DNA of 50,624 bases from Gemmatimonadota bacterium (lineage in GTDB: Bacteria; JAAXHH01), in assembly GCA_026702745.1 (NCBI GenBank), contig JAPPBT010000051.1:1-50624 (forward strand), given 5' to 3'. A program made the translations under genes and the position numbers. The notes below the pieces were generated by a model. That model did not search any database. It was not told where the DNA came from and was given only the letters and a program-made list of their open reading frames with translations. The stretch's first letter is position 1. The number at the start of each line of letters is the position of its first letter. Of this stretch, positions 1 through 50,624 are shown one piece after another.

Positions 1-928
<928 letters not shown>

Positions 929-1020
929 AGAGAAGTTCAATCTGGAATTGCATCTGCTGTGAACTCCCCGGACGGATCCGGAGAGCCTTGTCAGACGACT
1001 TAAGGACATGCACGCTGCCA

Positions 1021-1034
1021 TGTTTTCAAAGAGC
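1021..1034 (-). promoter_or_regulatory. rRNA leader boxA-like antitermination element
   Basis: On the minus strand the sequence GCTCTTTGAAAACA lies about 95 bases upstream of the 16S 5' end, between the rRNA promoter and the gene. It matches the conserved rrn leader boxA core (GCTCTTT), which binds NusB/NusE in other bacteria. Function is assigned from position and similarity only. Confidence 0.65.
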
Positions 1035-1056
1035 GTAAACTTACCGCAACCCGCGC

Positions 1057-1085
1057 AAGATACACAGCCGGTCAATCGAAGTCAA
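1057..1085 (-). promoter_or_regulatory. Sigma70-type promoter of the 16S rRNA gene
   Basis: On the minus strand, TTGACT (complement of 1080-1085) is followed after exactly 17 bases by TATCTT (complement of 1057-1062). An A/T-rich run at about 1088-1110 lies just upstream of the -35 and looks like an UP element. The predicted start is near 1050, giving a leader of about 120 bases that contains boxA. The remaining bases up to the lipA stop at 1268 hold nothing else I recognise. Confidence 0.7.
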
Positions 1086-1267
1086 CAGGTTTCTTTATTT
1101 TTAATTCCTGTTGACCAAACGTGCGTTCAGGACCGCGTCTGCGGATGCTATCCGGGCAGTGTTTCGGTGCCCGATACGGCGGGTTCAAGGGGCCGGATTT
1201 AGGGGCTGTTGGGGACCGGGTTTAGCAGAGCCGGTCACCCACCCGACCACGAACGCGCCGGGAGGAT

Positions 1268-2239
1268 CTATCCGGGCGATGTTCCGAGCGGATCAATGGT
1301 CAGCAACCCGTTGTCGTTTGCCGGCTGTCCACCGCCGTTGTCTGATGCCGCGTCGTCTGCACGCCCGCCGCCCACGCTGTCCGCCTGGTCGGCCGCGTGA
1401 TAGGAGCTGCGGACCAGGGGGCCGGACTCCACGTGCGGGATGCCATAGGCTTCGCCAGCCTGCTTGAACCGGGCGAACTCGTCCGGATGATAATGCTTAC
1501 GTACCGGCAGATGCTTCTTCGTCGGCTGCAGGTACTGCCCCACCGTTAGGATGTCGCAGTTCACCGCGGCCACGTCGCGCATGAGGGCGTGGACGGCTTC
1601 GTCGGTCTCGCCGAGCCCCACCATGATGCCCGTCTTGGTCTTCGCGCCCCGGGCCTTCGCGCGCTCGAGCAACTCGAGTGACTGGTCGTATCGCGCCTGG
1701 GGCCGCACGGTCCGGTACAGGTCCGGCACCGTCTCCAGGTTGTGGTTCAGCAGATTGGGACGGGCGTCGAGCACGGTCTGGAGCGCCGCTTCCGATCCCT
1801 TGAAATCCGGGATGAGCACTTCCACGCCCACGCCCGGGCACCTGCGCCGTATGGCCCGGATCGTTTCCGCGAAGATCGGCGCGCCGCCATCGTCCCGCTC
1901 GTCCCGGTTCACCGAGGTGATCACGGCGAACCGCAATCCCAGCTTCTCCACGGCCCCGGCCACGCGCTCGGGCTCGTCCCAGTCCAGCCCCTTGTCCGGC
2001 CGGCCCGTCTTCACCGCGCAGAACCCGCAGCTGCGCGTGCAGATGTCGCCCAGGATCATGAAGGTGGCGGTACGCTGCTCCCAGCATTCCCAGATGTTGG
2101 GGCACTGGGCGCTCTCGCAGATGGTGTGGAGCCGGTTGTCCCCGACCAGGCGTTTCAGTTCCTGGAAGTTCGGCCCCTGCTTCAGTCGCACCTTGAGCCA
2201 CGGGGGCTTGGGCACGTGGGATGTAGTCGTTTCGCTCAT
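1268..2239 (-). CDS. lipA: Lipoyl synthase LipA
   Basis: Radical-SAM enzyme that inserts two sulfurs into protein-bound octanoyl groups to make lipoyl cofactor for 2-oxoacid dehydrogenases and the glycine cleavage system. I place the start at the ATG at 2239 (323 aa), because LipA similarity begins there; the open frame extends to 2401 but the extra 54 residues look non-coding. Seen: the auxiliary-cluster cysteines C41-x4-C46-x5-C52 ([12 protein letters not shown]), the radical-SAM CxxxCxxC at C67/C71/C74 (CTRSCGFC), and the C-terminal RSSYHA motif. About 45 residues rich in Gly, Asp and Asn follow RSSYHA, longer than usual. No strong ribosome binding site precedes the start. No lipB is adjacent. 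Transcription runs toward the rRNA promoter. Confidence 0.95.
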
Positions 2240-2471
2240 GAGTCCGCTAGTGGTGGTCGACGCCGATGCGTGGTTCCCGGCGCAGGCACGGCCGGCATGG
2301 AGTCCGATCAGCCGATTCAAATGCGCGACCCGCGCGCTACAGGAACAAAAAGCGACCCTCCGGCGCTGTGAACCGTCGTTCCGCGCCGAAGCGGCCGCCA
2401 TGGATGTCAGGTACTTTACTTGCTCTTCTTATTCCGGGTTACGGTCGAGGCCCGACCGGTTGTTTCGAGCC

Positions 2472-2966
2472 TCATCCAGGTTTCATTTCGGGTGCGCCGT
2501 CGTCCCCCGGCGAAATGACCACGGCCTCCTCATCGAGGTGGCCCGCGATGGTCTTCGACAGGTCGTTCAGGTCGGTCCGGCAGAAGCCCGTGTTGCTGTC
2601 GAGTATGCCGCCGCCCTCATCCATGAGAAACCAGGTCGGCACGTTCGTCAGGCCGAAATCAGACGAGGCCCAGTGGGTCGTGTCGTACACGTTCGTAAAG
2701 GACGCGCCATGCTCGTCCATGAACGCTTTCGTTTCCTCCGGCGTATCCTGCGAGACGCCCAGCACCCGGAATCCACCGTTGCCGCCGTAGGCCTGGTGGA
2801 TCTTGTCGAAATAAGGAGCGCTGAACTTGCAGGTCCCGCAGCCTACCTTGTAGAAGACCGCCAGCATCCAGTCGCCGTTCGCCTGATCGCCCAGCGACGT
2901 CGAATTGCCGTCCGCGTCTTCCAGCGCGACTTCCGGGGCCGCGACCCCGGCTTCCAGGAACGCCAT
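2472..2966 (-). CDS. Thioredoxin-fold redoxin (AhpC/TSA or TlpA-like)
   Basis: A 164-residue protein of the peroxiredoxin/thioredoxin superfamily. Seen: the redoxin N-terminus (GVAAPEVALEDADGN), a CGTC pair at C43 and C46 (YKVGCGTCKFS), the stretch FRVLGVSQDTPEETKAF typical of redoxins, and the cis-proline region NVPTWFLMDEGG. The Cys-x-x-Cys arrangement argues for a dithiol oxidoreductase or a bacterioferritin-comigratory-type peroxiredoxin; sequence alone does not decide. There is no signal peptide, so it is probably cytoplasmic. The ATG at 2966 has a good ribosome binding site (GGGAG, 6 bases upstream). It stands alone, upstream of lipA on the same strand with about 230 bases between. Specific substrate is unknown. 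Confidence 0.8.
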   Translation of the reverse strand: MAFLEAGVAAPEVALEDADGNSTSLGDQANGDWMLAVFYKVGCGTCKFSAPYFDKIHQAYGGNGGFRVLGVSQDTPEETKAFMDEHGASFTNVYDTTHWASSDFGLTNVPTWFLMDEGGGILDSNTGFCRTDLNDLSKTIAGHLDEEAVVISPGDDGAPEMKPG

Positions 2967-3282
2967 AGATTACTCCCGTACTGGTTGAATTCGAATAATG
3001 ACAGGTTCAAACCATGCTTCGACTATATATGTATTACATCTAATATTGAATATAGGGGATACGGGGCCGGTGTTGCAACGGGAATATACCACTATCACAG
3101 TTACTACCCTTTCCTGGTGGATCCACCTTTCGAACTGTTTGATTTGGACTGTCCTGAAGCAGCCTTGGATCGTCTGGATTCAAGATACTTGTTTATATCA
3201 ACTCGAAAACCGCCGCTTCGTATTACCTTCACATGTTGAAGTCCTTGCCCCTTTTTCTTTTCCACAGTCTTCCTCCTTAAAC

Positions 3283-3388
3283 AAAAACGCCCCTGTCGTC
3301 CATTTAACGACGTGAAGGCGTTATGCTATGAACTAGAGTAAAGAGATTGGAATCTCGGTTTTCGAGATTTCGAGCGACGGGAAATGCT
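3283..3388 (-). ncRNA. Candidate small RNA on the minus strand
   Basis: A minus-strand transcript beginning near 3388 would fold into a 7-bp hairpin (3363-3369 with 3351-3357) and end in a two-part terminator hairpin (3317-3322 with 3286-3291, inner stem 3307-3311 with 3295-3299) followed by TTTTGTTT. A possible promoter is TTGACT (complement of 3418-3423) with a weak TAGATC -10, 17 bases on. A minus-strand terminator here serves no annotated gene, since the next upstream gene is on the other strand. The -10 is poor, so this is a hypothesis only. Confidence 0.22.
3286..3322 (-). terminator. Rho-independent-type hairpin, minus strand
   Basis: Outer stem AACGCC/GGCGTT (3317-3322 with 3286-3291) and inner stem GTCGT/ACGAC around a 7-base loop. 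On the minus strand it runs straight into TTTTTGTTT; on the plus strand no T run follows. It lies 5' of the redoxin gene, so it would end a transcript arising in the intergenic region. Confidence 0.45.
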
Positions 3389-3567
3389 ACATTTGATCTA
3401 ACTATCGAACTAAAAATAGTCAACTAGGATCTTCGTTTCGTTTTGATCTTTAGAGATTCGGCAACGTCTTATACTACAGGCACGCTGCTCCTGTATAAAC
3501 CAGGTGCTTTGTACGTGTAGGAGTTGGCGAAGTTCATCAACTGAACCTCCCTCTGATTGAGCAAGTT

Positions 3568-5427
3568 ATGACGACGACAACACAAGACGACACGTACAAC
3601 ATTCACCTGTGCCTGCAGGGAAACGCCAACGCCTTCGAGCCATTGGTCCGGCGTTACCAGAATGCCGCATTCGCTGTGGCCATGGGATTCCTTCGGGACA
3701 GGACAGACGCGGAGGACGCGGTACAGGACGCCTTTGTGGCCGCCTATTGCAAGTTGTCGCAGTTGAAGGACCCGGCCATCTTCGGCAGCTGGCTACACAG
3801 AATCGTCGTCAACCGATGCAAGGAATGGAGCCGCCGGAAGAAAGCCAGCCGACTGGTTCGTGTCGATCCGAATACCGAACACATACGCGACGAATATCCC
3901 GTGGCGGCTCGGAACCACCAGGACTACATCGAAAGCCTTGAACTCTGGGATGAAGTCGAGAGACTGCCCGAACACTATCGCCAGGTCGTCAATCTGTACT
4001 ACTACACGGGCTTTTCACTGAAAGAGATCGCCGACTTTTTGGACATTCCGGAATCCACGGCGAGAGGACGGCTTTACCAGTCCCGAATCCGCTTGAAAAA
4101 CGCCTTGTCGCCCCAGGAAAAGGAGACCATCGCCATGAGCCAGATCGATGTCACCGAAGATGTCCAGGATGTGGTCTGCAAGATCGCCAGAGAAGACTTC
4201 AAAGAAACGATCGATATGGGCGACGTGGAAAACATCGTCCTTTACTGTGGGATTAGTACAGAAGTGGAGATTAAACCGGCAAAGGGCAATAAGCTTGTAA
4301 TCGAAGGCTCCAAGATCGCGCTTGGGACGTCTGAGAAAGCGGCCCGGAGCCAGTTAAAAGAGATTTCTGTTTCAAGGGATGTGGTCGAAGATTTCTATAC
4401 AACTGGGCCTCACGAAGGGGAGTTGTTCCTGGGTGTCAGATCCGACCACGACGTACCAACCGCGGAAACGCGGCGTATCAGTGAATATTGGAAGCGTGAT
4501 CTGACAAACGAATGGGCATTGTATGAAGTAAGCGCCGGGAACAGGTTGATCGATGTTTTTCCTCATTTAAAAGAAGATATCGAAGTGTTTCCATCCCTTC
4601 CCGAGTCAGTTAGAAAGAGTTTGGGAAAATCGATTCGAGTGTCTGTTCAAACTCAAGAGGTATGCCCATTGGACACAAAAAAATCCACCATGAATGGTGA
4701 GATTGAAGGTGTGTTCAAGGCTATGTGGTGGCAGAATGAAAACGTCTTCGGTCCGTCCGAGTACTGTCACATATCGATTTCTGTTCCGAAAAGCAAAAAC
4801 GTATCAGTTTTCAGACCTTCGAAAATCAGTGCGGAACATGTGGACGCTTCACTGATGATCTATTCTTGCCGCAACGTCAGCACGCTATCGCATATCGGCA
4901 AGGACGTGTATCTGTTTAATTGTGCTTTCACCAAAATGCAGCATATCGGGGGGAAGCTGTTTCATCGAATGTACGACTACGGAGGGGGCAAATGGCGGGA
5001 TAACGTCATGGACAACATTGGCCTCTGGGAAGGGGAGATAGATACTGTAGAGGGCGATGTGGATATCGACGTTGGTAGATACGAGTTACACGCATCGGAC
5101 CTGAATGGAAAGGTGGCCATATACAACAGATACGGTACGACACATCTGAAACAGACTGCCAGGCAACCGGAATCACGGTTCAGGCTTAGAACAGTATCTG
5201 GCGATATCAACCTCACCCTGCATGAGGCCATCGCTCCGGAAACCAGCGTATCCCTGCACTCGCTGTGCGGCAGTTTCGATTATGGTAACACCAGAGAAAC
5301 CATACCATTGTTCAATACTCAATGCAGCGGCCATTGGTTGACCATGTCATCTATCATCGATTTTGCATCTGCAGATTTTGTGGTTTCGACAGAAAGCGGA
5401 AAAGCAAGTATCGAATTGTTCAGTTGA
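3568..5427 (+). CDS. ECF sigma factor fused to a long adhesin-like C-terminal domain
   Basis: 619 residues. The first 190 or so are a complete ECF sigma70 factor: region 2 (about residues 20-90, including DAEDAVQDAFVAAY for -10 binding and core contact) and region 4 with a helix-turn-helix (about 125-180, LPEHYRQVVNLYYYTGFS then LKEIADFLDIPESTARGRL). ECF factors are normally 170-220 residues. Here about 430 residues follow in frame, with no transmembrane helix. The last 140 residues have short alternating polar/hydrophobic strands (VEGDVDIDVGRYELHASDLNG, LRTVSGDINLTLHE) like DUF4097-type beta-helix adhesin domains. No anti-sigma factor gene is adjacent, so the extra domain could be a built-in control module (inference). 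Start codon ATG at 3568; the ribosome binding site is weak. Confidence 0.85.
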   Translation: MTTTTQDDTYNIHLCLQGNANAFEPLVRRYQNAAFAVAMGFLRDRTDAEDAVQDAFVAAYCKLSQLKDPAIFGSWLHRIVVNRCKEWSRRKKASRLVRVDPNTEHIRDEYPVAARNHQDYIESLELWDEVERLPEHYRQVVNLYYYTGFSLKEIADFLDIPESTARGRLYQSRIRLKNALSPQEKETIAMSQIDVTEDVQDVVCKIAREDFKETIDMGDVENIVLYCGISTEVEIKPAKGNKLVIEGSKIALGTSEKAARSQLKEISVSRDVVEDFYTTGPHEGELFLGVRSDHDVPTAETRRISEYWKRDLTNEWALYEVSAGNRLIDVFPHLKEDIEVFPSLPESVRKSLGKSIRVSVQTQEVCPLDTKKSTMNGEIEGVFKAMWWQNENVFGPSEYCHISISVPKSKNVSVFRPSKISAEHVDASLMIYSCRNVSTLSHIGKDVYLFNCAFTKMQHIGGKLFHRMYDYGGGKWRDNVMDNIGLWEGEIDTVEGDVDIDVGRYELHASDLNGKVAIYNRYGTTHLKQTARQPESRFRLRTVSGDINLTLHEAIAPETSVSLHSLCGSFDYGNTRETIPLFNTQCSGHWLTMSSIIDFASADFVVSTESGKASIELFS

Positions 5428-5440
5428 AACCTCTTGAATC

Positions 5441-5466
5441 GGTGCATGGGTTTCACACCATGCATC
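5441..5466. terminator. Hairpin between convergent genes
   Basis: A 9-bp stem with one G-U pair (5441-5449 GGTGCATGG with 5458-5466) and an 8-base loop lies between the stop of the sigma factor gene (5427) and the stop of the convergent Trx-TonB gene (5465-5467). There is no T run on either side, so termination is only suggested by position. Confidence 0.35.
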
Positions 5467-6562
5467 ACTCCTCCGTGACGGTCTCCACGTCCGGGGATGG
5501 GGGTCTATTCCTGAACATAAACGGAAGCGACTTTCGCATCTTTACGCGTTCACCGTCATGTACTGCCGGCGTATAGACCGTTTTACGAGCCACGTCCACC
5601 ATCAAAGAATCCACATCAGTGAAACCTGACGATCTTTCGACGAATGCCGTGTCCACGTTGCCATTCGTGCCTACCACGAGTTGAACCACTACGACGCCAT
5701 CGAAATTTAGATCGACGACGCCTGTGGGGACTTCGGGGTAATAAACAGTCTCTGCTCTCGTATCCACCGCTGTGGGCCAGTAAATCCCAACTTTTTCGTC
5801 AGCCAACTGGTCGGCCATCTGGTCCGGTCGGTCTGCCGGGTCCGGTTGATCTCCTTCCGGCGCCGATTGAGCAGCCAGTTCCGATTGATCTCCTTCCGGT
5901 TGGCCACCTGCCGACTCAGATTGGACGGCTGTGTCCGGTTGACCTGCCAGCTCCGGCTGGACGGCCGATTCCAGTCGCCTCACCATCTGCGCAAATTCCG
6001 AGATTTGTCCCTCCACTGATGGGGTATCGGACCCGATGGGTGCCAGGTGCAAAACGTTGCCGACTTCATCGATCAGCACAATGTGGGGTGTATTGGGCAG
6101 ATCGAAGGGAGAGTCGGCTGCCAGGAACACCGGGAAGCTCAACCTGAATTTCTCCACGATAGGCGCGATCTCATCGGCAGACTCTCCCTGGAGTACGCCG
6201 ACTACCGGGACATTGTCACCGATCATCGATCCAAATGAAGCCATCATGTCGAGGCGGCTTGGGTGATGCCAAGACTTGAAAAACAAGAAGAGTTGGTACC
6301 CCTTGCCGAGATCCGGCATTGCTGCAGGTTGGCCGTGCTGGTCGAGCGCGTCGAAGGGGGCAATAAACGGCGTGCCGAATATCGTTTGCGCCTGCAGCAC
6401 GCGGATTTCCACCTGGGCGTTGTACAGACTGTGCTGCAGATTTTGAACGTCCTGCCTTTGCTGGTCATTGTGCCAGAGGAGGCCGGCGCTCAATGCGACG
6501 AGGACGGCAAAGGCGACGTAAAGGTATATGTGAGTGTTCGTGCGTGAGTCGGGTGTGGACAT
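5465..6562 (-). CDS. Membrane-anchored thioredoxin-fold/TonB C-terminal fusion protein
   Basis: 365 residues. Order: cytoplasmic tail, one transmembrane helix (about 12-30, IYLYVAFAVLVALSAGLLW), a coiled stretch, a redoxin-like domain (about 60-195), a low-complexity linker rich in Gln, Pro, Ala and Asp (about 200-255, with repeated EGDQ), and a TonB C-terminal domain (about 275-352, YYPEVPTGVVDLNFDGVV to SLPFMFRN). TonB domains couple inner-membrane energy to outer-membrane receptors, or act in other envelope roles. In the redoxin domain the expected CxxC position reads SWHHPSR (97-103) and the protein has no cysteine, so dithiol chemistry is excluded and a binding role is more likely. ATG at 6562 has a good ribosome binding site (AAGGAAA). 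No exbB/exbD is nearby. Confidence 0.8.
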   Translation of the reverse strand: MSTPDSRTNTHIYLYVAFAVLVALSAGLLWHNDQQRQDVQNLQHSLYNAQVEIRVLQAQTIFGTPFIAPFDALDQHGQPAAMPDLGKGYQLFLFFKSWHHPSRLDMMASFGSMIGDNVPVVGVLQGESADEIAPIVEKFRLSFPVFLAADSPFDLPNTPHIVLIDEVGNVLHLAPIGSDTPSVEGQISEFAQMVRRLESAVQPELAGQPDTAVQSESAGGQPEGDQSELAAQSAPEGDQPDPADRPDQMADQLADEKVGIYWPTAVDTRAETVYYPEVPTGVVDLNFDGVVVVQLVVGTNGNVDTAFVERSSGFTDVDSLMVDVARKTVYTPAVHDGERVKMRKSLPFMFRNRPPSPDVETVTEE

Positions 6563-6626
6563 GTCTCTGTTTCCTTAGTAAAGGGACGTTAAATTCAGGA
6601 AAAACAATAATTGTATAGGGATAACT

Positions 6627-6655
6627 ATGGTATATGGATGCAGACGTCCCGTCAA
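6627..6655 (-). promoter_or_regulatory. Probable promoter of the Trx-TonB fusion gene
   Basis: On the minus strand, TTGACG (complement of 6650-6655) is followed after 17 bases by TACCAT (complement of 6627-6632), about 65 bases upstream of the ATG at 6562. The -35 is strong and the -10 moderate. Confidence 0.45.
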
Positions 6656-6816
6656 CTGAACGGGTTCCCACAAGCATCGACGAATACACTGATGATTTGC
6701 TTGCTCGCTGTCTTGTAGGTTTCCTGACAAAACCGCAATTCCCACGAGATTCCCCCACGTAATCACGACCATTCCTGTATAGCACCGAATCACACACCCG
6801 GTCACAGGGAGGCGTC

Positions 6817-7521
6817 GTGCGTCAATCCATTCATACCCCTACCCTGATCTCCGTCGAAGATCTGTATAAGACCTTCCCGATGGGAGACAGCCGCATTTCC
6901 GCGCTCCGGGGCGTATCCGCCACCATCAACCGGGGCGAATACATGGCCGTGATGGGCCGGTCGGGATCCGGCAAATCCACCCTGATGAACATCCTGGGCT
7001 GCCTGGACACGCCCACGGCGGGCAGGTACGCCCTCGACGGCAGGTCCGTCGGAGACCTCACGGACGACGAACAGGCCTTCATCCGAAACCGGATGATCGG
7101 GTTCGTGTTCCAGGCCTTCAACCTGCTCCCGAGAATGGACGCGCTGCACAACGTGGAACTGCCGCTCCTCTACCGCGGCATGGACAGCAGGGAACGGCGT
7201 TGGCGCTCCATGGAAGCCATGGAAGCGGTGGGCGTGAGCGACCGGGCTAGCCACAGGCCCAACGAGATGTCGGGCGGGCAGCGCCAGCGCGTGGCCATCG
7301 CCCGTGCGCTGGTCGGCGAACCGTCCATCATCCTGGCGGACGAGCCTACGGGAAACCTGGACAGCGGGACCGGGGAGGAGATCATGGCGATTTTCGATCG
7401 TCTGAACGGGGAAGGACATACGATCATACTGGTGACCCACGAAGCGCATATCGCCCGGCATTGCAGGAGGATCATCAGGTTGCGCGATGGCGTGATTGAG
7501 GAGGATCGTTCGATTGTCTGA
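6817..7521 (+). CDS. ABC transporter ATP-binding protein (MacB/LolD type)
   Basis: 234 residues, the usual length for LolD/MacB-family ATPases, which energise mechanotransmission by FtsX-type permeases. Seen: Walker [10 protein letters not shown] (47-55), the Q-loop in [22 protein letters not shown], signature [15 protein letters not shown], Walker [12 protein letters not shown] and the H-loop VTHEAHIA. The start is a GTG at 6817 with a strong ribosome binding site (AGGGAGG, 6806-6812); the GTG is supported because family similarity begins soon after. No permease or periplasmic partner gene is adjacent. Instead four small membrane coiled-coil proteins follow, the first beginning 13 bases after the stop. 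The transported substrate cannot be inferred. Confidence 0.9.
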
Positions 7522-7534
7522 AATGGAGATGAAT

Positions 7535-7804
7535 ATGGATGCTACCAATGTTATAAGCAATGTAGTCGTAATTGGAATCCTGCTCTTTGTCTGGCGCAGT
7601 CTCGGCATGCGGATTTCTCAACTCGATAAGCGTCTGAGTGACCGAATCGATCACCTTGATGAGCGGGTCTCGCAGATCGAGGAACGGATTGCGCACCTGG
7701 GCGAGCGGATTGCACACCTGGGTGAGCGGATTTCCCGGATAGAAGGACTGTTTGAGGCCTTCGCTCGGAAAAGCAACCCTTTTGAATCGGAAAAGAAGTC
7801 CTGA
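7535..7804 (+). CDS. Small single-helix membrane protein with coiled coil (pair A, copy 1)
   Basis: 89 residues, not recognised. Residues 1-20 form one hydrophobic helix (MDATNVISNVVVIGILLFVW). The rest is a charged coiled coil with near-repeats (ERVSQIEERIAHLGERIAHL) and a short tail NPFESEKKS. I place the start at the ATG at 7535, because the second copy (7827) starts at the same residue and both have a GGAG-type ribosome binding site; the frame is open further upstream. It begins 13 bases after the ABC ATPase stop, so probably one operon. Function unknown; a membrane-tethered oligomer is plausible. Confidence 0.7.
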   Translation: MDATNVISNVVVIGILLFVWRSLGMRISQLDKRLSDRIDHLDERVSQIEERIAHLGERIAHLGERISRIEGLFEAFARKSNPFESEKKS

Positions 7805-7826
7805 GTAAACAGGAAAGGAGACGAAC

Positions 7827-8042
7827 ATGGACGCTACCAACGTCATCAGCAATGTAGTTGTAATCGGGATCCTGCTCTTCGTCTGGCGCAGCCTCGACAT
7901 GCGGATTTCTCAACTCACTGAGCGGGTCTCGCAAATCGAGGAACGGATTGCGCATTTGGGCGAACACGTATCCCGTATAGAAGGGCTGCTTGGGGCCTTT
8001 GCACGGATAAGCAACCCCTTTGAAACGGAAAAGAAGACCTGA
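7827..8042 (+). CDS. Small single-helix membrane protein with coiled coil (pair A, copy 2)
   Basis: 71 residues, a tandem paralogue of the gene at 7535-7804. The first 35 residues are nearly identical (MDATNVISNVVVIGILLFVW then RSLDMRISQL), and the tails match (NPFETEKKT). It lacks about 18 residues of coiled coil (one DKRLSDRIDHL segment and one IAHLGER unit), so the copies differ by whole coiled-coil units. The ribosome binding site is AAGGAG, 8 bases before the ATG. The wobble-position differences between the copies suggest an old duplication under purifying selection. Confidence 0.7.
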   Translation: MDATNVISNVVVIGILLFVWRSLDMRISQLTERVSQIEERIAHLGEHVSRIEGLLGAFARISNPFETEKKT

Positions 8043-8112
8043 ATGGAGAAGACACATACCGGTTTCTTAAACGATATCCACGATCAAATCTTGAAACCAT
8101 GAAAGGAGCATC

Positions 8113-8376
8113 ATGGAACACGCGCAACTCTGGCTTCAGCCCCTGATTCTGTTGACCGCATTCATCTTCTTCTGGCGCGAGGCCAAAGGCAGCCGGCGGG
8201 AACTAAAAGAGGACATCCAGAAAGAACTCAACAAGATCGACGCGAGATTCAATCGATTCGAGGACAAAATCGATGCCCGGATCGAACGCCTCGAAGACAG
8301 AATCCGGGAAGACATGGACAAGATGGATTCCCGTTTCGATCGTCTCGAAAGCGCACTGATCGAAGGCAGAAATTAA
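8113..8376 (+). CDS. Small single-helix membrane protein with coiled coil (pair B, copy 1)
   Basis: 87 residues, not recognised. N-terminal hydrophobic helix (about 6-23, LWLQPLILLTAFIFFWRE) followed by a continuous coiled coil of Lys/Glu/Asp/Arg with repeats of the type KIDARFNRFEDKIDARIERL. Preceded by AAAGGAGCATC, the same as its paralogue at 8433. It has the same architecture as pair A but a different sequence, so the two pairs are probably analogous or very distant. About 70 bases separate it from the previous gene. Confidence 0.7.
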   Translation: MEHAQLWLQPLILLTAFIFFWREAKGSRRELKEDIQKELNKIDARFNRFEDKIDARIERLEDRIREDMDKMDSRFDRLESALIEGRN

Positions 8377-8432
8377 CCACCTCACATGCGTCACCCGCTC
8401 TGTTCATCTGGGAGTGCCGCGAAAGGAGCATC

Positions 8433-8771
8433 ATGGAACACGTACATCTCTGGGCTCAGCCCCTGATCCTGCTGACCGCCTTCATCTTCTTCTGGCGGGA
8501 GGCGAAAGGCAGCCGGCATGAACTGAAAGCCGACATAGGGGAAGAACTGAACAAGATCGACGCGAGATTCGACCGTTTCGAGGACAACCTTAGGAAAGAG
8601 TTGGGCAAAGTCGATTCGACGTTCGACAAGGTAAACGCCAAGTTCGATCGTTTCGAAGACAAAATGCAGAAAGACATGGGTGAGATGGACAACCGGATTG
8701 CACGTCTGGAAGACAAGGTAGACGCCCGTTTCGACCGGCTCGAGCGCATTTTGCTTGAACAGGGGAAGTAG
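8433..8771 (+). CDS. Small single-helix membrane protein with coiled coil (pair B, copy 2)
   Basis: 112 residues, paralogue of 8113-8376. The N-terminal 30 residues are almost identical (MEH, x-x-x, AQPLILLTAFIFFWREAKGSR). The coiled coil is about 25 residues longer, with extra units around KVDSTFDKVNAKFDRFEDKM. The upstream 15 bases and start context (GAAAGGAGCATCATGGAACA) are identical to those of copy 1, so the duplication included the ribosome binding site. The stop is 9 bases before comEC, so it may be translationally coupled to it. Function unknown. Confidence 0.7.
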   Translation: MEHVHLWAQPLILLTAFIFFWREAKGSRHELKADIGEELNKIDARFDRFEDNLRKELGKVDSTFDKVNAKFDRFEDKMQKDMGEMDNRIARLEDKVDARFDRLERILLEQGK

Positions 8772-8780
8772 ACGTCCACC

Positions 8781-11267
8781 ATGCAACGCCCGGCCCTGTT
8801 CATCGCGGTGTGTTTTGTAATCGGCATCCTGTTGGGACACCGCGTCGACGTATCGCCTGTCCTATTTGCGCTAGGTGCAGTCGCGGTCATCGCGGCGGGT
8901 TACGCGCTCTATCGGACCCGTGGAACCACCTCGCCGTACCTTCGCATATTCATGGCTCTGAGCCTCATGTTCGCGGGCGCCTTCTGGTACGCGGTACAGG
9001 TGCGGGTCGTGCCCGCGAACGACATCCGGAGATTCTGCGACCAGCGGCAACGGCATGTGCTGACCGGGACGATCGTCCGATCGCCCGATGCGAGAGCACG
9101 TTTCACCCTGGTTACGATGGACGTGGACTCCATCTCGTTGGGCGTTGTCGGCTGGGCTTCAAGAGAGTCGCCTGGCATGGCGACCGCCACCGATCAAGCG
9201 GCCCCCGTGACTGGCCGCCTGCAGGTCCGCCTGAACAGCGGCATCGATCCCGGCCGGTACGGCGACCGCGTCCTCGTATCGGGACGCCTGCGCAGCCCCC
9301 AACCCGCTCGCAACCCCGGCGGATTCGACGCGCGCACCTACTACGGGAGCAGGGGGGTTTACGCGCTGGTGAGCGTGCGCGATGCGGGCAGCTATCGCGT
9401 GACGCGGCGCAGTACGTCGTTCACCTGGCAGACCGGGGTCATCGACCCGCTGCGAAGCAGCATCGACCGGTCCATCGACCGGACCATGCGGGGCGATTCT
9501 GCCGCCCTGCTGAAAGGCATCCTGCTGGGTGCGCGGCAGCAGCTGCCCGAGGATCTGCTCCACACCTTCAGGACGATCGGCCTGGCCCATATCCTGGCCG
9601 TGTCCGGGCTGCACGTCGGCCTGATTACCCTGGTGATCCACACGCTGCTGTCCGTCCTGAGACTGCCGCGGAACATCGTCGTCGCCGGCACGCTGGGCGT
9701 ATTGGTGCTTTACGCCTTCATCACCAACCTGACGCCGTCGGTCATCCGGGCTACGATCATGGCGGCGCTCTTCCTGGCGGGCCGCCAGCTGGACCGTCAG
9801 ACCGACACCGTCAACATCCTGGCCGTGGCGGCCATCGTCATTCTCCTGATCTGGCCCTCGGCCCTCTTCGACCTGAGCTTCCAGCTGTCCTTCCTGGCGA
9901 CCTACGCTATCATCACGGGATATCCCCGGATGAAGGAACTGCTCCCCGAGCGGATTTCACGGTCGGAGAAATGGTGGGCCCGCTGGCTGCGGGACGGGTT
10001 GCTGGTCTCGGTCGCGGCGCAACTGGGCGCGCTGCCCGTGGTAGCGGGTACGTTCTACCAGGTTTCCTGGATGTCGGCGGTGGCGAATCTATTCATCGGG
10101 CCGCTGGTGTTCCTGAACACGACCTTCGGCGTGCTCACCGCCCTGACCGGCCCCCTGGCCATCGAAATCGCCCGCCTCTTCAGCGCCGTCAACACGCTGG
10201 TCCTGTTCGCCATGATCCACCTCTCGAAGACCTTCTCCGGCGCGCCGTCCGCGCTGGTCGAGGTGCCGGCGCCTTCCACGCTCTTCTATGGCTCCTTCTA
10301 CGGCGCGGGCCTGCTGCTGCTTTGGAAACCGGGTGGGTCCCGGGCGCGGCGGACGCGGCTGGGTCTGCTGGCCCTTTCTCTCTTGCTCTTCTGTTACAAC
10401 CTGCTGCCCGACCGGTCGCTGAGGATCACCGTCCTCGACGTCGGACAGGGGGACGCCATCTTCATTGCCTGTCCCAACGGACGCACCCTCCTGGTCGACG
10501 GTGGCGTCCGTACGCATTTTTACGACGCCGGCGCCCGCGTCATCCTGCCCTTCATGCGTGCGAAAGGATACCGCCGCGTGGATACGATTATCGTCACCCA
10601 TCCCGACCTGGACCACTACGGCGGACTTCGGGCCGTCGTGGAGTCCGTTGAAGTGGGCGAGGTTCTTTCGAGCGGCGTCGGTTCTCAGTCCCGTTCCTAC
10701 CAGGCCTGGCGCGAGGCCATCGACCGGCGCGGCATCCCGTACCGCATGGTCGCGAGGGGGGACACCCTCGCGGCGCTGGGCGGCGTGCGCGGCCTGTTTC
10801 TTCATCCGGATCCCCTGTTCCTGACAGGCCCGTCGAAGTCCAGCTCCAACGAGGTGTCCTTGGTCCTGCGCCTGTCCCTTGGCGCGTTCAGCATGCTCCT
10901 TACCGGCGACATCGAGGAAAAAGGCGAAGCCGCTACCGTCCGCCGGCCGTCCATCCTGAAAAGCACGGTGCTCAAATCGCCCCATCACGGAAGCCGCTCG
11001 TCGAGCGGAACGACCTTCCTGAACGCCGTCGACCCGGAGGCGGTGGCCGTTTCCGCCGGCATGTACAATGCCTTCGGCCACCCTTCGCCCGAGGTCATTG
11101 AGCGGTACAGGCGGCGGGGAGCGGAGGTGTTTCGAACGGACGAGGGCGGCGCGGTTGTGATCCGCAGCAACGGCCGTTCCTGGGACATGTCGTACTTTGC
11201 GCCGCCACGACCCCTCGGTCCCACGCCCGGCCAGGTGGTGGATGGGTTTCTCTTGACAGCAAAATAA
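8781..11267 (+). CDS. comEC: ComEC/Rec2 family DNA-uptake channel
   Basis: 828 residues, the normal size for full-length ComEC, the inner-membrane channel that carries single-stranded DNA into the cell during transformation. N-terminal membrane helices and a DUF4131-type OB region (about 1-230) come first. The competence domain follows with its hallmark HILAVSGLHVGLI (about 274-286) and many helices. The C-terminal metallo-beta-lactamase-like domain begins at ITVLDVGQGDA and has THPDLDHYGG (the HxxxDH metal site) and SPHHGSRSSS. All three domains appear intact, so a nuclease activity is possible. ATG at 8781; no strong ribosome binding site. No other competence gene is in the window. Confidence 0.95.
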   Translation: MQRPALFIAVCFVIGILLGHRVDVSPVLFALGAVAVIAAGYALYRTRGTTSPYLRIFMALSLMFAGAFWYAVQVRVVPANDIRRFCDQRQRHVLTGTIVRSPDARARFTLVTMDVDSISLGVVGWASRESPGMATATDQAAPVTGRLQVRLNSGIDPGRYGDRVLVSGRLRSPQPARNPGGFDARTYYGSRGVYALVSVRDAGSYRVTRRSTSFTWQTGVIDPLRSSIDRSIDRTMRGDSAALLKGILLGARQQLPEDLLHTFRTIGLAHILAVSGLHVGLITLVIHTLLSVLRLPRNIVVAGTLGVLVLYAFITNLTPSVIRATIMAALFLAGRQLDRQTDTVNILAVAAIVILLIWPSALFDLSFQLSFLATYAIITGYPRMKELLPERISRSEKWWARWLRDGLLVSVAAQLGALPVVAGTFYQVSWMSAVANLFIGPLVFLNTTFGVLTALTGPLAIEIARLFSAVNTLVLFAMIHLSKTFSGAPSALVEVPAPSTLFYGSFYGAGLLLLWKPGGSRARRTRLGLLALSLLLFCYNLLPDRSLRITVLDVGQGDAIFIACPNGRTLLVDGGVRTHFYDAGARVILPFMRAKGYRRVDTIIVTHPDLDHYGGLRAVVESVEVGEVLSSGVGSQSRSYQAWREAIDRRGIPYRMVARGDTLAALGGVRGLFLHPDPLFLTGPSKSSSNEVSLVLRLSLGAFSMLLTGDIEEKGEAATVRRPSILKSTVLKSPHHGSRSSSGTTFLNAVDPEAVAVSAGMYNAFGHPSPEVIERYRRRGAEVFRTDEGGAVVIRSNGRSWDMSYFAPPRPLGPTPGQVVDGFLLTAK

Positions 11268-11281
11268 CCTCGGTCTATATT
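11253..11281 (+). promoter_or_regulatory. Sigma70-type promoter for the TPR peptidase gene
   Basis: A perfect -35 TTGACA (11253-11258), a 17-base spacer and TATATT (11276-11281). The -35 lies inside the last codons of comEC. The predicted start is near 11288, about 58 bases before the ATG at 11346. Confidence 0.7.
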
Positions 11282-11345
11282 TCGATAACACAACATAAGT
11301 CATTATCAAACATATATTTAACACCGATTTATACCCCGGTCCAAT

Positions 11346-14054
11346 ATGATCAGAGCCGCCCCTTTGCTCGCGGTGCTTCTGCTGCTCTTCGCGGCGGAAA
11401 TCCCTCCCCCTGCTAACGCCCAGGGCGCAACAGCCCAGAACCGCTCCGCCCAGGACGGCGACGCCTTCAAAGAAGCGATCAAGGAAGGTCTTGCGGCGCG
11501 CCAGCGCTACGTGGACCGGATCGAGGAACTCCAGACGGAGGTCACGAGGCAAAACGCCCGCCTGCGCACCGCCGGTACCGGCAATCGTGATGAGCAGGAG
11601 CGGCGAAACGAGACGATGTCGGCGCTTGCACGGCTTCACATGTCCGTCGGACAGTATGATCAGGCCGTCGAACTCCTGAGTAGCGCGGTGGAGCAGGCGG
11701 GCGCGACCGAATACACCGCCGACATGCGCGCGTTGCTTGGCAGACTACTCCTGGGCCTGGGGCGGTATGACGAGGCGGAGGCCGTGCTGGCCGCTACCCG
11801 GTCTCGCCAGGGCGGTCCGGCGCTGGCCACCGTTCGGCTCGCGGAGGTGTATTTCACGACGGGCAGGACCGATGAAGGCCTCGAACTGTGCCGCGAGGTC
11901 CTGAGGAACACTGGATCACAAGGACCGCCGAACGCACCGAACCTGATGGCCGCGGGGCTCGCCGCGCGGTACCTGGAGCTTTCTCACGAGGCCAACTCGT
12001 TTCTGGCCGCCGCGACACGTGTCGACGGCGAGTATCTCGATGCCTACGTGGCATGGGGTCGCCTCTTCCTCGACAAGCACAACCGTGCGGAAGCGACGGG
12101 GATTTTCGAAGACGCGCTGAAGATCGACGCCGGATATCCGCCGGCGCTGATGGGCCTGGCCGAGGCGCTTGCGGAGAAACAGCCGCTGCCGGCGGAGGCC
12201 ATAGTACAGAAGGCGCTCGCGATCAACCCCGCGCTCATGGAGGGACGTCTTTTCCTCGCGGGTCTCCACCTGACGGACGAGGCCTATGATGAGGCGATCG
12301 GCCAGCTGGACCAGGCCCTGGAGGTCAACCCGGAATCGCCAGAAACACATGCCCTCCTGGCGGCCGCTTACCACGGCCAGGGCCGCCAGGCCGAATTCGA
12401 AGCCGCCCGGCAGCGCGTCCTGGACATAAATCCTTCCTATGGCCGGCTGTACGAAATCATCGCGAACCACCTCACGCGGCGCTACCGGTTCCGGGAGTCC
12501 GTGGAGATGGGCCGCCGTGCGATCGAGACCGACCCCGCGCTCTGGTCGGCCTACGCCGGGCTTGGGATCAGCCTGACCCGGGTAGGCGAGATGGATGAGG
12601 CCCGCCGGATGCTGGAACAGGCCTTCGACAGAGACCCATTCGACACCCGGACCTACAACACGCTGGAACTGCTCGACGCCTTCGAAGATTTCGAGACCAG
12701 GGAAAGCGGACCGTTTATCCTGAAGATCCACCGGGACGAAGACGCCGTGTACGGGAAGCTGGCCCTCGACCTGCTCGAAGAAGCCCACCGGACGATCGCG
12801 CCGCGGTACGGGTTCACGCCGGATGGACCCGTGCTCGTCGAGATGCTGCCGGACAACGACGACTTCATGGTGCGCATCGCCGGCGTGCCGGGAACGGGCG
12901 GCCTGCTGGGAGTCTGCTTCGGCGAGGTGGTGGTGGCGAATTCACCCAGGGCCCGGCCGAAGGGGACGTTCAACTGGGGGCAGACGCTCTGGCACGAGTA
13001 CATCCACGTCACCCATCTGCAGCAGACGCGCAACCGGATCCCCCGCTGGCTGGCGGAAGGCATCGCCGTCTACGAAACGCGTCTCGCCCGGCCGGAATGG
13101 GACATGGACCTGGAAGCGGAGTTCACCGAGGCGGCCATCCAGGGCGAGTTACTCGCCGTCAGCGAACTGAACCGGGGTTTCACCCGGCCGAAGTCGCGGA
13201 ATCAGATCGTCCTTTCCTACTACCAGGCCTCGGTCGTCGTGGAATACATCGTGGACACCTTCGGATTCGAGGCGGTCCGGCACATGCTGGACCTGTACAA
13301 CAGGAATCGAACCACCGCCGAAGTCGTTCGCGAGGTAACGGGCCGGTCCATGGAAGACTTCGACCGGGATTTCGCGGACTATACCGAAGAACGGATCGCC
13401 GGGCTCAGCCGCGTTTTACAATTCAAGCCGCCGCGCGACGAGAAGCCGTCCATGGCCGAACTGGAGGCGATGGCGGCCGATCACCCGGAGAGTTTCTACG
13501 CCCACCTGATGCTGGGCCAGGCGTTGCACATGCAGAAACGGTACGAAGAAGCCATCGCGCCGCTTGAACGCGCCCGGACCCTCTTCGCCAATTACACCCA
13601 TGCCGGCAACCCCCACGCATTGCTGGCGGAGATCTACCTCGAACAGGGGAACACGGAGGCGGCGATGGAGGCCCTCGAGGCCCTCACCGCCGTCGACGAG
13701 GACGACATCGAATCCTGCAAGACCTTGGCCGGGCTCTACGCCGGGGAAGGCCGGCGCGGGGACGCCCTCCGCATCCTGGAACGGGCCGTCATGATCGATC
13801 CCTTCGACGCCGAGATCCGCAAGATGCGCGCCGGTTTGTACGAACGGGACGGAAGGCCGGAACTGGCCGTGCCAGAGTACGAAGCCGTGCTGGCGGTCGA
13901 GACCACCGACCGGGTGCAGGCGCAGTACGACCTGGCCCGCGCCTATCTGGCGGCGGGAAGGAAGGACGACGCCAGGAAGGCCGCGCTGAAGGCCCTGGAG
14001 GCTGCGCCCGGCTTCGAAGCCGCCCAGGAGGTCCTGCTCCGGTCGCTGGAATGA
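11346..14054 (+). CDS. Secreted TPR protein with gluzincin metallopeptidase domain
   Basis: 902 residues. A signal peptide (about 1-26, hydrophobic core LLAVLLLLFAA, then ANAQ) predicts export. An N-terminal array of tetratricopeptide repeats (about 95-465) and a C-terminal one (about 705-900) flank a peptidase-MA-like domain. Its zinc site is complete: H550-E551-Y-I-H554 (WHEYIHVTH), with a third ligand E571 in RWLAEGIAVYE. Family knowledge: such gluzincins flanked by TPRs occur in many environmental bacteria, but substrates are mostly unknown. The intact HExxH suggests an active enzyme, with TPRs binding a partner or substrate in the periplasm. It has its own promoter and is followed by about 260 bases of non-coding sequence before carB. 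The ATG at 11346 lacks a strong ribosome binding site. Confidence 0.85.
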   Translation: MIRAAPLLAVLLLLFAAEIPPPANAQGATAQNRSAQDGDAFKEAIKEGLAARQRYVDRIEELQTEVTRQNARLRTAGTGNRDEQERRNETMSALARLHMSVGQYDQAVELLSSAVEQAGATEYTADMRALLGRLLLGLGRYDEAEAVLAATRSRQGGPALATVRLAEVYFTTGRTDEGLELCREVLRNTGSQGPPNAPNLMAAGLAARYLELSHEANSFLAAATRVDGEYLDAYVAWGRLFLDKHNRAEATGIFEDALKIDAGYPPALMGLAEALAEKQPLPAEAIVQKALAINPALMEGRLFLAGLHLTDEAYDEAIGQLDQALEVNPESPETHALLAAAYHGQGRQAEFEAARQRVLDINPSYGRLYEIIANHLTRRYRFRESVEMGRRAIETDPALWSAYAGLGISLTRVGEMDEARRMLEQAFDRDPFDTRTYNTLELLDAFEDFETRESGPFILKIHRDEDAVYGKLALDLLEEAHRTIAPRYGFTPDGPVLVEMLPDNDDFMVRIAGVPGTGGLLGVCFGEVVVANSPRARPKGTFNWGQTLWHEYIHVTHLQQTRNRIPRWLAEGIAVYETRLARPEWDMDLEAEFTEAAIQGELLAVSELNRGFTRPKSRNQIVLSYYQASVVVEYIVDTFGFEAVRHMLDLYNRNRTTAEVVREVTGRSMEDFDRDFADYTEERIAGLSRVLQFKPPRDEKPSMAELEAMAADHPESFYAHLMLGQALHMQKRYEEAIAPLERARTLFANYTHAGNPHALLAEIYLEQGNTEAAMEALEALTAVDEDDIESCKTLAGLYAGEGRRGDALRILERAVMIDPFDAEIRKMRAGLYERDGRPELAVPEYEAVLAVETTDRVQAQYDLARAYLAAGRKDDARKAALKALEAAPGFEAAQEVLLRSLE

Positions 14055-14171
14055 GCGCACCGGCACACCCTGACAGCACCCGGCCAGCCCACCGTTAGCG
14101 CCCGATCCACCAGCACCCACTGCGCTCGGTCCGCCAGCACCCGCCCCACTCGATTCGGCCCGGTTTTAACG

Positions 14172-14200
14172 TTGCGATTCGGGCCTTCTCAATTTATATT
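14172..14200 (+). promoter_or_regulatory. Sigma70-type promoter of carB-argJ
   Basis: TTGCGA (14172-14177), a 17-base spacer and TATATT (14195-14200), about 110 bases before the carB start. The same TATATT -10 is seen at three other promoters in the window. The stretch 14055-14171 between the peptidase stop and this promoter holds nothing I recognise. Confidence 0.55.
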
Positions 14201-14238
14201 CATGCGGTTTGCTCCAACTGAACGCAGGTGATGCGCGA

Positions 14239-14292
14239 GCGCCCCGCCGTGGGCGTCTCACCGCATGCGCCCCGCCGTGGGCGCCTCACCGC
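14239..14292 (+). repeat. 26-base direct repeat upstream of carB
   Basis: Two copies (14239-14264 and 14267-14292) of a 26-base unit containing CGCCCCGCCGTGGGCG differ at one base and are separated by two bases. They lie in the untranslated leader just before the carB ribosome binding site. Each copy contains a GCG-rich inverted element that could fold in RNA. Confidence 0.8.
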
Positions 14293-14312
14293 GGTCCCTT
14301 TTGAGGGTCATC

Positions 14313-17300
14313 TTGCCGAAACGCAACGACATCGAATCCATCCTGATCATCGGCTCCGGGCCGATCGTCATCGGACAGGCCTGCGAGTTCGACTATTCCG
14401 GCACCCAGGCCTGCAGGGCGCTCCGCGAAGAAGGCTACCGGGTCGTGCTGATCAACAGCAATCCGGCCACGATCATGACGGATCCGGACATGGCCGACCG
14501 GACCTACGTCGAGCCTATCACCGCGGAATACGTGGAGAAAGTCATCCGGCGCGAGCGCCCCGACGTGCTGCTGCCCACGCTCGGGGGACAGACCGCCCTG
14601 AACGTCGCCGTCGAGCTCGCCGAGTCGGGCACGCTGGACCGCTACGGGGTCGAACTCATCGGGGCCAAGCTCGAGGCCATCAAGATGGCGGAGGACCGGG
14701 AACTGTTCCAGCAGGCCATGGAGCGCATCGGCCTGGAAGTGCCCCGGGGCGGCTTCGCGCGGACCGTCGACGAGGCCTGGGAACTGGTGAAGAATACGGG
14801 CTTCCCCGCCATCATCCGGCCGGCCTTCACCCTGGGCGGCGCGGGCGGGAGCATCGCGCGCAGCGAATCGGAATACGCCGAGGCCGTCGAATGGGGGCTG
14901 TCCACCAGTCCCATCACCGAGGTGCTGATCGAGGAGTCGGTCATCGGCTGGAAGGAATACGAACTCGAGGTCATGCGCGACCTGGCCGACAACGTGGTCA
15001 TCATCTGCTCCATCGAAAATTTCGACCCCATGGGCGTGCACACCGGCGACAGCATCACGGTCGCCCCCGCGCAGACCCTCACGGACAAGGAATACCAGGC
15101 GCTCCGGGACGCCTCGATCAAGGTGATCCGGGAGATCGGCGTGGAGACGGGCGGATCGAATATCCAGTTCGCCGTCAGCCCCGAAGACGGCCGCATCCTG
15201 GCCATCGAGATGAACCCCCGCGTGTCCCGCAGTTCGGCCCTGGCCTCCAAGGCCACGGGCTTCCCCATCGCCAAGATCGCCGCGAAGCTGGCGGTCGGAT
15301 ATACGCTGGACGAGATCCCGAACGACATTACCCGCGAAACCCCCGCATCCTTCGAGCCCACCATCGACTACGTGGTGGTGAAGATCCCGCGCTGGGCCTT
15401 CGAGAAATTCCCCAATGCCGATACGCAGCTCGGCACGCAGATGAAGTCGGTGGGCGAGACCATGGCCATCGGCCGGACTTTCAAGGAAGCGCTCCAGAAA
15501 GGGCTCCGGGGTCTGGAGATAGACCGCCACGGCCTCGGCGCGGACGGGAAGGATCAGGTGGACGGCGTGCTGGACGATCTCAGGGAGCAGATGGCCCGGC
15601 CCACGGCGGAGCGCATCTTCCAGATCAAGACCGCCCTCCAACTCGGCATGCCCATCGAAGAGATCTACGCGCTTACCGGCGTCGATCCCTGGTTCCTGCA
15701 CAACCTGCGGGACATCGTCGAGCTCGAGGGCGAGATCGGCGCGCACCGGAACGGGTCCATGCCCCGGAACCTGTTGCACAAGGCCAAGCAGGCCGGTTTC
15801 TCCGATGTGCAGATCGCCCACCTGACCGGCAGCGACGAGCGGTCGGTCCGCGCCCGGCGCATCGAGGCGCGCGTGGACGCCGTGTTCAAGACTGTCGACA
15901 CCTGCGCGGCCGAGTTCGAGGCCATGACGCCCTACTACTATTCGACCTACGAGACCGAGAACGAGACCCGGCCCAAGACGCGGAAGACGATCATGATCCT
16001 CGGCGGCGGGCCGAACCGCATCGGCCAGGGGATCGAGTTCGACTACTGCTGCGTGCAGGCGGTTATGGCGCTGAAGGAGGACGGATACGAGACGATCATG
16101 GTCAACAGCAACCCGGAGACCGTGAGCACCGATTACGACATCTCGGACCGGCTGTTCTTCGAGCCCCTCACCTTCGAAGACGTGATGAACATCGTCGAGA
16201 CGGAAAAGCCGGACGGCGTGATCGTCCAGTTCGGCGGGCAGACGCCCCTCAAGCTGGCCCTGCCGCTCGAACGCGCGGGCGTGCCCATTATCGGCACGTC
16301 GCCCGACAGCATCGACCTGGCCGAGGACCGCAAGCGGTTCGGCGCCCTGACGACGGCGCTGGGCATCCCCCATCCGCCCCACGGGACGGTCTTTTCCTTC
16401 GAAGAGGCCCGCGAGGTGGCGGGCGAGATCGGATACCCCGTGCTGGTGCGGCCTTCCTATGTCCTCGGCGGCCGCAACATGGCCCTGGTCTACGACGACG
16501 ATTCCCTGCAGGCCTACATGAAAACCGCCGTCCACGTGTCCCCCGAGCATCCCATCCTCATCGACAAGTTCCTCGAGGACGCCTTCGAATACGACGTGGA
16601 TGCCGTCTCCGACGGGACGGACGTCGTCCTGGGCGGGATTATGGAACACATCGAGGAGGCGGGCATCCATTCCGGGGACAGCGCCTGCGTGCTGCCGCCC
16701 TACATGGTCAAGCCTATGCATATCGACACCATGAGGAACTACACCCACGCCCTGGCGAGAAGCCTCAAGGTCGTCGGACTGATCAACGTGCAGTACGCCA
16801 TCAAGAACGACGTGGTCTACGTGCTGGAGGTCAACCCGCGCGCCTCGAGGACGATACCCTTCGTCTCCAAGGCCATCGGCGTGCCGCTGGCCCAGCTCGC
16901 GGCGAGGGTCATGGTGGGGAAGACGCTGCGGGAACTCGGTTTCACCGAAGAAATTATCCCGCCCTATGCCTCGGTGAAGGAGGTTGTGCTGCCCTTCGTC
17001 AAATTCGCGGGGTCGGACAGCCTGCTCGGACCCGAAATGAAGTCGACCGGCGAGGTCATGGGCATCTACGAGGAACCGGGGATCGCCTTCGCCAAGGGAC
17101 AGAGCGCGGCGGGCGGCTCCCTGCCCCTGTCCGGCACTGTCCTGGTCAGCGTCAACGCCTTCGACCACGAGAACGTCGTCGCAATCGCCCGGGAGCTCGA
17201 TATGCTGGGCTTCACGATCATGGCGACGAGCGGCACCGGCCGGACGCTGGAGGACGCCGGCCTGGAGGTGGTCCGGGTCAACAAGGTCTGGGAGGGCGAA

Positions 17301-17552
17301 CCGCACATCGTGGACCACATCCGGCGAAGCGACATCCAACTCATCATCAACACGCCGCTGGGCAAGAGCGCGCGGGACGACGACTACATGATCCGCCGCG
17401 CGGCCATCGAGGCGAACATCCCGTGCATCACCACGCTCTCGGCGGCCTGGTCCGCGGTAAAGGCCATCCAGGCGCTCAAGAACGAGGGCCGCGAGATCTC
17501 GGTGAAGAGCCTGCAGGAGTGGCACGAGACATTGAAAGAAGCGAGGGTTTGA
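14313..17552 (+). CDS. carB: Carbamoyl-phosphate synthase large subunit
   Basis: Makes carbamoyl phosphate from glutamine-derived ammonia, bicarbonate and 2 ATP for arginine and pyrimidine synthesis. I choose the TTG at 14313 (1079 aa, typical for CarB), because family similarity starts at [20 protein letters not shown] and GAGGG sits 6 bases upstream. The open frame also begins at an ATG at 14265, but those extra 16 residues do not match the family. Two duplicated ATP-grasp halves are visible: the first with [19 protein letters not shown], the second from [20 protein letters not shown] with [22 protein letters not shown]-terminal MGS-like allosteric domain (from about residue 940) follows. 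carA is not in the window. It is followed two bases after its stop by argJ, linking it to arginine supply. Confidence 0.96.
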
Positions 17553-17554
17553 CC

Positions 17555-18766
17555 ATGCAGACGGTAGACGGCGGCATACTGGCCCCGAAGGGGTTCCTGG
17601 CCAATACGGCGGGCTGCGGCATCAATAGTCCGAAGGGCAGCCGAAAGGACCTGGCGGTGATCGACGCGGGCGGGACCGCCTCCGCGGCGGGGGTGTTCAC
17701 CACGAACCGGGTACAGGCCGCACCGGTGGTCCTTTCCAAAGACCATCTGCAGACCGGCATGGCGCGAGCCGTCGTGGTCATCAGCGGCAACGCCAACGCG
17801 TGCAACGGGGAACCCGGCATGGCGGACGCCCGCGAGATGGCCGCCCTGGTGGCCGAAGGGTTGTCCGTACCCGCGAGCGAGATCCTCGTCGCTTCCACCG
17901 GGGTCATCGGCCGGCCCCTGCCCATGGACGTGATCCGCGAAGGCATCCGGGAAGCGCTGGACCGGCAGCCGCTGGGTCCTGACCCGGACGCCGCCGAGTC
18001 GATCATGACGACCGACACGGTACCCAAGACCTGCGCGGTGCGGTTCGATCTCGATGGTACGGCCGCGGTGGTCGGCGGTATCGCCAAGGGCGCGGGCATG
18101 ATCTGTCCGGATATGGCCACGATGATCGGCGTGGTCACGACGGACGCCGCCATCGCGCCGGGCGCCCTGAAGTCGGCCCTCAAGCGGGCCGTCGGCAAGT
18201 CCTTCAACTGCATCACCGTCGACGGGGACATGAGCACGAACGACACCGTGTTCATCCTGGCCAACGGCGCCGCGGGCAATCCGGAGATAACCCAGCCGGC
18301 CGGGGACGCCTACGAGCGGTTCGCCGAAGCGCTGGAGCACGTCTGTACCGACCTGGCGAAGAAGATCGCCCGGGACGGCGAAGGCGCGACCAAACTCGTG
18401 GAGATCCGCGTGCGGGGCGCCCGGACGGACGAGGACGCCCGGACGATCGGCATGAGCGTGGCGAATTCCGCCCTGGTTAAGACGGCCATCTACGGCCACG
18501 ATCCCAACTGGGGCCGGATCCTCTGCGCCGTCGGGTACGCGGACGCCGAATCGGACCCGGACACGATCGACCTGTTCCTCTGCGGTCACCAGTTGACGCG
18601 CGACGGCCAGGGACTCCCTCTCGACGAGCCGATGATGCGGGAAGCCCTTTCCGCCAGTGAAATACCCGTCGAAATCGATCTCAAGCTGGGAGTCGGCGCG
18701 GCCACGGTATGGACCTGCGACATGTCCCACGAATACGTGACCGTGAACGCGGAATATACCACCTGA
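17555..18766 (+). CDS. argJ: Bifunctional glutamate N-acetyltransferase/ornithine acetyltransferase
   Basis: 403 residues. Transfers the acetyl group from N-acetylornithine to glutamate, closing the cyclic arginine pathway. Seen: N-terminus GGILAPKGFLANTAGCGI, the oxyanion-hole and substrate region IAKGAGMICPDMATMIG with the self-cleavage site A188-T189 (T189 becomes the nucleophile of the beta chain), and the C-terminal HDPNWGRILCAVGYA. The ATG at 17555 has GAGGG upstream, in the last codons of carB, so translational coupling is likely. Whether it is bifunctional or monofunctional cannot be read from sequence. Its presence indicates acetylated intermediates for arginine, so the LysW genes at 40-48 kb are more likely for lysine. 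Confidence 0.95.
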   Translation: MQTVDGGILAPKGFLANTAGCGINSPKGSRKDLAVIDAGGTASAAGVFTTNRVQAAPVVLSKDHLQTGMARAVVVISGNANACNGEPGMADAREMAALVAEGLSVPASEILVASTGVIGRPLPMDVIREGIREALDRQPLGPDPDAAESIMTTDTVPKTCAVRFDLDGTAAVVGGIAKGAGMICPDMATMIGVVTTDAAIAPGALKSALKRAVGKSFNCITVDGDMSTNDTVFILANGAAGNPEITQPAGDAYERFAEALEHVCTDLAKKIARDGEGATKLVEIRVRGARTDEDARTIGMSVANSALVKTAIYGHDPNWGRILCAVGYADAESDPDTIDLFLCGHQLTRDGQGLPLDEPMMREALSASEIPVEIDLKLGVGAATVWTCDMSHEYVTVNAEYTT

Positions 18767-18821
18767 TACACCACCAACGATTTCACGCGGCCTTGCGGGC
18801 CGTCACCACGGAAGATGTCTC

Positions 18822-20570
18822 ATGAAACCAAGTCCTGAATTTGGCCTATTTGCGGCCGGCAGCGCGTTGCGCACGGCCCGCACCTCGTTGCGCACGGCCC
18901 GCGCCTCGTTGCGCACGGCCCGTGCCACTCCAGGGATAGCCACCCACAAGCTCGGCCCGGTCTTCTCCGCCGTGCTGTGCACGATCTTCACTGCCGCGCT
19001 CTGGGGAACGGCCCTCTATGGCGTCACTTCGGCTTCCCCGGCCGCCGCCCAGACCGGGTCCTTGTCGATCACGGAAGACCCCGGTCCGGTACCGGTGGCG
19101 GAGCTGGCGGAAAGGCGGACCAGGATCCTCGACGGCATGGGCAGCGGGATCATGATCCTCTTCGGGGCGGAACCCAAGGTATTCAGTAACGACGTGAACT
19201 ATCCCTACCGGCAGGAAAGCAACCTCTTCTACCTGACCGGCATCAGCCAGCCCGGCGCCACGCTCGTGCTGGTGTCCGGGAATCGAAGCCAGAAGGAGAT
19301 CCTCTTCCTCCCCAGGCGCGACCCCGCGCGGGAAATCTGGACCGGACACATGATCGGGGTGGAAGAAGCCCGCCGCCGGACCGGGATCACCCAGGTTTGG
19401 CCAAGTGAAGAATTCGACGCCTTCGTGGAGGCCGTCCTCCACGGCGTGGCCTATGAAAAACGTCTCTCCGATGACGCAGGGGATTACCGGGCCATCGGCG
19501 AATCCGTCGAGAACGGAACGCCCGTGCCCGTCTGGCTCCTGGCCGACGCCAGTTCCAGGTACGGCAGCCGGTATCCGAAAGCCCTTCGGTTCGCCTCGGA
19601 GTCCGCCCGTTTTCCCGCCGTCCAGATACGGCTGGCGACCGGGCTGTTCCGGGACCTGCGCGTCGTCAAATCGGACTGGGAGCTGCAGCGGCTTCAGCGC
19701 GCCGTCGACATCACCCGCCTGGCGCAGCGCGCCATCATGCGCCGGGCAAGCAGTCAGGGCGGTACTCGCGGACCGGGCGGCCGGGGCGGCACTTCCGCCA
19801 CAACGGGACCAGCCGGACCAGGCGGCCCGGGCGGAACACTGAACGAATCCGTACTCGACGGCATCATTCTTTCCACCTATCGCACGCACGGCGCGCACTG
19901 GGGTTTCCCGTCCATCGTGGCTTCGGGACCCAATGCCACGACCCTGCACTACGAGGAAAACAACCGGGAGATCGCAAGCGGCGAACTCGTCCTGGCCGAT
20001 ATCGGCGCGGCCGTCGGATACTACACGGCCGACGTCACGCGGACGTTCCCGGTCGGCGGGGTTTTCTCGGAAGCACAGCGCGAAATCTACGAGGTCGTCC
20101 TCGAGGCCCATGCCCGGGGCGTCGCCGCCGTCCGGCCGGGCATGACCATGCGCAGGGTGCATGAGGTGGCGCGGAAGGTGATCGCGGACGGACTCCTGAA
20201 ACTGGGGCTGATCACAAGTACATCGGGAAACCAGTACCGCATGTGGTATATGCACGGCACGAGCCACTGGATCGGGCTGGACGTCCATGACGTGGGCGGA
20301 AGGGACATGCCCTTCAGGCCGGGCATGGTGATCACGGTGGAACCGGGCATCTACGTCCGGGAGGACACGCTGGTGAACCTCGACGACACGTCGCGGAACC
20401 GGGCGCTCATCGAGGCGATACGGCCCGCCTTCGAGCGATACCGGAATATCGGGGTACGCGTCGAAGACGACGTATTGGTGACCGAAGACGGACACCGGGT
20501 GCTGTCGGAAGGCACGCCCCGGACGATCGAGGAAATCGAAGCCTTCATGGCGAATCCCGACGGCAGGTAA
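18822..20570 (+). CDS. Secreted Xaa-Pro aminopeptidase (M24 family)
   Basis: 582 residues; PepP-type enzyme that removes N-terminal residues preceding proline. An N-terminal AMP_N domain (about 90-220, GIMILFGAEPKVFSNDVNYPYR) precedes a pita-bread catalytic domain. Dimetal ligands are all visible: two Asp in ADIGAAVGYYTADVTRTFP, His in HGTSHWIGLDVHDVGG, Glu in VEPGIYV and Glu in RVEDDVLVT. A hydrophobic stretch ending SPAAAQ (about residues 48-77) looks like a signal peptide, preceded by an unusual basic N-terminus built of three 7-residue repeats. A Gly/Pro-rich insert (residues 313-339) splits the linker before the catalytic core. The ATG at 18822 has GGAAG upstream; a later start cannot be excluded. 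It lies 55 bases after argJ. Confidence 0.9.
   Translation: MKPSPEFGLFAAGSALRTARTSLRTARASLRTARATPGIATHKLGPVFSAVLCTIFTAALWGTALYGVTSASPAAAQTGSLSITEDPGPVPVAELAERRTRILDGMGSGIMILFGAEPKVFSNDVNYPYRQESNLFYLTGISQPGATLVLVSGNRSQKEILFLPRRDPAREIWTGHMIGVEEARRRTGITQVWPSEEFDAFVEAVLHGVAYEKRLSDDAGDYRAIGESVENGTPVPVWLLADASSRYGSRYPKALRFASESARFPAVQIRLATGLFRDLRVVKSDWELQRLQRAVDITRLAQRAIMRRASSQGGTRGPGGRGGTSATTGPAGPGGPGGTLNESVLDGIILSTYRTHGAHWGFPSIVASGPNATTLHYEENNREIASGELVLADIGAAVGYYTADVTRTFPVGGVFSEAQREIYEVVLEAHARGVAAVRPGMTMRRVHEVARKVIADGLLKLGLITSTSGNQYRMWYMHGTSHWIGLDVHDVGGRDMPFRPGMVITVEPGIYVREDTLVNLDDTSRNRALIEAIRPAFERYRNIGVRVEDDVLVTEDGHRVLSEGTPRTIEEIEAFMANPDGR
18864..18926 (+). repeat. Three 21-base in-frame tandem repeats
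   Basis: Units 18864-18884, 18885-18905 and 18906-18926 share the core TTGCGCACGGCCCGC and encode the 7-residue unit (A/S)LRTAR(T/A) three times. They sit in the N-terminal region of the M24 peptidase, before the hydrophobic signal segment. Copies differ at only two to four bases, which suggests recent expansion by slippage. Confidence 0.9.
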
Positions 20571-20600
20571 TCCCCTGCCGCGGGCTAACGGGATGGATTC

Positions 20601-21896
20601 ATGACCGCGGACCGGATGCTTACCGTGGAGGAGGCCCAGGAGATCGTGCTGGATTCGGTCTCCGTCTCGGGTATCGAGCGCGTGCCGCTGGCCGAGAGCC
20701 AGGACCGGGTGCTCGCCGAAGACGTGGCGCCCAGGTTCGACGTGCCGCCCCAGGACAACTCCTCCGTCGACGGTTATGCCGTCCGGGCCGAGGACACCTC
20801 CGGCGCATCGGAGGACGCTCCCTGCCGCCTCGAGGTCCTCGAAGAGATCCCCGCGGGTACCGTTCCCTCCGCGCACGTGGTTCCCGGCAAGTCTTCGCGC
20901 ATCATGACCGGCGCCTTCCTCCCCGGAGGCGCGGACGCTGTCGTCATGGTGGAGCACACCAGGCAGCACGCCGAAGGTGTAGAGATCCTGAAATCGGTAA
21001 CGCCGGGCCAGAACGTACGCTACCGGGGAGAAGACGTAAAACAGGGCCAGCAGGTCCTTTTCGCCGGCGCCGAAATCGGTCCGGGCGAGATCGGCCTCCT
21101 GGCGGCCTTCCAGCGGTCCCAGGTCGCGGTGCGCAGGCGCCCGGCCGTGGCCATCCTTTCCACGGGTGACGAGGTCGTCGACATCGACGAACAACTCACC
21201 CCGGGAAAAATCGTCAACAGCAACAGCTATTCCCTGGCCGCGCTCGTGCGGGCATGCAACGGCCGGCCGGTCAACCTGGGCATCGCCAGGGACAGCGAAG
21301 CGGAGATCTCGAAAGCCATACGGTCGGCGCTGCGCGCGGATATCGTCCTTTCCACCGGCGGCGTTTCCGTGGGAGACTACGACTATGTGAAAAAAGTGCT
21401 GGAAGACCTCGGCACGGACATGCGTTTCTGGCGGGTGAAGATGAAGCCGGGCAAACCCCTCGCCTACGGGTTGCTCCAGGGCAAGCCGTTCTTCGGTCTG
21501 CCGGGCAATCCCGTTTCCTGCATGGTCTCCTTCCTCCTCTTCGCGCGGCCCGCCATGCGGAAGATGATGGGTTACGGCCCCCATGACTGGCGCCTGCCCA
21601 CGGTCCAGGCGGAACTCGAGAACGATCTGACGGCCGGCGGGGACCGGCGGCACTATCTGCGCGCCAGGATCACCTGTACCGGAGGCCGGTTCTACGCCTC
21701 GACCGTCGCGGGCCAGGGATCCGGCATGCTCAGTTCCATGACCGGGACCAACGGTCTCGTCGTCGTGGAAACGGGCGTAACCTCCGTGCCCCGCGGATCC
21801 GAGGTCCAGGTGCTGCTGATGGGTGCGGCCGGATTCGGCGCGGCCGGAACAAGCGACGGGACCATTCAGGGCGCAGCCGGAAAGGATTCACCGTGA
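20601..21896 (+). CDS. moeA: Molybdopterin molybdenumtransferase MoeA (first copy)
   Basis: 431 residues. Inserts molybdate (or tungstate) into adenylylated molybdopterin to give the active cofactor. Seen: MoeA N-terminal domains with DNSSVDGYAVRAED, the central MoCF-binding domain with VAILSTGDEVV and STGGVSVGDYDYV, GLPGNPVSCMVSF, and a C-terminal beta-barrel domain. The usual NSAMDGYA motif reads NSSVDGYA here. It carries about 20 extra C-terminal residues rich in Gly/Ala. It follows the M24 gene by 30 bases and precedes a second moeA by 10, so an operon is likely. No other molybdenum-cofactor gene is present. Confidence 0.93.
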   Translation: MTADRMLTVEEAQEIVLDSVSVSGIERVPLAESQDRVLAEDVAPRFDVPPQDNSSVDGYAVRAEDTSGASEDAPCRLEVLEEIPAGTVPSAHVVPGKSSRIMTGAFLPGGADAVVMVEHTRQHAEGVEILKSVTPGQNVRYRGEDVKQGQQVLFAGAEIGPGEIGLLAAFQRSQVAVRRRPAVAILSTGDEVVDIDEQLTPGKIVNSNSYSLAALVRACNGRPVNLGIARDSEAEISKAIRSALRADIVLSTGGVSVGDYDYVKKVLEDLGTDMRFWRVKMKPGKPLAYGLLQGKPFFGLPGNPVSCMVSFLLFARPAMRKMMGYGPHDWRLPTVQAELENDLTAGGDRRHYLRARITCTGGRFYASTVAGQGSGMLSSMTGTNGLVVVETGVTSVPRGSEVQVLLMGAAGFGAAGTSDGTIQGAAGKDSP

Positions 21897-21906
21897 GGAC
21901 CGCGCG

Positions 21907-23148
21907 ATGATCTCCGTTATCGAAGCCCGGGACACCATTCTGGACCGGATCCGTCCAATCGGCGTGGAGCGCGTCGACATCGCTTCCGCGCGCGACCGGG
22001 TACTTGCCGAAGACGTCCACGCCACGAGGAACCAGCCGCCCTGGGACAACTCGGCCATGGACGGCTACGCGGTGCGGGCCGAGGATACGGTACCCTCGTC
22101 GCCGGATTCCCCGGCGGAGTTGGAGATCGTCGAGGACCTTCCCGCCGGATACGTGGCCAAACGCGCCGTCGGACCGGGACAGGCGATCCATATCATGACG
22201 GGCGCGCCGGTGCCCGATGGCGCCGATACCATCGTCCGCGCCGAACGCTCCCTGAGACTCGATGAGCGTCGCGTACGCATTCTCCAGGCCGTGGAACCCG
22301 GGACGGACCTTCGCCGGGCCGGCGAAGACCTTTGCGAAGGGGACCTTATCATCCCGTCCGGCATGCTGGTCCGGCCGGCCGAAGTGGGCCTGCTGGCGTC
22401 CACCAACCGCTCACAGGTGTCGGTCTACCGCCGGCCAAGGGTTGCCATTCTGTCCACCGGCGACGAGATCGTCGACGTGGACGAGCCGCTCGAGGACGGC
22501 AAGATCGTGGACAGCAACGGATACGCCCTTTCCGCGCTGGTGGCGGACGCCGGCGGCATACCTTTGAGGCTGGGAATCTGTCCCGATACGCAGGACGCAC
22601 TGGAAGAAGCGCTGCGCGACGGAATCCTGGCGGACGCGGTCATCACTTCGGGTGGGGTCTCGGTGGGAGAATACGATTACGTCAAGGCCGCCCTCGAGGC
22701 CGTTGGCACTTCCATGGCCTTCTGGAAGGTGTCCATGACACCCGGTCGTCCCCTCGCCTTCGGCTCCATCGACGACACCATCTTGTTCGGCCTGCCCGGT
22801 AACCCGGTGGCGTCCATGGTGACCTTCGAGCTCTTCATGCGTCCCGCCCTGCTCAAGATGCAGGGATACACCCACATCTACCGCCCCACGATCAAGGCCC
22901 TCCTCCTGGAAGACATTACGAAATCCCTTGGACGCAAGCAGTTCATTCGCGTGACCCTCCAGAAGCGGGATGACCAGTACTACGCGTCGCGTACGGGTGA
23001 GCAAGGCTCCGGTATTCTGAGATCCATGTCTATAGCCGACGGGTTGGCCGTGAGTCACGAAGACCAGGAACTCATGCCGGCCGGCCAGGAAATTGAGGTC
23101 ATGTTGCTCGGAGGTTACAGCGGGCTATCTTCTGCCCGTAACTACTGA
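21907..23148 (+). CDS. moeA: Molybdopterin molybdenumtransferase MoeA (second copy)
   Basis: 413 residues, a full-length paralogue of the preceding gene. It has the canonical DNSAMDGYAVRAED, VAILSTGDEIVDVDE, TSGGVSVGEYDYV and LPGNPVASMVTF. I choose the ATG at 21907, preceded by GTGAGGA overlapping the first copy's stop; the open frame extends upstream to 21823 only within the first gene. The pairing of two MoeA proteins resembles organisms in which separate MoeA paralogues serve molybdenum and tungsten, but no residue here proves metal choice. Two terminator-like hairpins follow. Confidence 0.93.
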   Translation: MISVIEARDTILDRIRPIGVERVDIASARDRVLAEDVHATRNQPPWDNSAMDGYAVRAEDTVPSSPDSPAELEIVEDLPAGYVAKRAVGPGQAIHIMTGAPVPDGADTIVRAERSLRLDERRVRILQAVEPGTDLRRAGEDLCEGDLIIPSGMLVRPAEVGLLASTNRSQVSVYRRPRVAILSTGDEIVDVDEPLEDGKIVDSNGYALSALVADAGGIPLRLGICPDTQDALEEALRDGILADAVITSGGVSVGEYDYVKAALEAVGTSMAFWKVSMTPGRPLAFGSIDDTILFGLPGNPVASMVTFELFMRPALLKMQGYTHIYRPTIKALLLEDITKSLGRKQFIRVTLQKRDDQYYASRTGEQGSGILRSMSIADGLAVSHEDQELMPAGQEIEVMLLGGYSGLSSARNY

Positions 23149-23190
23149 TAATTAAATAGGTTACGAAGTTTTAGAAAGTACTACTCAGAC

Positions 23191-23218
23191 ACGTATATTA
23201 TTATGTATATACGTTTTT
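23191..23218 (+). terminator. Terminator-like hairpin after the second moeA
   Basis: Perfect 8-bp stem ACGTATAT/ATATACGT (23191-23198 with 23207-23214), 8-base loop, then TTTTT. The stem is A/T-rich and therefore weak, but its position 40 bases after the moeA stop fits. Confidence 0.5.
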
Positions 23219-23231
23219 CTACCACGATGGA

Positions 23232-23270
23232 CGATCGGTGACGGGGTAGCCTGATTCATCGGTCGTTTTT
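23232..23270 (+). terminator. Second terminator-like hairpin after moeA
   Basis: Ten-bp stem with two G-U pairs (23232-23241 CGATCGGTGA with 23256-23265 TCATCGGTCG), 14-base loop, then TTTTT. It would end plus-strand transcription before the convergent rsmG gene. Confidence 0.6.
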
Positions 23271-23335
23271 CCTTCCATCTGGCCACTTCCTGTCTTCACC
23301 GACGTAGTCTTTCCGATAATACACACCGTCCCGAA

Positions 23336-24004
23336 TTAATCGCCTTCCTTCTCGCTCTTGCTGATCACCACAAGGGTAGGAGAGTCACCCACCCCTTTTT
23401 CGTATGGAACGGTGGCCTCCCATACCATGCCCTGCGCCTCCATGACTGACGCTGCCGATTCGATCTCTGCTTCCGGGCCGGGACCCTTGTAGCAGACCAG
23501 CTTCCCTCCTGGTTTCAGAACAGGCCCGCTCCAATTCACAAGCCGACCGATCGAGCCGACGGCCCGCGCCACCGCGGCGTCATACATGCTGTCCGGTGCA
23601 CACTTCGGCAACTGTTCCATCCGCATATTGCAGACTTTCATATTATCCAGCGATATTGCCCGCCTCACCGCCTTAAGAAAGGCGCATTTCTTCTGGTTTG
23701 ATTCGACTGCCACAAAGTGGGTTTCAGGAAGGAAGATGGCGAGTGGAACCGCAGGGAAACCGCCGCCGCTCCCGATGTCTACGATCAAGCCGTCCCTGGA
23801 AAGGACACCCTTCAGGGCCGGCATGAGCGAATCGAGGAAATGGCGCGATGGAATACGTTCCAGATCGTTCGTGGATATAACTTTAAGTACGTGATTTACG
23901 CGGCGTATTTCGTAGAGGTATCGCTCGTATGCCCCGATTCTACGGGCGTCCAGCGGATGACCAAGCTGCTCCATGCTATGAACGAATTGTTCTATGGAGT
24001 CCAT
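23336..24004 (-). CDS. rsmG: 16S rRNA (guanine-N7)-methyltransferase RsmG
   Basis: 222 residues from the ATG at 24004. Methylates G527 of 16S rRNA (E. coli numbering). Seen: N-terminal helices (YERYLYEIRRVNHVLKVIS), SRHFLDSL, the SAM-binding motif IVDIGSGGGFPAVPLAI, and VARAVGSIGRLVNW, all typical of RsmG/GidB. The open frame reaches 24082, but the extra 26 residues overlap mnmG coding and I consider them untranslated. It starts one base after the mnmG stop, so it is co-transcribed with and probably coupled to mnmG. In many genomes parA and parB follow rsmG. Here the operon ends and parAB are not in the window, although parS sites are. Confidence 0.94.
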   Translation of the reverse strand: MDSIEQFVHSMEQLGHPLDARRIGAYERYLYEIRRVNHVLKVISTNDLERIPSRHFLDSLMPALKGVLSRDGLIVDIGSGGGFPAVPLAIFLPETHFVAVESNQKKCAFLKAVRRAISLDNMKVCNMRMEQLPKCAPDSMYDAAVARAVGSIGRLVNWSGPVLKPGGKLVCYKGPGPEAEIESAASVMEAQGMVWEATVPYEKGVGDSPTLVVISKSEKEGD

Positions 24005-24005
24005 G

Positions 24006-25943
24006 TCATGACTTGGAATGTTCCACGTGGAACATCCGGTTTTCGTTGTCGGTATCTTCGGTGTGGGACAAAGCCATAACACGTTCGAGATGCACTACGA
24101 GAATGGATATGTCGGCTGGCGTCACACCCGGGATCCTTGACGCCTGTCCCACGTTTGCCGGCCTAATGCTGACCAGCTTTTCACGTGCTTCATGGGACAT
24201 AGCCCGGATGGAAGCGTAGTCGAAGTCTTCGGGGATCTCGCGAGATTCCCAGGACCGCATGCGTGCGATTTCCTTGTGCTGGCGCTCGAGGTAACCGGCG
24301 TATTTAACCGCCGTCTGTATCTGGCTGATGACAGATGGTTCATGGTCCATGGGATTTGGGTCTACGGTATAGAGGTCGGAATACTGTATCTCCGGGCGGG
24401 AAAGCAGCTTGTACAGGGACACGGGTTCAGATACCGGTGTCGACGACCTGTTCTCCAGTATGGGATTTATACATTCCGCAGCCACGTATTCCCTCTTCAG
24501 CCGGTCCGTTTCCACTTCCACCAGACGGCGCCGGCTTACCGTGGCCTCGTGTCGTTCCCTTGAAATCACACCGATTTCGAAAGCACGGTCGGACAGGCGC
24601 ATATCCGCGTTGTCGTGCCGCAACAGCAGTCGGTATTCCGCACGCGAAGTAAACATCCGGTAGGGTTCGTCCGCTCCCTTCGTGATGAGATCGTCGACCA
24701 TTACGCCGATATAGGCCTCGCCCCGATCGAGGGTGAACGGCGGGCGGCTGCTGACCTTCAGCGCGGCATTGATACCGGCCAGAACGCCCTGAGCCGCGGC
24801 TTCTTCATAGCCCGTGGTACCGTTGATCTGTCCCGCGAGGAACAACCCGTCGACCTGGCGCGTTTCCAGGGACCGGGACAGGTTGTCGGGTGGAATGAAA
24901 TCGTATTCGACGGCGTATCCGAACTGGAGGATCTCCGCCTGCTCCAGGGCCTTGATCGTGTGCAGCGCACGGTCCTGTACCGGTTCCGGAAGGCTGGTGG
25001 AGAAGCCGTTTACGTATACTTCGTCGGTATTCCATCCCTCGGGTTCCAGGATGATCTGGTGACTGTCCCGGTCGGGGAACCGTACGATCTTGTCTTCGAC
25101 GGATGGACAGTACCTGGGACCGCGGCCGGTGATCCGGCCAGAGTACATGGGCGACTGGTCCAGCGCGGAACGGATAATGTCATGGGTCCGGGCGTTCGTG
25201 AAGGTCAAATAGCACGGCAGCTGCTCATCGGGCGGCGACAGCCTGTCCTGGGAGAAATGTTCGGGAAACTCGTCCCCGGGGATGATCTCCAACTCACTGT
25301 AATCTATGGATTTACCATCCACTCTGGGCGGCGTGCCGGTCTTCAGCCGGCCGATATCGAACCCCAGGTCCCGCAGGGAATCGGACAACTCCGTGGCCGC
25401 TCTTTCTCCGAGACGTCCTCCGGGTGAATTGCTCGCGCCGCGATGCATGACGCCGTTAAGAAAAGTGCCCGAAGCCACGACCACGGCACGGCAGGATATG
25501 GCGCGTCCATCGCTGGTCCGGACGCCCGTCACGCGACCCTGATCGACGTCCAGCCACGCGACCTCGCCTTCCACCACCGTCAAGTTCGGCGTCTCCCCGA
25601 TAACCCGCTGCATGTAGTCCCGGTAGGCCACGCGGTCATTCTGGGACCTCAGGGACTGTACCGCCGGACCCTTGCGCGTGTTCAGCATCTTGACCTGCAC
25701 GGCTGTCGCGTCCGCAGCCTTGCCCATTTCGCCGCCGAGCGCGTCGACCTCCCGAACGAGTTGCCCCTTTCCCAGGCCGCCGATAGAAGGGTTGCAGGAC
25801 ATCTGCCCTATTTTCGACGCATCAAGGGTAACGAGCGCCGTTTCCACGCCCATTCTCGCCGACGCCAGGGCGGCTTCGCACCCGGCGTGGCCTCCGCCGA
25901 TGACGAGGACTTCAACCCATGTCAGCTGGTTGTTTTGCACCAC
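24006..25943 (-). CDS. mnmG: tRNA uridine-5-carboxymethylaminomethyl synthesis enzyme MnmG
   Basis: 645 residues. FAD enzyme that, with MnmE, modifies U34 of certain tRNAs. Seen: the N-terminal FAD motif [41 protein letters not shown], the [10 protein letters not shown] segment, [18 protein letters not shown], and the C-terminal [12 protein letters not shown]-like region ([20 protein letters not shown]). It starts at GTG 25943 (or the adjacent GTG at 25940). Beyond the usual end there are about 20 residues, and the last ten ([10 protein letters not shown]) are encoded by a perfect parS palindrome plus flanks. It lies between mnmE and rsmG in the rpmH-rsmG run. Confidence 0.96.
24019..24034. 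promoter_or_regulatory. parS centromere-like site 1
   Basis: TGTTCCACGTGGAACA, a perfect 16-base palindrome, matching the bacterial chromosomal parS consensus TGTTTCACGTGAAACA except for one symmetric change per half. It lies inside the last codons of mnmG. ParB binding is known for such sites in other bacteria; here it is inferred from sequence and origin proximity (about 8 kb from oriC). Confidence 0.85.
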
Positions 25944-25954
25944 TGCCTGGTCCC

Positions 25955-25970
25955 TGTTCCACGTGGAACA
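25955..25970. promoter_or_regulatory. parS centromere-like site 2
   Basis: Second perfect copy of TGTTCCACGTGGAACA, in the 27-base gap between the mnmE stop (25971-25973) and the mnmG start (25943). Identical to site 1, 1.94 kb away. Two exact copies of a 16-base palindrome this close are not expected by chance. Confidence 0.88.
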
Positions 25971-27353
25971 TCATTTGCCGATGCAGAATCTGGAGAACAC
26001 ATGATCCAGCACGGCATCGCCGATTTCCTTACCCACGAGCACACCGAGCCGGTGCACGCTTTCCCTCAGATCGACGGCCGCCATTTCGCCGCCGAGACCT
26101 TCTTCCAGTACGCCGATCCCGCGGTCAAGACTCGTTTTTGCCTGGTCGAGCAGTTCGCTCTGACGGGCATTGACGACGAGTCCCGATTCGAAACCGGCAG
26201 GATCGAACCGCGCGATTTCGAGAATCGCTTCCCGAAGGCTTTCGAGGCCTTCGCCGAGTTTTGCGGAGGTCCGGATCCACCGGCCGCCCGCGGTCAATTC
26301 GATAAACGCGTCCGGATCGTAAGCGTCCAGATCGCACTTGTTCAATATAAACACGGCGGTCCGACCGGACAACATCTTCACCAGTTGCCGGTCGTCGTCG
26401 TCCGGCGGGCTTGACGCGTCGAACACAGCCAGGGGGATATCGGCCTTCTCCAGTTCCGTGCGCGACCGGATGACGCCCTGCTGTTCCACCCTGTCCGAGG
26501 TTTTCCGGATACCCGCCGTATCCACGAAGACGACGGGCACGCCCCGGATGTCGACGCTCTCCTCGATGGTATCCCGCGTCGTCCCCGATTCCGGATGCAC
26601 GATCGCGCGGTCCCGTGACGTCAGCAAGTTGAGCAGGCTGGACTTCCCCACGTTCGGCTTGCCGAGCAGCGCGACCCGGACGCCGTCCCTCAGCACGCGC
26701 GTTTCGTGGGAGGACTTGATGAGGCGGTCCAGCGCTTCCCGGACGGGTCGGAGCTGGTCCAGGAAGGTCTGCGGCGACATATCGGGGATGCCCTCTTCGG
26801 TGAAATCAAGTGTAACTTCAATATATGCAATTATTTGTATTAGTGTTATCCTGAACTCGTCGACCTGTTGCGAACAGGTCCCGTTCAACTGCCTGAGGGC
26901 CGCCCGCGCGCAGGCGTCGGTCCGCGCCCGGATGAGTTCGCCCACCGCTTCCGCCTGCAGCAGGTCGATCCTTCCGTTGAGAAAGGCGCGCTTAGTAAAC
27001 TCTCCCGGCTCCGCCAGCCGGGCGCCCGATCGGATCAGGACATCCAGGATCATCCCGCCCGGGACCATGCCGCCGTGACCGCTGAACTCGATCAGGTCTT
27101 CCCGGGTGTAGGTACGTGGCGACCTGAATACGGACATGAGCACTTCATCCACCCGCTCGCGGCTCCGGGGATCGACGACGTGGCCGTGATGAATGGTGTG
27201 CGTCCCGCACTCCGAAGGTCGGTTCGCGCCGTCGAAGACCCGGTCGGCAATGGCGAAAGCGTCGGGACCGCTCATGCGCACCACGCACAGTCCGCCCTCG
27301 CCGGGCGGCGTGCCGATCGCGGAAATGGTATCGTTCGGGGCCTGCGAGGTCAT
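25971..27353 (-). CDS. mnmE: tRNA modification GTPase MnmE
   Basis: 460 residues, normal length. Partner of MnmG in 5-carboxymethylaminomethyl modification of wobble uridine. Seen: the N-terminal formyl-folate-binding domain (DTISAIGTPPGEGGLCVVRM), the helical domain, the G domain with GKPNVGKSS, DTAGIRKTSD and NKCD, and the C-terminal signature FSRFCIGK whose cysteine is needed for the reaction. It is co-directional with yidC upstream and mnmG downstream. jag (khpB), often between yidC and mnmE, is absent. A parS site begins directly after its stop. Confidence 0.96.
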   Translation of the reverse strand: MTSQAPNDTISAIGTPPGEGGLCVVRMSGPDAFAIADRVFDGANRPSECGTHTIHHGHVVDPRSRERVDEVLMSVFRSPRTYTREDLIEFSGHGGMVPGGMILDVLIRSGARLAEPGEFTKRAFLNGRIDLLQAEAVGELIRARTDACARAALRQLNGTCSQQVDEFRITLIQIIAYIEVTLDFTEEGIPDMSPQTFLDQLRPVREALDRLIKSSHETRVLRDGVRVALLGKPNVGKSSLLNLLTSRDRAIVHPESGTTRDTIEESVDIRGVPVVFVDTAGIRKTSDRVEQQGVIRSRTELEKADIPLAVFDASSPPDDDDRQLVKMLSGRTAVFILNKCDLDAYDPDAFIELTAGGRWIRTSAKLGEGLESLREAILEIARFDPAGFESGLVVNARQSELLDQAKTSLDRGIGVLEEGLGGEMAAVDLRESVHRLGVLVGKEIGDAVLDHVFSRFCIGK

Positions 27354-27371
27354 GGGATTAACGAGGCTTGC

Positions 27372-27410
27372 TGCCGCGCCCGGTGCCGCGCCCGGTGCCG
27401 CGCCCGGTGC
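27372..27410. repeat. Three exact 12-base tandem repeats between yidC and mnmE
   Basis: TGCCGCGCCCGG occurs three times in a row (27372-27383, 27384-27395, 27396-27407) followed by a partial unit. It lies in the 129-base gap between the yidC stop and the mnmE start. No promoter, terminator or ribosome-binding role is evident. Confidence 0.85.
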
Positions 27411-27482
27411 GCTGCGGTCCTGTGCCCGGCCGGCCGTTGCCCGGCCGTCTGGAATCCTGCGGGTCGATGCCCTGCGGGTGCG

Positions 27483-29282
27483 TCATTTGGCGGGTTGTAC
27501 GGGGAAGAACCGGTTCTGAAAGGCCTGCTGCACGATGGTCAGCACGTTGATCATGGTCCAGTACAGGATCAGTCCGGAAGGCAGGTTCATCATGATGAAG
27601 AACAGCACCGTGGGCATGATGTAGACGAACATGGCCTGCCGGGGGTCCTTCATCGTCATCTTGGACTGGATCAGCATCGTGGCCGCCATGAGGACGGGCA
27701 GCACGTAGTACGGATCCCGGAGGGACAGGTCCTGGATCCAACCGATGAATGGCGCGTCCCGCAGTTCGATCGTACTGCTGAAGATGGTGTAGAGCGCGAT
27801 GAGGATCGGCATCTGCAGCAACAGCGGCAGGCAGCCGCCCAGCGGGTTCACCCCCGCGTCCCGGTACAGCTTCATCATCTCCTGGTTCAGCTTGGTCGAA
27901 TCGTTCTTGTGCTTCTCCTTGAGCGATTCCATTTTCGGCTGGAGCGCGGCCATGCCCTGCGTGGCCTTCATGCTCTTGTGGGTCAGGGGAAAGAGCAGGA
28001 TCTTCACGATGATGGACAGCACGATGATCACGACGCCGTAATTGGTGATGAACTGGTGCAGCCAGACCAGGGAAATGAGCGTGATCCGGCTGATCGGCTG
28101 TATGATCGTCCATCCGAGATCGACGGCGCCCTCGAGGCCGTAGCCGTAACTTTCCAGGGTATCGTAGTGGACCGGGCCGAGATAGAGGAGGAAATTGTCC
28201 ACCAGGGGAGAGGCGAGTCCCATGGACAGTTCCGCGGCGATCTGCCGGTCGTCGTATTGGGCGCGCTGCACGGGCCGGCCGTTCAGCCGGTACCCCCTGG
28301 CCTTCCGGTCCACCGGCACCATGGCGGTGAAGAAATACTTGCTTCGCACGCCGACCCAGTGGGTCTCACCCGTGGTCTCGGGCCGCGGGTCTTCGAACTC
28401 GGTCCCGAGGTCTTCATCGATCACCGTGTCGTTGAGCGAGGCGAATCCCCTGAAGGCGTAAAGATCCTGGTCCCAGTCCCGTTCCGTCACGTTGATCCCG
28501 CCGCCCCACCGGAGATAATACTTGCTGCCCAGGGCCAGGTCCTGCCCGCCGTCGATCCTCACCTGGAGATCCACGGCGTAATCGTCCCGGTTGATCACGA
28601 AGGCCTTGGTGATGGTCAGGCCCCCCGGGGCGTCGGCCGTCAGCGTCACGGACCCCGAAGACTGTCCGGGACCCAGCACGACCGCGTCGCGGTCCGCGGC
28701 GAAGCGCAGGGCGCGGGTGCTGCGGGGGCCCCGCTCCGTGGTGAGGACGATGTCAGGGCCGGACTCTCGATCGGGGGGGACGAGTTCCACTTCTTCTCCG
28801 CCAATCCCCCTGTAACCCTTGAGTTTCCAGCTGGTTATCACACCGCCCATCGTATTGATCACACCCCGGAAGTACTGGTTTTCGACGACGATTTCACGGG
28901 GCGCCGGCGCGCCTTCGGCAGGAGGGAGAAACAGCACGCGTTCGGAGCGGTCCCAGCTGTCCGCGGCCAGGTTCTGCCGGGGGCGCTCTTCGGTACGGGG
29001 AGGTGGCGTCCGGCCGGGCTCCGATACGGCGGCGTCCGGCGGTGCTTCAAAGGACGGTCCAGTGGCATCCGGCGGCGCGTCGAAAGCCTGACCGGGGGTC
29101 TCGCCTGAAGGAAAGGCGCCCGCGGGATCGTCCCCGGTCGCGAAATCCCCCGGCTGCTGCTGCGGTACCGTCCGGTCGACCTGGGCAGGACGCTGGGGCG
29201 CGTACATGGGGTATATAATGTAGTAGTAACCGATCCAGGTCAGAATGATCAGTCCGAATGCGCCGAGTACCCGTTTTTCCAT
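27483..29282 (-). CDS. yidC: Membrane protein insertase YidC
   Basis: 599 residues, the long Gram-negative type. Inserts and folds inner-membrane proteins with or without SecYEG. Seen: N-terminal membrane anchor (about 5-25), a low-complexity Pro/Gly/Asp linker (about 30-105, with APPDATGPSFEAPPDA), a large periplasmic beta domain (about 110-380), and the conserved five-helix core including LTHKSMKATQGMAALQPKM, NPLGGCLPLLLQMPILIALY and PSGLILYW. Presence of the periplasmic domain argues for a Gram-negative envelope. It lies downstream of yidD in the conserved rpmH-rnpA-yidD-yidC order. Confidence 0.96.
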   Translation of the reverse strand: MEKRVLGAFGLIILTWIGYYYIIYPMYAPQRPAQVDRTVPQQQPGDFATGDDPAGAFPSGETPGQAFDAPPDATGPSFEAPPDAAVSEPGRTPPPRTEERPRQNLAADSWDRSERVLFLPPAEGAPAPREIVVENQYFRGVINTMGGVITSWKLKGYRGIGGEEVELVPPDRESGPDIVLTTERGPRSTRALRFAADRDAVVLGPGQSSGSVTLTADAPGGLTITKAFVINRDDYAVDLQVRIDGGQDLALGSKYYLRWGGGINVTERDWDQDLYAFRGFASLNDTVIDEDLGTEFEDPRPETTGETHWVGVRSKYFFTAMVPVDRKARGYRLNGRPVQRAQYDDRQIAAELSMGLASPLVDNFLLYLGPVHYDTLESYGYGLEGAVDLGWTIIQPISRITLISLVWLHQFITNYGVVIIVLSIIVKILLFPLTHKSMKATQGMAALQPKMESLKEKHKNDSTKLNQEMMKLYRDAGVNPLGGCLPLLLQMPILIALYTIFSSTIELRDAPFIGWIQDLSLRDPYYVLPVLMAATMLIQSKMTMKDPRQAMFVYIMPTVLFFIMMNLPSGLILYWTMINVLTIVQQAFQNRFFPVQPAK

Positions 29283-29321
29283 GGTCGTTGTGATTCCGGG
29301 GTTTCAAGCCGTGGCATGCGG

Positions 29322-29684
29322 CTAATCGCGTGGTCCGTCCGGTGCGCCAAGTGCACCTGTCCCGGTTGTTCCGACGGGCACGCCCGATTCGGCCGGCACG
29401 CCTGATTCGACGCAGCAATCCTGTACGCCCGGCCCGGGTGATCCGTCCGGTTGCTCCACCGGATCGTAACCGCCCGGGTGAAAGGGATGGCAACGCAGCA
29501 GCCGCCACACGGCCATGCGGGTCCCGGTGAACAGGCCTTTTCGTTCCAGTGCTTCGATGGCGTAATTCGAACAGGTGGGGGTAAACCTGCAGCTTGGCGG
29601 GAGGAGCGGGGAGATGACGAGCCGATAGCCGCGGACGCCCCAGACGAGCGTGGTCGTAATTGCCCTGGTCAGCCGTTTCCACAT
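29322..29684 (-). CDS. yidD: Membrane protein insertion efficiency factor YidD
   Basis: 120 residues from the ATG at 29684. The first 80 are a typical Yid[54 protein letters not shown], with the conserved cysteines. YidD is a small membrane-associated protein that helps membrane protein insertion. A Gly/Val/Pro-rich tail of about 40 residues (repeats like [12 protein letters not shown]) extends past the usual end. The start overlaps the end of rnpA by 16 bases. A longer frame upstream is only the rnpA shadow. Confidence 0.9.
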
Positions 29685-30040
29685 AAGCGTGTCACCGCGG
29701 TACGGTAGAGGGACAGGAACTCTTCGTTCATCTGGCGGTAGGTCCATTCCCGGTCGGAACTGCGGGCGATCAGCACCAGATGCACCCCCCTCTTCAGGCG
29801 GCATCTGTTCAACCGGTAGATTTCCCGCATTCTCCGGCGGACCAGATTCCGCTTGACCGCGCCGCCGTAGTGCCTGGTCACGATGAAACCGACCCGGCGC
29901 TCGAGCCGGTCCGGACACGCGGCCAGAGACAGGGTCATCGAACGTCCGCGGACGGTCAGTCCGCATTTCCTGACCCGTTCGAACTCCCACCGGTGTCTCA
30001 TGCGTTCGTCGTGGGGAAAACGTCGGGAACCGGCGGCCAT
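29669..30040 (-). CDS. rnpA: Ribonuclease P protein component
   Basis: 123 residues. Protein subunit of RNase P, which matures tRNA 5' ends with the catalytic RNA (not in this window). Seen: [20 protein letters not shown] at the N-terminus and the RNA-binding signature [17 protein letters not shown] (family pattern RNxxKRxxRE). It follows rpmH by 32 bases and overlaps yidD by 16. Start ATG 30040 is chosen because family similarity (the R-F-P/K-x-x-R-x-R segment) begins right after it. Confidence 0.94.
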
Positions 30041-30072
30041 GGTGCATCGGTCCTGCCGCGTTCGGGCGGCGC

Positions 30073-30207
30073 CTAAACGGCGACGCGTACCCTTCCCTTG
30101 GCCCGTCGGCGGTTCAGTATCAACCGTCCCGCCCTGGTGCTCATCCTTCGACGAAACCCGTGCCTGCGGTGCCGCTTGAGATTGCTCGGCTGAAAGGTCC
30201 GCTTCAT
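30073..30207 (-). CDS. rpmH: 50S ribosomal protein L34
   Basis: 44 residues beginning [20 protein letters not shown] and continuing with the family pattern [19 protein letters not shown]. This is the standard L34 sequence and length. The ATG at 30207 has GGGAG upstream. It is the first gene of the leftward run and has a clear promoter at 30257-30285. It is divergent from dnaA, the ancestral bacterial arrangement at the origin. Confidence 0.97.
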
Positions 30208-30256
30208 CGTTTACTCCCGTTTTTTCTTCCTGTTTTCACAAAAACAACAACCCTCC

Positions 30257-30285
30257 ATATTACCCCCGAAGCGCGATTAAGTCAA
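30257..30285 (-). promoter_or_regulatory. Sigma70-type promoter of the rpmH-rsmG run
   Basis: On the minus strand, TTGACT (complement of 30280-30285), a 17-base spacer and TAATAT (complement of 30257-30262). The predicted start is near 30250, about 43 bases upstream of rpmH. Confidence 0.7.
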
Positions 30286-30332
30286 GTTGTTTTTGGTCTT
30301 TCCAGGGGAGCAAATCTTTTCGAGATATTCTC

Positions 30333-30361
30333 TTGACAGTACCCCGCTCACCATACATACT
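30333..30361 (+). promoter_or_regulatory. Probable promoter of dnaA
   Basis: Perfect TTGACA (30333-30338), 17-base spacer, CATACT (30356-30361). It gives a leader of about 180 bases before dnaA at 30551. I see no perfect DnaA box in 30208-30550, so dnaA autoregulation from here is not evident. Confidence 0.55.
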
Positions 30362-30550
30362 AATTTGAAGATACGACCCGCAACGTTTCCGCCTGCCGTG
30401 GATTTGTTGTCGCACCTAACACCACCTTAATTGTAGTAATTTCAACAATTTAGCATGTTACATGCGAGCGTACGAGTATGTTTTCGGACCGAAAAACCAC
30501 CGGTCCGTTCACAGGCTTTCCAGTCCCTTCAGTCCACAAGGTAATACGCA

Positions 30551-31957
30551 ATGAAGCAGGAAGATCCTGCACAGCTCTGGTCGGTGTGTTTATCGGAACT
30601 GAGGGGCATGATGCCCGCGCAGACGTTCGCGACCTGGTTCGAGCGGACAAGGGGGCATGACGTAACACCGGATAGATTCACGATCGAGGTACCGAACCCG
30701 TTCTCCGGCGAACGGATGCTGAAGCGGTTTCACGACAAGATCAGCCAGGTCGTGACGACCCAGCTCGGTCGCCAGGTCGTCATTGACTATCACATTTTCG
30801 AGGGCAATTCGCAGATCATCCCGGTGCTTACCGACTTGCCCTCCTACGTGACGGACCGGGCGGACCGGGCAGACCGGGCGGACCGGGCGGATCAGGCGGA
30901 CCGGGAACATCAGGCCGCGGGCGCAACGGAATCGGACAACCTCTACGACAACTACACCTTCGAGAACTTCGTCGTGGGGGAATGCAACGACTTCGCCCAC
31001 GCGGCGTCCCTGGCCGTGGTGAAATCCCCGGGCCAGCAGACCTTCAATCCCCTGGTCATCTACGGCGGTGTCGGCCTGGGCAAGACCCACCTGGCGCAGG
31101 CGATCGCCCACGAATCGAAGCGGCTCGGTACTGTCGACCGAAGCAGGTACGTCACGTCGGAGATCTTCTACAACGAGTTCATCGAGTCCATCCAGGAAAA
31201 GAAGACGAAGGAGTTCGCGCAGACCTACCGGAACGTCGACCTGCTGATCGTGGACGACATCCAGTTCTTCTGCAAGGGGCACAAGGACCGAACCCAGGAG
31301 GAGTTCTTCCACACCTTCGACGTGTTGCGGCAGAAGGGCAAGCAGATCGTCCTGACCAGCGACCGGATACCGAAGGAGCTTTCCGGCCTGGAGGAACGGC
31401 TGGTGTCCCGGTTCGAGTGGGGGCTTCTCGCGGACATGAAGCCGCCCGACTACGAGACCCGGGAGGCCATTCTACAGAAGAAGGCGGACAAGGACGGACT
31501 GTCGCTCAGCCCGGACGTCATCGCCTATATCGCCGACCGCGTCGCATCGAACATCCGGGAGCTGGAAGGCGCCGTGCTCAGCCTGCTGGCCTACGCGTCG
31601 CTGAGTCACTGCGACATCACCATCGAAGTGGCGAAGCGGGTGCTGAGCAACAAGATCCGCAGAAAACAGCGCTCCGTGGGAATGGACGACATTCAAAAGG
31701 CCGCGGCCGGCCATTACGGCGTGCCCGTCGAGGATCTCGCCGCGAAGACACGGAAGAAGCACGTCGTGGCGGCCCGCCAGGCCGCCATGTATCTTTGCAG
31801 GGACATGACCCGCGCGTCGCTTAAGGATATCGGCGCGGTTTTCGGCAAGAGAGACCACACCACCGTCATACACGCCTGCCGGACGGTCGAGAAGCTTCTT
31901 TTGTCCGACGAAAACCTGCACGAAGACCTCGACAAGATCAGGAATGCCCTTTCATAG
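30551..31957 (+). CDS. dnaA: Chromosomal replication initiator DnaA
   Basis: 468 residues. Binds DnaA boxes, melts oriC and loads the helicase. Domain I about 1-85 (LWSVCLSELRGMMPAQTFATW). Domain II is a variable linker, here containing an Asp-Arg-Ala tripeptide repeat (102-118). Domain III is AAA+ with Walker A GGVGLGKTH (172-180), Walker B LLIVDDIQFF and a sensor region (LTSDRIPKELSGLEERLVSRF). Domain IV has the DNA-binding signature FGKRDHTTVIHACR. The ATG at 30551 has AAGG upstream. It is divergent from rpmH and followed by the 787-base oriC gap and dnaN. Confidence 0.98.
   Translation: MKQEDPAQLWSVCLSELRGMMPAQTFATWFERTRGHDVTPDRFTIEVPNPFSGERMLKRFHDKISQVVTTQLGRQVVIDYHIFEGNSQIIPVLTDLPSYVTDRADRADRADRADQADREHQAAGATESDNLYDNYTFENFVVGECNDFAHAASLAVVKSPGQQTFNPLVIYGGVGLGKTHLAQAIAHESKRLGTVDRSRYVTSEIFYNEFIESIQEKKTKEFAQTYRNVDLLIVDDIQFFCKGHKDRTQEEFFHTFDVLRQKGKQIVLTSDRIPKELSGLEERLVSRFEWGLLADMKPPDYETREAILQKKADKDGLSLSPDVIAYIADRVASNIRELEGAVLSLLAYASLSHCDITIEVAKRVLSNKIRRKQRSVGMDDIQKAAAGHYGVPVEDLAAKTRKKHVVAARQAAMYLCRDMTRASLKDIGAVFGKRDHTTVIHACRTVEKLLLSDENLHEDLDKIRNALS
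30854..30904 (+). repeat. Nine-base in-frame tandem repeat in dnaA domain II
   Basis: About 5.7 units of GACCGGGCG encode (Asp-Arg-Ala) repeats at residues 102-118 of DnaA, with one unit changed to Asp-Gln-Ala. The linker tolerates length change in other bacteria, so the copy number is likely to vary among relatives. Confidence 0.9.
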
Positions 31958-31969
31958 CCCCGCCTGCTG

Positions 31970-32560
31970 TCAAGCAACACTCTCCACACTGTCATATCCC
32001 CCGCAACCTGTGGATAACTCGATGGTTATCCACATTTTGTCAACAATTATCACCTCCTGTAACTTCTGATCCCACAATACGTTGCATAGTGTATTTACCG
32101 AATTTCCACACCAATCCACCAGGGTTAATGCACCGGAGTGTGGAAAGATCTCCGCCCGCAGTTAAAAAAGGCCTCGTTTCGGCCTGGAACAGACCTCGGA
32201 ACGGTTTTCATACGTCCGACTGCTCATCGGCGTGGATCAGGCACATTTCCGGACTGGAGATGATGTGGATAACCCGGGGGATAAGGGGACGCGGAGTGTC
32301 AATGATTTGTGTATAACTGGCTGATTTGTCCCCTATTGGTTTCTAGTGTGTGGATTATGTGGATAAACAAGTGTTTAGGTGCCTGTTTCTCCACATCTTT
32401 GTTTTTTTGCAAATTATTGAATTTATTGTTGGTTATCATCACTAATGCGTATTTATGCACATATCCACATTCCTTATTAGTATTATTCCTTTCTTATACA
32501 TACATAATACAATAGATAGTATACACAATATATTGTACGATTTCAGAGACATACCGCTAC
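31970..32560. other. Probable chromosomal replication origin (oriC) between dnaA and dnaN
   Basis: Perfect DnaA boxes (TTATCCACA or its complement): 32009-32017 (minus), 32026-32034 (plus), 32264-32272 (minus) and 32358-32366 (minus). Near-matches with one change: 32349-32357 (minus, abutting the perfect box) and 32461-32469 (plus). Several shorter CCACA elements lie between. An A/T-rich stretch at about 32394-32540 is a candidate unwinding element. The site lies between leftward and rightward gene runs and 3 kb from dnaA's divergent partner genes. The limits given are approximate. Confidence 0.88.
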
Positions 32561-32597
32561 GTTCTACAATATAGGGTGGTTTTGCCTCACAAAACCC

Positions 32598-32625
32598 TTG
32601 CGCTGTCCCGAGCGTAATCTATATT
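32598..32625 (+). promoter_or_regulatory. Probable promoter of dnaN
   Basis: TTGCGC (32598-32603), a 16-base spacer and TATATT (32620-32625), giving a leader of about 115 bases before dnaN. The -35 is moderate, the -10 good. Confidence 0.45.
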
Positions 32626-32744
32626 ATATTCAATAATAGTAATAGGTTACTGTACAATAAACCTCCCCGGTTCATTCTGTGCAGTGCGGATCCGACGAGG
32701 TAACCGGCGAAGAACGCCCTGAAGGCTGCCCAAAGGAGTACCCT

Positions 32745-33875
32745 GTGAAAATCACCATTCCGTCCAGTTCCACCCTCATGAGCGGTATTCAGACCGTCCT
32801 GAACGTCGTTCCGCCGAAGACGACCCTTCCTATCCTGTCCAACATGCTGCTGGAGACGGAAGACGGCCACCTGACCATAGGGGCCACCGACCTGGACATA
32901 TTCATCATGACCAGGATCCCCGCCCAGATATCGGGAGAGGGATCGATCACGGTGCCTGGAAGGAAATTCGCGGAAATGGTGCGCGAGCTGCCCGACGCGC
33001 CCGTGGATATCGAGGTGGACGGGGTCAAGGTGATCATCCGGTGTGACCGCGGGGTTTTTCGCCTGGTGGGCATCAGCAAGGACGAGTACCCGGCACTGCC
33101 GGACGTGGCGTCCGATCAGACCATTGAGATACCCTCGTCTTCGCTGCAGCGGCTGATCCGCAAGACAGTGTACGCCGTATCGAAGGACGAGATCCACCCG
33201 AGTCTCTGGGGCGCGTTCCTCCGCATAGGCCGGGGTGCCGTCCGGATGGTGGCCACCGATGGGCACCGGCTGGCCAAGACGACGCTCCCCTGCGATGTTT
33301 CCGATGCGGCCACGGAAGGGATCATCGTGCCGCCCAAGGCGCTGAACAACCTCTCGCGCCTCATCGGGGAATCGGACTCGCCGTCCCGGATCACCATCGG
33401 CGAGAACCACGTCCTGTTCGAACTGGAGAATGCCCGGTTGTTCGCCAGGCTGATCGAAGCGACCTATCCGGACTACGAACGGGTGATTCCCACGGGCAAT
33501 GACAAGGTGGTCAAGGTGAACCGCGAGGAGCTCGAGAGCGCCGTCCGCCGCGTGTCCGTGCTGTCCAATCCCTCCACCCGGCAGATCCGGTATTCCTTCC
33601 GGCCGGGATTCGTCGAACTGAGTTCCTTCAGCCACGATATCGGCGGCGAGGCCCGGGAAGAGGTGCCGGCCGAATACGAAGGCGAAGCCATGGACACGAC
33701 CTACGATTTCCGCTACCTCCTCGACGTCGTGGAGCGGATAGAGAGCGAGGAAGTGGTTTTCAAACTGGATACGCCGGTCAGCGCGGGGATTATCACCCCC
33801 TCCCGGGAGGAATCGGAGGGCGAGGACTACGAGTGCCTGATCATGCCCTTCAGGACGACCGAGGCGGAAAGCTAA
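32745..33875 (+). CDS. dnaN: DNA polymerase III beta sliding clamp
   Basis: 376 residues from the GTG at 32745, chosen because AAGGAG sits 6 bases upstream and the protein then begins with the usual (M)KITI. The open frame extends to 32679 without family similarity. It encodes the ring-shaped processivity clamp. Three clamp domains are visible: TTLPILSNMLLETEDG in the first, ATDGHRLAKTTLP in the second, and the C-terminal ECLIMPFR in place of the usual YVVMPMR. It is followed one base later by recF. Confidence 0.95.
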   Translation: MKITIPSSSTLMSGIQTVLNVVPPKTTLPILSNMLLETEDGHLTIGATDLDIFIMTRIPAQISGEGSITVPGRKFAEMVRELPDAPVDIEVDGVKVIIRCDRGVFRLVGISKDEYPALPDVASDQTIEIPSSSLQRLIRKTVYAVSKDEIHPSLWGAFLRIGRGAVRMVATDGHRLAKTTLPCDVSDAATEGIIVPPKALNNLSRLIGESDSPSRITIGENHVLFELENARLFARLIEATYPDYERVIPTGNDKVVKVNREELESAVRRVSVLSNPSTRQIRYSFRPGFVELSSFSHDIGGEAREEVPAEYEGEAMDTTYDFRYLLDVVERIESEEVVFKLDTPVSAGIITPSREESEGEDYECLIMPFRTTEAES

Positions 33876-33876
33876 G

Positions 33877-34978
33877 GTGCACCTTCAAGGGCTGTCCCTC
33901 AGCCATTTCAGGAATTACGCATCCCTGTCGCTGGCCTGTGATTTGCAAACGAACGTTTTCATCGGATCGAACGGACAAGGAAAGACCAACCTCCTGGAAG
34001 CGGTTTACTACCTGTGCGTGGCCCGGTCCTGCCGCGAGGCACAGGACCGGGATCTCGTGCGCATGGGGGCGGACCACTTCCTGATACAGGGACAGGGCCG
34101 GTCCGCGGAGGGCAGGGAGGTCGAGGTACAGATCCGATACGCCCGCCCGTCGGGGAAGAAGGTCTTTGTAAACGAGTCGCCCCAGCGGAACCTGTCGGAC
34201 CTGTATGGAATCCTGGCGGCCGTCGTGATCTCGCCGGACGACCGGAGGCTGGTCCAGGGCTCGCCGGGCTCGCGACGGCGGTTCCTCGACATCGCGATCT
34301 CGCAGTCCAACGCGCCGTATCTTACGGCCCTGCAGGAATACAGGCGGGTAGTCCGGCAACGCAACGAGGCTTTGCGCGCGCACCAGGAGCGGCCGGGGAG
34401 GACGGAGGACCTGGAGGTCTGGAACGCCCCGCTGGTCGCGCTGGGCAGCCGCATCATGAGAAAGCGGGTGGAAGTCGTCGAGGACCTGAAGGAAGAAGCC
34501 GGCCGCATTCACGCCGCCGTGAGCGACGACAACGAGTGCCTCGAGATCGCCTACGCGCCGTCCTTCGAATACGAGGCGCTTGCCGATATCGAGCAGGCCT
34601 TCGAGGAGGCGCTGGACCGCGCCGCGCCGCGGGAGAGGGCGCGGTGCATGACGGAGGTGGGGCCCCACCGGGACGACCTGTCCATCCGGATGAACGGGGT
34701 CTCGCTGCAGGCCTTCGGGTCGCAGGGACAGCACAAGACGGCGGCGACGGCCCTCAAGCTGGCGGAAGCCCGCTTCCTGTGGCGCCGGCTGCAGGCCCCG
34801 CCCCTGCTGCTGCTGGATGACATATTCGCGGAGATCGACGCCGCCAGGACGGGCCGCCTGATGGAAATGGTACCGGCCTACGGCCAGACCTTCATTACGA
34901 CGGCCAAGGAAAGTGATATCGGGGACTACAACCGGGGGATCACCCGGTTCCGCGTCCACGGAGGCGCGGTGACGCCCT

Positions 34979-34986
<8 letters not shown>
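33877..34986 (+). CDS. recF: DNA replication and repair protein RecF
   Basis: 369 residues. SMC-like ATPase that helps load RecA at gaps. Seen: N-terminal LSLSHFRNYASL, Walker A GSNGQGKTNLLEAVYYL, the SPDDRRLVQGSPGSRRRFLD segment, GPHRDDLSIRMNG, signature SQGQHKTAATALKLA and Walker B LLLLDDIFAEID. The start is a GTG at 33877, one base after the dnaN stop. The end overlaps the DUF721 gene by 8 bases, so dnaN-recF-dciA are coupled. Confidence 0.95.
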
Positions 34987-37794
<2,808 letters not shown>

Positions 37795-37851
37795 TACCTG
37801 GCGCCTGCCCGGCGCGATCACAACATGAATTAACACGTTCAAGGGGAAAGC

Positions 37852-40371
37852 ATGGCGGTAGAACAACACGACAACATCCAGCCGATCTTCATCGAAGACG
37901 AGATGAAGAGTTCCTATCTCGATTTCTCCATGAGCGTGAACCTGTCCCGGGCGATCCCGGACGTCCGCGACGGGTTCAAGCCGTCCCAGCGGCGCATTCT
38001 CGTGGCGATGCGCGACCTGAACCTCACGCCGGGACGGCCCACGCGGAAGTGCGCCAAGATCGTCGGCCAGACGATCGGGGACTACCACCCCCACGGCGAC
38101 CTGGCCGTGTACGATACCCTCGCGCGGATGGCCCAGCCCTTCAGCATGCGCTACCCCATGGTCTTCGGCCAGGGCAATTTCGGGTCCATCGACGGCGATC
38201 CGCCGGGCGCCATGCGGTACACCGAATCGCGCATGTCCCGCCTGGCCATCGAGATGATGGAGGATATCGACAAGAACACCGTCGATTTCATGCCCAACTA
38301 CGACGAGTCGAAAGACGAGCCGACCGTGCTGCCGGGCAAGTTCCCCAACCTGCTCTGCAACGGCTCCCTCGGCATCGGCGTGGGCATGGCCTCCAACCTC
38401 CCGTCCCATAACCTCAGCGAAGTGGTGGACGGCATCGTGGCGGTGATCGACCACCCGGAAATCACGATCGGGGAGCTCGCCGCGCACATCCAGGGACCCG
38501 ATTTCGCCACCGGCGCCATCATCTACGGCCGCAACGCGATCAACGAGTATTTCCACACCGGCCGCGGGAAGATCAAGGTGCGCGCCCGCACGACGATCGA
38601 GGTGCACGAGCAGAGCGAAAAGGAAACCATCGTCGTCACGGAGATCCCCTACAAGGTCAACAAGTCCAGCCTGATCGAGAAGATCGCCGACCTCGTCCGG
38701 GAAAAGCAGATACTGGGCATTACCGACATCCGGGACGAGTCGGACCGGTCGGGCATGCGCATCGCCATCGACGTGCGGCGGGACATCCCGGGCAACATCG
38801 TGCTCAACCACCTCTTCAAGATGACGCCGCTGGAGACCACCATCGGCGTCACCATGCTGGCGCTCGTGGACGGGCGGCCCCGGGTCCTGAACATCAAGGA
38901 GTGCATCCAGCACTTCATCGACCACCGCCACGAGGTGCTGGTGCGCCGGACCACCTTCGACCTCGAGAAAGCCGAGCAGCGGGCCCATATCGTGGAAGGC
39001 CTGCGCGTCGCGCTGGACAATGTGGACCGCGTGATCGAAGTCATCCGCGGCTCGCATACCGGCGAGGAGGCCATGGAGGTCCTGGGCGACGAGTTCGGCC
39101 TGTCCCGCGCCCAGGTCGAGGCCATCCTGGACATGCGCCTGCAGCGCCTGACCGGGCTGGAAAGAGACAAGCTGGAGGAAGAATACGAAGAGCTGGTCGC
39201 GCGGATCGCCGATTACCGGGACATCCTCTCGCGGCTGGAACGCCGGATGCAGATCATCAAGGACGAGATGATCGACCTGAAGGAGCGCTACGGCGACGAG
39301 CGGCGGACCGAGCTGATCGACATCGAGGGCGATCTCAGCATCGAGGACCTGATCGCCGACGAGGAAATGGTCATCACCATTTCCCACGCCGGTTACGTCA
39401 AGCGCCTGCCCATGGACACCTACCGCAGCCAGAACCGCGGCGGCAAGGGGATCACCGGCATGAAGACCCGGGAAGAGGATTTCGTGGAGCACCTCTTCTC
39501 CGCCTCGACCCACTCCTATATCCTGTTCTTCACGAACCGCGGCAAGTGCTACTGGCTCAAGGTGTGGGAGATCCCCGAAGCCGGCCGCACGGCCCGGGGC
39601 AAAGCCGTCGTCAACCTGCTGCAGCTCGACCAGGGGGAGAGCATCGCGGCCTTCCTGCCGATCCGGAACTTCGACGACGAGCACTATATCCTGATGGTGA
39701 CGCGAGGCGGCCTGGTGAAGAAAACCGTGCTGTCGGCCTACGGGAATCCCCGGCGGAACGGCATCGTGGCGCTGAACATCCTCGAGGGCGACGCCCTCAT
39801 CGAGGCCTTGCTGACCGACGGCGACAACGACATCGTCATCGCCAGCCGGAACGGACAGGCCGTCCGTTTCCACGAGAGCGACGTCCGGACGATGGGCCGG
39901 GGCGCACAGGGGGTGCGGGGCATACGTCTCGGCGAAGGCGACCGGGTCGTGGGGATGCTGGCGTCGGATCGGGACACCACGCTGCTCTCCGTGACGGAGA
40001 ACGGCTACGGGAAGCGGACGGACATCGAGAACTACCGGCTGACCCGCCGCCACAGCAAGGGCGTGAGCAACATACGCACCAGCGAGCGTAATGGGCCCGT
40101 CGTGTCGATCCACGCGGTCTCCGACGAAGACGAGTTGATGATCATTACCACGAACGGCCTCATCATACGCCTGCCGGTCCGCGACCTGCGCCCCATCGGC
40201 CGGAACACCCAGGGCGTCCGGCTCATCAACCTGGGCGAGGGGGACCGGGTGATCGATGTTTCCCGGATTACGCCGGGCGACGAAGAGGACGATCCGGCGA
40301 CTTCCGAAGACGATTCCACGCCGTCCGAAGCGGCCGAATCACCCGGATCGGACGGTGACGAGGAGGGTTGA
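37852..40371 (+). CDS. gyrA: DNA gyrase subunit A
   Basis: 839 residues. DNA-cleaving subunit of gyrase. Seen: catalytic Tyr123 in GAMRYTE, the quinolone-region helix HPHGDLAVYDTLARMAQPF, and a C-terminal beta-pinwheel with the GyrA box as QNRGGKG (from residue 527; the canonical box is QRRGGKG). The residue aligned with E. coli Ser83 is Leu84 (codon CTG at 38101-38103), while the acidic residue four on (Asp88, E. coli Asp87) is kept. An acidic tail (DEEDDPATSEDDSTPS...) ends the protein, as in many GyrA. It begins 57 bases after gyrB. Confidence 0.97.
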   Translation: MAVEQHDNIQPIFIEDEMKSSYLDFSMSVNLSRAIPDVRDGFKPSQRRILVAMRDLNLTPGRPTRKCAKIVGQTIGDYHPHGDLAVYDTLARMAQPFSMRYPMVFGQGNFGSIDGDPPGAMRYTESRMSRLAIEMMEDIDKNTVDFMPNYDESKDEPTVLPGKFPNLLCNGSLGIGVGMASNLPSHNLSEVVDGIVAVIDHPEITIGELAAHIQGPDFATGAIIYGRNAINEYFHTGRGKIKVRARTTIEVHEQSEKETIVVTEIPYKVNKSSLIEKIADLVREKQILGITDIRDESDRSGMRIAIDVRRDIPGNIVLNHLFKMTPLETTIGVTMLALVDGRPRVLNIKECIQHFIDHRHEVLVRRTTFDLEKAEQRAHIVEGLRVALDNVDRVIEVIRGSHTGEEAMEVLGDEFGLSRAQVEAILDMRLQRLTGLERDKLEEEYEELVARIADYRDILSRLERRMQIIKDEMIDLKERYGDERRTELIDIEGDLSIEDLIADEEMVITISHAGYVKRLPMDTYRSQNRGGKGITGMKTREEDFVEHLFSASTHSYILFFTNRGKCYWLKVWEIPEAGRTARGKAVVNLLQLDQGESIAAFLPIRNFDDEHYILMVTRGGLVKKTVLSAYGNPRRNGIVALNILEGDALIEALLTDGDNDIVIASRNGQAVRFHESDVRTMGRGAQGVRGIRLGEGDRVVGMLASDRDTTLLSVTENGYGKRTDIENYRLTRRHSKGVSNIRTSERNGPVVSIHAVSDEDELMIITTNGLIIRLPVRDLRPIGRNTQGVRLINLGEGDRVIDVSRITPGDEEDDPATSEDDSTPSEAAESPGSDGDEEG

Positions 40372-40380
40372 AAAAAGCGC

Positions 40381-40408
40381 TTGACACGTTAGGCGCGCAC
40401 CCTATATT
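40381..40408 (+). promoter_or_regulatory. Sigma70-type promoter of lysW and probably the whole lys operon
   Basis: Perfect TTGACA (40381-40386), 16-base spacer, TATATT (40403-40408), nine bases after the gyrA stop. The predicted start is near 40415, about 60 bases before lysW. I see no other clear promoter before the lysX-like gene, so transcripts from here would pass through the leader ORF and terminator. Confidence 0.7.
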
Positions 40409-40473
40409 TCGTCCGTTCTTCAGGAGGAAAGGCCTTTCGTTCCGAGGCTGCACTGGTGTAAAGCGAGGGTACA

Positions 40474-40641
40474 ATGAGCGGGATCTGCCCCGAATGTGGC
40501 GCCGAGATCACCCTGGACTATGATGTCGTGGTCGGCGAAATCATCACGTGCCCGGAGTGCGGCGCGGAACTGGAAGTGATCAGCGTCGGCCCACTGGAGT
40601 TCGCACTGGCACCGGAAGAAGAGGAAGACTGGGGAGAATAG
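40474..40641 (+). CDS. lysW: Amino-group carrier protein LysW
   Basis: 55 residues. A small acidic zinc-ribbon protein whose C-terminal glutamate gamma-carboxyl carries alpha-aminoadipate (for lysine) or glutamate (for arginine/ornithine) through the pathway. Seen: two CPEC knuckles (ICPECGAEI and TCPECGAEL) and the defining C-terminus EDWGE. The ATG at 40474 has GAGGG upstream. It has its own promoter just before it and is separated from the enzyme genes by a 284-base region holding the leader peptide and terminator. Readthrough at the terminator would let the cell make carrier in excess over enzymes, which is sensible for a stoichiometric carrier (inference). Confidence 0.95.
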
Positions 40642-40695
40642 GCCCACGGTCTAGTCGGCGGTTTCGAGCACATACGGGATATCAAGGAAATCAAG

Positions 40696-40773
40696 ATGAG
40701 CAAACGAATGAAACATAAACATGGTAAACATGATTGTGATTTACGTTCGTCCGCTCATCGGGCCCCACGGTAA
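40696..40773 (+). CDS. Candidate Lys/His-rich attenuation leader peptide
   Basis: 25-codon ORF starting at ATG 40696, with ribosome binding site AAGGAAA (40684-40690). It begins MSKRMKHKHGKH and then continues DCDLRSSAHRAPR, stop TAA at 40771-40773. It has four Lys and three His codons in its first 12 positions and one more His later. All four Lys are AAA and all four His are CAT, against a GC-rich background. The stop codon lies inside the 5' arm of hairpin 40761-40797, and a strong terminator follows 40 bases on. The layout is that of a translation-coupled attenuator, matching an operon of lysine genes and hisS. Translation and stalling are inferred. Confidence 0.7.
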   Translation: MSKRMKHKHGKHDCDLRSSAHRAPR

Positions 40774-40797
40774 TCCTGCGAAAGGGATTACGGGGCC
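40761..40797 (+). promoter_or_regulatory. Attenuator hairpin overlapping the leader stop codon
   Basis: GGCCCC (40761-40766) pairs with GGGGCC (40792-40797) and GTAATCC (40770-40776) with GGATTAC (40785-40791). A 3-base bulge (40767-40769) lies on the 5' side and the loop is 8 bases. The leader stop codon is in the 5' arm, so a ribosome there would block this hairpin. An alternative pairing, 40800-40806 with 40818-40824, would break the terminator and could be the antiterminator. How stalling selects between them is not clear by eye. Confidence 0.6.
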
Positions 40798-40811
40798 ACG
40801 GGAACAGTTGG

Positions 40812-40859
40812 GAGCCGTGTTCCTCTTCGATTGAGCGAAGAGGCCGGCTCTTTTTTTTT
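40812..40859 (+). terminator. Strong rho-independent terminator before the lysX-like gene
   Basis: Outer stem GAGCCG/CGGCTC (40812-40817 with 40845-40850) and inner stem CCTCTTCG/CGAAGAGG (40822-40829 with 40836-40843), 6-base loop, then nine T (40851-40859). It sits between lysW and the other lys genes, 66 bases before the next start, so the enzyme genes need readthrough or an unseen promoter. Confidence 0.85.
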
Positions 40860-40883
40860 GCACGCGGGGCAAGGGAACACCGG

Positions 40884-40921
40884 ATATCCGGAAGGACGCG
40901 GTATATCCGGAAGGACGCGGG
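40884..40921 (+). repeat. 19-base tandem repeat containing the ribosome binding site of the lysX-like gene
   Basis: ATATCCGGAAGGACGCGG occurs at 40884-40901 and again at 40903-40920, one base apart. Each copy carries a GGAAGGA ribosome binding motif; only the second is near enough (about 10 bases) to the ATG at 40926. The first copy begins within CGGATATCCG, a perfect palindrome. Confidence 0.85.
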
Positions 40922-40925
40922 ATCT

Positions 40926-41816
40926 ATGGTATTGGGCATCGTGCTGTCGCGTATCAGGAAGGACGAGAAACGGTTGATCGCCGAGGCGCGCCGCCGCGGC
41001 ATCAACGTGAAGACGATCGACAACACGCGGCTGGTCTTCGAACTGGACCGGCGCCACATGGAACTGGATGGGGTCCTGGAGCGCTGTATCGATCACCATC
41101 GCGCCGTGTACGCACTGACCGTCTTCGACCACTGGGGCATACCGACGGTGAACCGCCAGTCGGTGGTGGAGACATACGGGAACCGGTTGCTGACGTCCCT
41201 GGCCTTGCGGGAGAACGGGGTGCCGGTGCCGGAAGTGCGCGTGGCCTATACGCCGCGTTCCGCCCTGGAAGCCATGGAGGACATGGGGTACCCGGTCGTG
41301 CTCCGTCCCGTGGAGGGCCCCGAGGGCCAGCTCGTTTCCCGCATAGGGGACAAGTATACGGCGGCGACGGTCCTGGAGCACAAACGCATCCTCGGCGCCT
41401 ATCACCACTCCATATTCTTCATGCAAAAGCACATCGATACGCCCGGACACGACATCAGGGCGTACGTGGTCGGTGACGAGACAGTGGCCGCCGTATCGGT
41501 GCTGACCCATCACTGGATCGGGACCATCACCGCCGGCGGCCTGATGAAGCAGGAACCCGTCACGGAGGAACTGAACGACCTGGCGGTCGCCGCCGTCCGG
41601 GCAATCGGCGGCGGTATCGCGGTGGTGGATATGGTACGCACGAAGGACGCCTGGTTCGTGCAGGAGATGGGCCCGCCGTCCGGGCTTTCGGACGCGTCGG
41701 ACGCCACCGGGGTCAATATCCCGGGGAAGATCATGGACTACGTGGCGGACGCCGTGGCGCGGGGGGGCGCGGTGTCTCGGCCGGACTCGGTATCGCGGGG
41801 AGGACGAAACTCGTGA
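40926..41816 (+). CDS. LysX-like ATP-grasp protein with altered catalytic residues
   Basis: 296 residues, colinear without gaps with the next gene's LysX over about 275 residues, then a Gly/Arg/Ser tail. LysX ligases join LysW's C-terminal Glu to alpha-aminoadipate. Here key positions differ: the ATP-binding Lys127 of LysX is Arg127 (VVLRPVEG), the loop GSWG (131-134) is GPEG, the substrate-loop motif [10 protein letters not shown] reads [10 protein letters not shown], and the metal-binding NEVN (246-249) is QEMG, so the Asn at 249 is Gly. Glu247 is kept. The frame is intact, with normal codon use, so it is not a decayed gene. It may be a non-catalytic partner of LysX, or have another substrate (inference). 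ATG at 40926, 4-base overlap with lysX. Confidence 0.8.
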
Positions 41817-42652
41817 AGATCGGCATGTTGCTGTCCATCGTTTCCACGGAACAGAAGATGCTCTTTGAGGCCGCGGCGAAACGGGGTATCGTCTTCGACC
41901 GGCTGGACGACCGGCGCATCGTCTTCGACCTGGAGAACCACCGGTACGACCACGACGTCATACTCGAGCGGTGCATCAACCACTCCAGGGCCCTCAACTC
42001 GCTGAAGATGCTCAATGCCGGCGGCATCAGGACCGTCAATACCTACGAGGTGGCCCGTGTGTGCGGCAACAAGTTCCTGACGACCATGGCACTGGTGGAC
42101 CACGGAGTACCCACGCCGAAGGCCCGCGTCGCGTTCACAGCCGAGTCGGCGCTGGAGGAAATGGAATCCATGGGCTATCCCGTCGTGCTCAAACCGCCCA
42201 TCGGTTCGTGGGGGCGCCTCATCGCGCGCGTGAACGACCGTCATGCCGCCGAAGCGGTGCTCGAGCACAAGGAGACCCTGGGGTCCTATCAGCATTCGGT
42301 GATCTACATCCAGGAGTACGTGGACAAGCCTGGCCGGGATATCCGGTCCTTCGTGGTCGACGGCGAGACCATATGCGCCGTTTACCGGTACTCGGACCAC
42401 TGGAAGACCAATACCGCCCTGGGCGGGACGACGGCCGACTGTCCCGTGGAGGGCGAGGTGGGGACGCTTTCCGCCCGCGCCGCGGAAGCGGTGGGCGGCG
42501 GCGTGGTGGCCGTCGACCTGCTGGAATCGCCGGACGGGATCCTGGTCAACGAGGTCAACTACACCATGGAGTTCCGGAACAGCATCAAGCCGACGGGCGT
42601 GGACATTCCCGGCCGAATCATCGATTATCTGGTAAAGGTGGCCCAATCATGA
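41813..42652 (+). CDS. lysX: LysW-alpha-aminoadipate (or glutamate) ligase LysX
   Basis: 279 residues of the RimK-like ATP-grasp family. It ligates the amino group of alpha-aminoadipate to the LysW C-terminus with ATP. All expected residues are visible: Lys127 in [13 protein letters not shown], the substrate-side motif [10 protein letters not shown] (197-206), and Asn246, Glu247 and Asn249 in [12 protein letters not shown]. The start is a GTG at 41813 overlapping the previous stop by 4 bases, with GGAGG upstream. Substrate (aminoadipate or glutamate) cannot be fixed from sequence, but the leader's Lys codons and the presence of argJ favour lysine. Confidence 0.9.
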
Positions 42653-43692
42653 TCAAGGTGTCTATCGCCGGCGCGTCCGGCTATGGCGGAGGGGAACTGC
42701 TCCGCCTGCTCCTGTTCCACCCGGAAATCGAAATCGGACAGGTGACTTCGGAATCGCTTGCGGGCAAGCCCGTGGGCCGGTCCCATCCGAACCTGCGGCG
42801 GGTTACGGACCTCAAGTTCAGCGCCCTGGCCGACCTCGAGCCCTGCGATGTCCTGTGCCTGTGCCTGCCCCACGGGGAGGCCATGCAGAGGTGGGACGCC
42901 GTTTCCGGCCTGTCGGGCCGCGTCATAGACCTGAGCGCGGACTTCCGCCTGCGGGATCCGGCGGACTATCCGACCTGGTACGGACACACCCATGCCCATC
43001 CCGATGTCCTCGGCCGGTTCGTGTACGGCCTGGCCGAACTCTACCGGGACGAGATTCGGGAAGCGGAATGCGTCGCGTGCACCGGGTGCCTGGCCGCCAC
43101 GGCGATCCTGTCGCTGGCGCCCCTCCTCAGGGCCGGGGCCGTCGATCCCTCCCGAATTTTCATGGAGGGGAAGATCGGCTCCTCCGCGGCGGGACACCGG
43201 GCCGACCGGTCCACCCACCACCCGGACCGCAGCGGGGCCGTGCGGTCCTTCAAGCCCACGGGACATCGCCACACGGCGGAGATCGTGCAGGAGCTCACCT
43301 TCGGCGGGCATGCACCCAAAGTCCATTTCTCGGCGACGGCCATCGAACTGGTGCGCGGCATCCTCATGACGACCCATGCCTTTGTGAACGACGGCCTGGC
43401 CGACAAGGATATCTGGGGCATCTACCGGGCGGCCTATAGCCGGGAACCCTTCATCCGCATCATCAAGGAACGCCAGGGCGTGTTCCGCTATCCCGATCCG
43501 AAGTTCCTCGCGGGCACCAATTACTGCGACATCGGGTTCGAGCGAGACGAGCACAGCGACCGGGTCGTGGTCATGGGCGCACTGGACAACCTGGTCAAGG
43601 GCGCGGCCGGACAGGCCGTGCAGGCCCTCAACATCATGCACGGGTGGGACGAACGGACGGGCCTGGAGTTTCCGGGCCTCCACCCGGTATAG
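42649..43692 (+). CDS. lysY: LysW-aminoadipyl-6-phosphate reductase LysY (ArgC family)
   Basis: 347 residues. NADPH-dependent reduction of the LysW-bound acyl phosphate to semialdehyde. Seen: Rossmann motif [14 protein letters not shown] (8-21), [10 protein letters not shown], the catalytic Cys147 in CTGCLAAT, the KIGSSAAG segment, and HRHTAEI near the active-site His. ArgC itself is a close relative; the LysW operon context decides for LysY. ATG at 42649 overlaps the lysX stop by 4 bases (ATGA). An upstream-extended frame is the lysX shadow. Confidence 0.92.
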
Positions 43693-43699
43693 GACGGAT

Positions 43700-44961
<1,262 letters not shown>

Positions 44962-44965
<4 letters not shown>

Positions 44966-45759
44966 TCGTGGTGAAGACGGGCGGAAGCCGGGGCATCAAC
45001 CTGGATTACGTCCTGGAGGACATCGCCCGGCAGACCGAACCGCTGGTGCTGGTGCACGGCGCGTCCGACGAATTGAACCGGATTTCCGAGCAACTGGGCA
45101 AGCCGCCCCGCATGGTCACGTCGCCGTCGGGATACACGAGCCGGGTCACCGATCAGGAAACGCTGGACATCTTCACCATGGTGTACTGTGGAAAGCGCAA
45201 CACCCGCATCGTCGAGAGACTGCAGCAGCTCGGGGTCAACGCCGTCGGCCTTAGCGGCGTGGACGGCCGTCTGCTCGAGGGCCGCCGGAAACCCAGTATC
45301 CGCATCGTGGAGGACGGCCGGACGAAGATCCTGCGGGATGACTACACCGGCCGGATCGAAAGGGCGAACGTCTCGCTCCTGACCACGCTCCTCGACCAGG
45401 GCTACCTGCCCGTCATCAGTCCCCCCGCCATCAGCTACGAAGGCGAGGTGATCAACATTGACGGGGACCGCGCGGCCGCGGTGATCGCCGACGCCCTCGG
45501 CGCGGAACGGCTGGTCATACTCTCCAATACGCCGGGGTTCCTGGAGGATGCGGACGATGAGGACACACTGATACCTCGGATATCCCGCGACGAAATCGAC
45601 CGGGAGATCGAAACCCACGCCCGGGACCGCATGAAGAAGAAGCTGCTCGGTGCGAAGGAGGCGCTCGAGGTCGGCGTGGGCCAGGTGATCCTGGGGGACG
45701 GCAGGATCCCCGAACCGGTCACGGCGGCCTTGCGCGGCGAGGGCACGGTGATCGGGTAG
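44962..45759 (+). CDS. lysZ: LysW-aminoadipate 6-kinase LysZ (ArgB family)
   Basis: 265 residues. Phosphorylates the side-chain carboxyl of LysW-bound aminoadipate. Amino-acid-kinase features: N-terminal VVKTGGS, VLVHGAS, the LysZ-like GYTSRVTD loop, AVGLSGVDG, NIDGDRAAAVIADALGA and VILSNTPGFL. ArgB kinases of the acetyl pathway usually have a longer N-terminus; the short start at once with VVKTGGS fits LysZ. ATG at 44962 overlaps hisS by 4 bases. 114 bases separate it from lysJ. Confidence 0.92.
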
Positions 45760-45873
45760 CAGGCGCAGGCGCGGAACGATCGCGTTGTGGCCGCGGGCGG
45801 GTTGCGGCCGCCCGGGCGGGGACGGTCCGCGCCGAGGCGGATGAACCGGAAATACGGATCGGAGCAAGCTGAA

Positions 45874-47115
45874 ATGACAGACTACCAGGCCATGGAAAAC
45901 CAGGCGTCGATGGGCATTCTGCCCAAGCGGGACGTGGTGATCGTCCGGGGCAGCGGCGCGCGCGTCTGGGATGCAGAAGGCAAGGAATACATCGATTGCA
46001 TCGGCGGGATCGGTACGGCCAATGTAGGCCACTGCCATCCGGCCGTGACGGAGGCGGTCGCGCGGCAGGCGGAGCGGCTCGTAATCTGTCCGGACACCTT
46101 CTACAATGACCTCCGGGCGGAACTGGCCGTAGCCCTGACCCGGGTGGCCCCGGAGGGGCTGGACCGGCTCTTCCTGTGCAATTCAGGCACGGAAGCGGTG
46201 GAGGCGGCGCTGAAATTCGCCCGCGTCGCTACCGGCCGGCAGGGCATCATCGCGGCCCAGCGCGGATTTCACGGACGTACCTTCGGGGCCCTGAGCGCCA
46301 CCTGGAATCCCAAGTACCGCGCCCCCTTCGAACCCCTCGTGCCCGGTTTCACCCACGTGAAATACAACGATGTCTCCGTCATGGAGGAATCCATCGGCGA
46401 CGGGACGGCCGCGGTAATCCTGGAGGTGGTACAGGGCGAGGGCGGCGTTCGGATCGGCGACGGCGCCTATCTGAAACGCGTGGAAGCCCTGTGCCGGGAA
46501 CGGGGTGTCCTGTTCATCGTGGACGAGGTGCAAACCGGATTCGGCCGGACCGGCGCCATGTTCGCCTGCGAGCACCATGGCCTGCGGCCGGACATGCTCT
46601 GCCTGGCCAAAGCCATGGCCGGCGGCCTGCCCGTGGGCGCTACGCTGTGTGCCGACTCGGTCCGGGACGTCCCCTCCATGTCCCACGGCAACACCTTTGG
46701 CGGCAGCCCGGTGGTCTGCGCGGCGGGCCTGGCCACGCTGCGCGTGCTGGAGGAAGAAGGGCTCGTCGAGAAGGCTCGGGAGAACGGCGCGTACTTCCGG
46801 GATGCACTTGCGGCGCTGGACGCGCCCTTTGTCCGGGAGATCAGGGGCCTGGGCCTGATCATCGGCGTCGAGATGAAGGGACGGGTCACCCCCGTCCTCC
46901 GCGGACTCATGGAACGCGGCGTGATGGCCCTGCCCGCGGGCAACACGGTGCTGCGCTTCCTCCCGCCCCTGTCGATTTCCAGGGAGGAGATCGACCAGGT
47001 GGTAGAGACCGTGGGTGTGGTGCTGGGATCGTTGGAGGGAAGTTCGGCGGACGATGCGGCCCGGGACCGGAGACGTGCGCGGCGAAGTCCTGCCGGAGCC
47101 CCGGAGGCCGAATGA
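45874..47115 (+). CDS. lysJ: LysW-aminoadipate semialdehyde aminotransferase LysJ
   Basis: 413 residues from the ATG at 45874. Class III PLP aminotransferase that converts the LysW-bound semialdehyde to LysW-lysine. Seen: DCIGGIGTANVGHCHP, NSGTEAVEAALKFAR, the cofactor-binding VDEVQTGFGRTG, and the PLP Lys246 in LCLAKAMAGG. I prefer 45874 because GGAG lies 9 bases upstream; frame-open ATGs at 45787 and 45841 have poor sites, and the extra residues look like untranslated leader. The end overlaps lysK by 4 bases. ArgD is a close relative; context gives LysJ. Confidence 0.92.
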   Translation: MTDYQAMENQASMGILPKRDVVIVRGSGARVWDAEGKEYIDCIGGIGTANVGHCHPAVTEAVARQAERLVICPDTFYNDLRAELAVALTRVAPEGLDRLFLCNSGTEAVEAALKFARVATGRQGIIAAQRGFHGRTFGALSATWNPKYRAPFEPLVPGFTHVKYNDVSVMEESIGDGTAAVILEVVQGEGGVRIGDGAYLKRVEALCRERGVLFIVDEVQTGFGRTGAMFACEHHGLRPDMLCLAKAMAGGLPVGATLCADSVRDVPSMSHGNTFGGSPVVCAAGLATLRVLEEEGLVEKARENGAYFRDALAALDAPFVREIRGLGLIIGVEMKGRVTPVLRGLMERGVMALPAGNTVLRFLPPLSISREEIDQVVETVGVVLGSLEGSSADDAARDRRRARRSPAGAPEAE

Positions 47116-48176
47116 GTCGCGACCGCGACGACATCGCGCTGCTGCGAGGCCTGGTCGAGCGTTACAGCCCTTCCACGCAGGAAGGCGAGGCCGTTTCCTT
47201 CCTGGTGGACGCCATGGATCGCCGGGGGCTTCGCGCCTACGTGGACGAGGCCGGGAACGTGGTGGGCGAGATTGGCCACGGCGAACCGCATATCGCCCTG
47301 GTCGGGCATATCGACACGGTACCCGGGATCGTTCCCATCCGGGAGGAATCGGACAGGCTTTACGGCCGCGGCACGGTAGACGCCAAGGGCCCCCTGGCGA
47401 CCTTCGCGGCCGCCGCGTCCCGCCTCACGGAAACCACCGGCGGCCGGATCACCGTCGTCGGCGCCGTGGAGGAGGAGTGCCCCACCTCGAAGGGCGCCCG
47501 CCACCTGGTGGACCGCATGCGGCCCGACTGCGTGTTCATCGGTGAACCGAGCGGTTGGGACAGCGTCACCATCGGGTACAAGGGCCACGTGGGGTTCGAC
47601 TACCGCCTCGAGCAGCCCAACGCCCATCACGCCGGCGATCACAAACGCGCCGCCGAACGGGCGATCGACCTGTACAACGCCATGCAAGCCCGCGTCGCCG
47701 GCCAGGCCACGGAAAGCGAATTCGGGTCTCCCCGGCTCGAGTTGAGACGATTCAACACTACGGACGAGGGATTGACCGAGGGCGTCGAGGCGTACTTCTC
47801 GGTGCGCGTGCCGCCCGGTTACGACCTGGATGGCCTGATCGGTTTCGTGATGGAACAGGCGGTCCCAGCGGAAATCACATGCGACCAGCGGCTGCCGGGC
47901 GTGGTCGCCGAGAAGAACACGGCGCTGATCCGGGCGCTTTTGCGGGGCATCAGACAAGAAGGCGGCCGCCCCACTTTCAAGAAGAAGACGGGCACCTCGG
48001 ACATGTGCATCGTCGGACCGGCCTGGAATTGCCCGATCGCGGCCTACGGTCCCGGCGACTCCAGCCTGGACCATACACCGGACGAGCACATCGTCCTGGA
48101 AGAGTATCTGCGGGCCATCGAGGTGTTGACGGCCGCGCTGAAGCAGTTGACCGCCGCGGGCTCCCCGACCGCCTGA
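47112..48176 (+). CDS. lysK: LysW-lysine/ornithine hydrolase LysK
   Basis: 354 residues. Zinc M20-type deacylase that frees lysine (or ornithine) from LysW. Metal-site motifs: VGHIDTVPG (His66, Asp68), GRGTVDAKGPLAT (Asp90), and the Glu-Glu-Glu of GAVEEEC (about 119-123). It ends in LDHTPDEHIVLEEYLRAIEVL with a late His. The ATG at 47112 overlaps lysJ by 4 bases. It is the last gene of the operon; no terminator is obvious in the next 50 bases. Confidence 0.92.
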   Translation: MSRDRDDIALLRGLVERYSPSTQEGEAVSFLVDAMDRRGLRAYVDEAGNVVGEIGHGEPHIALVGHIDTVPGIVPIREESDRLYGRGTVDAKGPLATFAAAASRLTETTGGRITVVGAVEEECPTSKGARHLVDRMRPDCVFIGEPSGWDSVTIGYKGHVGFDYRLEQPNAHHAGDHKRAAERAIDLYNAMQARVAGQATESEFGSPRLELRRFNTTDEGLTEGVEAYFSVRVPPGYDLDGLIGFVMEQAVPAEITCDQRLPGVVAEKNTALIRALLRGIRQEGGRPTFKKKTGTSDMCIVGPAWNCPIAAYGPGDSSLDHTPDEHIVLEEYLRAIEVLTAALKQLTAAGSPTA

Positions 48177-48775
48177 AAGTCACTGTCTCGCGCTCCCAAC
48201 CGGACTGAGAACCGAACTCCTCGCTGCTTTCCTTCTTGCCTGGGAAGAATCTCCCGACGCGCAGTCCACGATAGCGCATCGACGTTTCCTGGCCCTGCAC
48301 GGCCCGGACGGCAACCCCCTCGGTGGAGTAGCTGAGCGAACGCAAGGCGGTTCCCGGTCAACTCGTGGGCGCTATCCACCACCTCTTGAGGCACCGTATT
48401 CAGGTCCAGGCTTGCACTGATTCGCAGGCTTGCCGTACTGAACTTCGGAATATCCCTCCCATGCCGTGCCATACGCGCCAGATTTAAATCGCCTGCGTGC
48501 TTGTAATTCCCCAGGATCCATTCCTATTTACCGGCGCATGATTCATGGAATGTTCATTCTATATATTGAAGTATAAGTACAATAATTTAATAGTTGACAT
48601 AATTGACTATTTGGAGAACTTGAATGTGAAATCGGCTACTAGTGGATCCGGGTGGATGGGTCCGATGAAACCAACAGTGCCGGGGCGACTTCCAGCATTT
48701 GCCGGTTAGCGGCCGCAGACCTTAGCCACGATCCCGTGACCCCCAATGTCGATGAGCCATATGCAGGAGATTCAT
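48177..48775. other. 600-base gap with a possible decayed minus-strand frame
   Basis: Between lysK and the surface-protein gene. The minus-strand frame from 48523 to about 48340 looks protein-like, with segments such as EWILGNYKHAGDLNLARMAR and PQEVVDSAHELTGNRLAFAQ; there is no in-frame start before 48472 with a ribosome binding site. The continuation near 48335 looks better in another frame, suggesting a frameshift. I do not recognise the product. The stretch 48540-48625 is A/T-rich with a TTGACA at 48594 but no good -10. The 5' leader of the next gene (48625-48775) is otherwise blank to me. Confidence 0.3.
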
Positions 48776-50624
48776 ATGCGTAGAAGCAGATTTCACCGCA
48801 TGCTGTGTGTGGTGGCGGTGGCCATTTGCGTGGCAGTCGTTGGCCATCCAGATGCAGCACATGGTCAATCCAACCCATCCAGTTGGTTTGTCACCACCTG
48901 GCGAACGACGACCAGCAACGAGTCGATAACCGTTCCCGCCCGCGGCACGTACACCATAGACTGGGGCGACGGGACCGTCGAAGAGAACGTCAGCGGCACC
49001 CAGTCCCACACGTATGATTCCGCCGGCCGCCACACGGTGCGCATATCCGACGGCATCACCGGATTCCGCCTAGACACCACCAATGACGCGTACAAGCTGG
49101 TATCCATAGACCAGTGGGGAACCGCCCAGTGGACGTCGATGTATGCGGCGTTCCGGGGCGGATACAACATGAGTTACAATGCGACGGACGCGCCCGACCT
49201 CTCGGGCGTCTCCGACGCCAGCCACATGTTCCGCGATGCCCGCTCCTTCAACGGCGACCTGTCTTCCTGGGACGTCTCGTCTGTGACTACCATGGTTGAT
49301 ATGTTCCGCGGCGCCACCGCCTTCAACAAGCCCCTGTCCTCCTGGGACGTCTCGTCTGTGACGGACATGTCGCGGATGTTCCTCGGCGCCACCGCCTTCA
49401 ACCGGCCTCTGTCCTCCTGGAACGTCTCGTCTGTGACGGACATGTCGCGGATGTTCAGTGAAGCATCCTCCTTCAACGGCGACATATCCGGATGGGACGT
49501 CTCGTCCGTGGCCGGTATGAACGGCATGTTCCGCGGCGCTACCTCCTTCAACCAACCCCTGAACTCCTGGAACACGTCGTCTTTGACCAAAATACGCGCC
49601 ATGTTCTGGGGAGCCCACTCCTTCAACCAACCGCTGGACTCGTGGAACACGTCGTCCGTGACCGACATGCGCTCCGTGTTCACTGACGCCCAATCCTTCA
49701 ATCAGCCCCTGGACTCGTGGGACGTCTCGTCCGTGACCAGCCTGGAGGAGGTGTTCCTCAATGCCTACGCCTTCAACCAGCCCCTGGACTCGTGGGACGT
49801 CTCGTCTGTGACCAGCCTGAGTAGCTCGTTCCTCAACGCCCGCTCCTTCAACCAACCCCTGAACTCGTGGGACGTCTCGTCCGTGACCAACATGCTAAAG
49901 ACGTTCCGGAACGCCGCCTCCTTCGACCAGCCCCTGGACTCGTGGGACGTCTCGTCCGTGACCAGCCTGTTCTCCACGTTTTATGACGCCGCATCTTTCA
50001 ACCAGCCCCTGGACTCGTGGGACGTCTCGTCGGTTACTCGCATGGACTACACGTTCCATAACGCCACGTCTTTCAACCAGCCTCTGGACTCGTGGGACGT
50101 CTCCTCTGTTACCCACATGACCCTCATGTTCAACGGCGCTGCCTCCTTCAATCAGCCCCTGGACTCGTGGGACGTCTCGTCGGTTACCCGCATGGGCGAC
50201 ATGTTCGGCGGCGCATCCGCCTTCGAGCAGAACCTGGGAAACTGGCTCATCGTGCTGGATGACACGTCAATCGACTATAGCGATACAACGGGAACCGTCG
50301 GAGGTCTATCCGCGCAGAACGACTACCTTGACCGGCAGAACCCGGTCTACGGGATCGACCCGGGCGGCGATTCCGGCTCCTTCGAGCTGAACGGCACCAA
50401 CCTCGTGATGAAGGAAACCCCCACCAGGGACGTGTACACGGTGACCATCACAGCGAACTCCACCGGAGACTTTGGCACCGGCAACTCCCGGACATTTACC
50501 ATAGACGTCACGGGCCTGCCCAACTCCCCGCCGTCCGTCGACGCCGGCCCCGACCAGACGGTGCGCGAACTCTCCACCGTGACCCTGTCCGGCAACGCCA
50601 CCGACGCGAACGCCGGGGATACCC
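48776..50624 (+). CDS. Secreted BspA-like surface protein with DUF285 repeats (3' end outside window)
   Basis: 616 codons are present with no stop, so the gene continues past the window. A signal peptide (about 1-27, MLCVVAVAICVAVVG core) is followed by a short WGDG-containing beta domain (about 35-110, TIDWGDGTVEENVSG), then 13 repeats of exactly 25 residues of the DUF285/BspA type (consensus FxxAxSFNQPLDSWDVSSVTxMxxM), a degenerate 14th, a cadherin-like segment (YGIDPGGDSGSFELNG) and the start of a PKD-like domain (PPSVDAGPDQTV). Such proteins are surface-exposed ligand binders in other bacteria and phages. Strong ribosome binding site AGGAG, 6 bases before ATG 48776. The role here (attachment, defence, cell contact) is unknown. 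Confidence 0.88.
   Translation, partial: MRRSRFHRMLCVVAVAICVAVVGHPDAAHGQSNPSSWFVTTWRTTTSNESITVPARGTYTIDWGDGTVEENVSGTQSHTYDSAGRHTVRISDGITGFRLDTTNDAYKLVSIDQWGTAQWTSMYAAFRGGYNMSYNATDAPDLSGVSDASHMFRDARSFNGDLSSWDVSSVTTMVDMFRGATAFNKPLSSWDVSSVTDMSRMFLGATAFNRPLSSWNVSSVTDMSRMFSEASSFNGDISGWDVSSVAGMNGMFRGATSFNQPLNSWNTSSLTKIRAMFWGAHSFNQPLDSWNTSSVTDMRSVFTDAQSFNQPLDSWDVSSVTSLEEVFLNAYAFNQPLDSWDVSSVTSLSSSFLNARSFNQPLNSWDVSSVTNMLKTFRNAASFDQPLDSWDVSSVTSLFSTFYDAASFNQPLDSWDVSSVTRMDYTFHNATSFNQPLDSWDVSSVTHMTLMFNGAASFNQPLDSWDVSSVTRMGDMFGGASAFEQNLGNWLIVLDDTSIDYSDTTGTVGGLSAQNDYLDRQNPVYGIDPGGDSGSFELNGTNLVMKETPTRDVYTVTITANSTGDFGTGNSRTFTIDVTGLPNSPPSVDAGPDQTVRELSTVTLSGNATDANAGDT
49229..50203 (+). repeat. Thirteen 75-base tandem repeats (25-residue DUF285 units)
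   Basis: Each unit begins at the TTC codon for the Phe of FxxAxSFNQPLDSW and is exactly 75 bases, with no indel over 975 bases. Conserved parts (CAGCCCCTGGACTCGTGGGA and GACGTCTCGTCTGTGAC variants) alternate with variable parts. A partial 14th unit starts at 50204. The near-identity of the central units suggests recent homogenisation. Confidence 0.93.

Follow-up and report, generated by a model that had tools for sequence, protein, structure and literature searches.

What controls expression of an amino acid biosynthesis operon whose first gene, lysW, is separated from the remaining genes by a small open reading frame (ORF) and an intrinsic terminator? We address this question for a window of 50,624 nucleotides, the whole stretch of DNA analysed here, whose genus is placed in Candidatus Latescibacterota, an uncultured group. 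Many members of this group are probably of sponge origin, and some relatives may be sponge symbionts, as suggested by their isolate-style names and by a paper on sponge Latescibacterota (PMC12993501).

Operon layout and pathway assignment

The operon reads lysW, gap, lysX1, lysX2, argC/lysY, hisS, lysZ, lysJ and lysK. Profile matches bear out the preliminary description, which had named lysine-carrier enzymes, a lysX-like gene and histidyl-tRNA synthetase downstream of the gap and related them to the two amino acids enriched in the small ORF:

40381-40408, + strand: sigma-70-like promoter, TTGACA-N16-TATATT, upstream of lysW
40474-40641, + strand: lysW, amino-group carrier protein, opening the operon 5' of the candidate attenuator (TIGR01206, 70.8 bits, cut-off 53.2)
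40926-41816, + strand: lysX1, ATP-grasp LysX paralogue, first gene 3' of the candidate attenuator (rimK family, above cut-off; TIGR02144, 235 bits, under the cut-off of 275.6)
41813-42652, + strand: lysX2, LysX (TIGR02144, 324.5 bits, cut-off 275.6)
42649-43692, + strand: argC/lysY-type reductase (TIGR01850, 380.6 bits)
43700-44965, + strand: hisS, histidyl-tRNA synthetase (TIGR00442, 485.8 bits)
44962-45759, + strand: lysZ, [LysW]-aminoadipate kinase (NF010659, 393 bits, cut-off 223)
45787-47115, + strand: lysJ/argD aminotransferase, start uncertain (TIGR00707, 445.7 bits, cut-off 410; LysJ_Th_th, 461 bits, under the cut-off of 700)
47112-48176, + strand: lysK, [LysW]-lysine hydrolase (NF003367, 406 bits, cut-off 363)

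The promoter matches 11 of 12 consensus positions (shuffling expectation 0.2), and similar elements, judged by eye, precede lysW in three relatives outside the genus, G012, G013 and G015; a search of the gap between the terminator and lysX1 found no promoter-like site. In G012, in G013 and in those genus genomes that were examined, hisS occupies the same place within the operon.

Four products score above the curated cut-offs for lysine synthesis by the LysW route, namely LysW, LysX2, the lysZ kinase and the lysK hydrolase; LysX1 scores below. We rejected arginine as the operon's product, as the genome carries its own argC-argB-argD-argH cluster elsewhere (G000, contig C68, about 6600-11700, locus L112). 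Downstream of that cluster lies a GNAT-family gene, possibly an N-acetylglutamate synthase. None of the 12 genus genomes that carry the leader has a lysA gene, while G012, G013 and G014 do, and its absence from the genus, taken together with the separate arginine cluster, makes the LysW operon plausibly the lysine route of the genus. Nearly all genomes contain dapA, which most of the genus has kept, and the search for a homocitrate synthase gave no hit above cut-off, the best match being leuA inside an ilv-leu cluster. The assignment to lysine is likely but incomplete, with no clear homocitrate synthase; alternatively, the genus may depend partly on imported lysine. A complete lysine pathway, by whichever route, is reported in a published reconstruction for sponge Latescibacterota (PMC12993501).

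Two local peculiarities accompany lysX1. It forms with lysX2 a tandem pair of LysX-type ATP-grasp ligases (40926-42652), of which it is the divergent copy; among the loci compared it is the best match only in Latescibacterota, and its candidate substrates include aminoadipate, glutamate or another compound. Just 5' of it, at 40884-40920, lies a 19-bp tandem duplication, ATATCCGGAAGGACGCGGT, which includes the likely lysX1 ribosome-binding site and varies in length among members of the genus.

A conserved Lys/His reading frame follows lysW

The preliminary description had drawn attention to the lysW-lysX1 gap on account of a 25-codon ORF with four Lys codons, all AAA, and four His codons, all CAT, and this frame is indeed present:

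40696-40773, + strand: putative leader peptide ORF, 25 sense codons and TAA, MSKRMKHKHGKHDCDLRSSAHRAPR, conserved in 13 genomes

Lys3, 6, 8 and 11 and His7, 9, 12 and 21 carry the two codons throughout, whereas the operon prefers AAG and CAC: across the window's operon and gyrA genes 17 of 102 Lys codons are AAA and 21 of 80 His codons are CAT. Codon 4 is CGA (Arg). The ribosome-binding site, described earlier as good, is present but only moderate in strength (AGGAAA about 8 nt upstream). When the window was divided mechanically into 1470 frames of 12-59 codons, this frame held the most Lys and His in its first 12 codons (seven), the runner-up (six) being an internal start inside the same frame, and none of 2000 resamplings from a first-order Markov model of the intergenic region gave a Lys/His count above five.

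The ORF recurs in all 12 genus genomes examined, the source included, which as close relatives count little as independent evidence, and in a sister genus (g3, represented by G013), whose leader, MNRRTKFKHKHIWDNTHSSVRTVHL (MNRRTKFKHKH...), is likewise K/H-rich and exactly 25 codons long. The length of 25 codons holds in 13 of 13 genomes with TAA, TAG or TGA as the stop, indicating that the stop position has been kept while the surrounding sequence changed. Within the genus, K3, R4, K6, H7, K8, H9 and codon 12 show no variation in the 12 genomes; at codon 11 one subclade has Lys and the other Tyr or Asn, the variable residues are S/N, K/Y/N, D/G, S/F and H/R, and Cys14 is conserved within the genus and absent in G013. 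A pattern of the first codons matches once per genome in the 13 genomes, always before lysX1, with zero matches for the reversed-pattern control and none in G012, G014 or G015. A 24-nt match in contig C26 of G013 was discarded as a chance match at an unrelated site. Synonymous-codon identity is higher in the leader than in lysX1, with p below 0.05 in only three of five more distant genus members; G013 is left out of this comparison, its row being out of register. Substitutions in the ORF favour third codon positions only weakly. Among Chloroflexota and other relatives, we found no convincing Lys/His leader with a terminator upstream of lysW.

Hairpins and terminator in the gap

The frame and the sequence that follows it contain a series of predicted RNA structures:

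40695-40759, + strand: hairpin HP1 (A:B), predicted fold that takes in most of the ORF, start codon and Lys/His codons included
40750-40760, + strand: strand B, the end of the HP1 3' arm and the next base, proposed as antiterminator strand from complementarity and folding
40761-40797, + strand: hairpin HP2 (C:D), leader stop codon in its 5' arm, predicted in all 12 genus genomes
40800-40824, + strand: D:E pairing (40800-40806 with 40818-40824), predicted with or without a stalled ribosome
40810-40859, + strand: intrinsic terminator, bulged stem 40810-40852 and T run (T9) 40851-40859, 98.5% of cells paired

Both the placement of the stop codon in a hairpin 5' arm, now HP2, and the terminator with its T9 run agree with the preliminary description, which had missed HP1. 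Folded alone, each of the 12 genus genomes is predicted to form HP1, where 98.4% of pair cells are paired and 22 of 26 pairs never vary, leaving no covariation; its sequence is near-invariant even at third codon positions. HP2 folds throughout, its inner sequence differing between the two subclades with a register shift of one base, and we propose for it the role of a spacer or pause hairpin. The terminator loop reads CGATTGAG. Together with its flanks, the leader folds at z = -5.0 relative to dinucleotide shuffles, none of 200 being as good. Rfam covariance models for the his, trp, thr and leu leaders, the hisS-type T-box and the lysine riboswitch gave no match.

A terminator between lysW and lysX1 is also found in G012, G013 and G015, and hence in all four genera with the operon. 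The preliminary description would have taken homologous gaps with the terminator but without the Lys/His ORF as refuting it, and this is partly the case: such gaps do occur in two more distant relatives, G012 (L015) and G015 (L016). The terminator is therefore older than the leader or independent of it, possibly serving to yield more LysW than enzyme.

Judged by its letters, the gap appears to hold the parts of a leader-peptide attenuator: a short ORF with start, ribosome-binding site and stop ahead of the structural genes, conserved control codons related to those genes, and an intrinsic terminator between ORF and genes.

Predicted ribosome-dependent pairing of strand B

Complementarity links strand B to 40828-40839 (target T), in the loop and 3' arm of the terminator, and the B:T helix has 10-11 of 11 possible pairs in all 12 genus genomes. 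Four of these pairs vary: three only ever become G-U, and in eight genomes the fourth is a C-A mismatch. The single terminator-loop base that varies freely coincides with the bulge of the helix. The alignment of relatives that had been put forward as a check delivers conservation of the ORF, codons and hairpins but no compensatory covariation in HP1 or B:T, both of which are so nearly invariant that covariation is unable to test either.

We folded transcripts ending within the terminator with the ribosome footprint masked. Without a ribosome, strand B stays locked in HP1 and the terminator forms. In these models, placing the A site at codons 1-9 releases strand B, which then pairs with the loop and 3' arm of the emerging terminator in 11 of 12 genomes; in G003 the pairing is weaker and extends up to about codon 7. 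Pairing is mostly absent with the A site at codons 11-13 and essentially zero at codons 18-26, as it is without a ribosome, and some footprints at codons 14-16 release B in several genomes. Varying the footprint between 10 and 18 nt on either side leaves the result largely unchanged. The invariant K3, R4, K6, H7, K8 and H9 fall inside the predicted codon 1-9 window and the variable codon 11 outside it, and a ribosome at the stop codon has a footprint that covers strand B. In all 12 genus genomes, the models with 3' ends inside the terminator contain a ribosome-set alternative structure exclusive with the terminator.

In nine genomes, the observed pairing was reached in 0-9 of 100 trials with a permuted terminator loop and in 0-2 of 100 with a permuted strand B (14 in G003), a comparison that is partly post hoc, as B and T were picked after viewing the folds. 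The plain duplex energy of B with T is not better than that of shuffles in most genomes, and it is the ribosome-masked ensemble test alone that separates real from permuted B:T.

The earlier claim that a stalled ribosome alters the folding is borne out in silico to the extent that the fold depends on the ribosome; at equilibrium, however, the full-length RNA favours the terminator, so that the switch would have to be kinetic, and in G013 the folds do not reproduce B:T switching, a strong D:E hairpin being dominant there. The antiterminator first suggested, 40800-40806 with 40818-40824, gives way to 40750-40760 with 40828-40839 as the ribosome-dependent pairing. The former, D:E, forms regardless of the ribosome in our models and perhaps serves as an auxiliary delay of the terminator. 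We also considered a his-type six-segment switch, in which B:C would free D for D:E, and rejected it: B:C is weak and inconstant in register, and D:E is ribosome-independent.

Proposed mechanism and alternative explanations

The gap offers conserved anatomy, codons and complementarity, to which the folding calculations add a predicted ribosome dependence. We propose, with a probability of about 0.7, that the element is a ribosome-mediated transcription attenuator located inside the operon, after lysW, which senses Lys and His and perhaps also Arg; translation of the ORF, stalling, readthrough and the identity of the sensed amino acids are the steps that we infer. With ample charged tRNA, the ribosome would cross the Lys/His codons, reach the stop and cover B, whereupon the terminator would form and transcription would end after lysW; were the leader not translated, HP1 would tie up B and the terminator would form too. 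When charged tRNA-Lys or tRNA-His is short, the ribosome would stall at codons 3-9, a shortage of tRNA-Arg perhaps having the same effect at the CGA codon 4, and the stalled ribosome would mask the HP1 5' arm and free strand B. Freed B (40750-40760) would then capture the terminator loop and the first part of its 3' arm (40828-40839) as they leave the polymerase, and RNA polymerase would read on into lysX1-lysX2-lysY-hisS-lysZ-lysJ-lysK. As modelled, the logic is that of a classical attenuator, the freed strand pairing with the terminator loop and 3' side. At somewhat less than even odds, and hence tentatively, we further suggest that the leader co-senses Lys and His, possibly with Arg, and couples lysine synthesis with hisS, in combination with the new terminator-loop/3'-arm geometry and with constitutive LysW, only the enzymes being attenuated.

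As a special case of this proposal, the attenuator might sense a single amino acid, lysine, or general translation speed, with the His codons incidental. The operon is mainly of lysine type and extra codons are frequent in attenuators, but CAT 7 and 9 are as invariant as the AAA codons, two CAT codons recur in G013, and the operons of G012, of G013 and of those genus genomes that were examined include hisS; we regard this version as rather doubtful. A constitutive partial terminator, which would simply give more LysW than enzymes and leave the ORF without a role, would suit the lysW-lysX1 terminator of all four operon-bearing genera, two of them without the ORF, as well as a promoter found upstream of lysW only. 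It strikes us as improbable because it leaves unexplained the fixed 25-codon length despite three stop codons, the invariant AAA/CAT codons, HP1 and the B:T complementarity, although such a terminator may have been the ancestral state from which the switch arose.

The near-invariance of HP1, third codon positions included, could also reflect a riboswitch or protein-bound RNA in which HP1 senses a ligand or protein independently of translation. Against this very unlikely reading stand the lack of a match to Rfam, T-box or lysine riboswitch models, the conservation of start, frame and stop despite changes near the stop, and G013, where K/H codons and ORF length persist while most other HP1 sequence differs. 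Scarcely credible, to our minds, is a function of the peptide itself, perhaps as a metal-binding His/Cys-rich small protein beside the zinc-binding LysW: the K/H-rich start and Cys14 are conserved within the genus, yet much of the remainder varies freely, G013 has no Cys, and the start codon is buried in HP1.

Relation to known leader-peptide systems

The class of attenuator to which we assign the element is known; what would be new is a leader that combines Lys and His, stands after lysW and frees a strand that pairs with the 3' side of the terminator. As proposed here, the his, trp, thr and leu attenuators of Proteobacteria have a short ORF containing codons of the pathway amino acid, a hairpin 5' arm masked by the ribosome and an intrinsic terminator ahead of the structural genes. 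They differ in that two unrelated amino acids are represented here, at an internal position after the first gene, with a separate hairpin in between and no Rfam match, and in that the strand freed here is predicted to pair with the terminator loop and 3' arm, whereas theirs pairs with the 5' arm. The preliminary description knew of no LysW pathway under leader control, which appears mistaken: the lysine genes of Thermus thermophilus are reportedly subject to leader-peptide attenuation, in work of 2005 by Tsubouchi and colleagues. That system shares leader-peptide attenuation of LysW-type lysine genes and differs in phylum and gene order, and it is not known to involve hisS or His codons.

Leaders responding to several amino acids include thr (Thr/Ile) and ilv (Ile/Val/Leu), where one leader likewise senses more than one amino acid; those amino acids are products of linked pathways, whereas the pair here would join a biosynthetic product to the substrate of an aminoacyl-tRNA synthetase encoded in the same operon. 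In bacilli, a His leader lies upstream of hisS* and hisZ, which are hisS paralogues (PMC2965389); a His-codon leader thus controls a hisS-family gene there too, but it contains His only and stands at the gene start, with no lysine genes. Our literature search found no report of a Lys and His leader, nor of a leader inside an operon after lysW.

If correct, the proposal would bring an uncultured phylum into the known range of leader-peptide attenuation, couple two unrelated amino acids in one leader through a biosynthetic operon that contains a tRNA synthetase, and provide a simple route to a constitutive amino-group carrier protein with regulated enzymes. It also makes precise predictions that a reporter could easily test, namely a control window at codons 1-9 and an antiterminator of 11 bp.

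Elsewhere in the window, at 49224-50214, a 75-bp repeat occurs 13 times, and its + strand reading gives NMFRDATSFNQPLDSWDVSSVTNMR-like units, which we take to resemble BspA-type surface repeats.
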